NCBI GenBank assembly: GCA_022072055.1
Contig: JAJVIK010000007.1
Location: 1 to 64,000 of the forward strand
DNA length: 64,000 nt
DNA from: a bacterium
GTDB taxonomy: Bacteria; Hinthialibacterota; Hinthialibacteria; OLB16
Reading direction: 5' to 3'
Below are positions 1-64,000 of the stretch, in pieces (position 1 is the first letter of the stretch; each line of letters opens with the position of its first letter). The translations under genes and the position numbers were made by a program. The notes under the pieces are model-generated. The model worked only from the letters and a program-made list of their open reading frames with translations. It searched no databases and had not been told where the DNA came from.

Positions 1-43
1 CGGCCTTCTCCTGGGAAGTGTAGCGCTTCCGACTCCTTGCCAT
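1..43 (-). mobile_element. 5' end of a probable IS transposase gene, partial
   Basis: An ATG at 41-43 on the minus strand follows a good ribosome site (complement of 51-56, GGAGGA, seven bases upstream) and opens a frame that runs off the window: M-A-R-S-R-K-R-Y-T-S-Q-E-K-A. A basic start followed by R-Y-T-x-E-x-K is typical of helix-turn-helix OrfA transposase subunits of IS3-like elements. Only 14 codons are present, so the family is a guess. The neighbouring inverted repeat and the abruptly ended HD gene support an insertion boundary. Confidence 0.42.
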
Positions 44-56
44 AAGGGTTTCCTCC

Positions 57-89
57 GTTCGGATAAGATTCTATGTTGCTTATCCGAAC
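57..89. repeat. Perfect 11-bp inverted repeat with 11-bp spacer at a probable insertion junction
   Basis: GTTCGGATAAG at 57-67 and CTTATCCGAAC at 79-89 are exact reverse complements separated by 11 bases. The stop codon of the truncated HD gene (80-82) lies inside the right arm, and the transposase start lies 14 bases beyond the left arm. This could be an element end, a recombinase target or a hairpin shielding the transposase from outside transcription. Confidence 0.6.
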
Positions 90-367
90 CACGGAACTGT
101 CGGATTCCAGGTGAACCGGGACAGTTGCTCATCCAGGGCACATGGCTCCTTCGCCACTTCCACGACTCGCGACATGATCGCGAGAGTCCCTAATGAGTGT
201 GCAAATCGCGAATGAGTTGCGTTTGGATAGACGAGATGACCGAAGCCGAGTTGTATTAGGTGACGCAACCGCTGAAAGGAGGGCGTATCGACAATCTTGC
301 GCTCTAGCTCACTTAAGTGAATATCACCGTGGATCGGATCGACTATAATCTTAATGCTGACTGCCAT
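80..367 (-). pseudogene. Truncated HD-superfamily phosphohydrolase (COG1078-like), N-terminal fragment
   Basis: The 95-residue product begins with the signature of the dGTPase-like/YwfO/SAMHD1-type HD family: D-P-I-H-G near residue 10, the F-Q-R-L-R-x-L-x-Q-L-G segment near 31-42, and S-R-F-A-H-S-L-G near 53-60, where the His is the first metal ligand. Intact relatives are about 400 residues or more. The downstream L-L-H-D-x-G-H metal motif and the rest of the fold are absent. The last 20 or so residues no longer look like the family, and the stop falls inside the inverted repeat at 57-89. I read it as inactivated by an inserted element. It overlaps the end of the YwgA-like gene by 17 bases, so the two were probably translationally coupled. 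Confidence 0.7.
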
Positions 368-860
368 GCTTCAGGAGGCCTACTTGACGAAGATTTGTAA
401 TTGCGTCTTTGATCTCCGGTTCCGAAAAACTCTTCTTGTATTTGAGAAGAAGGTCCCTGATCGCTGATGCATCCACTCCATTTACCTGTCCACGATCTAT
501 CAGAAAATGAACCGAAGCCAGTAACTCCAGAGTCCGGGCCCGAGATTCTTTGTCCCCGGAGGGAAGAATCTGCTTTAGCTTGACTAGTCGCTGCTTCGAT
601 TTTGAATCGAGCTCCCATCCCTCGGATGAATCAAAGTCACTTTCGACCTCTTCCCGGATCGCAAAGGCATCATTGGTCAGCGCAGTGCAGTACGGACCCT
701 TTAGATACCAGCTGAAGTAATAACCGAGATTGACCCCGGCCTCTTGAGCAAGATAGATCGTCTTCTGGAGAATCAATCTGTCGGAAAAATCTCTGAGACC
801 ATTCTCTCCCTGCTCAAGCTCCTTCAGCACCAACCGAGTCCCAATCTGTCGTCGATCCAC
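351..860 (-). CDS. YwgA-like protein, partner of the HD phosphohydrolase
   Basis: The 169-residue product (GTG start at 860, preceded by AAAGGGG five bases upstream; a longer TTG start at 920 is possible) carries a L-Q-K-x-I-Y-L-A stretch followed by Y-x-F-x-W-Y-L-K-G-P-Y. This matches the Bacillus YwgA family as I remember it, and also the general shape of SocA-like antitoxin domains. In Bacillus ywgA sits beside ywfO, an HD protein of the same family as the gene that follows here, so the pairing is conserved. The biochemical role is not known. A joint role in nucleotide turnover or phage/toxin defence is inference only. With its partner broken, this gene may be decaying. Confidence 0.5.
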   Translation of the reverse strand: MDRRQIGTRLVLKELEQGENGLRDFSDRLILQKTIYLAQEAGVNLGYYFSWYLKGPYCTALTNDAFAIREEVESDFDSSEGWELDSKSKQRLVKLKQILPSGDKESRARTLELLASVHFLIDRGQVNGVDASAIRDLLLKYKKSFSEPEIKDAITNLRQVGLLKHGSQH

Positions 861-1127
861 ATCGTCCCCTTTCACGGCCAATCGATTGGGGAACGGCTCA
901 CCCCTGAACCGGACCCTCAAGACATAACATGCAAGACAAGTAATCTGAACCAGTTAAAGTGGCTTTTCTACTCTCTGATGGTGCGTCTTTTTGCCGGATT
1001 TGTCAAGAAGGAATTCCTCCATGGACCCGGCAATATACATAAATGCAGTATCCGATTGGGTTTATGCACGTCTCCAGGCTGAGTCTCCTTCAATAAGAAG
1101 TATGATTTCAGGCCAAAACGGGCGCGT

Positions 1128-3041
1128 CTACTGAAACAGCCCGTCCTCGTCCTTGTCCACCTCGAACTGGACAATTTTGGGGGTCACATAGGTGCTGTCG
1201 GGACCGGTGGCGCCTTCGATTTCGATCGGGAACTTCCGGTTCTGACCGCGTTCATCCGCCAAGCGGCGCGCGATGGCCTCTTCGTTAATCCGAGTGAAGA
1301 GGCCGGATAGCGCGGGGACTCTTGAAGCGTCCTGGAGAACCTCCCTCCACGCGGTCCGTTTCCCGACCCGGTACCAGAGGGACCCCTTAGGGTCCCAGTA
1401 AACTCCTTCCTCCCCGATTTCCCCATTTCGCTTATCCCCATCCCACCACTCCCGTTGGAAACGAAGGCCGGTCTGGGCGAGGGAGCCTTCATAATCGCGA
1501 AGGTCTTCCCGCGAGACCTGGACAACGGGCCGCTCGGTGGTGGGCATTTCTTCGAGGAGCTCCCGCGCTTTTCGGGCGGAGGGGGTGTCGCTCAAGGATT
1601 CGGTCACGAACTTGAGCGCCTTGAAACGATCCGGCCCGGCGGGCAGTTCCTTGGACCGTCTGACAATCGCCGCCGCCCATTTGGCGCGATACTTCTCCTC
1701 GCGGTTGGGATCCTCGATTCCTTTGCGTTCGAGGATTTCGAGAGCGTCCGCGTAACGATCCGCCCTGGCGCAGAGATCGGCCCATTCCAAGTAGTCCTCC
1801 GTGGAAAGGGCTTCGGGATTTTCACGGTCCACCTTGGCGTAGGCATCAATGGACTCTTCAAGGCCAAGCCGGTTGCCGAATAGGAGGGTGACTCCGCGCA
1901 GGGCGGTTTGAACCCCCTGCGCAAGACCAACCACCGCCGGGGCGTCGGTTCCATGTCGAGCGGCGGTGCGCGCCATTCCATGAGGGCTCACCCCGAAACC
2001 GCTCTCGCCGAAGAGCAGATAATTGAGGGTCTTACTCCGACGGTCCGCGAGCGCGGAGCCGATGGGTCGTTTGGCGCTGTCCACGGAAATCGCTTTCGGG
2101 GCCGCCTCGCTGTCGAGGATCTTCTTGCGGATCAGGCCATAGCCCGCGTCATCCAGTCCATCCGCCGGTTGTGGAGCGGGGAGCTCGTTGGCCGAGGGTT
2201 GCTCGTCATCCGAATTCAGTTCCCTCAATTGCTCCTCAAACCATTCCCGCTCCTCCGGCCAAAGGGAGATTCCGACCCTGGAAAGGCGCTCGACCCGCCC
2301 CCTTTCGCCGAGCTTCCGGGATTCCTTGATGGAATCCTTCCAGCTCCGGAGAAGTGTTTTCGACTTGCGCTCTTCAAGAGAAGCGACCAGGGCGCGGCCT
2401 TTTTCGATTTCCTCCGGGGTGGCCTCTCCCTTGGCCTCGCGCATCCGCGCGAGGTACCCGATCTTCTTGTCCACCACACTCGGCTCGCGTCTTCCGGTGA
2501 CCGCCGCAACGGCGTCCGTTCCGGCAACCGCGAGCGCCCTCGGCTGGCCCGCGAGGACCTCCGAGGTGGTCTGCCAAGCGCGATTGACGACGCCTGTAAC
2601 CTGGTTGAGGCGACGCCTGCGTTGGAGGTCCGTGAGTTCCACCTCCTCGACCTGGGACGCAAGGAGCAGCAGGCGCTCCCGCGCCACCCGGTCGTTCATC
2701 TTCTTGGCGAGCTTCCTGAGTTCGATCCCCTTCTCCCGCTGGGTGGTGGAGGCGGACAGGATTTCCAGGACCGCCAAGTCATCGACAATCCCATCCGGTT
2801 GATCCGAATTCCGCATCTGGTCGCGTTCGGCCACTTCCTTGGCGGAGGAAACCCGTTTGGGATTCTCAGCGAGCGCCCCGGCCAGGGCATCATGGACCAC
2901 CGCCGGGACAAACTCCTCGGCGCGGGTGGGTCCGGAAAGAAGGAGGCTGAGAAGGAAAAGCGCCGAGAGGCTGAGGTGAGTGCGACTCACCCGGCTTAAA
3001 CGCGCCGCGGAGCGAATAAGTTTTTGGCCGTGCTTGGACAT
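1128..3041 (-). CDS. Large exported protein with helical repeats, function unknown
   Basis: The 637-residue product has a Sec-type signal: basic start, Leu-rich stretch around residues 22-36, and a probable cut after A-x-A near 41. The rest is charged, Arg/Glu-rich and predicted mostly helical. A TPR-like stretch around residues 400-470 contains short D-R-Y-A-D-A-L-E-I-L helices. The C-terminal 120 residues are richer in Trp and Gly (E-W-W-D-G, G-S-L-W-Y-R-V-G). I do not recognise a named family. The start lies 6 bases after the stop of the preceding lipoprotein gene, so both probably belong to one minus-strand operon that begins with the zinc-ribbon/MshEN protein at 6034. Confidence 0.75.
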   Translation of the reverse strand: MSKHGQKLIRSAARLSRVSRTHLSLSALFLLSLLLSGPTRAEEFVPAVVHDALAGALAENPKRVSSAKEVAERDQMRNSDQPDGIVDDLAVLEILSASTTQREKGIELRKLAKKMNDRVARERLLLLASQVEEVELTDLQRRRRLNQVTGVVNRAWQTTSEVLAGQPRALAVAGTDAVAAVTGRREPSVVDKKIGYLARMREAKGEATPEEIEKGRALVASLEERKSKTLLRSWKDSIKESRKLGERGRVERLSRVGISLWPEEREWFEEQLRELNSDDEQPSANELPAPQPADGLDDAGYGLIRKKILDSEAAPKAISVDSAKRPIGSALADRRSKTLNYLLFGESGFGVSPHGMARTAARHGTDAPAVVGLAQGVQTALRGVTLLFGNRLGLEESIDAYAKVDRENPEALSTEDYLEWADLCARADRYADALEILERKGIEDPNREEKYRAKWAAAIVRRSKELPAGPDRFKALKFVTESLSDTPSARKARELLEEMPTTERPVVQVSREDLRDYEGSLAQTGLRFQREWWDGDKRNGEIGEEGVYWDPKGSLWYRVGKRTAWREVLQDASRVPALSGLFTRINEEAIARRLADERGQNRKFPIEIEGATGPDSTYVTPKIVQFEVDKDEDGLFQ

Positions 3042-3047
3042 ATCGTG

Positions 3048-3956
3048 TCAGTGCTGGTCGGCTTTCTTGGCCAGTTCTTCGAGTGCATCCAGGCGGGACT
3101 GAGCCTCGCGTTTTTCGGGATACCCATCCGCCTGGGATATCTTGACATAGATTTCCGTGGCGCGCTCCAGCGCCTTCTTGGCCAGGTCCCAATCCGCCTG
3201 CCCCCCTCCATATTCGGCCCGCTCGACCAATTCACGAGCCACTTCTTCATGATAGAGGGCCAGCCGCATCCAGTGCTCGCAGATACGCTTGCTGTCGGGA
3301 AAACGTTCGATCAGGCTCTCGATGGCCTCGCGGTAGGCCGCTTCTCCCACCTCCCCGCGTCGCGACTGGAAGTCGAGGAACTCGGCCACCGCCTGATTTT
3401 CCGCGAGCAGCCACGCCAAGCTCTCCCATTCGGTCCCCTTGTATTTCCGGATCGAGGTCTCGGCGCGATTCTTGGCGGCTTCCCGAAGCCGCAGGCGCTC
3501 TTCGGGGTCCTTTCCCTCCAAGGGCGGGCGGAATAGTTCGCGGAAATCAGCCATCACCTCGGAGCGCTTCCTGGCGACTTTGGGGAGATCGGGGTCGGTT
3601 CCACCGACCGAGCTGTAGGCCTGCTCGGCGGCGTCGACATCCCCCAGTTTCTCATGGCAGATTCCCTTGGCATGGGCGACAATGTCCTCGCACTGCCCCG
3701 GATGGGAGCGCGCCCAGGCATCCAGGCGCTTGGTCGCGTTGGAGAACAGGTTCTTCCCCTCGGCGTCCGTGGGGTAAGGCAGGCGGTAGGTGTCGTCGCT
3801 CCGGTGCAGAAGCACCTCGCTCACAATGGTGTTCAAGGACTCGTAGGGACGATTCCGCTCGGGGGTTTTCGCCGCATAACAGCCAAGCAGAAGGCCGAAG
3901 AGGAGGATCGCGGGGATTCCCCTCAATTCACTTGCTCCGGATGCGCGCGTAGACAT
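3048..3956 (-). CDS. Lipoprotein with TPR-like helices
   Basis: Starting at the ATG at 3956 (an adjacent ATG at 3959 is equally possible), the 302-residue product has a short signal ending in a lipobox L-L-L-G-C, so it should be lipid-anchored in the periplasm. The mature part is helical, with paired helices such as D-V-D-A-A-E-Q-A-Y and A-Y-R-E-A-I-E-S-L-I-E-R-F-P-D-S that resemble TPR/BamD-type repeats. The start overlaps the end of the M20 peptidase gene by about 30 bases, indicating coupled translation. A role as an envelope assembly or scaffold protein together with the next gene is inference. No catalytic motif is visible. Confidence 0.72.
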   Translation of the reverse strand: MSTRASGASELRGIPAILLFGLLLGCYAAKTPERNRPYESLNTIVSEVLLHRSDDTYRLPYPTDAEGKNLFSNATKRLDAWARSHPGQCEDIVAHAKGICHEKLGDVDAAEQAYSSVGGTDPDLPKVARKRSEVMADFRELFRPPLEGKDPEERLRLREAAKNRAETSIRKYKGTEWESLAWLLAENQAVAEFLDFQSRRGEVGEAAYREAIESLIERFPDSKRICEHWMRLALYHEEVARELVERAEYGGGQADWDLAKKALERATEIYVKISQADGYPEKREAQSRLDALEELAKKADQH

Positions 3957-5310
3957 CATGGAAATGAGCGCTGGTGGCGATTCCCCGGTGGAAGTCGGCC
4001 AGGGTGAACTTCTCGTTTGGGGCATGCAGGTTGTCGTCCGGAAGACCAAAGCCAAGCAATACCACCGGCATTTTCATCACATCGACAAAGAAGGCCACGA
4101 CCGGGATCGAGGCCCCCTCGCGGATCAGGAGAGGCTCCTTGCCGAAGCCTCTTTGGAGGGCCTCCTTCCCGGCGCGCATGGCCGGGTCCTCGACTGGGAT
4201 CACAGTGGCCGGGGAGTTCTGGTAGCGGATGATTTCGATCCGGCAATCGGAAGGGATTCCGGCGCGCACATGGGCCTCGAAGAGGTCGGCGATCCGGTTG
4301 GCGTCCTGGCCGGGAACCAACCGCATGCTGACCTTGGCCCCCGCCTGGGAAGGGATCACGGTTTTGGCGCCCTTTCCGGCGTAGCCCCCATAGAGGCCAT
4401 TCACATCCAAGGTGGGGCGGCACCACTTGCGCACGGGAACCGGGTACTCGCGTTCGCCGGAAAGCGAGGGGAGCCCGAGCTCCCGCGCGAGGCCCGCGAA
4501 ATCCCAGGGGAGCTTTTCATACTCCCGAATCTCCCACTCCTCCGCATCCCGGACCCCATCGTAAAAGCCCTCGATGGCGATGCTCCCATCGGGTTTTTTG
4601 AGGGAGGCGATCACGTTCGCCACGACTTGGGCTGGGTTGGGGACAATTCCACCGAACATCCCGGAGTGCAGGTCCTGGTTCGATCCGGTGACCACGAACT
4701 CCATGTAGGTGAGTCCGCGAAGGGCGTAGCAAAGAGCCGGCTGGTTCGGTCCGAACTGGCTGGTGTCGGAGATCAGGACCGCGTCGGCCTCAAAGCGCGC
4801 GCGGCGCTCTTGGATAAACTCCTCCAGGTTGGGGCTTCCGATTTCCTCCTCGCCTTCGATCAGAAAGATCAAGTTGACCGGGATCTCACCGACCGCGCGC
4901 ATCCAGGCTTCGGCGGCTTTGACATGGGTGTAGACCTGCCCCTTGTCGTCGGTGGCCCCGCGAGCGTAGAGGATTCCGTTCTCGCGCCTCGGCTCAAAGG
5001 GGGGGGAATTCCAAAGGTCGAGCGGATCGACCGGCTGGACATCGTAATGGCCGTAAACCAGCACGGTGGGCAGTCCCGGACGTTTGGGGGTTTCGGCGAC
5101 CACGGCCGGCCAGCCTTTTGTGGGGAGGATTTCCGCCGCAAGGCCGATCTCGACGAAGCGCGCCCGGAGCCACTCGGCGCAGGAGAGGATATCTTGCCGA
5201 TGGTCCGGGTTCGCGCTGATGCTGGGAAAGCGCAGGAACGCGCACAGCTCTTCCTCAAACCGCTCCCGATTCTCTTCCAGAAAACAGCAGACTCTCTTGA
5301 TTGCGTTCAT
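3928..5310 (-). CDS. M20 family zinc dipeptidase
   Basis: The 460-residue product is a complete M20/M25/M40 metallopeptidase of the dipeptidase subgroup, probably cytosolic. The di-zinc site is visible in order: G-H-Y-D-V-Q-P with His88, R-G-A-T-D-D-K-G-Q with bridging Asp121, the catalytic E-G-E-E-E-I-G-S around residues 152-159, and further ligands later in the chain. A lid/dimerisation domain occupies roughly residues 200-330. Members hydrolyse dipeptides or N-acyl amino acids; the substrate cannot be told from sequence. The length is normal for the family. It lies between the MshEN-like gene and the lipoprotein, all on the minus strand with short gaps or overlaps. Confidence 0.93.
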   Translation of the reverse strand: MNAIKRVCCFLEENRERFEEELCAFLRFPSISANPDHRQDILSCAEWLRARFVEIGLAAEILPTKGWPAVVAETPKRPGLPTVLVYGHYDVQPVDPLDLWNSPPFEPRRENGILYARGATDDKGQVYTHVKAAEAWMRAVGEIPVNLIFLIEGEEEIGSPNLEEFIQERRARFEADAVLISDTSQFGPNQPALCYALRGLTYMEFVVTGSNQDLHSGMFGGIVPNPAQVVANVIASLKKPDGSIAIEGFYDGVRDAEEWEIREYEKLPWDFAGLARELGLPSLSGEREYPVPVRKWCRPTLDVNGLYGGYAGKGAKTVIPSQAGAKVSMRLVPGQDANRIADLFEAHVRAGIPSDCRIEIIRYQNSPATVIPVEDPAMRAGKEALQRGFGKEPLLIREGASIPVVAFFVDVMKMPVVLLGFGLPDDNLHAPNEKFTLADFHRGIATSAHFHDVYARIRSK

Positions 5311-5335
5311 GGGCGCCTCGGATCAAATTGAGCGG

Positions 5336-6034
5336 TTATGAAAGGGATTCAAACCGACTGGGGGGGCCCCCATGCCGGTGGAGTTCCTTGAGGATCTCCA
5401 TCTCGTCCGCAATGGCGAGCGCGAGAGTCATCCCGATGGTTTCCAGGTACATTTCGAGATTGGCGATGGCGAGGGTGTCGAAGGGGTCCGCGATGGCGAC
5501 AGTCAGTCGCGCGCCCTCCAGACGAACCGGAACCGCCTTGCAGCGCAAAAGGGTTTCGCGAGGAATGAGCGAGATCAAGGTGGGATGGACCTCGTTTACC
5601 CGGACCGCATCGATGCCGAAGCTTTTCGAGATTTCCTTCTTGGGTTCATCGATGCCCTCCGACTCCAACGGGATTCGATCGAGGCGAGAGGGATTTTCAT
5701 CGGGGAGAAAAGCCCCTTCGAGGGGGATCGCGTCCTCCACCACCTCGTCCGGCTCGGCCACCGCGAGGCCACCGGGGTTGAGCAGCTCGCCAAGGTCCTC
5801 CCGGGCCAGCAGCCGGTCCACCTCCTCCACCGGATCGGGGAGTTGCGCCGACAGGCCATCCCGGTGGCGCTGGATGTGGCGCCAGATGTTGCCGAGGGGG
5901 ATGCGGATGCCCAGGCGGTACCAGCAGTCATCGCACAGATGGGCCGTGGTCCTCAGCGCGCCCTCCACCACCTCATCCAGATGAAGGGTGGCGCGATGGA
6001 GGCCACAAACATTGCAGAGCGGGTATTCTTCCAC
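5336..6034 (-). CDS. Zinc-ribbon protein with a GspE/MshEN-like domain
   Basis: The 232-residue product starts with a four-Cys knuckle (C7-x2-C10 and C34-x2-C37) of the McsA/UvrB zinc-ribbon style. After an acidic linker, the last 85 or so residues match the N-terminal domain of type II secretion/type IV pilus ATPases: L-I-P-R-E-T near 161, then L-T-V-A-I-A-D-P-F-D and a closing helix. That MshEN-type domain binds c-di-GMP in some pilus ATPases. Here it is not attached to any ATPase, so a regulatory or adaptor role is likely but unproven. It is the first gene of the minus-strand operon and is divergent from pckG. Confidence 0.65.
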   Translation of the reverse strand: MEEYPLCNVCGLHRATLHLDEVVEGALRTTAHLCDDCWYRLGIRIPLGNIWRHIQRHRDGLSAQLPDPVEEVDRLLAREDLGELLNPGGLAVAEPDEVVEDAIPLEGAFLPDENPSRLDRIPLESEGIDEPKKEISKSFGIDAVRVNEVHPTLISLIPRETLLRCKAVPVRLEGARLTVAIADPFDTLAIANLEMYLETIGMTLALAIADEMEILKELHRHGGPPSRFESLS

Positions 6035-6378
6035 TGGGATGACAGGTCACTTTCCCGCCAGGCGCGCGCAACCCCATGAGGCCGCGCGGGCGAGCGGAAG
6101 TCAAATTCCTCCAAGTAGTTTAGTCATATCCGGGGTGAGATTGAAACCGCTGAGTGCACCGGAACGGGGGGCCGGCGGATCGACGCCCAAACCCCAACAA
6201 GGGGGGTGTCTTCCCGTTGCTTCCTGAGTTTTCAGCGGGTATAGTCAAGTCGCTTCAACACGTTCCAGGGTCCCGTTTTGTCCGCTGATCATCCCGGCCT
6301 TGCGCACGGTCCCATCAGAGGGTGGGTGGTTCCCTGTGGGTGGTGATTGGGAACTGAATCGATTAAGGAGAGATTCAA
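6035..6378. other. Divergent intergenic region upstream of pckG
   Basis: There is no convincing gene in these 344 bases. The region separates the minus-strand MshEN-like gene from plus-strand pckG and must hold promoters for both. A plus-strand promoter candidate lies at 6217-6245. The pckG ribosome site AAGGAGAG lies at 6364-6371. I see no riboswitch or strong hairpin. Confidence 0.5.
6217..6245 (+). promoter_or_regulatory. Candidate sigma-70 promoter of pckG
   Basis: TTGCTT at 6217-6222 and TATAGT at 6240-6245 are separated by exactly 17 bases. The -10 box matches 5 of 6 consensus bases and the -35 box 3 of 6. This would give a leader of about 125 bases before the pckG start. Confidence 0.45.
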
Positions 6379-8160
6379 ATGGTGAGGCATCAGGAGCTGC
6401 AACTGTGGGTGGAAGAGATGGCCGCGATGTGCAAACCGGAGCGCATCGTGTGGATCAACGGCAGCGAAGAGGAGCACCAACGTCTCACTGCCGAGGCGAT
6501 CAGTTCCGGCGAGGTCATCCAGCTCGATTCGGAGAAATGGCCGGGTTGCCTCTATCATCGAACCGCCCTCAATGATGTCGCGCGCACCGAGGACCTCACC
6601 TTTATCTGCACGACGCTCAAGGATGACGCCGGGCCGACCAACAACTGGATGTCGCCGGAGGAGGGGTACCGCCGCGCCGGGGAAATCTTCGAGGGGGCGA
6701 TGCGCGGTCGGACCATGTATGTGATCCCCTTCTGCATGGGGCCGGTCGGTTCGCCCTTCAGCAAGATCGGGGTGGAGCTCACCGACAGCATCTATGTGGT
6801 CCTCAATATGCGCATCATGTGCAATATCGGGGATGAGGTCCTGGAACAGCTCGGCGCGGGTGGGGAGTTCACCAAGTGCCTCCACAGCAAGGCCGAACTC
6901 GACATCAAGAAGCGCCTGATCCTGCACTTCCCCGAGGATAACGCGATTTGGAGCGTCGGCTCCGGCTATGGCGGAAATGTGCTGCTCGGCAAGAAGTGCC
7001 TGGCGCTGCGAATTGCCAGCCATGTGGCGCGGCGGGAAGGCTGGATGGCCGAGCACATGCTGATCATGGGGGTGCAGCGCCCGGATGGGCACATCTACTA
7101 CATCGCCGGGGCGTTCCCTTCCGCCTGTGGAAAGACCAACCTGGCCATGCTGGTCCCGCCGGAGGGCTACCGAGCCAAGGGCTGGAAGGTGTTTACTGTC
7201 GGGGACGACATCGCCTGGATGCGGATCGACACCGACCGTCGTCTCTGGGCGGTCAACCCCGAGACCGGGTTTTTCGGAGTCGCCCCCGGAACCAGCAAGA
7301 ACACCAATCCCAACGCCCTCGAGACGATTCGTAGAAACACCATTTTCACCAATGTGGTGCTTGGCAAGGGCGGCACGGTCTGGTGGGAGGGGATGGAGGA
7401 GGAGCCGCCGGCGGAGGGTCGGGACTGGCAGGGTCGCCCCTGGAAACCCGGCTTGATCGGCGAGGATGGGAAGCCGGCGGTCGGCGCGCACCCCAACAGC
7501 CGTTTCACCGCCCCCTTTTCACAGTGCCCCTCGCGCTCGGCGCGCGCGGGGGACCATCACGGGGTGCCGATTTCCGCAATCATTTTCGGGGGTCGCCGCG
7601 CGCGCCTCACCCCGCTCGTGTATGAGGCGCAGAGCTGGGGACACGGGGTCTACATCGGGGCAACCATGGCCTCGGAGCGGACCGCCGCCCAGTTCGGGAA
7701 ACAGGGCGAGGTGCGCCGCGACCCGATGGCCATGCTTCCCTTCTGCGGGTACAACATGGCCGACTATTTCGAGCATTGGCTCCGTATGGGGGTCCGGATG
7801 ACTCGTCCACCCCGAATCTTCAATGTCAACTGGTTCCGCACCGATGAGGACGGCAGTTTCCTGTGGCCCGGATTTGGCGAGAATATCCGGGTTCTGGATT
7901 GGATTCTGGCCCGCTGCTTAAACGAGGTGGAGGCGGAAAAGACCGCAATCGGGTGGGTCCCGCGCAAGGAGGACCTCAACCTGGAGGGTCTGGACATGGC
8001 GCCGGGGGCGATTGATGAGCTCCTTTCGGTCAACAAGGAGGAGTGGATCGCCGAGGCGGGTTTGATCGCCGAGCATTTCAAGCAGTTCGATGATCGCATC
8101 CCGCACGAGATGTGGGCCCAGCACGAGGCCCTTCTGCGGAGACTCGATCTGATCGGTTAG
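6379..8160 (+). CDS. pckG: Phosphoenolpyruvate carboxykinase (GTP)
   Basis: The 593-residue enzyme converts oxaloacetate plus GTP to phosphoenolpyruvate, GDP and CO2, linking the citric acid cycle with gluconeogenesis in the cytosol. Key motifs are present: the P-loop F-P-S-A-C-G-K-T-N near residues 246-254 with the GTP-class reactive Cys, kinase-2 G-D-D-I-A-W-M near 276, and the guanine/PEP-binding F-F-G-V-A-P-G-T region near 296. The length fits the GTP class (about 600) rather than the ATP class (about 530). The start at 6379 is set by an AAGGAGAG ribosome site. It is followed by a radical SAM gene on the same strand, separated by a hairpin repeat. Confidence 0.97.
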   Translation: MVRHQELQLWVEEMAAMCKPERIVWINGSEEEHQRLTAEAISSGEVIQLDSEKWPGCLYHRTALNDVARTEDLTFICTTLKDDAGPTNNWMSPEEGYRRAGEIFEGAMRGRTMYVIPFCMGPVGSPFSKIGVELTDSIYVVLNMRIMCNIGDEVLEQLGAGGEFTKCLHSKAELDIKKRLILHFPEDNAIWSVGSGYGGNVLLGKKCLALRIASHVARREGWMAEHMLIMGVQRPDGHIYYIAGAFPSACGKTNLAMLVPPEGYRAKGWKVFTVGDDIAWMRIDTDRRLWAVNPETGFFGVAPGTSKNTNPNALETIRRNTIFTNVVLGKGGTVWWEGMEEEPPAEGRDWQGRPWKPGLIGEDGKPAVGAHPNSRFTAPFSQCPSRSARAGDHHGVPISAIIFGGRRARLTPLVYEAQSWGHGVYIGATMASERTAAQFGKQGEVRRDPMAMLPFCGYNMADYFEHWLRMGVRMTRPPRIFNVNWFRTDEDGSFLWPGFGENIRVLDWILARCLNEVEAEKTAIGWVPRKEDLNLEGLDMAPGAIDELLSVNKEEWIAEAGLIAEHFKQFDDRIPHEMWAQHEALLRRLDLIG

Positions 8161-8191
8161 AACAGACGAGCCTGCGTTTCAGCAAGGCGGT

Positions 8192-8211
8192 GACAGGCAG
8201 GGATGCCTGTC
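8192..8211. repeat. Perfect hairpin repeat between pckG and the radical SAM gene
   Basis: GACAGGCA at 8192-8199 pairs perfectly with TGCCTGTC at 8204-8211 across a GGGA loop. It is followed by CTAC and not by a T-run, so it is not a classic terminator. It resembles the hairpins at 9478-9497 and 48926-48946 in size and in its flanking G(T/G)AGG on the other strand, suggesting a REP-like repeat family. Confidence 0.6.
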
Positions 8212-8247
8212 CTACACATTTGCGCGGGGCGGGCTAGACTAATCTCG

Positions 8248-9402
8248 ATGCCCGCGCCTCCGCTCCGCTATCTCATCTATTTTGTCACCTCGCGCTGCAA
8301 CCTTCGTTGCGCGCACTGCTTCTACTTGGATGAGCTCGGTCCGAGTAACGAGCTTTCCCTTCCGGAGATCGAGCGGTTGTGCCGAAGCCTGGGGAGCCTT
8401 TCTTTCCTGCGCCTTACCGGCGGGGAGCCGTTCCTTCGCCGGGACCTCGATGAGGTGATGCGCCTCTTCCACACCCTTGCCGGAACCCGCCGCATGGGGG
8501 TCATCACCAACGGCACCAAGCGCGAGAATGTGCGTCGCGTCCTCGAAAGCTTGAAAGTCCACGCGCCGAAGCTCCTCCTCGATGTCGGGGTGTCGATTGA
8601 TGATCTCGGCGCGGAGCATGACTCGATCCGGGGTCGCAAGGGGGTCTATGACGAAGCGGTCGGTCAGATCGAGGACCTGCTCCGGTTCCAAAGGGATTGG
8701 CCGAACCTGGAGGTCTCCACGGTGGTGACCGCGAGCGGTAAGAACACCCCCCGTTTGCGTGAGATTTACGATTTCCTGCATGGCCTTGGGGTGAACCGAA
8801 TCTCCTGCAATCTGGTGCGCGGGTATGTGGCCGATCAGGCGCTGACCAACGTGGATTTGGAGGCCTATCAGGAGTTTCTCTCTTGGACCGATGAGCACAA
8901 TCGGGCCAATCACCACGGGCTTGGGGCGATTGTTCGCCGGGCCAAGAACCATGTGGGCCGCGAGGCGGTGAAACGCATCCTTGAGGCGCGGGAGAGCGGC
9001 AGACCCCTCGCCAAGTTCCGGCCCTTTGGGAGGAAATCAGCCGCCTCGGAGCCGTGCGCGAAAACGCTTCCGGAAGGAGACGGTCACTATCTGCTGGGCG
9101 CCGACGCCCCGATCCACTGTCAGGCCGGGCGCGCCATCGCGGTCCTTCAACCGGAAGGGGATGTGAACCTGTGCGAGGTGTTGGACTGGCCGCTCGGCAA
9201 CCTGCGCGAGGTGGATTTCAATTGGAGCGCGATCTGGGAAGGCGAGCGCGCCGAGGAGGCCCGCGCCATGATCGATCAGACCGGCTGCTCCTGCACCCAC
9301 GAATGCTTTCTGACCGCGAGCATCCTGTTCGGGAAGGAGCATTACCCGCGCCTGGCCCGCGAGGTGGCGCGCGAGTCCGTGGCGACTGTCTTGCGGGGGT
9401 GA
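8248..9402 (+). CDS. Radical SAM protein with SPASM-like C-terminal cysteines
   Basis: From the ATG at 8248 the protein has 384 residues. The N-terminal TIM-barrel half has the cluster motif C17-N-L-R-C21-A-H-C24 and the SAM-binding G-G-E-P near residue 54. The C-terminal third holds at least seven more cysteines (for example a C-S-C-T-H-E-C run near residue 347), as in SPASM/twitch domains that carry auxiliary iron-sulfur clusters. Such enzymes modify peptides, act as sulfatase-activating enzymes or work on cofactors. No precursor peptide is seen nearby, so the substrate is unknown. An in-frame start at 8203 would run through the hairpin repeat and is less likely. Confidence 0.9.
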   Translation: MPAPPLRYLIYFVTSRCNLRCAHCFYLDELGPSNELSLPEIERLCRSLGSLSFLRLTGGEPFLRRDLDEVMRLFHTLAGTRRMGVITNGTKRENVRRVLESLKVHAPKLLLDVGVSIDDLGAEHDSIRGRKGVYDEAVGQIEDLLRFQRDWPNLEVSTVVTASGKNTPRLREIYDFLHGLGVNRISCNLVRGYVADQALTNVDLEAYQEFLSWTDEHNRANHHGLGAIVRRAKNHVGREAVKRILEARESGRPLAKFRPFGRKSAASEPCAKTLPEGDGHYLLGADAPIHCQAGRAIAVLQPEGDVNLCEVLDWPLGNLREVDFNWSAIWEGERAEEARAMIDQTGCSCTHECFLTASILFGKEHYPRLAREVARESVATVLRG

Positions 9403-9477
9403 GCGGAATTCGAGCGCTGACTTACCTTGGAGGGGCTCGCTCGCGCCCACCGAGTCCACGGCGGCCGCGAAGAAACC

Positions 9478-9497
9478 GGACACGACAAAGCGTGTCC
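9478..9497. repeat. Perfect hairpin repeat downstream of the radical SAM gene
   Basis: GGACACG at 9478-9484 pairs with CGTGTCC at 9491-9497 around ACAAAG. It lies between two convergent genes. With no T-run on either side, a REP-like repeat is more likely than a simple terminator, although it may slow transcription from both sides. Confidence 0.55.
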
Positions 9498-9507
9498 CTC
9501 CTGATGT

Positions 9508-10152
9508 TTAAGACACCCCCGCCGCCAGACTCAACTTCTCCCTCAATATCGGTAGCGCCTCCCGCGCGAAATCCGAAAGGCGGCGCTGCGCCGCTTCGAC
9601 ACTCCCGTTGTCGATCTGAGTGGAGAGCCGGATCAGCACCGAGGGTTGTGTGGAGAAGAGCACCTGGTTGATCACCAGGTGGATTTGATGACGGATGTAG
9701 TTCGGAGTCTCCTTGCCCTCGCTGAAGAACCAGTAGTTCACCAACTGGTTGTCGGCGTCCCGGGTGAGGCGTAGCACGGTCGCCCGCCCATCGGGGTCAA
9801 TATCCACCATTCCGCGCGACACAAGGGTGTACCCGCCCGCCTGGTAACAGACCTCGGGGGGGTGCATGGAGTGCCGGTGCCCGCTCGAAAACACCAGACT
9901 GAGCGCCACCTCGCCGGCATTGCCGGTGTTCCGGTAGATCCGGTGAAAGATGTCGTCGGTGCCGAGTATCCGCTTCTCGTCCTGCCCCACCGGGAGTTCG
10001 CGCGCGAGGGTCCAGGACCCGAGGACCGTGGGGATGCGCTTGCCGACCCGCTCCCCCTGGGGTTCATGGTCGCCGGGCTCGGGAATGCTGGCGTTGACCA
10101 CCAAGGTCACGGCCAGGAGAACCACCGAGGCAACAAGGCGCGCCTTATTCAC
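9508..10152 (-). CDS. epsI: EpsI family exosortase-associated protein
   Basis: The 214-residue product has a single N-terminal hydrophobic segment (about residues 5-21) and the EpsI/DUF3485 core, including the H-P-P-E-V-C-Y-Q-A-G-G-Y motif near residues 96-107. EpsI proteins stand beside or are fused to exosortases and are needed for exopolysaccharide export; their exact reaction is unclear. The start ATG overlaps the stop of the exosortase gene by four bases (ATGA), so the two are translationally coupled. It is the last gene of the run glycosyltransferase, exosortase, EpsI. Confidence 0.92.
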   Translation of the reverse strand: MNKARLVASVVLLAVTLVVNASIPEPGDHEPQGERVGKRIPTVLGSWTLARELPVGQDEKRILGTDDIFHRIYRNTGNAGEVALSLVFSSGHRHSMHPPEVCYQAGGYTLVSRGMVDIDPDGRATVLRLTRDADNQLVNYWFFSEGKETPNYIRHQIHLVINQVLFSTQPSVLIRLSTQIDNGSVEAAQRRLSDFAREALPILREKLSLAAGVS

Positions 10153-11078
10153 GACTCCGTTCCTTTCGGCGCGCGCTTTTCAGTAAGACCCGGAATCTGT
10201 TCGAGGCCCCAGTACAGAAGGAACAGCATCCCGAAGGCCACGACGAAGATCGCCCAGCCGGAAAGGTCATGCACCTTTCCCGAGGCGACCCCGCTCCCCC
10301 AATAGTGGGCCACCGCGACCAGCGCGAAGATGCGGAGGATATTGGTCACCACCGCCACCGGGGCCGAGAGGATGAAAAGGATCAAGGAGCCGAGAGGCGA
10401 GAGCCTCGATTGATAGGCGAAGACCGCGCCGAGCGCGAGCAGGGAGATCAACGAGCGCAGTCCGGCGCAAACATCCCCCACCACGAGGACATCCGCGTTG
10501 TGGAAATGGATGTAATTCCCGCTGTAGACCACATACCAGTCCGGGGGCGAAAGGGAAACCGCCGCCGCGGTGACAAAAATGCGGAGCTTGTAAGTGATCA
10601 GGTCGATCAACCCATCCGGAAGGGGAACCATGAAGAACAGGAACAACCAAGGGAGGAGCGTGGCGCGAACCATCTCTCTCCCGAAAAAGAGATAATTGAA
10701 ACCGAGGAGATAGAAGACAAAGGCCACATATTTCGGCGGATACATGTGGCAGAGGGTGGAGGCCAGATACACCAGGCTGCACGGAAGAAGCACGGCAAGC
10801 CCGCCCCAGCTGGGGCGGATCGGGATCGCCCGGAGGGTCTCTTTGCGCCCCCAGAGCATCCAGGCCGCGACAAACGGGACAAGCGGGCCATGCGAATAGT
10901 ACCCCTGTTCCTTGGTCCAAGCCCGCCAAACCACTTGGAGAGGCTCGTGGTAGAGCGCGCCGAGGAGCGCGAGGAGCGCCACGACCAACAGAGTCATGGC
11001 GACTCCGGCTTTCCTGAGGATCGATTCGATCTCCTTGAGGAACGGAGGAAGGACGGCGGGGAAGGCTCCCGAGGACAA
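10149..11078 (-). CDS. Exosortase (EpsH/Xrt family transpeptidase)
   Basis: The 309-residue protein is an integral membrane protein with about eight hydrophobic helices. The catalytic triad of exosortases is in place: Cys204 in V-C-A-G-L-R-S-L, Arg249 in N-I-L-R-I, and His270 in G-K-V-H-D-L-S-G-W. The early Y-Y-S-H-G-P-L motif is also typical. Exosortases process PEP-CTERM sorting tails, usually alongside exopolysaccharide synthesis. The TTG start at 11078 is supported by AAGGAG six bases upstream. No PEP-CTERM tail is visible in any secreted protein in this window, so its substrates lie elsewhere. It is coupled to epsI and follows a glycosyltransferase gene by 45 bases. Confidence 0.93.
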   Translation of the reverse strand: MSSGAFPAVLPPFLKEIESILRKAGVAMTLLVVALLALLGALYHEPLQVVWRAWTKEQGYYSHGPLVPFVAAWMLWGRKETLRAIPIRPSWGGLAVLLPCSLVYLASTLCHMYPPKYVAFVFYLLGFNYLFFGREMVRATLLPWLFLFFMVPLPDGLIDLITYKLRIFVTAAAVSLSPPDWYVVYSGNYIHFHNADVLVVGDVCAGLRSLISLLALGAVFAYQSRLSPLGSLILFILSAPVAVVTNILRIFALVAVAHYWGSGVASGKVHDLSGWAIFVVAFGMLFLLYWGLEQIPGLTEKRAPKGTES

Positions 11079-11123
11079 TCCGGTCTCCTTGGCGTCGGAG
11101 AGTCGAGCGGCGCGCGGCCCCTG

Positions 11124-12236
11124 CTATCCGAGAACCTCTTCGTATAAGGCTCGTAGGTTTTCCAGCATCTTCCTTTCGGTGAACACGGTTGTCGCCCGTG
11201 CGCGTCCGTTATCTCCCAGTCTAATCTTGAGTGTCTCATCGGACAAGATAGCGTTGATTGCCCCGGCAAGAGCCCCGGAGTCTCCCGGCGGAACCACCAA
11301 GCCGGTCTCCCCATGGAGATTGATGAAAGAAGTTCCCGTTCCCACCTCGGTACAGACCACCGGGGTCCCACGGGACATGGCCTCAATCTGGGTGAGGCCG
11401 TAAGACTCGGTGCGGTTCACCGAAGGGAGCGCGAAAACATCCGCGCGGTCGTAGTAGGCCACCAATTCCCGGTCTTCAATCCTTCCCACCAGTCGAACCC
11501 GGCCCTCCAGACCGAGCTCGGCGATGCGCCTCTCGAGCGCCCCTTTCAGGTAGCCCTCTCCGACAATCAGACAGGTGGCCTCGACCTCGCGCATCGCCTC
11601 CACCAGGACCTCGACACCCTTGTAATGGATCAGCCGTCCCACAAACAAGACCACCGGGCCCGTGACATCCCGGCGAAGCTCGGCCAGGAGGGCGCGGCTT
11701 CGTTCGGTCTCCACCAGGGCGTTCTCGGCAAGGCCATAGGGAAGCACGCGCACTTTGTGGAGATAGCGCGAGAGGACCGGCGAGGTCCGGGCAAAGTTTT
11801 CCGAGCTGGTGGTGATGACCTCGGCGCGGTCGAGAAAGAGCTTTTGAAGGGGGGAATAAGGGATGTTGAGCAGCCTTTGGCGGGTCACATCCATGTGATA
11901 GGTCGCGATCAACTTGCAGCGCAGCCCCGAAAACAGAAGGGAGGCTTCCGCCATCGGGTTGGTCATGTGGACATGAACCAGATCGGGGTCCGAGGCCCGC
12001 AGCCAGTATGGGAAAGAAGGGCACAGCGACATCCGTCGGACATGAAGCAGGCGCGCGACCCGAGTGACGGGCACGCCCTCCTCCACCGAGTGGGTGGTGA
12101 CCGGTTCGGTGTTCGAGACGACCGCGCGGACCGCGTAGCGGCCCTTGAGGCCCTGACAGAACTGATAAACGACCCGCTCGATCCCGCCCAGGGGACCGTA
12201 GTAATGAGCCGCTTGGACTACCCCCAGCTGTTTCAT
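11124..12236 (-). CDS. Family 4 glycosyltransferase
   Basis: The 370-residue cytosolic enzyme has the GT-B fold of GT4 transferases: an N-terminal glycine-rich acceptor loop (Y-G-P-L-G-G-I-E-R), a V-L-P-Y-G switch near the middle, V-V-L-F-V-G-R-L-I-H-Y-K-G opening the donor domain, and the E-x7-E type donor motif in S-Y-G-L-T-Q-I-E-A-M-S-R-G-T-P-V-V. Sugar and acceptor are unknown. Its place directly before exosortase and epsI, on the same strand, suggests a step in exopolysaccharide assembly. Confidence 0.9.
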   Translation of the reverse strand: MKQLGVVQAAHYYGPLGGIERVVYQFCQGLKGRYAVRAVVSNTEPVTTHSVEEGVPVTRVARLLHVRRMSLCPSFPYWLRASDPDLVHVHMTNPMAEASLLFSGLRCKLIATYHMDVTRQRLLNIPYSPLQKLFLDRAEVITTSSENFARTSPVLSRYLHKVRVLPYGLAENALVETERSRALLAELRRDVTGPVVLFVGRLIHYKGVEVLVEAMREVEATCLIVGEGYLKGALERRIAELGLEGRVRLVGRIEDRELVAYYDRADVFALPSVNRTESYGLTQIEAMSRGTPVVCTEVGTGTSFINLHGETGLVVPPGDSGALAGAINAILSDETLKIRLGDNGRARATTVFTERKMLENLRALYEEVLG

Positions 12237-12262
12237 TTGCGGAAATGGTGGCCCGGAACAGA

Positions 12263-12292
12263 AATGGGGGGAAGGATGTCCTTCCCCCCATT
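12263..12292 (-). terminator. Near-perfect palindrome, candidate terminator of the secreted-protein gene
   Basis: Fourteen bases at 12263-12276 are the exact reverse complement of 12279-12292, with TG between them. On the minus strand the stem is followed by a T-richer stretch (TTTCTGTT) and lies between the end of the secreted-protein gene and the start of the glycosyltransferase gene. Confidence 0.5.
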
Positions 12293-12345
12293 CGTTTCAC
12301 GCCTGGGGTTGCGCTTGGCGTTGGCGGCCGAGCGCGCCCTTTCCC

Positions 12346-14958
12346 TTAGAAGCCGGTTTCGCCGGCTTCTGTTTCATCGAACGCGAAGAGTTCGATATCC
12401 ACCGCGTTCTGGTCGAGGGTGTGGTCGTTGAGCGGCCAGGCCGGGAGCAGTTCATCCGGCATGTTCCGCGCCGCGCCGAACACGTTCACCACGCCGTTCT
12501 TGTCCAGCGTGTAGAACCCATCCGCGCACCCCGCCGAGAACTCGAAGTCCACGAAGATTGAGAAGGCGTCGATGCCGTACTGGGTATCGTCGCTCTCGTC
12601 TTCGGCCGTGTCGGGATCATCGAAGCCGGCCACGATATAGCGCATGCCGACCGTGGTGATCAGGCTGCCCGGATTCATCGGATCCTCGTTGCGGGTGTAG
12701 AACACGCCGTTGGTGGGATCGTTCACCGGGATCGGGTGGATGCCGCCCCAGCCATCGAACACCACCGCGCCCTCCGAGGTGCCCGGGAAGAGCTCGATGT
12801 CGCGCGCGATGTCGAGACCCGGGAAGAACGGCCAGACATAACCGCCCTGAGCCGGATCGGGTTCGAGGAGCTTGGCCGGATCATTGGCCGGAGCGCCGGA
12901 GTAGGTCCCGGGAGCCACGAACGAGCCATCCGGATTGATCTGGTAGTGGCCGCCCTGGCTGTCGATCACGATGTAGCCGTCCGCCCGGTTATCGGCCGGA
13001 GCCACATCGATCACCGCCAGCGCCACCGCCCGCAGCGAGGCGCCGCCCGGATTGGGCAGGCTGCCCGCGCGGAAGCTGCCGAACCCGATGTCGGCGCCGA
13101 TGCCGAGGTTGTCGGTGTTCGGAACCAGCGACGGGTCGCCCATGTTCTTGGTGTCGCCGCTCCTGTAGATCCCGCCGTAGTCGGCCAGGACCCAGAAGCC
13201 TTCGCTGGAGGCGGACATCTCAAGGTCCACCGCGCGTCCGCTCGGGAACATGCCGCCCACGGGGATGAGCGAGTCGATGTCTTGCATGATGTTGTCGCCG
13301 GGGTTCTCGACAAAGTAAGCCACTCCCGCGCCATCCAGAACCACCAGGTCATGGGTCGGGCTGCTCACGCTGTCATCCGCGGTGGCGCGCTCCATGTCCT
13401 TGGCGTAATCCTGAATCGGGAACGGCGGGCTGATGCCGTTGATGTCGATCACCACCGGATGGCCGATGCGCTCGATCTGACCGTTGGAGAGCAACAGGTA
13501 AAGGCCGCTGTCGCATCCGGGGGTCGGAGTCGCGCCCGGCGAGGTTTCGGTCGGAGTGAAGGTCGGCACGACGCCGGTCTCGGTCGGAGTCGCGGTGAAC
13601 GAGGTCTCGGTCTCGGTCGGAGTCGCCGTCGGCTCCGGACAGAGGGCGTCCACGCACGACACGCCGATGCCGTTGGTGAAGCCGCTGAAGTCGGTCTCCT
13701 CGTTGCCGGGGATGCCGTCGCCCAGGTTATACAGCGGGCAGAAGTCCAGCGGCCAAGCGAACGGAGTCGAGCAGGAGATGCCCGGGACTTCGTTGGTGCA
13801 CAGGCAGCAGTGGAACGGAGTCTCGCCCTGGATGTAGATGGTTCCGAGCGGTTGTCCCGCGGTCGAGGCGACCAGCGAGCCGCCGGACTGCATCGAGATG
13901 CAATCGAGCACCTGCGAGACGATCGAATTCAGGGCGTCGTCGCAGCTGAACGGCGTTTGATCGCCGGGGTTCGGATCCGCCAGCGCGGCGAGATCGAGCG
14001 TGCACTCGAAGAACGGAGTCTCGTTGCACACGGTCGGCCCGCACTGGGTGGCGCTGGAGACGCCTTGCGCGATCCGGACGGTCACCGGCAGCGCGTTGGG
14101 CGAAATCTCGCCGGCGCACTCGAAGACCAGGTTGCCCGCCTGGACACACACGAAGGGCGGCTCGGTCGAGGTCGGAGTCGCGGTTTCCGTCACGGTGTCG
14201 GTTGGTGTTTCGGTCACCGTCTCGGTCGGCGGAATCGGTGTCTCAGTTGGGGTTTCCGTTACCGTGTCGGTCGAGGTTTCAGTCGCCGATTCCGTGGGTG
14301 TTTCGGTCGGGGGCACTGCGGTTTCCGTCGGCGTCGGGGTGGCTGACGGCGGGCAAACCGCATCCAGACACTCAATGCCGATGCCGCTCACAAAGTCGAC
14401 GATGTCGTTCGCCTCATTGCCGTCGATGCCATCACAGAGGTTGTACACCGGGCAATTGCCGATGGGGATGCCGAATCCCGAGCCGCACGCGGAGGGGCCG
14501 GTGGTGGTCTCCCAGCAGACACAGCAATAGAACGGGATCTGGCTCTGGATCAGGATCGAGCCAGGCGCGCCCGAGACCGGGATCCATTGGAAGTTGCCGG
14601 TCAGATTGGCGTCGATGCAATTCCCGATCTGGGTGACCATGGCGGAAAGCACGTCATCGCAGTTCGGGTTGGTGACCGGCGCGAATGGGTTGCAGGTCAC
14701 ATTGCACTCGACAACCACGGGGGCGGCGGTGTTGGTGCAAAACACGGGAACGCAATCGGTTGTTCCCAGCGTGATGCCGCCCATCAGGGTGAAACGGAAG
14801 GTTTCCGTGGCCGAGGCGGTAAAACCCCCCGTGCACGAAAGGGTCAGTGTGGCGGCCTGCACGCAGTTGAAGGGGACCCCCGCCCGCGCCGGAGCCGCGC
14901 ACACAGCCAGGAGCGCGACCGCGCCCAAGAGTGCTCCGATGGTTCCGCGTAATTTCAT
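12346..14958 (-). CDS. Secreted multidomain protein: two Cys-rich modules, TPE linkers, predicted six-bladed propeller
   Basis: The start is the ATG at 14958, because GGGAGG lies seven bases upstream and overlaps a longer reading; the product is 870 residues (numbering below is from the upstream ATG at 14982, eight codons earlier). Signal peptide to about 34. Cys-rich module 1 spans 38-211 and module 2 spans 277-449; they are clear duplicates sharing F-x-C-V-Q-A, C-D-D-x-L, P-F-x-C-C-x-C and C-P-x-Y-N-L-x-D-G-I-x-G-N-E. Thr/Pro/Glu linkers lie at 212-275 and 450-489. From 490 to the end there are six copies of an aliphatic-D-x-x-G-G repeat, reading as a beta-propeller whose final strand (A-V-D-I-E-L) would close the first blade. 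No sorting tail is seen. The C-terminal domain is paralogous to that of the protein at 18374-20227. Role unknown; adhesion or surface scaffolding is inference. Confidence 0.85.
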   Translation of the reverse strand: MKLRGTIGALLGAVALLAVCAAPARAGVPFNCVQAATLTLSCTGGFTASATETFRFTLMGGITLGTTDCVPVFCTNTAAPVVVECNVTCNPFAPVTNPNCDDVLSAMVTQIGNCIDANLTGNFQWIPVSGAPGSILIQSQIPFYCCVCWETTTGPSACGSGFGIPIGNCPVYNLCDGIDGNEANDIVDFVSGIGIECLDAVCPPSATPTPTETAVPPTETPTESATETSTDTVTETPTETPIPPTETVTETPTDTVTETATPTSTEPPFVCVQAGNLVFECAGEISPNALPVTVRIAQGVSSATQCGPTVCNETPFFECTLDLAALADPNPGDQTPFSCDDALNSIVSQVLDCISMQSGGSLVASTAGQPLGTIYIQGETPFHCCLCTNEVPGISCSTPFAWPLDFCPLYNLGDGIPGNEETDFSGFTNGIGVSCVDALCPEPTATPTETETSFTATPTETGVVPTFTPTETSPGATPTPGCDSGLYLLLSNGQIERIGHPVVIDINGISPPFPIQDYAKDMERATADDSVSSPTHDLVVLDGAGVAYFVENPGDNIMQDIDSLIPVGGMFPSGRAVDLEMSASSEGFWVLADYGGIYRSGDTKNMGDPSLVPNTDNLGIGADIGFGSFRAGSLPNPGGASLRAVALAVIDVAPADNRADGYIVIDSQGGHYQINPDGSFVAPGTYSGAPANDPAKLLEPDPAQGGYVWPFFPGLDIARDIELFPGTSEGAVVFDGWGGIHPIPVNDPTNGVFYTRNEDPMNPGSLITTVGMRYIVAGFDDPDTAEDESDDTQYGIDAFSIFVDFEFSAGCADGFYTLDKNGVVNVFGAARNMPDELLPAWPLNDHTLDQNAVDIELFAFDETEAGETGF

Positions 14959-15343
14959 TTCCATACCTCCCAAGGATTTCATTCCAGTGGATCACAAATC
15001 AGAGCCCACGACCCCTCGTGGACAATAAACCGCCTATTGTCTCAGGGTTGGTCCGTCATAGACGACCATGACATTCAAACACGGAAGCCCCCCACTCAGG
15101 GATGACGCGCAACGGTGTTCAAATCAATGGAGCTCCCATCTCTCCCGGGGACAACACCCCGGAGCCTAGTTCACAAAGTATCACGAGAACGGGGAACTGT
15201 CTACACGTTTGCTCACCTCCTAGGCGAAATGATTTTGGGGGGGCCGGCGGGGACTGACGCAGCCCGCAATCGCCCCTCCAATCGGGGACTGCCCAAGGGA
15301 ATGGAGGTTTGGTAGACTGAACGGGTAAAGGCGAGGAATCACG
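14959..15343. other. Divergent regulatory region with two adjacent inverted repeats
   Basis: There is no plausible gene in these 385 bases between the minus-strand secreted-protein gene and the plus-strand DtxR-type gene. Two operator-like palindromes stand side by side: CCACGA-N4-TCGTGG at 15006-15021 and GACAATA-N7-TATTGTC at 15021-15041, about 50-85 bases upstream of the secreted-protein start. TAGACT at 15313-15318 could be a -10 box for the regulator gene. Confidence 0.5.
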
Positions 15344-15901
15344 GTGAAGACGAGCGTCAACCCCGAAGTCTGGAAGCAGTTCGACGAGAATGACGTGACC
15401 CACAGCATGGGGCACTACCTGATGGCGATTCGCGACCTGCTGAAGGCCCGGGGCTACGCCCGAGTGACCGATGTCGCCTCTCACCTTGAGGTCAGTCGCA
15501 GCAGCGCCTCCACCGCGCTCGCCTCGCTCAAGAAGAAGGGGCTGGTGGACGAGGACGACAACCACTTCCTGCGCCTTTCTCCAAGGGGGGAGGCCATCGC
15601 GCTTCAGATTGTCCGCAATCACCTGGTGCTCGAGAACTTCTTCCGCCACATCCTCGGCGTGGAGGAGGAGCAGGCGCTTGTGGACGCCTGCAAGATGGAG
15701 CACCTACTCTCCCCTGAAACCAGCTACCGTCTGCTGGCGCTGGTGCAGACCCTGCAGAACGACGAGGAGTTGAGGAGGCGCGCGATCGAGGGGGTCAACG
15801 GGCAGGTCTGCCAACAGCCGGAGGAGTGCCCGATCTGCTCGGACACCAATCCTTGCCCGATGGACAAGTCGCTCAGCGCCTTGCGGAAGAACCCGATCTG
15901 A
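15344..15901 (+). CDS. DtxR/MntR family metal-dependent regulator with a Cys-rich tail
   Basis: The 185-residue protein starts at a GTG. It has an N-terminal winged helix (residues 20-85, with recognition helix around S-R-S-S-A-S-T-A-L-A-S-L-K-K-K-G-L) and the DtxR dimerisation/metal domain. Metal ligands expected from the family are visible: His93, Glu97, and the C116-x2-E119-H120 motif. Members repress iron or manganese uptake genes when metal is bound. Unusually, the tail carries four cysteines (C-Q-Q-P-E-E-C-P-I-C and a later C-P-M-D) that could bind another metal or an iron-sulfur cluster. It lacks the SH3-like domain of full DtxR. Targets are unknown; the palindromes just upstream are candidates. 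Confidence 0.87.
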   Translation: MKTSVNPEVWKQFDENDVTHSMGHYLMAIRDLLKARGYARVTDVASHLEVSRSSASTALASLKKKGLVDEDDNHFLRLSPRGEAIALQIVRNHLVLENFFRHILGVEEEQALVDACKMEHLLSPETSYRLLALVQTLQNDEELRRRAIEGVNGQVCQQPEECPICSDTNPCPMDKSLSALRKNPI

Positions 15902-15934
15902 TCGCCCTTGGCGCTCTTCGCTCAATGGAAATCC

Positions 15935-16630
15935 ATGTCGGACCAGCATGACCGCGTCTTTCCAAGGCGGCCCCCCGAATTCGCGCGCGATGGCCGAGTC
16001 ACCCGGATCGAGCGCTTGGCCGATCTCGCGCGACTGAACCGGTGGTTTCTGAGACGTCCGCCGATCCGAATCGAACCGTCGGAGGGTGACATCATCAGCC
16101 CGGCGCAAGCCCGGATACAGACCCTTGCGCCGATTGATCCTTCCGGATGGATCGAAGAGAAGAGCGTCTTCGGACAACCTCGTCGAATCCAAATTCGCGA
16201 AATCCTCAGGGACGACTCGCTCGCGGAGTCCTTCGTGGGCGGAGAAACGATCAAGCTCTACCTGGCCCCTTGGGACCTTCACTTTCTCCTCTTCCCTGTT
16301 CCGGGGATTGTGAGCCGGTATGAATACCGTTCGGGATGGGCCGTGCCGCTCCTCTTCATGCGCAGCGGGGATGTGCTCAATCAACGGTTATGCGTGCGGA
16401 TTGAAACGGACTGGGGGTTTCCGGTTGGTGTGGTCCTGATCGGCTCGTGGATGGTGAACGGGATCCACCATGCCTTCCAGGAGGGCGCGCGTTATGATCG
16501 AGGCGCCGACCTCGGCCACTTCAAGATCGGCTCCTCGGTGGTGATGGCCTTCCCGCGCGGGAAGGTCCGCTGGCTTAAGGACCCCGGAGAGAAGGTCCGA
16601 CTGGGCGAGACAATCGCCAAGCTGGTTTAA
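15935..16630 (+). CDS. Phosphatidylserine decarboxylase family protein
   Basis: The ATG at 15935 gives 231 residues; a TTG at 15908 is possible (numbering here from that start). Family landmarks are in order: S-P-A-Q-A-R near 64 (canonical S-P-A-D-G), Y-L-A-P-W-D-L-H near 118-125 with Asp and His of the catalytic relay, and G-H-F-K-I-G-S-S-V-V near 203-212, where self-cleavage between Gly and Ser would create the pyruvoyl group. PSD makes phosphatidylethanolamine at the inner membrane. Several positions differ from the canonical motifs (A-R for D-G, G-S-S for G-S-T), so a different substrate is possible. It follows the DtxR-type gene by a short gap. Confidence 0.72.
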   Translation: MSDQHDRVFPRRPPEFARDGRVTRIERLADLARLNRWFLRRPPIRIEPSEGDIISPAQARIQTLAPIDPSGWIEEKSVFGQPRRIQIREILRDDSLAESFVGGETIKLYLAPWDLHFLLFPVPGIVSRYEYRSGWAVPLLFMRSGDVLNQRLCVRIETDWGFPVGVVLIGSWMVNGIHHAFQEGARYDRGADLGHFKIGSSVVMAFPRGKVRWLKDPGEKVRLGETIAKLV

Positions 16631-16836
16631 CCGATCGCGACCTGTTCTTCTTCCCCGCGCTCGCTGGAGCGGTTGGAGGACCTCAGGCGGAACAGATCCT
16701 CCATCGACTTCACGGACTGTTCCTCGATTTCCTTGCGAAACGGATTGCTTTCGCTCAGGTTGGTCAGCGCGAACAGGCGCAACCCTTGCTCCCAAATCAG
16801 ACTCTCCTCCAGAGCGGCCATTTCCCTATCGTTCAT
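16627..16836 (-). CDS. Small acidic protein, function unknown
   Basis: A 69-residue frame, charged and probably helical (M-N-D-R-E-M-A-A-L-E-E-S start). No family is recognised. It is probably real: GGGGAAA lies four bases upstream of the ATG, and a perfect TATAAT -10 box on the same strand (16876-16881) lies about 40 bases upstream. It converges on the PSD-like gene, with a four-base overlap of the ends. Confidence 0.5.
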   Translation of the reverse strand: MNDREMAALEESLIWEQGLRLFALTNLSESNPFRKEIEEQSVKSMEDLFRLRSSNRSSERGEEEQVAIG

Positions 16837-16875
16837 GGCTTTCCCCTTTTTCCTCAGTCTCCATGATAATATCGG

Positions 16876-16881
16876 ATTATA
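16876..16881 (-). promoter_or_regulatory. Consensus -10 box upstream of the small acidic protein
   Basis: The minus strand reads TATAAT at 16881-16876, within an AT-rich patch (16850-16920) that stands out from the GC-rich surroundings. No convincing -35 box is seen 16-18 bases upstream, so an activator or extended -10 type may be needed. Confidence 0.35.
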
Positions 16882-17100
16882 CTGCCAAAACTAAACTTCC
16901 GATAATAACCCACATACTTTACATGAAGCCAGCGTCCAAAAGGCCTCCCCTTCCTCGCGGGGAAATCCAGCTTAACCGTATGGATATACAGCAAAAATCA
17001 CCCGCAGACACGCCCATTCCCATCAGCCCGAAATGATGATAGGAGAAAGCCTTGGAAGATGCAAGGAGAAGATTGCGATTTTTTGCTTTACAGGTAGCCG

Positions 17101-18189
17101 CTACCTGGAAGATGAGACCTGGCCGTCCGATCCTGTGGCATCGGGGATTGTTCCCGCCGAAAAATGGGAGGCGGGGCTTCCCCGTGACTTGATCTTCTGG
17201 CGATAAACTTTTACCAGTTCGTGGTGTTCCTTGAGGGATTTGCTGAACGACAGGCCACCCTCCCCATCCGAAACAAAAAACAAGTAGTCGGTCTTGGGAG
17301 GGGAAATCGCGGCGGCCAGAGCTTGCGCGCTCGGGATACAGATGGGGTGCGGCGGCAGTCCGGGTTTCCTGCTGGTGTTGAACGGGGACTTGAGGCCAAT
17401 CGGGAGCTCGGAGTCCTCGCCGACAAAACCGGGAAGCGCGTAACGCAGGGTGGCGGCGGAGCCCAGCGGCCAGTTCTTGCGCAGTCGGTTGTGGAAGACG
17501 CTTGAGGCGGTGCCGAGCTCAATCACGCTCCCCGCCTCCTTCTGAAGGATGCTTGCGAGGATGATCGTGTCATAGAGGGTGAGACCGTTGCGCAGGCGCG
17601 CCCGGAGGTCCTCCGTTCCGGCCACGGTCAGGACCAGTCGCCTCCAGCCCTCATGCAATGTTTGAAGAACCTTCTGGTCCGGCTCGGTCTCATCAAAGAG
17701 GAATGTGTCGGCGGCAATCAACCCCTCCAGGCTTGTCACCCCGACTCCATTCACCACAGCCTCCCGAGAAGCGGCTCTCAAGAAATGTGTCGCCGCCTCA
17801 ATCCAACCGGCCCTCTCCAAGGAGCGGGCGCAGTCCCGAAGGCCATAGCCGGGGAATAGTGTCACCCGGCGCGGGCCCTTCGCGCCCATCGCGAGGGACT
17901 CCAGGGCCTGAGCGGGGGCCCATTTCGGATCGAGGGAATGCTTGCCGGGGCGAATCCTGCGGTCCAGGCCCGCCAGTCGTCCATACCAAGCCAGCGGGGA
18001 TTGGCTGCGAGGGTCCCGCTGGGTAATTTTGGCCACGGCATCCCGATACTTCACGCCCTCGGGAAGGGCGAGCGATCCGACCCCCTCTCGGCTTGGCGCC
18101 CAAACCGCCTCCGCCCAGCGCGCAGCGAAGAGCATCGCGAGAACCTCCGCCAAAAGGACGAGACCGAGGACAACCTTCGTGGCGCTCAT
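17101..18189 (-). CDS. mltG: Endolytic murein transglycosylase MltG
   Basis: The 362-residue protein has one N-terminal membrane helix (about residues 5-22) and a periplasmic YceG/MltG domain. The catalytic Glu is at 218 in L-A-S-I-L-Q-K-E-A, and the active-site loops V-F-H-N-R-L and S-P-F-N-T-S-R-K-P-G-L-P-P are conserved. MltG cuts nascent peptidoglycan strands and is thought to set glycan length. The length is typical. It is monocistronic as far as visible, with the hairpin cluster of the neighbouring secreted-protein gene ending just before its start. Confidence 0.94.
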   Translation of the reverse strand: MSATKVVLGLVLLAEVLAMLFAARWAEAVWAPSREGVGSLALPEGVKYRDAVAKITQRDPRSQSPLAWYGRLAGLDRRIRPGKHSLDPKWAPAQALESLAMGAKGPRRVTLFPGYGLRDCARSLERAGWIEAATHFLRAASREAVVNGVGVTSLEGLIAADTFLFDETEPDQKVLQTLHEGWRRLVLTVAGTEDLRARLRNGLTLYDTIILASILQKEAGSVIELGTASSVFHNRLRKNWPLGSAATLRYALPGFVGEDSELPIGLKSPFNTSRKPGLPPHPICIPSAQALAAAISPPKTDYLFFVSDGEGGLSFSKSLKEHHELVKVYRQKIKSRGSPASHFSAGTIPDATGSDGQVSSSR

Positions 18190-18200
18190 GAGACAAGGAA

Positions 18201-18243
18201 TCCCAGAAAGAAAAAGAAGGGGAGGCCACGTTTGACCTCCCCT
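18201..18243 (-). terminator. Rho-independent terminator of the secreted propeller protein gene
   Basis: AGGGGAGG at 18218-18225 pairs with CCTCCCCT at 18236-18243. On the minus strand the stem is followed by TTCTTTTTCTTTCT (18217 down to 18204), a good U-tract. It lies immediately before the mltG start. Confidence 0.7.
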
Positions 18244-18322
18244 CGTTTTGAGAGAGACCGAAGGAGCGCCTGGCGCATTCCAGGGTTCGACTCCCGATCT
18301 TTTTTTTCAGGCTCCAGGTCCG

Positions 18323-18358
18323 CGTTCCACCGGGGGCCTAACGGCTCCCGGTGGAACG
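18323..18358 (-). repeat. Large 3'-UTR hairpin after the secreted propeller protein gene
   Basis: CGTTCCACCGGG at 18323-18334 pairs perfectly with CCCGGTGGAACG at 18347-18358. The 12-base stem starts 15 bases after the gene end. There is no U-tract directly after it, so it probably protects the mRNA 3' end or assists the terminator at 18201-18243. Confidence 0.55.
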
Positions 18359-18373
18359 AATGGACGGTCTGAT

Positions 18374-20227
18374 TCAGCGGGCTATGTTGTTGTTAAACAC
18401 GGTCTCCGCTTGGGCGGGCTCCATGTCTTCCGCGTACAGGAACGGGAAGAAGTAGGGGCTGCCGTTGAACTGCGGAGCGGTGTTGTCCGGGTTCGCGCGG
18501 GTGCTGCCGAAGGCAAACACGCCGCCGAACTTGTCCAACGTGTAGGCGCCCTCGGCGCCCGCGTTGTTGTTGCCGATGGTCTGGCAGAACTCGATGTCGA
18601 TGAAGATCGAGTTGACGTCCAGCGCCGATGCGGACTCGTCGGGAACGGTGGTCGGATCATCAAACGCGGTGATCAGGTAGGGCATGCCGACCGTGGTGAT
18701 CGGGACGCCGCTGCCGACCGCAGTTTCGTTGCGCAGGAAGCGCACGGCGCTCTCCTGATCGACCGGAACGGGGTGAATGCCGCCCCATCCGTCGAAGATC
18801 ACGAGGGCATCCGCCGGGCTGGCCGGGGCCAGTTCGATATCGCGGGCGATGTCGAGGCCCGGGAAGAACGGATAGACCAAGTCGCGGTTCAGGACCCCGC
18901 CGCCGTTGGCCGCCGAACCGGCGGTGCCGTTGGCGTCACGGATCGAATTGCCTTGGCCGTCATAGAGGTAGGTTCCGCCCTGGGAGTCCATCACGATGAA
19001 GCCCGCGGGGTTCTGGTTCTCGGTGGCGCCTTTGGTGTTCACCTGTTCGACCACCGCGAGGCCGACGGCGCGGATGTTGGCGCCATCACCCGGCACGCCG
19101 ATCAAGGGGTGGCGTGGAATCGCGCCGCCGAAGGGCACCGGCAGGATATTGCAGAGGTCATCGGCGTCATTGCCGACCTGGGCGAGTCCCGCGCCGGGGC
19201 TGGCATCGCCGCCGCGGAAGATCCCGCCACCGTCGGAAAGCACCCAGAAGGCGTTCGAGTCACGGCTCACAACCACATCGACCGCGAAGCCGCAGGGGCT
19301 GTTCTGGTCGAACACGAAGTCCTGGGCCGGGGTCGAGCCGGAATCGCCGACGAAGTTCACCACGCCGAAGTTGTCCATGATGGCGAGGTCTTCATCGCCA
19401 TCCGGATCATCCTTGGCGATCTCCATGTCGCCGAAGTTATTGGTGCCAGCCGGTGGACTGCTTACAGCCGGCGGGTTGCCGACGGAGATGTGCTGGCCGA
19501 AGGAGGTCAGGACATAGTAGCCGGCGTCACGACAGGGCTGCTCGGCCGGGGTTGTCTCCGTGGGCGTCGGAACTTCAATCGTGGGAGTCTCGGTCGGGAT
19601 TTCAACCGGCGTGGTCGGAGTCGGAGTGATGACCGGACCGGTGCCGCCCGTGGCTTCGGCGCCCGCCGTGTCGAGGTTCGGATCGACAAAGTTGCCGGGC
19701 GGGAAGAGGTTGGCGACTTGATCGACAACCACGCCGAGGGACTCATCCACATCCGAGCCGAGATAGCTCATCAGGATGGCCTGGCCGTTGCTGAGGCCAT
19801 TAAGCGCGATGCTGAAGGTGAACAGCACGATGCCATCGGCGTCGATGGCCACCGCGCTGGGGTTCGCGTTGGTAAACACGAACGAGGTCGCGCTGACCGA
19901 GGACGAAATGTTCGCGGGAGCGTTGTTAATCTCACCATTGGTGAGGGAGGAGCCGGCGATGTTGACCGTGACTCCGGCGGGGAGGTTCAGATTGACCTGA
20001 ACCTTGAAGGTGGCCACCAACTGGCCGACGTTGCCGGTGATGACCACGGCGCCGGTGAGCGGCCCATTCGGAGTGGCGATGTTTCCGGTTCCTTGAATGC
20101 CGGCCGTTCCCTGGTCGAGGTCAATCGACACGGTGGCCGCGTTCGCTGTGCCCAATACCAGCAGGGATGCCACAGCCAGGACAGCCCAATTGAAACCCTT
20201 TCCACGGCTGTACAATGACATTTTCAA
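18374..20227 (-). CDS. Secreted protein: beta-sandwich domain, TP linker, predicted six-bladed propeller
   Basis: The 617-residue product has a signal peptide (cut after A-N-A near 30), a cohesin-like beta-rich domain at about 31-190 that contains no Cys, a Thr/Pro linker at 200-230, and a C-terminal domain at 236-617. The last domain holds six repeats centred on aliphatic-D/S-x-x-G-G strands near residues 238, 282, 328, 411, 476 and 563, each preceded by a strand like A-R-D-I-E-L. It is clearly paralogous to the C-terminal part of the protein at 12346-14958 (shared P-F-F-P-G-L-D-I-A-R-D-I-E-L and D-G-W-G-G-I-H-P). The ribosome site GGAGG lies nine bases from the start. It ends without a sorting tail or membrane anchor. 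Function unknown. Confidence 0.85.
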   Translation of the reverse strand: MKMSLYSRGKGFNWAVLAVASLLVLGTANAATVSIDLDQGTAGIQGTGNIATPNGPLTGAVVITGNVGQLVATFKVQVNLNLPAGVTVNIAGSSLTNGEINNAPANISSSVSATSFVFTNANPSAVAIDADGIVLFTFSIALNGLSNGQAILMSYLGSDVDESLGVVVDQVANLFPPGNFVDPNLDTAGAEATGGTGPVITPTPTTPVEIPTETPTIEVPTPTETTPAEQPCRDAGYYVLTSFGQHISVGNPPAVSSPPAGTNNFGDMEIAKDDPDGDEDLAIMDNFGVVNFVGDSGSTPAQDFVFDQNSPCGFAVDVVVSRDSNAFWVLSDGGGIFRGGDASPGAGLAQVGNDADDLCNILPVPFGGAIPRHPLIGVPGDGANIRAVGLAVVEQVNTKGATENQNPAGFIVMDSQGGTYLYDGQGNSIRDANGTAGSAANGGGVLNRDLVYPFFPGLDIARDIELAPASPADALVIFDGWGGIHPVPVDQESAVRFLRNETAVGSGVPITTVGMPYLITAFDDPTTVPDESASALDVNSIFIDIEFCQTIGNNNAGAEGAYTLDKFGGVFAFGSTRANPDNTAPQFNGSPYFFPFLYAEDMEPAQAETVFNNNIAR

Positions 20228-20289
20228 AATCCTCCTCGGCTTTTTTTAGCCCGCGAGGCACGCGCCCCGCGAGGGATCATCGGCGTCGG

Positions 20290-20348
20290 GCGCTCCCTTT
20301 GGAGCGCGGCGTTGGGGTGGGAGGGCGCCCCGCGAGGGGGCGCCCTCC
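20290..20348 (-). repeat. Two tandem hairpins between secreted-protein genes
   Basis: GGAGGGCGCCCC (20320-20331) pairs with GGGGCGCCCTCC (20337-20348), and GCGCTCC (20290-20296) pairs with GGAGCGC (20301-20307) around CTTT. They separate the cohesin-like gene from the propeller gene on the minus strand. Neither has a U-tract, so read-through into the downstream gene with differential mRNA stability is plausible. Confidence 0.5.
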
Positions 20349-20363
20349 ATGCGTCTTTCCTTG

Positions 20364-21275
20364 TTACTGGACGGCGACGTTCGAGGTGACCACGTTGGCG
20401 ATGGGCTTCACATCGGCCAGGCTGTTGAAGGTCTCATCGATGCCAACGGCGTTCCTGATCTCGATGTTGGTGTTCTTGCCGGAGGAGTTGGCCGCCGGCT
20501 GGAAGATGGCCTCGAAGATGATCGCGTCGCCATCGAAGCCATAGCCCGGAACGATCGCGCCGGTGTTGGCGTCGCGACCATCGCCCGGACGGGCGAGCAG
20601 GACGACGGTGTTGTCGGCGGCGATTCCCGTGGCGCGGATGTCGTCGATGTCATCGAAGACCTCGACCGACTCCACGAGCAGGAAGGGCTGGCCGACGCCC
20701 GCGCGACGGGAAAGGATCTCGGTCCAGAACGGGATGTCGTTGTTGCCGGCCACGAACTCATTGATGACCGAGTTCAGCTCGCCAAGGGCGAAGGTGCCGC
20801 TGTTGTTCGGGTCGAGGAGGATGCCCGGGTTGGTGGTGATGACATTCGGGGTCTGGCCCGGAAGCGCGTCATTGTACTGGAAGGTCAGCGCGCTGACCGG
20901 CTGGGCGGCGACGAACAGGTTGATGCCCGCGTTGAGCTCGTTGAGCGCCAGGCGACCGTTGAAGTTCAGGTCGGCGTGGGTCTCACGAATCTCCACCAGG
21001 GTGAGGACAGTCTCGTCGTACTCAAAATCGAACGACAGGCCCATCAGGTTGCTGGTCCCGTTCAGGCGCACGATCGTGGAAAAGCGACCGGAGCTCGGGA
21101 CCGAGCGATTCAGGTCGATGTCGGAATTGTCATCGACGATGCTGGAGTCGGGGGGACTGCCCACGAAGTGGGGTGTTCCGGGATCGACATCGAACCCCAG
21201 GGTCCCGGGGATTTGCGCGTAACCGGGCGCCGAAACCAGCGCGAGCGCCGCTATCAGGATCGCAAGTTTCCGCAT
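20364..21275 (-). CDS. Secreted cohesin-like protein with internal dockerin-type calcium loops
   Basis: The 303-residue product has a signal peptide cut near G-Y-A20. The body resembles a cohesin-type beta-sandwich (V-R-L-N-G-T and L-S-F-D-F-E-Y-D-E-T-V-L-T-L near residues 69-93). Two EF-hand-like loops interrupt it: D102-L-N-F-N-G-R-L-A-L-N-E113 and D155-P-N-N-S-G-T-F-A-L-G-E166, each followed by an amphipathic helix as in dockerin repeats. Cohesin and dockerin modules normally sit on different proteins and bind each other. Here both signatures occur in one chain, so self-association or calcium-stabilised folding is possible. The ribosome site GGAGGAGAG precedes the start. It lies next to the propeller protein gene. 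Confidence 0.78.
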   Translation of the reverse strand: MRKLAILIAALALVSAPGYAQIPGTLGFDVDPGTPHFVGSPPDSSIVDDNSDIDLNRSVPSSGRFSTIVRLNGTSNLMGLSFDFEYDETVLTLVEIRETHADLNFNGRLALNELNAGINLFVAAQPVSALTFQYNDALPGQTPNVITTNPGILLDPNNSGTFALGELNSVINEFVAGNNDIPFWTEILSRRAGVGQPFLLVESVEVFDDIDDIRATGIAADNTVVLLARPGDGRDANTGAIVPGYGFDGDAIIFEAIFQPAANSSGKNTNIEIRNAVGIDETFNSLADVKPIANVVTSNVAVQ

Positions 21276-21327
21276 GATACTCTCCTCCGTTTTCTTGGTC
21301 TCTCTTCCGGTCTCTCTATCAATCCAG

Positions 21328-21345
21328 CGAACCCTTGTGGGTTCG
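21328..21345 (-). terminator. Hairpin downstream of tRNA-Asp
   Basis: CGAACCC (21328-21334) pairs with GGGTTCG (21339-21345) around four bases. It lies 14 bases after the encoded CCA end of tRNA-Asp. No U-tract follows, so transcription may continue into the cohesin-like gene. Confidence 0.35.
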
Positions 21346-21358
21346 GATCTGGCGAATT

Positions 21359-21435
21359 TGGCGGGGCCGACGAGACTCGAACTCGCGACCTCCTGATCGA
21401 CAGTCAGGCATTCTAACCAGCTGAACTACGGCCCC
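21359..21435 (-). tRNA. tRNA-Asp (anticodon GTC)
   Basis: The minus strand folds into a full cloverleaf. The acceptor stem starts GGGGCCG and pairs with CGGCCCC before discriminator G. The anticodon arm is CCTGA/TCAGG around C-T-G-T-C-G-A, giving GTC. The T arm contains GTTCGAG. The CCA end is encoded (21359-21361). It is co-transcribed with tRNA-Val located just upstream. Confidence 0.96.
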
Positions 21436-21505
21436 GTGAGTCCTTTTCTTACAACTTTTTTTTCGCGGGCCGATGAGTCGCGCTCCAGCCGGCGTTTCGT
21501 CGCAA

Positions 21506-21579
21506 TGGGCGAAACAGGGGTCGAACCTGTGACCTCCTGCTTGTAAGGCAGGCGCTCTAGCCAGCTGAGCTATTCGCCC
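21506..21579 (-). tRNA. tRNA-Val (anticodon TAC)
   Basis: Cloverleaf on the minus strand with acceptor stem GGGCGAA/TTCGCCC, anticodon arm CCTGC/GCAGG around C-T-T-A-C-A-A (TAC), and T loop GTTCGAC. Unlike its neighbour, CCA is not encoded (discriminator A is followed by TTG). It begins nine bases after the promoter's predicted start point. Confidence 0.96.
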
Positions 21580-21594
21580 GCGGATTCAGCAGGA

Positions 21595-21624
21595 AGGATA
21601 GAGGAAACGACATTCCTTTGTCAA
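21595..21624 (-). promoter_or_regulatory. Sigma-70 promoter of the tRNA-Val/tRNA-Asp operon
   Basis: On the minus strand a perfect TTGACA (21624-21619) is followed after 18 bases by TATCCT (21600-21595), positioned to start transcription just before tRNA-Val. The -35 match and placement make this a strong call. Confidence 0.75.
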
Positions 21625-21811
21625 GCATCGCTTTTGCTTTCTACCTGTCTGTCAGCCTGGGGAAATCGACGCCTCAAGGAACTCGTTCAACCCCACCAAC
21701 TCCCATCATTTTCGACTTGAAAAACCCAATTCCGAAGGGCCTTCCACTGATTCCGAGGGAATCATAGCACACCCACGGGGCGCTGTCATCTACATTTTTC
21801 AAACTTAAACC

Positions 21812-23104
21812 TCAAGGGGCCAAGTACTCTCGTTCGAGGGCGATCAGCTCCTCAATGGTCTGACGGCGTCGGATCACGCGCCAGGACGCGCCCTCGACAA
21901 GAACCTCGGGACAGAGCGGTTTGGCGTTGTAATTGGAGGACATCGCGGAGCCATACGCCCCCGCCGCGAGAACGGCCATCAGGTCGCGTTGCGCGAAGGC
22001 CGGCAGCATCCGATCCCAGGCAAACTGGTCGGTGGATTCGCAAATCGGCCCGACCACCTCGGTGGGCGAGAGCTGAGTCGGATCCTCCGCCTGATTGACC
22101 GGCAGGATCGGATGGAAGGCATCATAGATGGCCGGTCGAATCAAATCATTCATGCCCGCGTCCACGATCGTATAGCGCTTGCCGCCGTGGTCCTTGCGAT
22201 AGAGGACCTGGCAGACCAGCGCGCCGGCGTTGCCGACAATCGATCTGCCCGGCTCGATCACCCAAGTGAGGTCGAGATTTCCGGCCACATCCATGAGTCC
22301 CTTCACAAACTCGCTGGGCGCGGGCGGATTCTCCTCGGAGTACCGGATGCCGAGACCGCCGCCGACATCGAGATAACGAGTTTCGATCCCCTCCCTGCCG
22401 AGTTTTTCGCGAACTTCAAGGACGCGCGCGAGCGCCTCGCGGTGGGGCGAGGAATCGGTGATCTGGGAGCCGATGTGGCATTGGATTCCACGGACCTCCA
22501 GCCACTCCTTCTTCGCGGCGCGACGATACAGATCGAGCGCGGCCTCGATCTCGACGCCGAACTTGTGCTCGCGCATGCCGGTGGAGATGTACGGGTGAGT
22601 CTTGGGATCGACATCCGGGTTGATGCGAATCGCGATTCCGGCGCGGATATGAACCTCCTCGGCGAGCTCCTCAATGCGGGCGAGCTCCTCGGCGGACTCC
22701 ACGTTGAAGAAGAGGATGCCCGCCTCCAGCGCGGCGCGGATTTCGCGGTCGGTCTTGCCGACTCCGGAGTACATCATCTTGTTGCCGGGGATGCCCGCCA
22801 CCTGCGCGCGGTAGAGTTGTCCGACCGAGACAATGTCCGCGCCCGCGCCGAGCTCCGCGAGGAGCCTCGCGATGGAGATGTTCTCGTTGGCCTTGATCGC
22901 GTAGGCGATCAGGTGACGGCGGTCGCCGAAGCCCTGTTTATACGAAAGGAACGCCTCTCGGACGGTCTTCGAGCTGTAGGCGTAAAAGGGGGTCCCGATC
23001 TCCCGCGCGATGGCGGAAAGGGGAACCTCCTCGCAGCACAGTTCGCCGCTCCGGTATCTGAATTCGCTCCAGCCGTTCCGGAGCCAGTTTTGGATCGTGG
23101 TCAT
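21812..23104 (-). CDS. lysA: Diaminopimelate decarboxylase
   Basis: The 430-residue PLP enzyme makes L-lysine from meso-diaminopimelate, the last step of the DAP pathway. The Schiff-base Lys71 is in A-Y-A-I-K-A-N-E-N. The glycine-rich phosphate loop (D-V-G-G-G-L-G-I near residue 247) and the C-E-S-T-D substrate motif near 352 are conserved. The full-length alanine-racemase-like barrel plus beta domain is present. It is downstream of the ATP synthase genes on the same strand, with a 78-base gap after atpC and probably its own start site. No other lysine gene is nearby. Confidence 0.96.
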   Translation of the reverse strand: MTTIQNWLRNGWSEFRYRSGELCCEEVPLSAIAREIGTPFYAYSSKTVREAFLSYKQGFGDRRHLIAYAIKANENISIARLLAELGAGADIVSVGQLYRAQVAGIPGNKMMYSGVGKTDREIRAALEAGILFFNVESAEELARIEELAEEVHIRAGIAIRINPDVDPKTHPYISTGMREHKFGVEIEAALDLYRRAAKKEWLEVRGIQCHIGSQITDSSPHREALARVLEVREKLGREGIETRYLDVGGGLGIRYSEENPPAPSEFVKGLMDVAGNLDLTWVIEPGRSIVGNAGALVCQVLYRKDHGGKRYTIVDAGMNDLIRPAIYDAFHPILPVNQAEDPTQLSPTEVVGPICESTDQFAWDRMLPAFAQRDLMAVLAAGAYGSAMSSNYNAKPLCPEVLVEGASWRVIRRRQTIEELIALEREYLAP

Positions 23105-23182
23105 TGGGCGCTCCCAGCGGACTCGGTTGAGGAAGAGTCTACTGAAATCCGTGGCACGTTGTAGCAGGGAGGACTGTGGAGG

Positions 23183-23590
23183 TTACCGGGCGACGGCCTG
23201 AGTGGCCTTAATCCGCGCCAGGGCGCGGGCGAGCGCGGCCTCGGCGCGGGCGCGGTCCACTCCCGACTCGAAGGATTCCAGGCGCGCGCGGGCGCGCCCT
23301 TCGGCGGCGCGCGCGCGGGTCGAATCGATGGAGTCGGCGCTCTCGGCGGTGTCCGCGAGGAGGGTCACCACATTGTGCTTGACACTCGCCACTCCGGCGG
23401 AGACCGCGTAGACCTTCTGGGAGTTGTCCGCGAGCTTGCAGGTGACCACGCCGGGGGCGAGCACACAGCGCAAGGGGGCATGATTCTGAAGCACCCCCAT
23501 GCTCCCCTCCTCGGAGGGGAGTTGGACATAGAGCGCCTCGAAATCGGCGATGGAGCGGCTGGGGATGGCAAGCTTGAAATGCAGCGGCAT
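23183..23590 (-). CDS. atpC: F-type ATP synthase epsilon subunit
   Basis: The ATG at 23590 gives 135 residues, beginning M-P-L-H-F-K-L-A-I-P as is usual for epsilon. The N-terminal beta-sandwich (residues 1-85, with G-S-M-G-V-L-Q-N-H-A-P) is clear, and two C-terminal helices rich in Arg/Ala/Glu follow. Epsilon joins gamma in the central stalk and can inhibit ATP hydrolysis. It follows atpG by 13 bases, with no atpD in between, although gamma-beta-epsilon is the common order. The longer in-frame start at 23638 would overlap atpG and is unlikely. Confidence 0.93.
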   Translation of the reverse strand: MPLHFKLAIPSRSIADFEALYVQLPSEEGSMGVLQNHAPLRCVLAPGVVTCKLADNSQKVYAVSAGVASVKHNVVTLLADTAESADSIDSTRARAAEGRARARLESFESGVDRARAEAALARALARIKATQAVAR

Positions 23591-23603
23591 GAGGAACTCG
23601 GTC

Positions 23604-24479
23604 TCAACCTTTCCCGATGGCGTTGGCGCCGCCGACAATCTCGCAGATCTCCTGGGTGATCTTGGCTTGGCGCGCCTTGTTGAAGGTCAGTTTAAGGGAG
23701 TCGTGCAGCTCCTCGGCGTTTCGGGTGGCGTTGTCCATCGCGATCATCCGGGCCACATGCTCGCTGGCCTCCGAGTCGAGCACGGCCACCAGCAGGGCGT
23801 TGTCGAGGAAGCGACGGATGGTCGCGGCGTACACCCCCACCAACCCAGGCTCATCGATGAACACTCCCAATGCTTCCGGGACACGCCCATGGCGACCATG
23901 CTCGGCGGCGCCGAGCGGGAGCCAGGGACGAGCCTCGGGCTTGAGGACGGTCATCCCGCGCAGGGAGGAATAAAGCAGCTGGATGGAGCGGTACCTTCCG
24001 CTCGCCCACAGAGAGCGCAGCTCATTGCCGAGCTCCGCGAGGAACGCGGGGCGGTCGGCCTCCGCCGGTCGGCGGCGATTGGAGAGGACCTTGTAGCCGC
24101 GCCGGGTGAGCACCGCGCCCACCTTCCAGCCCACCGAGACCACATCCACATTCCCGGGACCCTCCTCGCGGGCGGTGCGCGCGACCGAGTTGAGAATGTG
24201 ACTGTTGAAGGGGCCGCAGAGGCCGCGATCCGACGCGAAGGTCACCAGCAGCGTGGCCGTGCCGGGTGAGGCGGCCAGTTCGGGAACCGCCACCGAGGCC
24301 GGGACCTCGAAGCTCCGGATCAGCTCCTCGATGCCGCGGCGATAGGCCTGGCTGCGCGCGGAAAGGTCCTGGGCCTTGCGCATCTTCATGGCCGAGACCA
24401 TCTGCAAGGCGCGCGTGACTTGCCGGGTGCTGACCACCCCGCGCATCTTTCTTTTCAGTTTTTGGAGATCAACCGCCAT
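23604..24479 (-). CDS. atpG: F-type ATP synthase gamma subunit
   Basis: The 291-residue protein is the rotor shaft of F1. It has the two long coiled helices at its ends: the N-terminal K-R-K-M-R-G-V-V-S-T-R-Q-V-T-R-A segment and the C-terminal D-N-A-T-R-N-A-E-E-L segment, plus the central T-F-A-S-D-R-G-L-C-G motif near residue 80. It lies only 18 bases after atpF. The genes for delta and alpha, which normally stand between b and gamma, are not there. Confidence 0.96.
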   Translation of the reverse strand: MAVDLQKLKRKMRGVVSTRQVTRALQMVSAMKMRKAQDLSARSQAYRRGIEELIRSFEVPASVAVPELAASPGTATLLVTFASDRGLCGPFNSHILNSVARTAREEGPGNVDVVSVGWKVGAVLTRRGYKVLSNRRRPAEADRPAFLAELGNELRSLWASGRYRSIQLLYSSLRGMTVLKPEARPWLPLGAAEHGRHGRVPEALGVFIDEPGLVGVYAATIRRFLDNALLVAVLDSEASEHVARMIAMDNATRNAEELHDSLKLTFNKARQAKITQEICEIVGGANAIGKG

Positions 24480-24497
24480 GGGATGCTCGCGGGCCCT

Positions 24498-24995
24498 TCA
24501 GTTCTTGGTGGCGGCCCGTTCGATCTCGGGCAGGGTTTCCTCGGTGATCCGTCGTCGCTGCTCGGCGGACAGCCCCTCGGTCAGGAATTTCTCCGCGACC
24601 ATCACAGCCAACCCGGCGGCGTATTGCCGCAAGGAGGTCCGGGCGTTTTCGGTTTCCTGGGCGATCCGATCCGAGGCGTCCTTGCGACTCTTCTCCAGAG
24701 CCGCCTGGGTCTCGGCGCGGAGCTGTTCGGCGAGCGCGGTCGCGTCCGACTTGGCCTTCTGGACCAGGTCGCGAGCCTCGGCTTGCGCCTGATGGAGCTG
24801 TGCCTTGTAATCCTCGCGGGTCTTTTCCGCCTCGGCTTTGAGGGCTTCCACCTCGGCGAACTGCTTCTGGATCGCCTCTCTGCGCTCATCCAGCAGGCGT
24901 AGGACCGGCCCCCAAACATTGCGTTTGAAGAACCAGACCAGAATCAGGAAGACCAACGAGTGGGTCATCACCCATGGAAACGCATCTACGAACAT
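24498..24995 (-). CDS. atpF: F-type ATP synthase b subunit
   Basis: The ATG at 24995 gives 165 residues starting M-F-V-D-A-F-P-W; the longer frame to 25031 adds a charged leader that b subunits lack. One membrane helix (residues 8-25) is followed by a long Arg/Glu/Ala-rich coiled coil that forms the peripheral stalk. No delta domain is fused to its end. It lies between atpE and atpG. Confidence 0.93.
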   Translation of the reverse strand: MFVDAFPWVMTHSLVFLILVWFFKRNVWGPVLRLLDERREAIQKQFAEVEALKAEAEKTREDYKAQLHQAQAEARDLVQKAKSDATALAEQLRAETQAALEKSRKDASDRIAQETENARTSLRQYAAGLAVMVAEKFLTEGLSAEQRRRITEETLPEIERAATKN

Positions 24996-25129
24996 GGGAC
25001 CATTCTCCGATCTCGACTCCAGTCGGCCCACCTTGGGCCTTCCGAGGGAAACCCGAGGCCCGGGCTCACGACTGTCCGGGCAGGGTTTTCCCTTGCGCCG
25101 GCGGCTCGGCCGCCGGGGCGCGGCGCTCC

Positions 25130-25366
25130 TCAGCCCTTGGGGGCGAGGAACACCGAAATGAGCGCGTAGATGGCGAGCGCCTCGATAAAGGCGCAGCCGA
25201 TAATCATCGCGAGCTGGATTCGGCCGATGGCCTCGGGCTGGCGGCCCATGGCCTCCATGGCCCCGGCCACCGCGCGGCCCAAACCCAAACCGGCCCCCAG
25301 GGCCGCGAGGCCGATCCCGATGGGATAAGCCAATGCAAGAGCGCTTGTCGCGTCCATTGCTGTCAC
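25130..25366 (-). CDS. atpE: F-type ATP synthase c subunit, proton type
   Basis: The 78-residue hairpin protein has two membrane helices and the polar loop G-R-Q-P-E-A near 41-46. The ion-binding carboxylate is Glu62 in A-F-I-E-A-L-A. The Gln in helix 1 and the Ser after the Glu that mark sodium-binding c subunits are replaced by Leu and Ala, so proton coupling is expected. It lies between atpB (14-base gap) and atpF. Confidence 0.96.
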   Translation of the reverse strand: MTAMDATSALALAYPIGIGLAALGAGLGLGRAVAGAMEAMGRQPEAIGRIQLAMIIGCAFIEALAIYALISVFLAPKG

Positions 25367-25379
25367 TCCTCCTTGCCTT

Positions 25380-26429
25380 CTAATGCGCGCCTGCCGGCGC
25401 GTGATGTTCCGAATGATCGTGGTGCGGAAGCACCAGCGAGAAATAAATGGTCGAAAGCGCGGTGAACACCAGCGCTTGCACGGTCGAACCCAGGAGCACC
25501 AGGGGAATCACAAGCAGGTGCAGCGGGATTCCCACCCACAGACTCTCGATGTGCCACCCGACCAAGGCGGTGATCGCCGGGACCAGCATGATCCCCAATC
25601 CCGAAAACACTCCGAGCAGAATGTCCTCGCCGAGGACATTGCCCCAGAGACGCAGGCCGAGGCTCACCGGCTTGATCAGCTCGCCCATGATGTGGAGCGG
25701 GAAGAACAGCGGAGCCATCGCCCAGCCGAGGGCATCCCTCGGTTCGTTGGCCAGATGGAACATATACCCGCCGAACCCCTGGTAGCGAAAGGCGGTGAAC
25801 TGGACATACACGAACACCAGGATCGAAAGCCCGAAGGTCTGGGTCGGATAGGAGGTCGGGGGCACCAGGCCGGGAATCAGGCAGCTCAGGTTCATGCACC
25901 AGATGTACACCGCGACGGTTCCGATGAAGGGCAAGAACTGACGGCCCCTTTCCTTGCCGAGGGTCCCGCACACGAATTCATCCAGGAGCTCGACATACAT
26001 CTCCACCGCCACCTGGCCGCGACCGGGGATCAGTTCGGTCTTGCGGAGCCGGCGCTTGAACCAGAAGGCCACCACGCAGGCGATGAGGATCGAATAGAAC
26101 GGAACCCGGATGGCCCCGATGAACTTCTTGAGTGAGGGATTCGTGGTGGAGTTCTGGATCAGGAACAGCAGGTCCGGAATCTCCGGGGGGTGTTCCTCGT
26201 GGTGCTCGCCCTCGGCGTGCGCGGCCTGCTCCCCGTGTCCGGCCTCGTGGGTCTCCCCAACGGAGTGGGCGCCAACGAGCGCGTCATCCCCCGCGGCCTG
26301 ATGGGCGGCAGGCTCCACGGCAGGCTCGGAGTGCGCCTGGCCCCAGGAAGCCGGGCCCCACGCGCAGCTGAAAACCAGCGCCACAAGGGCATATTTGATG
26401 AGGTTCGAAACCACGGAACCCTTATTCAT
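25380..26429 (-). CDS. atpB: F-type ATP synthase a subunit with His-rich extension
   Basis: The start is the ATG at 26429, which overlaps the end of the preceding atpI-like gene by eight bases; the product has 349 residues. The core a subunit is present, with the essential Arg260 in L-G-L-R-L-W-G-N. It is about 80 residues longer than usual: a signal-like first helix is followed by a periplasmic-looking stretch (residues 31-85) rich in His, Glu and Ala, and the C-terminus ends in another His cluster (P-H-H-D-H-S-E-H-H). Both could bind metal or buffer protons near the channel, which is speculation. The frame open further upstream to 27824 is not part of the gene. Confidence 0.94.
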   Translation of the reverse strand: MNKGSVVSNLIKYALVALVFSCAWGPASWGQAHSEPAVEPAAHQAAGDDALVGAHSVGETHEAGHGEQAAHAEGEHHEEHPPEIPDLLFLIQNSTTNPSLKKFIGAIRVPFYSILIACVVAFWFKRRLRKTELIPGRGQVAVEMYVELLDEFVCGTLGKERGRQFLPFIGTVAVYIWCMNLSCLIPGLVPPTSYPTQTFGLSILVFVYVQFTAFRYQGFGGYMFHLANEPRDALGWAMAPLFFPLHIMGELIKPVSLGLRLWGNVLGEDILLGVFSGLGIMLVPAITALVGWHIESLWVGIPLHLLVIPLVLLGSTVQALVFTALSTIYFSLVLPHHDHSEHHAPAGAH

Positions 26430-26718
26430 CCTTTTTCTTCTTATTGGTTGTGTCCATCTCCGCCGAGAGCTGCTTGAGCACCTTGACGGTTTCTCGAATG
26501 CCGGAGGCAAGTCCGAGGAGCAGGCCGACAAGCACCGACCACTCGGGGCATCCCAAGTAGGTCTTGGCGCACCAACCCAAACCATATCCCACCAGAGGCC
26601 CGGCCAGGAGCAAGCCCGGAATCGACAACGCCACACCCAGCTGCCGGAAGGCCTGTCCGTAGTCCCCAGCTTTCTGTGAGAGGCGGGAGGAAAACCGGCG
26701 GGGTCCATCGTTGTCCAC
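26422..26718 (-). CDS. atpI: AtpI/AtpZ-like ATP synthase accessory protein
   Basis: The 98-residue product (GTG start) has two hydrophobic helices and matches the small protein usually encoded first in atp operons: F-R-Q-L-G-V-A near residue 24, a G-x2-L-G-Y-G-L-G-type turn, and a C-terminal Lys-rich tail. These proteins help assemble the c-ring or carry magnesium. It leads the operon, overlapping atpB by eight bases. Confidence 0.82.
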   Translation of the reverse strand: MDNDGPRRFSSRLSQKAGDYGQAFRQLGVALSIPGLLLAGPLVGYGLGWCAKTYLGCPEWSVLVGLLLGLASGIRETVKVLKQLSAEMDTTNKKKKDE

Positions 26719-26757
26719 GCTGAATCCCCCTCGGGCGGGCGCTCGCCAAACCGGGGA

Positions 26758-26786
26758 TGTTTAGCGATTTTCGCCTTGAAATGCAA
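26758..26786 (-). promoter_or_regulatory. Candidate promoter of the atp operon
   Basis: On the minus strand TTGCAT (26786-26781) and TAAACA (26763-26758) are 17 bases apart, about 40 bases before the atpI-like start. The -10 box is weak. Confidence 0.35.
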
Positions 26787-26891
26787 CCCCCGACAATGCG
26801 GCGTTACCGCCCCACAGCTCCCCTCGTTTGTCCATTGAATACCTGCTTTAATATGCCCCATCAACCCAAATTTCCAGGAGGAGATCGGATT

Positions 26892-27566
26892 ATGAGGAAA
26901 GCGTTGTTCAGCGTTCTGGTCGCGGGAGCCTTTATCTCCGCCGGATTCGCCGAGGACCCGAAGTACTGTGTCGGCATCGAGCTGGGGGAGGACCATGTCC
27001 TGCATGTGTCCTATGACGCCCGCCCGGTGGCCAAGGGTGAGACTTTCGAGAAGCTCCGCAAGGGCGACAAGGCGACCGCCGATGGGTTCAACAAGAGCAA
27101 CCGTTTCGGGAAGCTCGGGACCCTGAAGACCAGCAAGGATATCAAGGTCGGCGACCTGGAGGTCAAGGCCGGGGAGTATCCCTGCGGTTTCAACGCCGAT
27201 GAAAAGGGGGCTTTTTCGTTCGTGGTGTGGATGGGTGAGGAGGCCAAGAAGACTCCTATCACCCTGGAGAAGCACGAGGCCGCGACCATTCCGAATCTGA
27301 CCCTGATGGTCGGACCGGGTGAAAAGGGCGCGGCGCTGATGGCGCTTTACGGCTCCTATTACAGCATCATCCCGCTCACGATTCCGGGTGTGGGTGAGGA
27401 GGCCAAGACCAGCGAGGCCGCCCCGCCCAAGGAGGGCGAGAAGGTCGCGGCCGCCGAGGAGGAGAAAAAGGCCGAGGAGGGCCAGGCCGCCGAAGCAACC
27501 TCGGAGGAAGAGGAGGACGACAGCTGGGATGATGTGACCACCCACTCGTTCTCCGGCAGGCGGTAA
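26892..27566 (+). CDS. Exported protein, first of two tandem paralogs, with acidic tail and FSGRR end
   Basis: The ATG at 26892 follows AGGAGGAGAT and gives 224 residues. A signal peptide is cut near G-F-A20. The domain at about 22-170 is beta-rich, with a R-P-V-A-K-G-E-T-F-E-K-L-R-K-G-D segment and L-E-V-K-A-G-E-Y-P-C-G-F-N-A-D, loosely like DUF2911-type proteins; I do not assign it firmly. Residues 175-215 are Glu/Ala/Lys-rich, and the chain ends H-S-F-S-G-R-R. The next gene encodes a paralog that shares the core and the same F-S-G-R-R end. Function unknown. Confidence 0.8.
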   Translation: MRKALFSVLVAGAFISAGFAEDPKYCVGIELGEDHVLHVSYDARPVAKGETFEKLRKGDKATADGFNKSNRFGKLGTLKTSKDIKVGDLEVKAGEYPCGFNADEKGAFSFVVWMGEEAKKTPITLEKHEAATIPNLTLMVGPGEKGAALMALYGSYYSIIPLTIPGVGEEAKTSEAAPPKEGEKVAAAEEEKKAEEGQAAEATSEEEEDDSWDDVTTHSFSGRR

Positions 27567-27651
27567 GTCGTTCACCGCGCCGCCGGAACGTGAAGGGATT
27601 CTCGTTCCAGGGCCCTTGGGGCCAAGTTTCAAGTCAGATGACGTGATTCGC

Positions 27652-27686
27652 GGCGTGGCCGCGCGAGAGCGCGGCCACGCCCTTTT
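27652..27686 (+). terminator. Rho-independent terminator after the first tandem paralog
   Basis: GGCGTGGCCGCG (27652-27663) pairs perfectly with CGCGGCCACGCC (27670-27681) around CGAGAG and is followed by CTTTT. It separates the two paralogous genes, so they are probably transcribed independently. Confidence 0.72.
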
Positions 27687-27719
27687 GAAGGTCAGACCCA
27701 CGGACGAGGGGGTTTTCCG

Positions 27720-28286
27720 ATGAGGGCAAGACTGGCTATCGCGCTGATGGCTTTTCTTTGGATCTCGGGCGTGTCCGCGGAGCCTGCGCGGTTCTCTGTT
27801 GGGATAGAGGAAGGAGAGGGACATCTCCTGAAACTAACCTATGACCCGCGTCCAGTCGGTAACCGCGAGACGTTTGACAAGCTCCGCAAGGGTGACAAGG
27901 AAACGATTGAGCAATTCAACAAGCATGCCCGGTTTGGAAAGCTGGGTATTCTGGAGACCGCCAAGGAAATGAAGGTCGGCGAAATCGACGTGGCCCCGGG
28001 TGAGCACGCTTGCGGCTTCAATGCGGATGCGGAAGGAGACTTCTACTTCGTAATCTGGTCCGATGAGGAAGCACGCAAGAGCAAGGTCAAGATTGAGGAG
28101 CACAAGGGAGCTGAAATCCCCAATCTAACATTCATGCTGGCTCCCTCTGAGGAAGGGCATTCGTTGGTTGCTCTCTACGGCTCGTACCACGCCAGAATCC
28201 CGGTGACGACCGTTGGAGCCGGCGAGCAAGAGGATGCTTGGGAAGACGTGGACGCCGGTGGGGACGGTTTTTCTGGAAGACGATAG
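27720..28286 (+). CDS. Exported protein, second tandem paralog, with FSGRR end
   Basis: The 188-residue product has a signal peptide cut near V-S-A20 and aligns along its length with the preceding gene's product: R-P-V-G-N-R-E-T-F-D-K-L-R-K-G-D, F-G-K-L-G, G-F-N-A-D-A-E-G, I-P-N-L-T, L-Y-G-S-Y. It lacks most of the acidic linker but keeps a W-x-D-V near the end and the terminal G-F-S-G-R-R. Its base composition is lower in GC than its paralog, suggesting different codon selection or age. Function unknown. Confidence 0.78.
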   Translation: MRARLAIALMAFLWISGVSAEPARFSVGIEEGEGHLLKLTYDPRPVGNRETFDKLRKGDKETIEQFNKHARFGKLGILETAKEMKVGEIDVAPGEHACGFNADAEGDFYFVIWSDEEARKSKVKIEEHKGAEIPNLTFMLAPSEEGHSLVALYGSYHARIPVTTVGAGEQEDAWEDVDAGGDGFSGRR

Positions 28287-28326
28287 ACACCTAAGGATAG
28301 ACAAGACGTTGAAAACCGCCAACCGC

Positions 28327-28635
28327 ATGGTCTCGATGGCGCTCATCGAGAAGGAAGCCAAGAAGATCTACAAACAGTACTACAAGGCGACCCACAAGGA
28401 TGGGGCGCTGGACCGCAAAACCAAGGAACTCATCGCCCTCGGCGTGTCCGCCGCGACCGGCTGTCAGGGCTGCCTCAAGGGCCATCTCCGCAAGTCCCTC
28501 CACATGGGGATCACCCTCGATGAAATCCGCGAAGCCATCGCCATCGCGGCCGGAGTGGCCGCCGCGACCTTGATTGACGCCACCGACATCGCCAACGCGG
28601 AACTCGGCATCGTGACGGATGACGGGGACGACTGA
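28327..28635 (+). CDS. AhpD/carboxymuconolactone decarboxylase-like protein
   Basis: The ATG at 28327 gives 102 residues; a TTG at 28309 with AAGGA upstream is an alternative. The fold is the small all-helical AhpD-like type. The redox motif C-Q-G-C-L-K-G-H (near residue 41) has the Cys pair and His used by alkylhydroperoxidase D proteins, so a thiol peroxidase or disulfide role is likely. The end overlaps the MFS gene by 17 bases, indicating co-translation with the transporter. Confidence 0.88.
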   Translation: MVSMALIEKEAKKIYKQYYKATHKDGALDRKTKELIALGVSAATGCQGCLKGHLRKSLHMGITLDEIREAIAIAAGVAAATLIDATDIANAELGIVTDDGDD

Positions 28636-29857
28636 GCCCCCCGCGCACCTGGTCCGCCTCATCTGGGTCGGGTGGTGGGTCACCCTGCTCACGGTCTCCG
28701 ACCTGTATCTTGTTCCTCCCCTTCTTCCCAATTTCCTGAGCCGCTTCGATATCGGGGTTTCCCTGGGAGGCTGGATCGCGGCCTGCTATCAGTTCGGGGC
28801 GGCGGCGGTGACTTTGCTGGCGGGCCCCCTCGCGGACCGTCTCGGCTGCCGTTGGGTCCTGGTCGGCTCGCTCTCCTTGTTCGGCCTGGGCGAGGCTCTT
28901 TCGGCTTTTGGTTCGTCGTTCGAGATGTTCCTGGTCGGACGGGCGCTGGTCGGCTCGGGAAGCGCCGCCTCCTCGCTTGCGCTCACCACCTATATCGGGA
29001 CTCATGTCCCTTACTCCGCGCGCGGGAAGGTGATGGGATGGATCGGGACCGCCTACTTCACGGGGGTCTCGTTCAGTCCTTGGATGGTGACCCAGATCGC
29101 GGACCGGACCAGCCTGGGGGTGCTCCTCAGCCTGTTCGCCACGCTCGCCGCCATCGGAGTGGTTCATTGCTTTGTGTCCCTGGAGGCGGATGGACCGGCG
29201 GGACCGGACCGCTCCTCCACGCCCGAAGGGGGGCACTTCCGCGCCTCGCGGGCCACCTACAAACAGGTCATCAGGAATCAGGGGTTCTGGGGCTTGGCCA
29301 TTTTCCAGATGCTTTTCTCGGTCGGAGTGGTGGGGATGATCCTTTTTTTCGGGGACTGGCTGCTCGCGGTGCATGGACTTGAGACGCGGGAGCGCGGGCT
29401 GATCTTCGCGCTGGGGGGAATCCCCACTTTGGCCGGTTCACCGCTGGGGGGCTGGGTCGGCGACCGGATCGGCAACAAGCCGATGTTGATCGGTCTCACC
29501 TTCGCCCTGGCCGGGCTGGTGTGCGTGATGCCGCACCTCACCGGGTCGCTCGTGGCGGTGGTGGCGCTGTTCGCGATGGTGGGGTTCGCGGCCGCGGCGC
29601 GCTATTCGGCTTTCCATGCCCTCACCACGCGGCTGGTGGAGGCTCCGCTGCTCGGTCATCTGGTGGCGCTCAGGAATTTCCTCACCTATCTCTCCACGGC
29701 CATCGGGCAGGTGCTGATGGGCTGGATGTACGCCTCTTCGGAGGCCTCGGGGTACATCCGGATGGGTTGGCTGACCACCATCCTCCTGGTGATCTCACTC
29801 CCGTTTCTTTGGAAATGGGTTTCGGATGAACCGCCAACCTCCGAGCCGCGCGCGTAA
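28619..29857 (+). CDS. Major facilitator superfamily transporter
   Basis: The 412-residue protein has twelve predicted membrane helices. The MFS signature between helices 2 and 3 is visible as G-P-L-A-D-R-L-G-C-R near residue 67, with a second copy between helices 8 and 9 (G-G-W-V-G-D-R-I-G-N-K). The substrate cannot be inferred. The start overlaps the AhpD-like gene, and the end converges on pheS with a 38-base gap that holds no clear terminator. Confidence 0.92.
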   Translation: MTGTTEPPAHLVRLIWVGWWVTLLTVSDLYLVPPLLPNFLSRFDIGVSLGGWIAACYQFGAAAVTLLAGPLADRLGCRWVLVGSLSLFGLGEALSAFGSSFEMFLVGRALVGSGSAASSLALTTYIGTHVPYSARGKVMGWIGTAYFTGVSFSPWMVTQIADRTSLGVLLSLFATLAAIGVVHCFVSLEADGPAGPDRSSTPEGGHFRASRATYKQVIRNQGFWGLAIFQMLFSVGVVGMILFFGDWLLAVHGLETRERGLIFALGGIPTLAGSPLGGWVGDRIGNKPMLIGLTFALAGLVCVMPHLTGSLVAVVALFAMVGFAAAARYSAFHALTTRLVEAPLLGHLVALRNFLTYLSTAIGQVLMGWMYASSEASGYIRMGWLTTILLVISLPFLWKWVSDEPPTSEPRA

Positions 29858-29895
29858 GCAAGCGGTGGGGCGCCCAATGGGATTCATGCGGGATG

Positions 29896-30927
29896 TCAGG
29901 GAATCCTGGAAAGCCCTCGGAACTGGCGCAGGAAGCGGATGTCGTTCTCGTAAAGCATGCGGATGTCCGGGACCCCATACTTGACCATCGCCATGCGCTC
30001 CACGCCCATCCCGAAGGCAAAGCCGGTCCACTCCTCCGGATCGATCCGGCAGGCCAGAAGGACATTCGGGTGTACCATTCCGGCCCCGCCCATCTCCAGC
30101 CACCTCCCCTTGCCGGGGGTCGGCTCAAACCACATGTCCACCTCCGCGCTCGGCTCGGTGAAGGGGAAGAAGCTGGGGCGCAGGCGGACCGCCGCCGTGG
30201 GCCCGAAAAGGGTCTTCATCATCGTGTCGAGGGTCCACTTCAGATTGGCCATCGAAATCCCCTTCCCCACCATGAGTCCCTCGACCTGATGGAACATCGG
30301 CAGGTGAGTGGGGTCGCTGTCCCGGCGATAGACCCGCCCCGGCACGATCACCGCGAGCGGCGGCTTGTGATTCTCCATGTAGTGGATCTGACCGTTTGAG
30401 GTGTGAGAGCGAAGCAACAAGCCGCTTTCCAGGAAGAAGGTGTCTTGCATGTCCCGCGCGGGATGGTCGGCGGGAAAGTTAAGGGCCTCGAAGTTGTAGT
30501 AGTCGTTCTCGATCTCGCGGTCATCATGGATGTCATACCCCATCCGCGAGAAGAGCGAGGCGATTTCGTCGATGATCAGGCTCGTGGGATGGAGGGAGCC
30601 CACATCCGAGTCGCGACCGGGGAGGGTGATGTCCACGCGCTCCTCGCAGAGGCGGCGCGCAAGCTCCAGCTGTTCGAGTTCGGCGCGTCTTTTTTCGAGG
30701 TTGGCCTCAAACTCATCGTGGAGTCGGTTGATCTCCGCGCCGGCCTTTGGGCGCTCCTCCGGTGTGAGCGATCCCAGGCCTTTAAGCAGCTCCTTGATTC
30801 TTCCCTTACGGCCAAGGAAGCGCACGCGCGCCTCTTCGAGGGCGCGCAAGTCGACCGCGGCCGCAAGGGCCGCCTCCCCCTCCCGCCGGATTTCGGCGAG
30901 ATGGTCCTCGAGCCCCGCCGTGGGCAT
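29896..30927 (-). CDS. pheS: Phenylalanine-tRNA ligase alpha subunit
   Basis: The 343-residue class II synthetase subunit has an N-terminal coiled coil (residues 1-90), motif 2 around G-R-V-Y-R-R-D-S-D-P-T-H, and motif 3 in F-G-M-G-V-E-R. It charges tRNA-Phe as an alpha2-beta2 complex with PheT. Its ATG shares one base with the rplT stop (TGATG). pheT normally follows directly, but here the next gene is the convergent MFS gene, so beta must be encoded elsewhere. Confidence 0.97.
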   Translation of the reverse strand: MPTAGLEDHLAEIRREGEAALAAAVDLRALEEARVRFLGRKGRIKELLKGLGSLTPEERPKAGAEINRLHDEFEANLEKRRAELEQLELARRLCEERVDITLPGRDSDVGSLHPTSLIIDEIASLFSRMGYDIHDDREIENDYYNFEALNFPADHPARDMQDTFFLESGLLLRSHTSNGQIHYMENHKPPLAVIVPGRVYRRDSDPTHLPMFHQVEGLMVGKGISMANLKWTLDTMMKTLFGPTAAVRLRPSFFPFTEPSAEVDMWFEPTPGKGRWLEMGGAGMVHPNVLLACRIDPEEWTGFAFGMGVERMAMVKYGVPDIRMLYENDIRFLRQFRGLSRIP

Positions 30928-31286
30928 CAGGCCGCGAGGGCGGCCTTGGCTTTTTCAGCCACCTTGCCGAAGGCCGCGTCATCGGCGAGAGCCAGATCTG
31001 CCAAGGCCTTCCGGTCTATTTCCACTCCAGCCTTGTCGAGGCCATGGATCAGCTGGTTGTAGTTCAGCCCGTGCATCCGCGCGGCGGCGCCGATGCGCAC
31101 AATCCAGAGCGCTCGGAAGTCGCGTTTCCGGCGACGGCGGTCCCGGTAGGAGTAGGTCAGGCCCTTCCAGACCTGGCAGTTGGCCGGGCGGAAGAGGCGA
31201 CCGCCCCCTCCGATGAACCCCTTGGCCATCTTGAGAATCTTCTTCCGGCGTCTCTTGGAGGCCGGATTATTGGTTGCGCGCGGCAT
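30927..31286 (-). CDS. rplT: 50S ribosomal protein L20
   Basis: The 119-residue basic protein has the L20 pattern: M-P-R-A start, R-R-R-K-K-I-L-K-M-A-K-G near 12-23, Y-R-D-R-R-R-R-K-R-D-F-R near 47-58, and N-Y-N-Q-L-I-H-G-L. It is an early assembly protein of the large subunit and in other bacteria represses its own operon. Coupled to pheS. Confidence 0.98.
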   Translation of the reverse strand: MPRATNNPASKRRRKKILKMAKGFIGGGGRLFRPANCQVWKGLTYSYRDRRRRKRDFRALWIVRIGAAARMHGLNYNQLIHGLDKAGVEIDRKALADLALADDAAFGKVAEKAKAALAA

Positions 31287-31338
31287 GTGTGTGTCTCCTT
31301 CACTTTTTCCCCGGCGTCTTGCTCGCCGGGCTGCAATT

Positions 31339-31533
31339 CTAGCTCGCGATCATCCGCTCGACCTTTTTGTGATCGCCCGCGCTGACCAGCGTACCCTTAC
31401 GCAAGTGGCGCTTGCGTTTGGTGTTCTTGGCGGTGGCCAAATGGCGGTGATAAGCCTTGTTGCGCTTGATCTTGCCGCTCTTGGTGAGGGAAAAGCGCTT
31501 GGCGGCGCTTCTCCGGGTCTTCATCTTGGGCAT
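31339..31533 (-). CDS. rpmI: 50S ribosomal protein L35
   Basis: The 64-residue product is a typical L35: [14 protein letters not shown] start, [16 protein letters not shown] middle, and a short helical end. It lies between infC and rplT in the conserved order. Confidence 0.98.
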
Positions 31534-31585
31534 TGTTCCTCTCCTGGTCGGGGCGAATCGGAATCGCCCCCCCTGTCATTCTCCT

Positions 31586-32215
31586 TCAGGCGGCCCCTTT
31601 GGCTTCGGCCGTGGCGGCTTGCTCCTGAAGCTTCTTTTCCTTCTCAATCCGGGCCTTCTCGGCCTTGATCCCCGCCGGATCCGGAGCGACCACCATGACC
31701 AGGAAGCGCCCTTCCGCCTGCGGGCGGGACTCCACATTCGCCAGAGCCCCAAGCTCGCTCACAACCCGGTCGAGGAGCTTGAAACCATACTCTGTGTGGC
31801 TCCGCTCTCTACCCCGGAACATCATGACAAACTTCACCTTGTCGTTCTGGAGCAGGAACTTGCGGGCGTTGCGCATCTTGACCGCATAGTCGTGCTCGTC
31901 GATCCGGGGGCGAAGCTTGACCTCTTTCACGTCGGTGACGTGTTGCTTTCGTTTCGACTCCCGCTGCTTCTTGGCCTGTTCGTACTTGAAATTGCCGTAA
32001 TCCATAATACGGCAAACGAAAGGTCGAGCGGCCGAGGACACCTCGACGAGATCCAGTCCGGCCGCCTCGGATCTGCGCAGCGCCTCCTCGATCGGCACGA
32101 TGCCGACATGGGAGCCGGTTTCATCAATCAAGCGAACCTCCGCCTCGCGGATGTCGCGATTGATCCGGTCTTTCGGCTTGGGAATTTTCCCGGTAACGAA
32201 ACGTGATCGCCTCAG
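31586..32215 (-). CDS. infC: Translation initiation factor IF-3 with non-canonical start codon
   Basis: The conserved IF-3 N-terminus (R-I-N-R-D-I-R, then E-V-R-L-I-D) is encoded upstream of the first TTG at 32131, and an in-frame TAG lies at 32222-32224. Between them there is no ATG, GTG or TTG. Candidates are CTG at 32215 (209 residues, AGGAGG 12 bases upstream, used here) and ATT at 32185 (199 residues). E. coli infC also uses a rare start (AUU), through which IF-3 limits its own synthesis. Both domains are complete, with D-Y-G-N-F-K-Y-E and F-R-G-R-E near the linker. The tail is extended and Lys/Ala/Glu-rich. Its ribosome site overlaps the thrS stop. Confidence 0.95.
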   Translation of the reverse strand: MRRSRFVTGKIPKPKDRINRDIREAEVRLIDETGSHVGIVPIEEALRRSEAAGLDLVEVSSAARPFVCRIMDYGNFKYEQAKKQRESKRKQHVTDVKEVKLRPRIDEHDYAVKMRNARKFLLQNDKVKFVMMFRGRERSHTEYGFKLLDRVVSELGALANVESRPQAEGRFLVMVVAPDPAGIKAEKARIEKEKKLQEQAATAEAKGAA

Positions 32216-32233
32216 GGTGTTCTAGTCCCTCCT

Positions 32234-34225
32234 CTATGAGTTGCGGCCCGAAGGCCTCGCGGCTTCAACCACCAGCCGCGCCATCGCTTCTTCCAACGGC
32301 AGAACCCCTTGGTCCCCCTGGCTCCTGACACGCAGCGCCACGGCGCGCCGCTCCGCTTCCCGTTTCCCGACCACCAGCATCAAGGGAACCTTCTCGGTCT
32401 CGGCGGAGCGGATTTTATAGCCGATTTTCTCGCTGCGTTCATCCAGCTCAGCCCGCAGCCCGGCTAGGCGGCAGGCAGTATAGACTTCCCGCGCGTAAGG
32501 GAGAACCTCATCCACCACCGGTAGGACCCGGGCCTGGACGGGGGCCAGCCACGCCGGAAACGCCCCGGCATAATGCTCGATCAGAATCCCCACAAACCGT
32601 TCGAACGAGCCGAACGGCGCGCGGTGGATCATGATCGGGCGGTGGACCTCGCCATCGGACCCAATATATTTCAAACTGAACCGCTCCGGAAGGACATAGT
32701 CCACCTGGACGGTTCCCAGCTGCCATTCGCGGTTGAGACAGTCCCGAACCACGAAATCGATCTTGGGGCCATAGAAGGCGGCCTCGCCGAGTTCCTCGGA
32801 GAAATCCATCGACAGCCCACGGAGCACGTTCCGAATGTTGGATTCGGCACGGTCCCACTGCTCCGGATGGCCGCCGTACTTATCGCTGGACGGATCACGC
32901 CGCCCGAAGCGGATGCGGTAGTCCCCGAAATTCAGGCTCCTGAGAACAAACAGCACCAGTTCCACGGTCTGGGCGAGCTCCTCCTCGAGCTGGTCGGGGG
33001 TCACGAACAAGTGGGCGTCATCCTGGGTGAAGCCGCGCACCCGTGTCATCCCCGACAGCTCCCCGGATTGTTCGTAGCGGTAAACTGTCCCGAACTCGGC
33101 CAGACGATAGGGGAGATCCCGGTAACTCTTCGGCGTGGCCTCATAGATTTTGATGTGGTGCGGGCAGTTCATCGGCTTGAGGAGATAGCCCTCCTCCGAG
33201 GCGTCATCCTCCGAGCCGTGCTCGCGCATGTGAATCGGCGGGTATTGCGAATCCTTGTAGTATGGGAAATGCCCGCTGGTCCGGTAGAGATCGAGCTTGC
33301 CAATGTGCGGGGTGTAGACGCTCTGGTAGCCGGATTCCATCAATTTCTGACGGAGGAAGGATTCGAGTTCGTATCGCAGCGCCGCCCCCTTGGGCATCCA
33401 CAGCACCAGGCCCTGTCCGACATCAGGGGAGATGGTGAACAGGTCCAGTTCCTGGCCGAGTTTGCGATGGTCGCGTTTCTTGGCCTCCTCGATCCGCGCG
33501 AGGTATTCCTCAAGTTCCTTGTGACTGGGAAAGGCGGTGAGATAGACGCGCTGAAGCTGCGGCTGGGTTTCGTCCCCGTGCCAGTAAGCCCCGGCGGTCA
33601 TCAGGAGTTTGAAAGCTCCCGCCCGCCCCGTGCTGGGAGCATGAGGTCCGAGACAGAGGTCCACCCAGTTGCCTTGACGGTAACAGGAGATGGTCTCGCC
33701 GCGTCGGTCCAGCTCCGAGATCATCTCCTCTTTGAACGGGTTGCGGGTCGGACCGAGTATATGCAGCGCCTGATCGGGCGGAAGCTCCAGACGCTCGAAG
33801 GGGACATCCGAATCGCGGATCTCGCCCATGCGCGCCTCGATTCTCTCCAGATCCTCGGCGGTGAAGGGGCGTGGGACTTGAAAATCGTAGAAATAGCGCT
33901 CGTCCGACCAATCTCCCGCCGCGGGAGCCGCGCCCGGAAAAAGGTCCATGACCGCTTGGGCCAGAACATGACCGGCGCTGTGGCGCAGGACCGCGCGCCC
34001 TTGCGGGTCTTTGAAGGTCAGAATCCGAACAGAGGCCGAGCGCTCCAGCGGCGCTGACAGGTCACGCACACGCCCATCGACTTCGATGGCAAGCGCATCC
34101 GCGGCCAACCTCTTGCCCACCAGTTCGGCCACACCCTTCCCGGTGGTTCCGCAAGGGGTCTCGCGGACCGCGCCGTCCGGCAGGGTCACCTGGATGAGGG
34201 TGTCTTGTGTCGCGTTGGTCACCAT
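32234..34225 (-). CDS. thrS: Threonine-tRNA ligase
   Basis: The 663-residue class II synthetase has an N-terminal TGS domain (residues 10-70), an editing domain with H-S-A-G-H near residue 82, the catalytic core with zinc ligand Cys in M-N-C-P-H-H, and a C-terminal anticodon domain. It heads the order thrS-infC-rpmI-rplT-pheS. Its start lies 13 bases after a hairpin whose 3' arm contains the only purine-rich ribosome site (GGAGCGGG), so translation may be controlled by folding or by termination from the upstream tRNA-Val. Confidence 0.97.
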   Translation of the reverse strand: MVTNATQDTLIQVTLPDGAVRETPCGTTGKGVAELVGKRLAADALAIEVDGRVRDLSAPLERSASVRILTFKDPQGRAVLRHSAGHVLAQAVMDLFPGAAPAAGDWSDERYFYDFQVPRPFTAEDLERIEARMGEIRDSDVPFERLELPPDQALHILGPTRNPFKEEMISELDRRGETISCYRQGNWVDLCLGPHAPSTGRAGAFKLLMTAGAYWHGDETQPQLQRVYLTAFPSHKELEEYLARIEEAKKRDHRKLGQELDLFTISPDVGQGLVLWMPKGAALRYELESFLRQKLMESGYQSVYTPHIGKLDLYRTSGHFPYYKDSQYPPIHMREHGSEDDASEEGYLLKPMNCPHHIKIYEATPKSYRDLPYRLAEFGTVYRYEQSGELSGMTRVRGFTQDDAHLFVTPDQLEEELAQTVELVLFVLRSLNFGDYRIRFGRRDPSSDKYGGHPEQWDRAESNIRNVLRGLSMDFSEELGEAAFYGPKIDFVVRDCLNREWQLGTVQVDYVLPERFSLKYIGSDGEVHRPIMIHRAPFGSFERFVGILIEHYAGAFPAWLAPVQARVLPVVDEVLPYAREVYTACRLAGLRAELDERSEKIGYKIRSAETEKVPLMLVVGKREAERRAVALRVRSQGDQGVLPLEEAMARLVVEAARPSGRNS

Positions 34226-34237
34226 AAATTGAAGAAA

Positions 34238-34271
34238 GCCCGCTCCCGGCCTTTCGCCGCCAGGAGCGGGC
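34238..34271 (-). terminator. Hairpin between tRNA-Val and thrS: terminator or thrS leader
   Basis: GCCCGCTCC (34238-34246) pairs with GGAGCGGGC (34263-34271), with three further pairs inside. On the minus strand it follows tRNA-Val and is followed by TTTCTTC, then the thrS start. On the plus strand it is followed by CTTTTTTCTTTTC, a stronger U-tract. The thrS ribosome site lies within the stem. Confidence 0.55.
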
Positions 34272-34295
34272 CCGCTTTTTTCTTTTCTGAAGGTC

Positions 34296-34372
34296 TGGTG
34301 GGCGCTACTGGACTTGAACCAGTGACCCCTTCCATGTCAAGGAAGTACTCTAGCCAGCTGAGCTAAGCGCCC
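34296..34372 (-). tRNA. tRNA-Val (anticodon GAC)
   Basis: Cloverleaf on the minus strand with acceptor GGGCGCT/AGCGCCC, anticodon arm CTTCC/GGAAG around T-T-G-A-C-A-T (GAC), T arm with GTTCAAG, and encoded CCA (34296-34298). Together with the TAC isoacceptor at 21506 the window holds two valine tRNAs. Confidence 0.96.
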
Positions 34373-34400
34373 GATTTTCCGATTGTACAACGCGGCGGGG

Positions 34401-34429
34401 AATTTAGAAGTGTCCAGGGGGGAAGTCAA
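34401..34429 (-). promoter_or_regulatory. Sigma-70 promoter of tRNA-Val(GAC)
   Basis: TTGACT (34429-34424) and TAAATT (34406-34401) on the minus strand are 17 bases apart, about 30 bases before the tRNA. The -35 box matches 5 of 6 bases. Confidence 0.6.
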
Positions 34430-34445
34430 CAACAAGCGGTTACGT

Positions 34446-35270
34446 TCAATCCTCGCCAAAGAGGTATGGCACCAATGTCCCCGCGTCGCGGAATTCCGGA
34501 ATGATCACATCCGCCCCGGCTTGGATGAGTCGGTTGCGCTTCCACTCATCGATTCCCTCGCCGGTCTTTTCGTTGGTCGCCACTCCGACCGCCACTCCCC
34601 CCACGTCCTTGGTGTTCTCAATCTCAACATACCCATCCCCGAAGGTGAGCAGGGCATGGCCGGGGACACTGTTCTCCTTCAGGATGCGCTCAATCACAAT
34701 CTTCTTGGAGTGGCTCTTGTAGTCATCCCGGGCCCCGTACATGCCGTCAAAATAGTGGTCCATCTTGAGCAGGCGGGCCTCGTTCTTGACAAACGGCTCA
34801 TCGGTTCCGCTGGCCACATAGATTCGGACCCCACGGGCCTTAAGGAGCTCCAGAACCTCGTAAGAGCCGGGAACAATCATCTTCTCCGGAGCCACTTCAC
34901 CGCTTTCGAGCGCATGGATGCGATCCTTGATTCGCTCCCAGAGCAGATCGAGGTATTCGCGCTTGTATTCCAGGGGGTCTTTGGGTTCGACTCCGCGCTC
35001 CCGGACCATGTCGGCCAGACCGATCATCTGGTAGATGGTCTGCTTGCCGGTGGTGCGAGCCACAAATTCTTCAACAATTTTTGTTAACTCTTCGGGGGTT
35101 TCCCTCGTATTAGTGGATTGAAGGGTCCGGACAAGCAGGGGAATCATGACCTGCTGCCACCCCTCCCGGATGAGCGAAAGGGTGCCGTCAAAGTCGAACA
35201 GGACATGCTGGAAACCGCCGCGATGGTGTCCGTGGCGAACAATTTCAATGTTTGGGCTAAGATTGGACAT
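34446..35270 (-). CDS. HAD-superfamily phosphatase
   Basis: The 274-residue protein has the HAD motifs in order: F-D-F-D-G-T-L near residues 25-31 with the nucleophile Asp, V-A-S-G-T-D near 152, a Lys near 183, and G-D-G-Y-V-E-I-E near 213. A helical cap (residues 40-130) puts it in the subclass I phosphoglycolate phosphatase/beta-phosphoglucomutase group. Substrate unknown. It is divergent from the PIN-TRAM gene. Confidence 0.9.
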   Translation of the reverse strand: MSNLSPNIEIVRHGHHRGGFQHVLFDFDGTLSLIREGWQQVMIPLLVRTLQSTNTRETPEELTKIVEEFVARTTGKQTIYQMIGLADMVRERGVEPKDPLEYKREYLDLLWERIKDRIHALESGEVAPEKMIVPGSYEVLELLKARGVRIYVASGTDEPFVKNEARLLKMDHYFDGMYGARDDYKSHSKKIVIERILKENSVPGHALLTFGDGYVEIENTKDVGGVAVGVATNEKTGEGIDEWKRNRLIQAGADVIIPEFRDAGTLVPYLFGED

Positions 35271-35392
35271 GACCTCTGGGAGTTCCTAAAAGAATGGGAT
35301 GAGGGGTGAAAGTATCAGCCTCCTTCCGGTCTGAGAAGAGGTCCGGGAGGGTTGAAGTCGACTTGAAGTGAAACAAGGCCCGCAAAAAAACC

Positions 35393-35421
35393 TTGGCAAG
35401 CGGGTTCCCTAGGAGTATGTT
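35393..35421 (+). promoter_or_regulatory. Candidate promoter of the PIN-TRAM gene
   Basis: TTGGCA (35393-35398) and TATGTT (35416-35421) are 17 bases apart, about 60 bases before the ATG at 35488. Matches are 5 of 6 and 4 of 6 to consensus. Confidence 0.5.
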
Positions 35422-35487
35422 AAGGAATTGCGGTTGTCGGTTCGGAGGCGTGAGGCCAACCATCTGAGGAAAGGCTCCGTAAGAACC

Positions 35488-36582
35488 ATGGCTTCATTTA
35501 TTTACACCACGCGCGCGCTGTTCATCTTGCTTTCCGCAGTCTTTTCGGGAGTTGCCTGCTATTTCTGGCCAGGTCTGAAGGGTGATCCGATGGTCTGGGC
35601 CGGATTCGGTTTCCTCGTGTCCGGGGTCATCGTGGTCGTGGAGGCCTGTATTCGGGATGTCTATCCCAAGACCCTCTCGGTGGGGGCGGTCGGGCTTCTG
35701 GCGGGTTTGGTGACCGCCTCGCTCACTGCGCCGATCATCCCTCCGCCCGCGCTTATCGGAGATCCCGCCCACGCCATCGGGGTGGTCGCCCTGTATCTGT
35801 TCCTGGGGTATCTGTGCACCGTGTTCGCCTTGCGCTATGTGGAGCGAATCGATCTCTCCTCCAACCGGCTGATTACGGCGGACGAACCCAGGCTGCGGGG
35901 TTGCCGGATCCTGGACACCTCGGTCTTGATTGATGGTCGCATCCTGGAGGCCGCTCGAACCGGTTTCATGGAGGGGATCTATGTGATTCCCAAGTTCATT
36001 CTGGATGAGCTGCAGAACGTGGCTGATTCTCCGGATTCCTCGCGCCGTCAGCGCGGGCGACGCGGCTTGGACATTGTCCGCGCTCTCCAGGACACCGACC
36101 TCAAGCTCGAAATTCTGGACAAGGATTACCCCCACATTCAGGCGGTGGACGCCAAGCTGATCCAGTGCGCGAAGGACTATCAGGGTCGCATTGTCACCAA
36201 CGATTTCAATCTCAACAAGGTCGCCGAGATCCACTCCATCCCGGTTCTGAACATCAACAATCTGGCCAACGCGCTCAAACCGGTGATATTGCCTGGGGAG
36301 AATCTGACTGTCTCCATCCTCAAGCCCGGCAAGGAGCCGGGACAGGGGGTCGGATACCTCGACGACGGCACCATGGTGGTGGTGGAGGAGGGCTACGCCC
36401 ACTTGCGCGAGGAGATCGAGGTTTTGGTGACAAGCATTCTCCAAACCACCGCGGGTCGGATGATCTTCGGTCGGCTCAGCGCGGAGGAGTTTCCGGCCCA
36501 GCCGCGTGGCATGGTCCAATCCGCAAAGGGGGGATCGCGCAAGGTGGTGGACCTGGACGCCTCCCGCGAGGGGAAGTCCTGA
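35488..36582 (+). CDS. Membrane PIN/TRAM-domain protein (YacL-like)
   Basis: The ATG at 35488 gives 364 residues. Four membrane helices (about 1-110) are followed by a PIN nuclease domain (R-I-L-D-T-S-V-L-I-D-G-R near 134, with acidic residues continuing at V-T-N-D-F-N-L-N) and a TRAM RNA-binding domain near 275-335. This is the architecture of Bacillus YacL and mycobacterial relatives, thought to be membrane-tethered RNases. It is followed by mnmE on the same strand; a shared role in RNA metabolism is possible but not shown. Confidence 0.9.
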   Translation: MASFIYTTRALFILLSAVFSGVACYFWPGLKGDPMVWAGFGFLVSGVIVVVEACIRDVYPKTLSVGAVGLLAGLVTASLTAPIIPPPALIGDPAHAIGVVALYLFLGYLCTVFALRYVERIDLSSNRLITADEPRLRGCRILDTSVLIDGRILEAARTGFMEGIYVIPKFILDELQNVADSPDSSRRQRGRRGLDIVRALQDTDLKLEILDKDYPHIQAVDAKLIQCAKDYQGRIVTNDFNLNKVAEIHSIPVLNINNLANALKPVILPGENLTVSILKPGKEPGQGVGYLDDGTMVVVEEGYAHLREEIEVLVTSILQTTAGRMIFGRLSAEEFPAQPRGMVQSAKGGSRKVVDLDASREGKS

Positions 36583-36698
36583 GCGCCCCGTTCATGGGCC
36601 TTGAGCCGCCTGGACTCCCGCTTGCGCGGGGTTTAGCGTAACCGAGCCGCGACCGTGAGGGAGCAGTTTGGGGGCGCCCCTCATCGCCTCTCCGCCGA

Positions 36699-38084
36699 AT
36701 GTCCGATTACCACTTCAAGGAAGACACCATCGCGGCGGCCTCAACCCCTCCGGGTCGTGGCGCGGTCGGCATCATTCGTCTTTCCGGCGGGCGAGTCCTG
36801 GATGTCATCAGGCCGCTATGGGTCGGTAGGCCGCTGGACCAGATCCCCCCTCGCTTCCTGACCCTCGGAGGAATCTCCAACCCCGCCGGGGAACTCATGG
36901 ATCAAGTGCTCCTGGTGAGGTTTCTGGGCCCCTCCTCCTACACCGGGGAGGATCAGGTGGAGCTTCAGTGTCATGGGAATCCCGGCCTGCTATCGGCCAT
37001 TCTCAGCCTCGTGATCAAACAGGGGGCAAGGGTGGCGGAACCGGGCGAATTCACCTATCGGGCCTTCCGGAATGGACGCCTCACTCTCCTTCAGGCCGAG
37101 TCCGTGGCGGAGCTGATTGAAGCGCGCGGGGAGTGGGCGCGCCGCAACGCCCTTGCCGCTCTCGCGGAAGGGGGACACGAATGGGTCCAAAGCCTGATGG
37201 ACGCTTTACTGGACATCTGGGTTCCGATCGAGGCCGACCTGGAGTTCCCCACGGACGACTTGGATTCCATTCACCTGGAGTCGTACCTCCCGAGGATCGA
37301 GGACCTGAAGGAGAAGATCGAGGAGCTCGACTGTCGGGCAACCCGCTTTGCCAAACTCCAGGAGGGGTTCCGGGTCGTCATCGCGGGCGCCCCGAATGTG
37401 GGTAAATCCAGTCTTCTCAATGCCTTGCTGGGATATAGCCGGGCCTTGGTGACCGAGATACCCGGGACCACGCGGGACACCCTGGAGGAGCTGATCGAGG
37501 TGGAGGGCATTCCGATCCGCCTCATCGACACCGCCGGGCTGGGCGAGGCGCGGGATTTGCTTGACGCCAAGGGCATGGAACGGAGCCGGGAGGCTCTGAC
37601 GCGCGCCGATCTGGCGATCGTGGTGGTGGATTCGGCCGCCACGAATCCCGGACTGGCCACGCCGGAGGCATACTTGCCTCCCGGTTCGCTGCCGGAGGGG
37701 GTTCCCGCCCTCTTGGCTGCCAACAAGTCGGATCTGATTTCTGTCTCCTCCGGGTGGTGGAGCGCCGAGGGGGCCATTCTGGTCTCGGCGCACACCGGAG
37801 AGGGACTGGAGACCTTGCTTCGCGGCCTGTCGGAGCAGCTCACCGGATCGGGTGTGGTCCGCCTCGCGGAGCGGATCATGCTAAACCAACGTCAGGGACT
37901 AGCGCTCGCCAAGGCCAGGGAGGCGCTCTCGCGCTGCGCGGAGAACATCCGAGCCGGCGCCCCGCAGGAGCTTCCCGCCACGGACCTTGGGGATGCGCGG
38001 CGGGCGCTGGAGGAACTTTCCGGGAAAACCATCGAGGCCGACCTTCTGGGGTCCATCTTCAGCCGGTTTTGCATTGGAAAGTGA
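36699..38084 (+). CDS. mnmE: tRNA uridine-5-carboxymethylaminomethyl modification GTPase MnmE
   Basis: The 461-residue protein with MnmG modifies U34 of several tRNAs. It is complete: N-terminal formyl-THF-binding domain starting D-T-I-A-A-A-S-T-P-P-G-R-G near residue 9, a G domain with P-loop G-A-P-N-V-G-K-S-S near 230, D-T-A-G near 277 and N-K-S-D near 346, and the terminal catalytic Cys in F-C-I-G-K. It is the last gene before the rpoBC promoter region. mnmG is not in the window. Confidence 0.96.
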   Translation: MSDYHFKEDTIAAASTPPGRGAVGIIRLSGGRVLDVIRPLWVGRPLDQIPPRFLTLGGISNPAGELMDQVLLVRFLGPSSYTGEDQVELQCHGNPGLLSAILSLVIKQGARVAEPGEFTYRAFRNGRLTLLQAESVAELIEARGEWARRNALAALAEGGHEWVQSLMDALLDIWVPIEADLEFPTDDLDSIHLESYLPRIEDLKEKIEELDCRATRFAKLQEGFRVVIAGAPNVGKSSLLNALLGYSRALVTEIPGTTRDTLEELIEVEGIPIRLIDTAGLGEARDLLDAKGMERSREALTRADLAIVVVDSAATNPGLATPEAYLPPGSLPEGVPALLAANKSDLISVSSGWWSAEGAILVSAHTGEGLETLLRGLSEQLTGSGVVRLAERIMLNQRQGLALAKAREALSRCAENIRAGAPQELPATDLGDARRALEELSGKTIEADLLGSIFSRFCIGK

Positions 38085-38494
38085 GAAGGTTCAGGGACTG
38101 GCGGAAGTTCCTTGGCCCAAGCGACTAGGAACATGCCGAGCGGGGATTCGTGGTGCGCGGATTGCATCCGGAGCGGGTCCCAATAACCCCCTTGACAGCA
38201 AGGGGGTGGGTCGTATAGTGTTTAGGATTCGGGTCTCACCACCTTCGATGCGGCGGGTCACTCACAAGTTGTTGATTTCCCAACCCTCCCTCAAACCCTC
38301 AAGGTCCAAGGACCATCCACCGTCGGTTCCCCCCGACATAGGGATCCGAGCCGTTCGAGTTGTTCCAGAGAGCAAATAAAGGCGCGCTCCCCTGGCGCGC
38401 GGGAATCCCGAGAATAGTTCCGGCCCCGAAGGGACGGGGTGTGAGTCCAGGGGGCTGAAGTTGACCAAAGAACACGACAGGAGACAGAGGAAGC
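38085..38494 (+). other. mnmE-rpoB intergenic region with long rpoB leader
   Basis: No gene is supported in these 410 bases. The region holds a strong promoter (38192-38219) and then a leader of about 270 bases before rpoB. Within the leader GGCGCGC-type arms around 38376-38402 could fold. There is no ribosomal L7/L12 or L10 gene here, which would be the usual neighbour. Confidence 0.5.
38187..38219 (+). promoter_or_regulatory. Sigma-70 promoter of rpoBC overlapped by an inverted repeat
   Basis: A perfect TTGACA at 38192-38197 and TATAGT at 38214-38219 are 16 bases apart. The -35 box sits inside a perfect 8-base inverted repeat, CCCCCTTG (38187-38194) and CAAGGGGG (38199-38206), an operator-like arrangement. 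Confidence 0.7.
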
Positions 38495-43363
<4,869 letters not shown>

Positions 43364-43378
43364 AGCGAAAACCAAGGC

Positions 43379-43404
43379 GCGGCTCCCCCGGCCGGGGGAG
43401 CCGC
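43379..43404. repeat. Perfect 26-base palindrome between rpoB and rpoC
   Basis: GCGGCTCCCCCGG (43379-43391) is the exact reverse complement of 43392-43404. As RNA it would form an 11-base stem with a GGCC loop. No U-tract follows, so it is likely an mRNA processing or pausing element or a REP-like repeat rather than a terminator. Confidence 0.65.
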
Positions 43405-43483
43405 ACGTCGCCCTTCCGCTTGGCGCGGAGGGCCGAAGTAAGGGTCGTTCGGCGACCGGCCCGATCCCTCGAAGGAGGAATTC

Positions 43484-48910
<5,427 letters not shown>

Positions 48911-48925
48911 GGTCGGCTTCGAGTG

Positions 48926-48946
48926 GGGGCGGGGTCGCCCCGCCCC
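48926..48946. repeat. Hairpin repeat between convergent rpoC and hydrolase genes
   Basis: GGGGCGGGG (48926-48934) pairs with CCCCGCCCC (48938-48946) around TCG, followed by TACT. It sits 15 bases after the rpoC stop and touches the stop of the convergent hydrolase gene, so it may act on both transcripts. It resembles the hairpins at 8192 and 9478. Confidence 0.55.
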
Positions 48947-49980
48947 TACTCAGGCTTTGCCGCGCCCGAATTCCACAGGTCCATCCAACGGACCATGTCA
49001 CCCACCACGGCCTTCAGGTTCTTCTCGAATTCCAGCGTGTGGCGCGCGCTCGGGTATTCGATGACCTGGTAGCGGTCGGTCTCGCTCCCCGGAAGCTTGC
49101 GGGTCAGGAACCGGTTGATCTTCTCGTTGTTCACAATCTCATCCCGACCGGCGAGGAGCAGGAGCACCGGCGCCTCGGCCTTCTTCGTCCCCCGACGAAC
49201 CGCCTTGTCCATTTTTCGGCTTTCCCAATAGAACCGCGCGGTGGCCTTGCGGAGAGTCTGAGGGTCCTGCTCGATCCAGTTCTGCCACTTGGGGTCATCG
49301 GTGAAGAGGCTGGCCCGGTCGATGGGGATCGGGATTTCAGGCTGAACCTCGCGGCGGCGCCAGGAGTAGTAGAACACCTTGAGCTTGTTCCAAAGGCTGA
49401 GATCGACCTTGGCGCTGATGCCCGGCGTGCTCAGGATCAGGCCGTTGACCTGACCGGGACGCATGGTTTCATAGAGGAGGGCGAGTTTCCCGCCCCAGGA
49501 AACCCCGAGCAGATACACCGGAAGGTCGGGGTAATCGGCGTGGATGCGCGCCATGAAGGCGTCCAAGTCGGCGATCAGGTCCTCGTAGTTTTGGAGGTGG
49601 CCCCGGTCGCGTTCGTTGAGGCCGGTTCCGCGACGGTCCGGGGCGTAGACCGTATACCCCCGCTCGGCGAGCATCTTTCCGGACATCCGGTACCAACCGC
49701 TGTGGCTCTGGACCCCGTGCAGGTACAGGACCACCCCGCGCGGGGTGGGGCTGGTGTACTTCCGGTAGGCCAGATGGGTCTGGTTGTTGATCTCCAGCTT
49801 TTGAAGCTGGACCCGAACCTGGTTCGGGGCGGCGGGGACGCACAGTGGGAGAAACAGCAGGAGGAGCGACGCGCTCCGTCGCGCCCGGCGGAAATTGAGA
49901 CCGCGGCGGGAACCGGGGGTGGGACCGGGAGCGCGACAGGGCGCCTCATTTCGGGGCGGGAAACTCCACAGACTCATCAC
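48946..49980 (-). CDS. Exported or membrane-anchored alpha/beta hydrolase
   Basis: The 344-residue protein has a hydrophobic segment at about 38-52 (L-L-L-L-F-L-P-L-C-V-P-A-A), so export or anchoring is likely. The serine hydrolase triad is visible: Ser in G-V-S-W-G near residue 160, Asp in A-G-R-D-E near 273, and His in S-A-R-H-T-L near 315. The D-R-R-G-T-G-L motif before the nucleophile resembles monoacylglycerol lipases and lysophospholipases. Its ATG overlaps the stop of the paralogous hydrolase upstream by four bases, so the pair is co-translated. Substrate unknown. Confidence 0.85.
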   Translation of the reverse strand: MMSLWSFPPRNEAPCRAPGPTPGSRRGLNFRRARRSASLLLLFLPLCVPAAPNQVRVQLQKLEINNQTHLAYRKYTSPTPRGVVLYLHGVQSHSGWYRMSGKMLAERGYTVYAPDRRGTGLNERDRGHLQNYEDLIADLDAFMARIHADYPDLPVYLLGVSWGGKLALLYETMRPGQVNGLILSTPGISAKVDLSLWNKLKVFYYSWRRREVQPEIPIPIDRASLFTDDPKWQNWIEQDPQTLRKATARFYWESRKMDKAVRRGTKKAEAPVLLLLAGRDEIVNNEKINRFLTRKLPGSETDRYQVIEYPSARHTLEFEKNLKAVVGDMVRWMDLWNSGAAKPE

Positions 49981-50828
49981 GCGCGAGTCACCTGATCCAC
50001 AAAGGCTTGGATATCATCCACCGCCTGGCCGCGGCATGGCTCAAGGAGGATACTGTGTTTCACCCCGGGATACTGCCTCACCTCAAGAGGTCGGCCTGGA
50101 ACCTTTTCGGTCCAACGGCGAATCCGGTCGTTGTCGATCATCTCGTCCTTCTCACCCAGGAGCACCTGCAGCGGGGTCCTCATCAGCGGCGCGTTCCGCA
50201 CCACCCACCAGCGAATCCGGGAGATCGAGAAAAAGAACCGAACGCTCACCTGACGAGTGCGGAGTTCATCACTTTCGATGAAGGTTTTCACTTCCTCGCG
50301 TTCGGAGAACATTTCAATCGGAATTCCGAGGGGGTATTTCCGCTCGGGCCTTGTCAAATTATCGAATGAGGCCTGGAGAATCTGCAGCGGTTTCGGCTTG
50401 ATCCGGACCGCGATGGCGGGAACCACGCTGACCACTCCAGCGAGGTCTTGGGGACTGCGCATGGCGTGGGCGGCCACCAGCAGGCCGCCGAGCGAGACCC
50501 CGATGGCGAACACCGGACGCCCCTCCGCCTCCTCATGGAGGAAGCCGGTTAATACCGCCAAATCCGCGAAAAAGTCCTCGGCGGACTCGACATGCCCCTT
50601 GGGTCCGCCGCTTCTTCCAAAGCCCCGCCGATCCAGGGAGCTGACCTCGAAGCCGCGCTCGGCCAGGGCCCGCGCCGTGTCCTCATACCATCCGGTGTGG
50701 CTTTCAATCCCGTGGGTGAGCAGGATCCTGGCCCCCTTGGCCGGTCCTTCCGGGGTCCAGCGCTTGCAGAAGAGGTCATAACCCTCGCGGGTCTTAAGGT
50801 GAAACTCGCTTTCAGTGGTCGTCAGCAT
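49977..50828 (-). CDS. Cytosolic alpha/beta hydrolase, monoacylglycerol lipase-like
   Basis: The ATG at 50828 gives 283 residues; the longer frame to 50885 lacks a ribosome site. The oxyanion region T-H-G-I-E-S-H-T-G-W and D-R-R-G-F-G-R-S, the nucleophile elbow G-V-S-L-G near 121, Asp in G-E-K-D-E and His in V-K-H-S-I-L form a complete serine-hydrolase set. No signal peptide. It is a paralog of the next gene, suggesting an inner and an outer lipid-hydrolysing enzyme made together, which is inference. Confidence 0.88.
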   Translation of the reverse strand: MLTTTESEFHLKTREGYDLFCKRWTPEGPAKGARILLTHGIESHTGWYEDTARALAERGFEVSSLDRRGFGRSGGPKGHVESAEDFFADLAVLTGFLHEEAEGRPVFAIGVSLGGLLVAAHAMRSPQDLAGVVSVVPAIAVRIKPKPLQILQASFDNLTRPERKYPLGIPIEMFSEREEVKTFIESDELRTRQVSVRFFFSISRIRWWVVRNAPLMRTPLQVLLGEKDEMIDNDRIRRWTEKVPGRPLEVRQYPGVKHSILLEPCRGQAVDDIQAFVDQVTRA

Positions 50829-50933
50829 GGCGGAATGGTAGGGAGGATGGGGCGGGAAGACAATGAAGGGGGGAGTCTCGCTCAAATCAGGTCAATTCCC
50901 AGGAGAGCCATAGTCCTGTAAACCCCCCTATGA

Positions 50934-51194
50934 ATCCCGACTATCAGCGCCTTCTATGGTCTGGTTATTCAGATGTTCTTGCGAGACCATGGACCACCAC
51001 ATTTTCACGCCCTATATGGGGAAGATGAGGTCCTGGTTGATATCCGTGAACTGAGAATACTGAAGGGATCACTCCCAAGGAGGGCGATGTCCCTGGTCCT
51101 GGAGCGGGCCTCGGAACATCGAGACGAATTGTTGGAGAATTGGAGCCTATGTCGGGAACTCGAACATCCGGAAACGATCGAGCCGTTGCAGTAA
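50934..51194 (+). CDS. DUF4160 protein with an apparent ATC start
   Basis: The frame reads P-T-I-S-A-F-Y-G-L-V-I-Q-M then D-H-G-P-P-H-F-H-A-L-Y-G, the hallmark of DUF4160 proteins, and ends in the usual L-P-R-R-A and N-W segments (86 residues). Family members normally begin M-P-x-I, so the expected start codon here is the ATC at 50934, directly after an in-frame TGA. The first ATG in frame (50973) would remove 13 conserved residues. The gene either uses a rare start or has lost its start codon. DUF4160 genes usually pair with DUF2442, possibly as a toxin-antitoxin-like module; no DUF2442 gene follows here. Confidence 0.62.
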   Translation: MPTISAFYGLVIQMFLRDHGPPHFHALYGEDEVLVDIRELRILKGSLPRRAMSLVLERASEHRDELLENWSLCRELEHPETIEPLQ

Positions 51195-51262
51195 GTCTGT
51201 CTGACGCCATCAGAGGTTGCGGAGCATCCCTCAGGCCTTCCCGAAGGGCCTGGTCCGTTACA

Positions 51263-53113
51263 CTAGGAAACTGAGACTCCCGCTCCCGGAAAGAGCAACT
51301 CAAACTCCAACCCCTCGCCGGGCTTGTTATGGACCTTCAGCCCCGCTTGGTGGTCCTCCACGATTCTTTTCACAATCGACAACCCCAGGCCGAACCCGCC
51401 GGAGGTGTGAGTCCGGAAGGGGACGAAGATCTCGCGTGAATCGCCCGCGTGGAGCCCCCCTCCCGTGTCGGAAAGTGAGAGCATCACCGCGGGTCCGGCG
51501 CTCCATTCCGCCAGGTTTTCGTCCGGTGGGGCGACGACCAAGTCGCCGGGAAGGCCGGAAAAATCCCACGGCTCCATCACCCTTGCGCGGACCGCAATCC
51601 GCCCTCCTTGGGGCATGACATTCAGGGCGTTCAGGAGGATGTTCATCAACATCTGGCGGAAGCGGGACGCGTCGGCGCGCAGAGGCGGCAGATTCTCGGG
51701 AAGGTCGAGGTAGACTTCCGTCCCCTGGTCGCGCAAACGAACACGGAGAAGTTGGAGAATGTTGGTCACCTGTTTGCGCAGATCGACCGGAGTGAATTCA
51801 ACTGGCTGGGGCCGGGCGATCTCCAGGAGCTGCGAGACACACCGGTTGATCCCGTGAAGCTGCGAGGTGATGACCTCGATATCCTCCCGCTCGGCGTCGT
51901 TTCGCGATTCCCAGGAATCGATCAGCATCTTGACCACCGCGAGCGGGTTGCGAATTTCGTGGGCCACTCCGGCCGCGAGTTCCCCGACGAGGGATCGTTT
52001 GTCGAGATCGTGGACTTGCTCCTCGAGAATCTTGGCCTGACTGACCGTGCGGGCGTTCTGGATCGCGATGGCGCACTGGGAGGCCAGCATCGAAAGGAGG
52101 TACACTCCATCTTCGTTGTAGCGATATCGTCGCGCGGAGTAGACATTGAGAGCGCCGATCACGCTTTCGCGCCACTTGATCGGGACCGAGAGGAGCGAGA
52201 CCAGTCCCTCGCTCTTGGCCAGTTCCCGGCGAACATATCCCTGGCAGGTCCGAACATCCCTCACCACAACCGGTCGCCCGGTCCGCACCACGCTTCCGAT
52301 CAGCGAAGTGGCGATATCGAGCGAGGGGTTGCGGAGATAGTCCGGCGAGGCCCCGTAGATGCTTTCAAGCACAAGCTGGTCCCCCTCCGAATTCACCAGC
52401 ATGAGGCTCGCGGTCTTGGCGCGCATGAGCACAGTGGCCTGTTCCACAACCGACTGCAGGACATCGTGGATTTCCAACTGGGAGGTGATGGTGTTTCCGA
52501 CCGCTTGCACGGCCTCCAGGGTTGCGGTGCGGCGAGCCAGCGCGGCTTCGGCGCGGAGCTTGTCCCAGCGCCAGGATTGGGATTCGAGGGCTAGGAGAAT
52601 CCGCGAGGGGACATCCCCTTCAGCGGTCTCGGGGATGGGAAAGGCGATCACTCCCCGAATTTGACCATCCCCCTCCAGGCGAGCGGCCCACCACCCTGGT
52701 CTCCCCTCGGCAAGGCCATCGGGCAGCATCCCCTCCAGTGGCCCCACCATCCCTACGGGCTCATGGGCCGGGTCGAGGAAACGAAACAGTTCCGAGCCGA
52801 CTGGGAGCGCGCGAGGGAAACCGATGGGCGGACGCTGAAGGTGAGGATGGACCGCCTCCAGCACGAGTTCACGGTCCGCGGGGTCCTCCGGGTCGGCGAT
52901 GTAGGCGGACTCGAAGCCCTCTTCGCGACCAAAAGGGGGAGCATGGATCCCATCCGCAAAGGCCTGAAACAACCCATGCGAGGGAGGAGACTCCTCGAGG
53001 AAATGTCTTCCATCCTCCCGTAGAATCCAGATCGCGAGGGTCTGGACCTTCAGTTCGGCGGCAAGACCCGCGAGCACCGGAGTAAGGATCGGTCCGAGCT
53101 CCTCAAACCACAC
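51263..53113 (-). CDS. GAF-domain sensor histidine kinase
   Basis: The 616-residue cytosolic kinase (GTG start) has a poorly conserved N-terminal sensor region (1-200), a GAF domain at about 205-360, a dimerisation domain with phospho-His385 in G-V-A-H-E-I-R-N-P, and an ATPase domain with the N box near L-L-N-A-L-N, S-D-T-G-G-G-L and F-G-L-G-L-S-I-V. No membrane helices are visible, so it senses a soluble signal. No response regulator lies beside it. The start overlaps the end of the YjbQ gene by 11 bases. Confidence 0.92.
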   Translation of the reverse strand: MWFEELGPILTPVLAGLAAELKVQTLAIWILREDGRHFLEESPPSHGLFQAFADGIHAPPFGREEGFESAYIADPEDPADRELVLEAVHPHLQRPPIGFPRALPVGSELFRFLDPAHEPVGMVGPLEGMLPDGLAEGRPGWWAARLEGDGQIRGVIAFPIPETAEGDVPSRILLALESQSWRWDKLRAEAALARRTATLEAVQAVGNTITSQLEIHDVLQSVVEQATVLMRAKTASLMLVNSEGDQLVLESIYGASPDYLRNPSLDIATSLIGSVVRTGRPVVVRDVRTCQGYVRRELAKSEGLVSLLSVPIKWRESVIGALNVYSARRYRYNEDGVYLLSMLASQCAIAIQNARTVSQAKILEEQVHDLDKRSLVGELAAGVAHEIRNPLAVVKMLIDSWESRNDAEREDIEVITSQLHGINRCVSQLLEIARPQPVEFTPVDLRKQVTNILQLLRVRLRDQGTEVYLDLPENLPPLRADASRFRQMLMNILLNALNVMPQGGRIAVRARVMEPWDFSGLPGDLVVAPPDENLAEWSAGPAVMLSLSDTGGGLHAGDSREIFVPFRTHTSGGFGLGLSIVKRIVEDHQAGLKVHNKPGEGLEFELLFPGAGVSVS

Positions 53114-53510
53114 CCGAGCCCACCGCCTTTACCCACACCTTGCGTGTCCGCGGCCCATCAAATTCGCACAGATACACCCCTTGCCAGGTCCCAAGGAGGG
53201 GTTCCCCTCGTTCGACCAGGAGATGCACCGAGGACCCGACAAGAGAGGTTTTCAGGTGCGCGGCCGAGTTCCCCTCGGCGTGCCGGTATCCATCCTCAAA
53301 CGGAACGATCTTGGCGAGTTCCATGAGGAAGTCATGGACCACATCCGGATCGGCGTTCTCCTGGATCGTGACACCCGCGGTGGTGTGCGGAACAAACACG
53401 ACCAAGGCGCCTTCGGAGAGACCGAGTTCGGCGATGGCGCGCCTTACCGAGGTTGTGATGTCGATCATCTCACAACGTCTATGGGTGGAAACGCGAAACT
53501 CGTGGGGCAT
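53103..53510 (-). CDS. YjbQ/UPF0047 family protein
   Basis: The 135-residue product matches the YjbQ family: V-P-H-T-T-A-G-V-T-I-Q-E-N near 40-52, H-A-E-G-N-S-A-A-H-L-K near 77-87, and L-G-T-W-Q-G-V-Y-L-C-E near 105-115, where the His residues form a metal site. Members have weak thiamine-phosphate synthase activity; the physiological role is unsettled. It is coupled to the histidine kinase gene. Confidence 0.93.
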   Translation of the reverse strand: MPHEFRVSTHRRCEMIDITTSVRRAIAELGLSEGALVVFVPHTTAGVTIQENADPDVVHDFLMELAKIVPFEDGYRHAEGNSAAHLKTSLVGSSVHLLVERGEPLLGTWQGVYLCEFDGPRTRKVWVKAVGSGVV

Positions 53511-53549
53511 GAATGAGATTATAGCGGAGGATCGGAGGATGGGGAGCGT

Positions 53550-54566
53550 TCATCGCAGATGCCTCCGCTTCTCGAACGCGGTCCACCAAATCACGCGCTC
53601 CATTTCCCCGACCCGCGCGAGACGAATCTCCGAGGCGAAGGGGGGGATATCCGGCCCGAAGCGCTCCGGCCACTCGATCAGGGTCAGCGCGCCGGGGTCG
53701 TCGAGGATTTCTCCCAGGCGCTCACGATCCACCAACGAAGGCGAGACGAGACGATACCCATCCAGGTGATAAACCCGGCAACCGGGAAGATCGTAAACAT
53801 GCTCCAAATCGAATGTCGGACTCCGAACACGCTTTTCCCAGCCGAGGGCGGCGAGGAACCCACGCACCCATTCGGTTTTCCCGGCTCCCAATTCGCCGGA
53901 CAAGCGGATCATCCCAGGCGGATCGAACCGCCTCGCCACGCTCGCGGCAAGCGCATGGGTCTCCTCCGGCGAATGACTGATCCATTCCAGGCGCTGAACC
54001 TCATAGACTGTTCGCTCGGTGATCACCGAGCGGACCGGGACATCCCAGTCCTCTCGCGGGACCGACTCGACCATTTGGCATTCATACGCGAGACCGATGC
54101 GTGGGGTGGCTTCGGGGAGACGGGTCAGATAGCTGTCGAAGAAACCGCCCCCTCGTCCCAGGCGATTCCCCCATGGGTCGAAAGCCACGCCCGGGGGAAC
54201 CAACAGGTCGATCTCCTTCGGGTCCACGGCCTGGTCCCGGCTTGGATCGGGAGTGGGAATGCCGAAGTCGCCGACCGCCAGGGCATCCGGCGGAACGGCC
54301 AGACGATGGAATTCCATCATCCCATCCGGGTGGACCCTGGGAACCAGGACGGGCAAGCCCTTTGCCCAGCGCTCCCGCAACAGGGGGCGAGTGTCCACCT
54401 CGGATCCGATCGAGAAGGTGAACGCGGGGAGCCTGGAAGCGATGTATCGGGGATCGGACCGGAGAGTGGCGAGGATGCGCGCGCCATACAGGGCGCGCAA
54501 ACCGGGGGGAAGGTTGTCGCGGATCGATAGGAACTGGGAGCGGAGACTCTTTTTCAGGTCACGCAA
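53550..54566 (-). CDS. Fusion of 5-formyltetrahydrofolate cyclo-ligase and TsaE
   Basis: One uninterrupted 338-residue frame encodes two normally separate proteins. Residues 1-190 are 5-FCL (K-K-x-L-R start, P-G-V-A-F-D-P-W-G-N-R-L-G-R-G-G-G near 125-141), which turns 5-formyl-THF into methenyl-THF using ATP. Residues 195-338 are TsaE, the ATPase needed with TsaB and TsaD for the t6A37 modification of tRNA: Walker A G-E-L-G-A-G-K-T at 224-231, S-P-T-F at 249-252, H-L-D-G-Y-R-L at 267-273, and I-E-W-P-E near 297. Neither domain is truncated. It follows the YfgM-like gene by nine bases. Confidence 0.93.
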   Translation of the reverse strand: MRDLKKSLRSQFLSIRDNLPPGLRALYGARILATLRSDPRYIASRLPAFTFSIGSEVDTRPLLRERWAKGLPVLVPRVHPDGMMEFHRLAVPPDALAVGDFGIPTPDPSRDQAVDPKEIDLLVPPGVAFDPWGNRLGRGGGFFDSYLTRLPEATPRIGLAYECQMVESVPREDWDVPVRSVITERTVYEVQRLEWISHSPEETHALAASVARRFDPPGMIRLSGELGAGKTEWVRGFLAALGWEKRVRSPTFDLEHVYDLPGCRVYHLDGYRLVSPSLVDRERLGEILDDPGALTLIEWPERFGPDIPPFASEIRLARVGEMERVIWWTAFEKRRHLR

Positions 54567-54575
54567 CTCTTCGGA

Positions 54576-55334
54576 TCAGCTCTTGGGCGCGCGCCAATTC
54601 AGCGGCAGGGACTCAACCGGCTTGACGCGGGACCAGGTGAGTTCGGCATCCGCGACTCCATTCCAAGGGGAGCGCTTGGCCACCTTGAGGAGCAACTTCG
54701 CGCCCTCGTCCGCTTGATTCATTTTGAGGAGGACTCGCCCCTTCTGATAATAGAAACGATCCCAGGGGGAGCCTTCTCGGTCTCGGTCGGACGCGTCCGG
54801 CTCCTTGCCCAGGTCAGGCGCGAGGGAGTCGAGGGTTTGAATCGCGCCCTCGAAGTCACCCTTGTTTTCCTGGGCGGTGGCGAGTTGGTACTTGAGGTCG
54901 GCTTGCAGGCTCTTGGGGGCTTCCGGGATGATGCGGTGCAGGATAGTGATGGCGGTTTCGTATTCGCCGCTGGCGAAGGCGATATTGGCCCGGACCATCT
55001 CGGCGGCAACCGAGATGCCGCCCATGGAATACTCGCCTCCGGGGAGAACCTTATTGAGCTCGGAAAGCGCCGAATTGGCGTCCCCTGATTCGAAGTCGGT
55101 CTTTGCCTGACTCAGGATCAGGTTCGCGTTGTCGATCTTTCCGAGACGTGAATTGCGCCAGGCCACGCCACCAATGCCCAGCACAATGACAGCCACCAAA
55201 GCGCCATAGAGAATTCCCTGATAAGGGGCGAAATAGCGCTGCCAGAAATCATTGAACTGCTCACGGATGACTTGAAAATCATCCTGCTTGATCGTTTCGA
55301 CAACCTGCTTATGCTTTAACCTTCGGCGCGGCAT
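54576..55334 (-). CDS. YfgM-like membrane TPR protein
   Basis: The 252-residue protein has a basic, cytosolic N-terminus, one membrane helix at about 42-60, and a periplasmic helical domain with TPR-like pairs (residues 70-240; for example A-L-S-E-L-N-K-V-L-P-G-G and G-D-F-E-G-A-I-Q-T-L). This architecture matches YfgM-type ancillary subunits of the Sec translocon, although sequence identity to them looks low. It begins an operon with the 5-FCL/TsaE fusion. Confidence 0.72.
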   Translation of the reverse strand: MPRRRLKHKQVVETIKQDDFQVIREQFNDFWQRYFAPYQGILYGALVAVIVLGIGGVAWRNSRLGKIDNANLILSQAKTDFESGDANSALSELNKVLPGGEYSMGGISVAAEMVRANIAFASGEYETAITILHRIIPEAPKSLQADLKYQLATAQENKGDFEGAIQTLDSLAPDLGKEPDASDRDREGSPWDRFYYQKGRVLLKMNQADEGAKLLLKVAKRSPWNGVADAELTWSRVKPVESLPLNWRAPKS

Positions 55335-55536
55335 TGAATTCCTCGCTGATTATCGACCACCCCGCGGCCGGAACCGGGGGACCGTGGAGCTTGAATCGCT
55401 TGTGGGGAAGGCGGTCCACCCCGCAAGCCATCCCGCTTCAAGAGTGACGGTCCGCGTGGGAGTCGCCGGGGGCTGGCCAAGAGCTAAAAAGGGAGTTTAT
55501 CCTTCCCCTTGAAGGTGTCAATTCCTTCGATCCCCC

Positions 55537-56481
55537 ATGGGCAGCCTCCGCTACGACCGCGATCAGCGCTATCAGACAATTCGTGAAATTGTCCGCCGTC
55601 TCGAAATCCCGGTGGATTCCCGAGTTCTGGATATCGGGGGAGGAACCGGGGATTTGCCGAGGGTTCTGGGGTTTGAGTCCTTCTGGACCGTGGATGTTTT
55701 CGGCGGGGGACCGAACCATGTCCGGGCCTCGATGGATAGTCTTCCCTTCCCGGCCCGCTCATTTGACCTGGTCCTTCAATCGGATGCGTTGGAACACATC
55801 CCGGCCCGGGGTCGCGGGGCGGCCCTAGAGGCGATGGCCCGCGCGGCGGGGAAATGGCTGATCTGGATCGGTCCGGTTCATTCTGAACTGACCGCTCGGG
55901 TGGAAGAGGACCTTTGCGAGACCCATCGGCGGCTGTTTGCCGGACGGGAAATGGACTGGCTTGCCGAACATCGATATCAGACGCTCCCGGACCCCGAACA
56001 GGTGGTCGGGACGTTGTCAGCGGAATTTGAGGATTGGGCATGGTGGCCGAGTTGCGGGCTTCTGCGCTGGTGGAGCGCGAAGCGTCTTGAGCTTCAGCTC
56101 GATTCGGGGGTGTACCGACCGCAATTCGAGGCGGCGGTGAACCGGTGGTACGCCGAGAGCGGATGGAAACCGGATTATCGGGTTCCGGAGGGAGTCCCCT
56201 CGTACCGTTGGGTTTTTGTGGGGGTCCGAGAAGGGAAGCTCCATCCTGAGATCGACTCGCCTCCGGTTGGTCAGGAGGATTTGGAGGAGTGGAGATCGTT
56301 GATCCCGGTCATCGAAGCCCTGGTTGAGCCGTCTGGACTTGGTCCGGATGGACAAGCGACTGAGGAGGCCACCGCGCGGAGTTTGGAGCGAATGGCGGGG
56401 CTTCTCGAGGTTCTCTCTACGGGTCCGATGCCCGTTCCGAACTTCTTATTGAAGTGGTTCGGTGGGGGGCGGGGTGGATGA
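55537..56481 (+). CDS. SAM-dependent methyltransferase
   Basis: The 314-residue protein has a class I methyltransferase domain in its first 150 residues: motif I V-L-D-I-G-G-G-T-G-D near 30-39, a D-V-F-G acidic loop near 53, and S-F-D-L-V-L-Q-S-D-A-L-E-H near 75-87, the pattern of type 11 methyltransferases. The remaining 160 residues are of unknown function. It ends in an ATGA overlap with the next gene and precedes a glycosyltransferase, suggesting work on a glycan or lipid carrier. Confidence 0.87.
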   Translation: MGSLRYDRDQRYQTIREIVRRLEIPVDSRVLDIGGGTGDLPRVLGFESFWTVDVFGGGPNHVRASMDSLPFPARSFDLVLQSDALEHIPARGRGAALEAMARAAGKWLIWIGPVHSELTARVEEDLCETHRRLFAGREMDWLAEHRYQTLPDPEQVVGTLSAEFEDWAWWPSCGLLRWWSAKRLELQLDSGVYRPQFEAAVNRWYAESGWKPDYRVPEGVPSYRWVFVGVREGKLHPEIDSPPVGQEDLEEWRSLIPVIEALVEPSGLGPDGQATEEATARSLERMAGLLEVLSTGPMPVPNFLLKWFGGGRGG

Positions 56482-56903
56482 TCCGAGCTTGGGTGGTGGG
56501 CCAGAACGAGGGGCCGATCATCGGAGAGGGCTGGTACGACCGGGGCCCCGACTGGTTTGGGTTTCCTTTCAGGGAGAGCTTCGCCCGCGGGGTTCTGCGG
56601 ATTCCGGCGCTCGCGCCTGGGGATCGTCTCAACCTGCTCCTTGGATCGGCGCTGGCTTACCACATGGGTTCTCAGGAGGTGGTCATCCGGCTGGGGAGTC
56701 TGAACCTCAAGAAGGTTCTGCGTCCTCCGTTCCCGAAGAGCGGTTGGGAATTCGTGTCTTTTCGCGCGCCTTCCGACCTGCCCCCGGGGGAGCTTGCCGA
56801 AGTGGTCCTCGAGACTCCGGTTTGGCGCCATTCCGTTCACGATGGCTCGGGGGATTTCCGGGAGGTGGGACTGCTCCTGGGGGCGTTGTTTTTGAGTCGT
56901 TGA
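56478..56903 (+). CDS. Small beta-rich protein of unknown function
   Basis: The ATG at 56478 overlaps the methyltransferase stop by four bases and gives 141 residues. The sequence is Gly/Phe/Leu-rich, without signal peptide or membrane helix, and looks like a jelly-roll or beta-sandwich (R-I-P-A-L-A-P-G-D-R-L-N-L-L-L-G). I do not recognise a family. Coupling to the methyltransferase and closeness to the glycosyltransferase (31 bases) suggest a role in the same carbohydrate pathway. Confidence 0.7.
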   Translation: MIRAWVVGQNEGPIIGEGWYDRGPDWFGFPFRESFARGVLRIPALAPGDRLNLLLGSALAYHMGSQEVVIRLGSLNLKKVLRPPFPKSGWEFVSFRAPSDLPPGELAEVVLETPVWRHSVHDGSGDFREVGLLLGALFLSR

Positions 56904-56934
56904 ATTCCCTCGAATCCCCCTTCACCATTCCAGC

Positions 56935-58083
56935 ATGCGCATCGCCATTCTGATGAAGCGCTATTCGCTCCTGCGCGGGGGCGGAGAGTACGATCTGGTG
57001 CGGCTATCGGGGTCACTCGCGGACCGCGGGCATGAGGTTCACCTGTTCATCCACGATGCCGAAGGGGATCCCGATCCTCGTCTGATCCTCCACAAGGTCC
57101 CCATGTCGCGATCCTGGGCGCCGCTGAAGATCCTTTCGTTTGCCCGCAACGCTCCGCGCGAGGTGGCGAGGAGCGGGATTCGTTTCGATGTGGTCCACGC
57201 GATGACTCAAGCCTATCCAAGCGATCTGTTCTGGAACGGCGGGGGGTTGCAGGTCAATTGGATCCGGGCGCGCTACGGTCCGAACGCGCTGAAGCGGGCC
57301 TGGCTCCACCCTCGGCACGGGGCCAATCTGCTTGTGGAAAAGCGCATTTTCGAGACAGGGAATTATCGTGAGGTGGTGGCGCTCTCCCACATGGAGCGAG
57401 AGGAGATCCTCGGGTACTACCAGGTTCCCGCCGAGTGTTTCACGGTGATTCCCAACGGCATCAACCCGGAGCGATTCCATCTTGGGGTCCGGGTGGAGCG
57501 CGAGACGACACGCCGTGAACTGGGGCTCGCGCCGGACCGGCGGATGGTCCTATTTGTCGGTACGGACGGCCTGCGGAAGGGCCTGCCGCAACTCCTTGCC
57601 GCCCTGGGCGCCATGCAGCCGCGCTTTGAGGGGCTGCTGGTGATCGCGGGCAACGATCCGCCCTCCCGCTGGGAGGGAGAGGTCCGGCGCAACGGTCTTG
57701 CGGGTAGGGTCCGCTTCCATGGGCGCGAGGCGCGCATCGAGCGTCTGTATGCCGCCGCCGATCTGACGGTGCTGGCTTCACTTTTCGAGGGCTATGGGAA
57801 TGTGGTCCCCGAGGCGATGGCTTGCGGGTGCCCGATCCTGTCGGCCCGGAGTGTCGGCGCGGCGGATTTCATCCACCGGGGGGAGACCGGTTGGGTGTTG
57901 GAGGATTGCCGGAATATCCCGGATTACTCCGCCGCGCTTTCCGCGGCTCTCCATGACTCGGATCTTGCGGGGATGGGACGTCTGGCGGCGGAGCGAGTCG
58001 CCCCCTTCACCTGGGATTGGACCGTGGACCGCCTGGAGGAGGTATACCGGAGAATCGCCGCGAAGAAGGCTCGGGAGGGTTAG
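56935..58083 (+). CDS. Family 4 glycosyltransferase
   Basis: The 382-residue GT-B enzyme has the N-terminal L-R-G-G-G-E loop, V-I-P-N-G-I-N near 179, V-L-F-V-G-T-D-G-L-R-K-G opening the donor domain, and the F-E-G-Y-G-N-V-V-P-E-A-M-A-C-G-C-P motif with the conserved Glu pair. In its general pattern it resembles the WaaG/RfaG group of lipopolysaccharide core transferases. It is the third gene of the methyltransferase cluster. Confidence 0.9.
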   Translation: MRIAILMKRYSLLRGGGEYDLVRLSGSLADRGHEVHLFIHDAEGDPDPRLILHKVPMSRSWAPLKILSFARNAPREVARSGIRFDVVHAMTQAYPSDLFWNGGGLQVNWIRARYGPNALKRAWLHPRHGANLLVEKRIFETGNYREVVALSHMEREEILGYYQVPAECFTVIPNGINPERFHLGVRVERETTRRELGLAPDRRMVLFVGTDGLRKGLPQLLAALGAMQPRFEGLLVIAGNDPPSRWEGEVRRNGLAGRVRFHGREARIERLYAAADLTVLASLFEGYGNVVPEAMACGCPILSARSVGAADFIHRGETGWVLEDCRNIPDYSAALSAALHDSDLAGMGRLAAERVAPFTWDWTVDRLEEVYRRIAAKKAREG

Positions 58084-58296
58084 GGTATCTCTTACGCGGG
58101 TTGTCGCGTTGGAGGGAAGAGTCGCGTCCCTTGGCCCCGTGAGACCCGCCATGACCGGCGTGGCCCTCGACGGCGCTGCACGATAGCATTACGCGCTTTA
58201 GTGAAACACCCTTCCGGAGGTTCCGGGGTCGGTATTCCTTTTCCGGCAGGCGGAACTATGATGGACTTACACTTGCGAGGAGGTTGCTTGTCCACA

Positions 58297-58518
58297 ATGC
58301 CTGTTTCACCCGAGCTGCTTGAAATCCTTGTGTGCCCCGAAAGCAAGGCCCCGCTGGTGCTGGATGGGGAGTTCTTGGTTTCGACCGATCCCACCACAAG
58401 GAGGCGTTACGCCATCAAGGACGACATCCCGGTGATGCTGATCGACGAGTCCGAGAGCCTATCGGTGTCGGAATGGAAGGCGATCATGGAGCGTCACTCG
58501 GTCAAGACAGATCCGTGA
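58297..58518 (+). CDS. Trm112-like protein (YcaR family)
   Basis: The ATG at 58297 gives 73 residues; a TTG at 58288, nearer to GAGGAGG, is possible. The L-L-E-I-L-V-C-P-E-S-K-A-P-L start and R-R-Y-A-I-K-D-D-I-P-V-M-L segment are characteristic of this zinc-ribbon-derived family. Only one Cys of the usual metal set is kept. In bacteria these proteins often stand near lipopolysaccharide or kdsB genes; eukaryotic relatives activate methyltransferases. Its end overlaps the convergent response-regulator gene by 17 bases. Confidence 0.85.
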   Translation: MPVSPELLEILVCPESKAPLVLDGEFLVSTDPTTRRRYAIKDDIPVMLIDESESLSVSEWKAIMERHSVKTDP

Positions 58519-59518
58519 TCCGCGGCTCGCGCTTTTCAGTCTCGAGGACTCCGCGACCGCCGGAGGGCCGTTTGACCATCGTGATCTGAGTTCCCCTCTC
58601 GTTATACCAGACCTCATCCATGAAACACGAAATCAAGAGCAGGCCGCGTCCATGGAGACGTGACAGCTCGGTGGGTTCGATCGGCGCGGCGCGCAGGTCG
58701 GGCGGGTCAAATCCGGGACCGGGGTCGGTGATGCGATAGATCACCCTTTCGGGGGAGAGGTCCATTTCGACCGTGATGGCGCGACTGTTGTACTGGGGAT
58801 CCGCCAGGCGCTCGCTCACCAAGCGGTTGAAGACTTCGGTTCCCGACTCGGTTTCGCGCAGTCCGGAGGGAAGCTCCAGGCAACCGTAGAAGATGGCGTT
58901 GGTCAGGGCCTCATCCAGCGAAACCGACACGAAATACCGCGCGGACTCATCGCAGATCCCGACCCCCACCAATTTCTCGGTCAGGTAATGAATCACTCCG
59001 GATTTGGAGTCGAGATTGGGAGGGATATGGAAGACAATCTCCTCCTTGAACAGGCACGGCAGGACACGTTGGGGAATCTCTCGCGCGCGTTTGCGCTTGA
59101 TCGATTTGTCGATGACATCCAGGATTTCAGAGAGGCGGAAGGGCTTGGTGATGAAGTTCGCGGCTCCCAGTCGCAGGGATTCGATGGCGGTTTCAAGGCG
59201 CGCGAAGCCGGTGATCACCACGATGGGGATTTCCGGGAATTCGTGGCGGGCGATATCGAGCAGGCGGGCCCCATCCATCTCCGGCATGCGCAGGTCGGTG
59301 ATGACCAGGTCGAAATGGGAGGAGCGCATCTTCTGGAGGGCCTCGCGCCCATCCGCGGCCGTGTCCACCTCATACGATGCGGCCTCGGACAGGGTTTCGC
59401 TCAGCATCTCCCGAATGGTCTCCTCGTCATCCACCACAAGAATGCGGGGGGGCTTGGGCGCGGAGGGAGAGGGGGGTTCGACCTTGGTGAGCCAATCGTG
59501 CTTGTTTGCGGTTCTCAT
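58502..59518 (-). CDS. Response regulator fused to an RsbW-like ATPase domain
   Basis: The 338-residue protein has an N-terminal receiver domain (residues 25-140; acidic pair Asp30/31, phospho-Asp75 in L-V-I-T-D-L-R-M-P, Lys in T-K-P-F) and a C-terminal GHKL ATPase of the anti-sigma kinase type (D-E-A-L-T-N-A near 204, D-P-G-P-G-F-D near 271, L-H-G-R-G-L near 293). There is no His-containing dimerisation domain, so it is not a hybrid kinase. A phosphorylation-controlled partner-switching kinase is the likely role. No anti-anti-sigma factor is seen here. It shares an ATGA overlap with the following GNAT gene. Confidence 0.88.
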   Translation of the reverse strand: MRTANKHDWLTKVEPPSPSAPKPPRILVVDDEETIREMLSETLSEAASYEVDTAADGREALQKMRSSHFDLVITDLRMPEMDGARLLDIARHEFPEIPIVVITGFARLETAIESLRLGAANFITKPFRLSEILDVIDKSIKRKRAREIPQRVLPCLFKEEIVFHIPPNLDSKSGVIHYLTEKLVGVGICDESARYFVSVSLDEALTNAIFYGCLELPSGLRETESGTEVFNRLVSERLADPQYNSRAITVEMDLSPERVIYRITDPGPGFDPPDLRAAPIEPTELSRLHGRGLLLISCFMDEVWYNERGTQITMVKRPSGGRGVLETEKREPRITDLS

Positions 59519-60498
59519 GGCCAGCGCCCCGAACGGCCCCCGATGCTGAAGTGCAACTCGGCGGAGAGCATCCTGAAGCCGTACTTTTGATAGAATTGGA
59601 TTCCCTTCACGTTGTCCAACATGGTCTTGAGCTCGACGAGCCGGTAGCCTTGCCGCTCCATCAGGTCAAAGGATTCGGCGAGCAAGCCGGCGCCCACACC
59701 CTTCCCTTGAGCGGATTCATCCACGGCGATGAAGTCCACGATCCCGATGGTCTGCCCCAGGCGCTGCTCCTGACCCTCCGGACAGAGCAGGAGGGAGAAA
59801 CCGACCACCTTTCCAGAAGAATCCTCGGCCACCAGGAAGGGGCGATTCTTGTGCCCGAAACAACGGTCCAAGTAGGCCGGAAAAACATCCGGTTTGCGTT
59901 CGCGGGGCAGATTGGGGTCCCGAAGGAAGTGGCTGTGGGTGTGGTTGGCGCGAGCCAAGTCGCGTAGCGCCGGACGGTCCTCATCCTGGACCGCGCGCAC
60001 TCGAAAGTTGGGGGATCTTTCCGGGCGGGGCGAGGCCGAGAGCCAGCGCGAGAGGCGAACTGTGGCCCCACAGTACTCACCGCCCACCTGAACCAGACAG
60101 TGGTTAAGGTCGCCCTCATTCTCATCGCACCTCGCCCACACAAGCCTCGCGCCTTTGGCTTCGAGCACATCTCCGACCCGCTGGAGGGCCTCCTCCTTAT
60201 CGGGGGTCCTCAGATTATAGGTTAAGATCGGTTCGATTGAAAAGATGGAAAAGCCAACAAACTGCGAATGGGTCTCCGAGGGTTGGATACCTAGTATTCC
60301 GGACCGATTTCCAGCTTGACAGACCCACACCGGGGAATCGGGTCCGGCGGCCTGCCGTAGAATCCGGTCAGCGTGAAACTGGACCATCTTCTCCGGATCG
60401 AGTCTCTGAAAGGCAACCTGGATTTCCTTGTAAGGGTTCTCTCGAAGCAGCCGTTCGAGTAAGGGGCGATCCTCCAAGGTCAAGAAGCGCATTTCCAT
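59515..60498 (-). CDS. Two-domain GNAT acetyltransferase
   Basis: The 327-residue protein has a C-terminal GNAT domain with acetyl-CoA motif Q-G-K-G-V-G-A-G-L-L near 265 and F-Y-Q-K-Y-G-F near 305. The N-terminal half (1-150) looks like a second, degenerate GNAT domain. It lies directly upstream of the REC-ATPase gene on the minus strand with a four-base overlap, so the two are coupled and may regulate each other. Substrate unknown. Confidence 0.85.
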   Translation of the reverse strand: MEMRFLTLEDRPLLERLLRENPYKEIQVAFQRLDPEKMVQFHADRILRQAAGPDSPVWVCQAGNRSGILGIQPSETHSQFVGFSIFSIEPILTYNLRTPDKEEALQRVGDVLEAKGARLVWARCDENEGDLNHCLVQVGGEYCGATVRLSRWLSASPRPERSPNFRVRAVQDEDRPALRDLARANHTHSHFLRDPNLPRERKPDVFPAYLDRCFGHKNRPFLVAEDSSGKVVGFSLLLCPEGQEQRLGQTIGIVDFIAVDESAQGKGVGAGLLAESFDLMERQGYRLVELKTMLDNVKGIQFYQKYGFRMLSAELHFSIGGRSGRWP

Positions 60499-60521
60499 GA
60501 CTAAAAGGCTCCCCGCGCGTT

Positions 60522-61718
60522 TCAGCCGGTGTCTTTGGGATTCCCCGCACCGCCGGAAAGGGCGAGACGGTACCCTTCCTCAAGTTTCTTGGCGCTCATT
60601 CTCCAATTGATCTCGGACTCGGCGCGCGCGCGCGCGGCCAGGCCGAGTTCGCGGCGCTTATCCGGACATTCAAGGAGCTCCGCGATCCCTCGGGCCAAGT
60701 CTTCCACACTCCCCGGCTCGACCAGGACCGCTGCTCCGCCGGTCATCCACGGCACTTCTCCCACGCGGGAGGCAACAATGGCCTTTCCCGCCGCGAGGTA
60801 CTCCGCGACCTTGAGAGGACTCTTGCAGCGCACAAACTCCTCATCGGAAAAACAGGCCACCGCGATATCCGCAGCGTACAGAACATCCGGGATTGTGTCG
60901 GAGCTCAAGTAGTCCGTAAAGATAATCCGGTGGGAAAGGTCCAGCCGGAAGGCAAGTTCCTCCAAGTCCGCGAGCATTTCGCCTCCGCCGACCACAGCCC
61001 ACACCGCCTCCGGAAATCGATCCGCGAGCAACGCGCAGGCATGAACAAACAGGGAGGCGTAGGCGGCGCCCTCAAGCTGTCCGACATAGACCACGAGCGG
61101 ACGGTCCCCGATCGCGAGGGGTTGCTCGCGGCGGAAGGACTCGCTCCGGTTCCGAGAGTCGAAGAGCGAAAGATCCGCCCCGACAGGCACCTTCACCATC
61201 CGGGATTCCGGAAAACCATGCTCGCGGCAGACTCGCCAAAGGGCGTCACTGGCCACGGAGATGGTGTCCACATAGTCCGGCAACCGGCGCTCAAAGAACC
61301 GGGCCTGGCAAAACACCCCGGGAGGAAGCCCCGTGATGGCCTCGAGAATCAGGGTTTCGTTGTCATCCCAGTCATAGTGAAGCGGTTTGTTCCAGCGCCA
61401 GGCGCTCCAGAGGGCGGGAACGAGAGCCGAGGCGAAGCACTTCTGGACATGGACAATGTCGGCATCCTTCGCGAACCGGATCACGTGGGCAATGTTCTTG
61501 TAGGTCTGATTGTCCCGAGAGCGAAGGAGGGTGTATCGAACAGTGTCGTTTGGAAGCTCGCGAAGTCTCGGGAAGTCGGGTTCGGCGGCGCGCTTGTGCT
61601 CTACACAGGCCACATGGACCTCGTGACCGAGGGCCGCAAGCTCCTCGGCGAGCTTGATGATCCGGATGGTCCAAGGGTAAAACCGGACATCATGGGGGTG
61701 AAGCATCAAGACGCGCAT
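60522..61718 (-). CDS. Family 4 glycosyltransferase
   Basis: The ATG at 61718 gives 398 residues starting M-R-V-L-M-L-H-P-H-D. The GT-B features are D-I-V-H-V-Q-K-C in the acceptor domain, V-K-V-P-V-G-A-D near 180, L-V-V-Y-V-G-Q-L-E at the donor domain start, and the C-K-S-P-L-K-V-A-E-Y-L-A-A-G-K-A-I-V donor motif. Ends 23 bases before the GNAT gene. It probably acts in the same polysaccharide pathway as the pseudopilin/asnB neighbourhood, though that is only proximity. Confidence 0.9.
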   Translation of the reverse strand: MRVLMLHPHDVRFYPWTIRIIKLAEELAALGHEVHVACVEHKRAAEPDFPRLRELPNDTVRYTLLRSRDNQTYKNIAHVIRFAKDADIVHVQKCFASALVPALWSAWRWNKPLHYDWDDNETLILEAITGLPPGVFCQARFFERRLPDYVDTISVASDALWRVCREHGFPESRMVKVPVGADLSLFDSRNRSESFRREQPLAIGDRPLVVYVGQLEGAAYASLFVHACALLADRFPEAVWAVVGGGEMLADLEELAFRLDLSHRIIFTDYLSSDTIPDVLYAADIAVACFSDEEFVRCKSPLKVAEYLAAGKAIVASRVGEVPWMTGGAAVLVEPGSVEDLARGIAELLECPDKRRELGLAARARAESEINWRMSAKKLEEGYRLALSGGAGNPKDTG

Positions 61719-61752
61719 AACCACGGGCAATGAACAGGCGTGGGGAGGGGGA

Positions 61753-62286
61753 TCAGCCGCCGGCCTTGCCGAGCTCCTTTGGAAAGGTCACGCCGGGATC
61801 CCGGATGAAAGCCCCGGTGTCCGGGTCCCGCAGGTAAGAGCGCAGATGGACATGCAGGCCCTCCGAGGCCATGTCTTGTCCGTTTCCATCCGGGTCGGCC
61901 TTCCACAGCCCGCACACCGGAGGAATCACCTCCCCGGACTCATCCACGAGCGGGCGAAGGGTGTAGTCTCCCCCAGCCGGGCATTCCTCCTCCCAGTTCA
62001 GGTTCTCGCCCCCGAGGCGCTTCAGGTACGGCGCGAGATCCCGTAGGGTGAGCAACTGCACGACCTTGGGATAGGGCCTGGTGGGATCGAGATTGAGGTC
62101 GCGGACCAGTTCCTGCTTGGCGCGGAAGAGGATCTCGAGTTTTTCATTGCACGCCAAACCGCGGCTCTCCTGGTACCGTCTTCCGAGCGCGGGGAAGAAG
62201 ATCGCGAGGAGCAGCAGCCCGATGGCCGCGACCCACAGCCACCCGACCATGGAGAGAAGTTTTCGTCGATGCTCGAGCATGTCCAT
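61753..62286 (-). CDS. Type II secretion-like pseudopilin
   Basis: The 177-residue protein has a single hydrophobic helix at about 13-31 followed by a globular part with C-N-E-K-L-E-I-L-F-R-A-K and E-C-P-A-G-G-D-Y-T-L near residues 105-114. The C-P-A-G-G-x-Y-T-L ending is common in pseudopilins of Verrucomicrobia-like bacteria. A classical prepilin cleavage site (G-F-T-L-x-E) is not seen, so processing is uncertain. Alternatively it is a simple membrane protein of unknown function. Confidence 0.6.
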   Translation of the reverse strand: MDMLEHRRKLLSMVGWLWVAAIGLLLLAIFFPALGRRYQESRGLACNEKLEILFRAKQELVRDLNLDPTRPYPKVVQLLTLRDLAPYLKRLGGENLNWEEECPAGGDYTLRPLVDESGEVIPPVCGLWKADPDGNGQDMASEGLHVHLRSYLRDPDTGAFIRDPGVTFPKELGKAGG

Positions 62287-62307
62287 TCGGCGCGTCTCCG
62301 GCGGAGA

Positions 62308-64000
62308 CTATAACGCAAGGCGGTTTTCCCGTAACCAGAGATCCAAGACCAGGACCGCCCAAAGGTGATGGCCGACCCGGATGCGCCCGGCGCGGTGGGC
62401 CTCGAAAACCCGCCGCAGTTCGCGCGGCGCAAAGATTGCCGAGACTCGGGAGCCTTCCGCCAAGGGGCCTTCCCGAAATCGTTCGGCCAGATCACGAGCC
62501 ATCCAGCGGTGAACGGGGATCGCAAAGCCATGCTTATCACGCTGAAGCAGGCTCGGAGGAAACGGGTTTGGCGCGCGGCGCGCGATGGATCTCCGGACCA
62601 ACCATTTGGTGATGCCCCCACTGATCTTGAGGGAGGGCGGGAAATGGGCGATCCGCTCGAACAGAATCGGATCGAGCCACGGAACCCGAACCTCCAGCGA
62701 GTGGGCCATGGACATGGTGTCGACTTTCTCCAACAAGTCATGCGGGAGATAGAAGGCCACATCCGCGGCAAGGAGTTTTTCGTGGTCGCTTCCCTCGGTT
62801 TCATTCGGAAAAGGGATCTCAAAGGGACCAAGCCGGTGTTCCGGGAGGAGCAACGAGTCCCAGAATCGACCGTTGGGGTCCAGATGACGCCAGCGAGAGT
62901 GGAGCGCCCGCGCTGGCCGGAGGCAGTCCCGCAGCACCCGCCCACTCCGCGAAAGGATCGAAGTCGCGAAGGGCTCCCGCTCGTTCCATTCCCGTTTGGG
63001 AAGCCATCTGGAGAGACGCGATATCGGGTAATAGGGGTAGCCTCCCCAAAGCTCATCCCCGCCATCCCCGGAGAGCGCGACCTTGAGGCTTTTCCCGACC
63101 GCCCTGGAAATGGCCCAGGTCGGCCACGCTGAAGAGTCCGCGAAGGGCTGATTCATGGCGCGGATGATCGAGGGGAGGTCTTCCGAGGAAAGGGGACCCA
63201 AAAGGATCTCGTGGTGATCGGTTCCCAGGTTCCTCGCGAGCTCGCGAGCGGCATCGAGCTCCGAGTAGTCGCATTCACGAAATCCGACCGTAAACGTCGA
63301 GAGCCGGTTCCCCAGCTGCTCCGCGGCCTCCGCGACCAGATAAGAGGAATCCAAGCCTCCCGAAAGAAAAGCGCCGACGGGAACATCCGAGACCAAGTGG
63401 TAACGGACACTTTCCGGGAAGCATTCCTCAAACTCATCTTGCGCCTGCTTTAGCGAAATCTTCCGCTTGGGCAAGTAGCGGGGGGTCCAGTATGTCTCCA
63501 AGCGCGGCGGGCTTCCCGGCTCCCAGAGCAGCCTGGTGGCGGGAGGCAGAGCCTGGACATGCCGGAAAAAAGTCTCCGGCGCGGGTACACAGAGAGTGTC
63601 CAGGTACCAGCGAAGACCTCGCTGGTCCAGGCTCCAACCTTCCGGGGCAAGGAGCCCACGCCAAGGGGAGCTTCCCTGCTCCGCCCGGCTCTTTCCCCAC
63701 GCAAGGAGCATCTCGCGCAGCGCGGGCAGCGCGGAGGCGAAGGCAATCCCGGTTTCGTCCCCACACCAGAAGAGTGGTTTGATTCCGAAGCGGTCGCGCG
63801 CGAGATGAAGGCGAGAGGTGTGAGAGTCCCAGACCGCGAAGGCGAACATCCCCCGCAGGCCGAGCTCCCATTCCCACTCCCCACTTTCCGGGAGATGCGC
63901 GAGAACCTCCAGGTCGTTCCCGGACCGGAAGCTGTGACCGGCCTGAAGGAGACGTTTGCGGATTTCGGCGTGATTGTAGATTTCGCCGTTGCCGACCGCC
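62308..64000 (-). CDS. asnB: Asparagine synthase (glutamine-hydrolysing), N-terminus beyond the window
   Basis: The frame is open to the window edge (564 codons visible). The glutaminase domain begins mid-way: G-N-G-E-I-Y-N-H near the edge, R-D-R-F-G-I-K-P-L-F-W after it; the catalytic N-terminal Cys is outside. The synthetase domain has the pyrophosphate loop S-G-G-L-D-S-S and L-S-G-D-G-G-D-E-L-W-G-G-Y. AsnB enzymes make asparagine or, in polysaccharide clusters, amidate sugar acids. Position beside glycosyltransferases fits the latter, but this is inference. Confidence 0.93.
   Translation of the reverse strand, partial: AVGNGEIYNHAEIRKRLLQAGHSFRSGNDLEVLAHLPESGEWEWELGLRGMFAFAVWDSHTSRLHLARDRFGIKPLFWCGDETGIAFASALPALREMLLAWGKSRAEQGSSPWRGLLAPEGWSLDQRGLRWYLDTLCVPAPETFFRHVQALPPATRLLWEPGSPPRLETYWTPRYLPKRKISLKQAQDEFEECFPESVRYHLVSDVPVGAFLSGGLDSSYLVAEAAEQLGNRLSTFTVGFRECDYSELDAARELARNLGTDHHEILLGPLSSEDLPSIIRAMNQPFADSSAWPTWAISRAVGKSLKVALSGDGGDELWGGYPYYPISRLSRWLPKREWNEREPFATSILSRSGRVLRDCLRPARALHSRWRHLDPNGRFWDSLLLPEHRLGPFEIPFPNETEGSDHEKLLAADVAFYLPHDLLEKVDTMSMAHSLEVRVPWLDPILFERIAHFPPSLKISGGITKWLVRRSIARRAPNPFPPSLLQRDKHGFAIPVHRWMARDLAERFREGPLAEGSRVSAIFAPRELRRVFEAHRAGRIRVGHHLWAVLVLDLWLRENRLAL

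Follow-up and report, generated by a model that had tools for sequence, protein, structure and literature searches.

The locus described here, from a bacterial lineage about which little is known, raises the question of whether two housekeeping enzymes of different pathways are encoded as one functional protein, and how and why they came to be joined. 5-Formyltetrahydrofolate (5-formyl-THF) is a folate (vitamin B9) by-product, and TsaE is required for the tRNA modification t6A. The 5-formyl-THF cyclo-ligase (5-FCL, also MTHFS or YgfA) recycles 5-formyl-THF, which inhibits folate enzymes (PMC3223725), and TsaE acts as the ATPase switch that resets TsaD-TsaB (PMC9654439). Within the window, i.e., the whole stretch of 64,000 nucleotides that was analysed, a single open frame on the reverse strand (53550..54566, TTG start, stop codon included) encodes a protein of 338 amino acids; an internal stop codon was looked for in this frame and none is present. 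Residues 5-184 of the protein (54015..54554, reverse strand) correspond to the Pfam family 5-FTHF_cyc-lig (E 2.1e-36) and residues 198-323 (53598..53975, reverse strand) to the Pfam family TsaE (E 2.5e-26). Against the NCBIfam equivalogs, the 5-FCL half scores 150.7 bits with TIGR02727 (cut-off 84.9), covering model positions 1-182 of 182, and the TsaE half scores 88.2 bits with TIGR00150 (cut-off 60.1), covering positions 7-133 of 135. The original prediction of two complete enzyme domains in one uninterrupted frame is thus borne out, as both halves lie above the equivalog cut-offs in a frame without internal stop and each is assigned to its own family by both domain databases. The 5-FCL half keeps the two motifs by which this family is recognised, the N-terminal K-x3-R (K5-x3-R9) and the glycine-rich GxRxGxGxGYYD, the latter within PGVAFD..GNRLGRGGGFFD at residues 125-144; the stretch PGVAFDPWGNRLGRGGG occupies residues 125-141. 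The TsaE half retains the Walker A sequence GELGAGKT (224-231), HLDGYR (267-272) and EW (298-299). The cyclo-ligase motif at 125-141 and the Walker A at 224-231 are therefore exactly where they had been placed before.

A sequence search of the PDB led from the first half to 5-FCL structures and from the second half to structures of TsaE, among them the Thermotoga TsaBDE complex, and Foldseek relates the predicted folds to 2jcb (E 1e-17) on the one hand and to 5np9 and chain E of 6n9a on the other. The AlphaFold2 model of the fusion contains two well-folded domains with a mean pLDDT of 93.4 and a pTM of 0.79, by which alone the relative domain orientation was judged; the underlying alignment is shallow for TsaE, with seven stand-alone rows and two fusions. 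According to DSSP of this model, the junction (residues 187-196; 53979..54008, reverse strand) lies inside one continuous beta strand spanning residues 187-197, and a flexible linker between 5-FCL and TsaE is predicted to be absent. The fusion shares the full-length domain, the motifs and the fold with bacterial 5-FCL (TIGR02727; PDB 2jcb, 1ydm, 1sou), and in the fold comparison its 5-FCL half is 31-35% identical to the solved structures. Likewise, it shares the full-length P-loop ATPase domain, the Walker A, HxDxYR and EW with TsaE (YjeE/YdiB; TIGR00150; PDB 5np9, 5mvr, 1htw, 6n9a, 6s84). However, the known 5-FCLs are usually stand-alone proteins of about 190 amino acids, whereas here a TsaE domain is added at the C-terminus, and the known TsaE proteins, usually also stand-alone with about 150 amino acids, contrast with a TsaE that is joined behind 5-FCL without a linker.

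A six-frame search of the source genome (5.86 Mb, 32 contigs, 96.6% complete) detected one 5-FCL and one TsaE, both of which are located inside the frame 53550-54566, and no stand-alone 5-FCL or TsaE was found elsewhere in the 5.86 Mb. Separate genes for the two enzymes, which had been named as a finding that would speak against the fusion, were accordingly not found in this genome. All partners of TsaE are encoded: TsaD at C11:153222, TsaB at C2:321316, which was confirmed by TIGR03725 and is on the same contig 2 yet away from the fusion, and TsaC/Sua5, with two matches for Sua5/YrdC-domain (TsaC-type) proteins on C4 and C8. Since TsaD, TsaB and Sua5/YrdC are present and the only TsaE found is that of the fusion, the t6A pathway is present and needs the fused TsaE.

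The same order of domains is found throughout the class. An intact fusion is present in 12 of the 14 class genomes, each time as the sole TsaE above cut-off, and together with a broken copy in G005 these fusions span five families. Identity to the window protein amounts to 30-47%, with G002 as the nearest (47%) and the others at about 30-33%. Fusions of family f2 (L008, L009, L010, L012, L014) have in common an N-terminal extension of about 17-22 amino acids, in which a conserved LKRRAFP-like stretch precedes the 5-FCL domain. In G005 the 5-FCL half is intact and the TsaE half is frame-shifted (locus L141, contig C34, about 1474-2583, followed by tsaB and rimI), which could be due to sequencing error or to decay. 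In G001 neither the 5-FCL nor the TsaE half was detected, and the gene for the TPR-repeat protein that otherwise precedes the fusion is absent as well; as this genome does encode TsaD and TsaB, an assembly gap is likely. The class genomes have sizes of 4.1-6.9 Mb, and the phylum is seemingly represented by a single class in the genome set used. The G+C content is 62% in the window and 51-65% in the regions flanking the fusions of the relatives. For Candidatus Hinthialibacterota (GTDB OLB16), genome sizes of 3.39-7.54 Mb and a G+C content of 49.7-65.0% have been described (PMC11382960), with which these values agree.

Outside the class, a search of 372 genomes with a fusion profile gave, among the matches listed, none that covers both halves; the matches listed extend to an E of about 1e-36, and a genuine fusion should stand higher in the ranking than that. 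A weak match to residues 1-241 in Peptostreptococcus (L110) was considered as a fusion and rejected, as it is 5-FCL alone with no TsaE in the locus. A scan of genome contigs with four sequences returned, among the matches listed, one fusion, that of the known relative OFTM149 (JAJDBZ010000333.1), which is weak evidence of absence elsewhere. The OFTM149 record was deposited as Candidatus Omnitrophota, and members of Hinthialibacterota have been misfiled as Omnitrophica in the past (PMC10066038). In the literature searched, no published description of a 5-FCL-TsaE fusion was found. That t6A genes do merge with operon neighbours is known from TsaB-RimI fusions, in which the partner is not 5-FCL. 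A fusion of TsaE with an aminoglycoside-phosphotransferase-like domain is another case of this kind, again with a different partner and without 5-FCL. As a combination of domains 5-FCL-TsaE is new, while each of the two families is well known.

The gene neighbourhood suggests where the two genes met. Directly upstream of the fusion, the window contains the gene of a TPR-repeat protein (252 amino acids; 54576..55334, reverse strand), whose stop is located 9 bases before the TTG start, and a member of this family stands before the fusion in seven class genomes, the source genome among them. Directly downstream, on the same strand, tsaB is found in seven class genomes, followed by rimI in six of these; the neighbours were identified by running family models on representatives of each cluster. 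The fused tsaE is therefore encoded beside tsaB and rimI in the relatives, as is the case for known tsaE genes, and this context shows that the fusion locus belongs to t6A synthesis there. The source genome and the relative closest to it differ from this, as tsaB is not adjacent to the fusion there. In the window, a gene of the UPF0047 (YjbQ-type) family (53103-53510, reverse strand) stands directly downstream, in the position that tsaB has in other families, and is adjoined by a gene for a GAF-domain sensor histidine kinase (51263-53113, reverse strand).

The layout tsaE-tsaB-rimI in the relatives suggests that 5-FCL joined tsaE within that operon. It is very probable that the protein is a bifunctional 5-FCL-TsaE which arose inside a t6A operon and has been kept for the sake of co-expression. 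In the proposed scenario, a 5-FCL gene just upstream of tsaE in the operon would have lost its stop codon and become continuous with tsaE, most likely only once, in the ancestor of the class. The N-terminal half can be assumed to act as an ATP-dependent 5-FCL that converts inhibitory 5-formyl-THF to 5,10-methenyl-THF, and the C-terminal half as TsaE, i.e., as the ATPase subunit by which the TsaB-TsaD complex is reset while t6A37 is synthesised on tRNA, so that the fused protein would now be the sole source of both activities in the cell. Both halves are probably catalytically active, and the attached 5-FCL presumably does not keep TsaE from docking on TsaB-TsaD. The simplest consequence would be that the two housekeeping enzymes are necessarily co-expressed at 1:1. 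Co-expression is sufficient to account for the fusion and is the most economical reading; the physiological reason for the join is inferred, as are the single origin and its route.

Three other explanations have to be weighed against this one. An artefact of assembly or sequencing, i.e., a missed stop codon or a frameshift near codon 190, has a practically negligible probability and was ruled out, as 12 separate assemblies show the join, at 30-47% identity and with constant spacing where compared. This recurrence in independently assembled relatives excludes that a stop was lost or a frame shifted by error, so that the doubt about codon 190 attached to the original prediction can be set aside. 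It is also very unlikely that one half is catalytically dead and persists merely as a structural tail or binding partner. Although a fold can survive the loss of activity, both halves keep their family motifs and pass the equivalog cut-offs, and the search for a second copy of either half found none. In nine fusions compared, K5, R9, D130, G133, R135, G137, G139, G141 and D144 are invariant in the 5-FCL half, and L226, G227, G229-T231, H267, D269, Y271, R272, E298 and W299 in the TsaE half. Both halves are under purifying selection, with dN/dS values among three congeners of 0.15-0.19 for 5-FCL and 0.06-0.21 for TsaE. Together with the confident fold, the single copy and the conservation throughout the class, this upholds the earlier view that neither half is degenerate. 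The fusion is real, ancient and maintained by selection.

The third alternative, which we regard as improbable though less so than a dead half, is that the two halves are coupled. Occupancy of 5-FCL by folate or ATP would then alter the ATPase cycle of TsaE or its docking on TsaB-TsaD, and one-carbon status would tune t6A levels or the reverse. 5-FCL and TsaE both use ATP, which counts in favour of this explanation, as does the predicted rigid, continuous strand instead of a flexible linker. Moreover, 42-44 residues separate the Walker A of TsaE from the last motif of 5-FCL (xITE or a variant of it) in nine of nine fusions, a spacing that is thus unchanged despite 30% identity; however, this may mean merely that both domains need those residues. 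The geometry of the junction in the model would permit mechanical communication between the halves, which falls short of proof. A second, unfused closeness of 5-FCL to t6A genes is seen in two related Bacillota MAGs, RUG11176 (L048:3055-6552) and RUG14212 (L097:3059-6549), where separate genes for TsaE, a TsaB-RimI fusion, TsaD and 5-FCL follow each other on one strand (family models were run on L048, and the layout of L097 is identical). That 5-FCL stands there just after tsaE-tsaB/rimI-tsaD is in line with coupling, but this case is one lineage and operon adjacency alone. The tsaB-rimI context of the fusion itself fits simple co-expression and coupling equally well; equal dosage and a link between folate state and tRNA modification had both been put forward before as possibilities. 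The more far-reaching version, in which a rigid 5-FCL-TsaE is allosterically coupled and makes t6A responsive to one-carbon (5-formyl-THF/ATP) status throughout the class, appears slightly less probable still.

With the bifunctional protein kept for co-expression as the preferred explanation, the class gains a molecular marker in this fusion, which joins housekeeping enzymes of two different pathways, is present in single copy and extends through the lineage. Should the halves be independent of each other, the fusion would be an example of a fusion of operon neighbours that was fixed by co-expression. At the same time, the fusion is a natural construct for asking whether one-carbon metabolism and the t6A modification of tRNA communicate.
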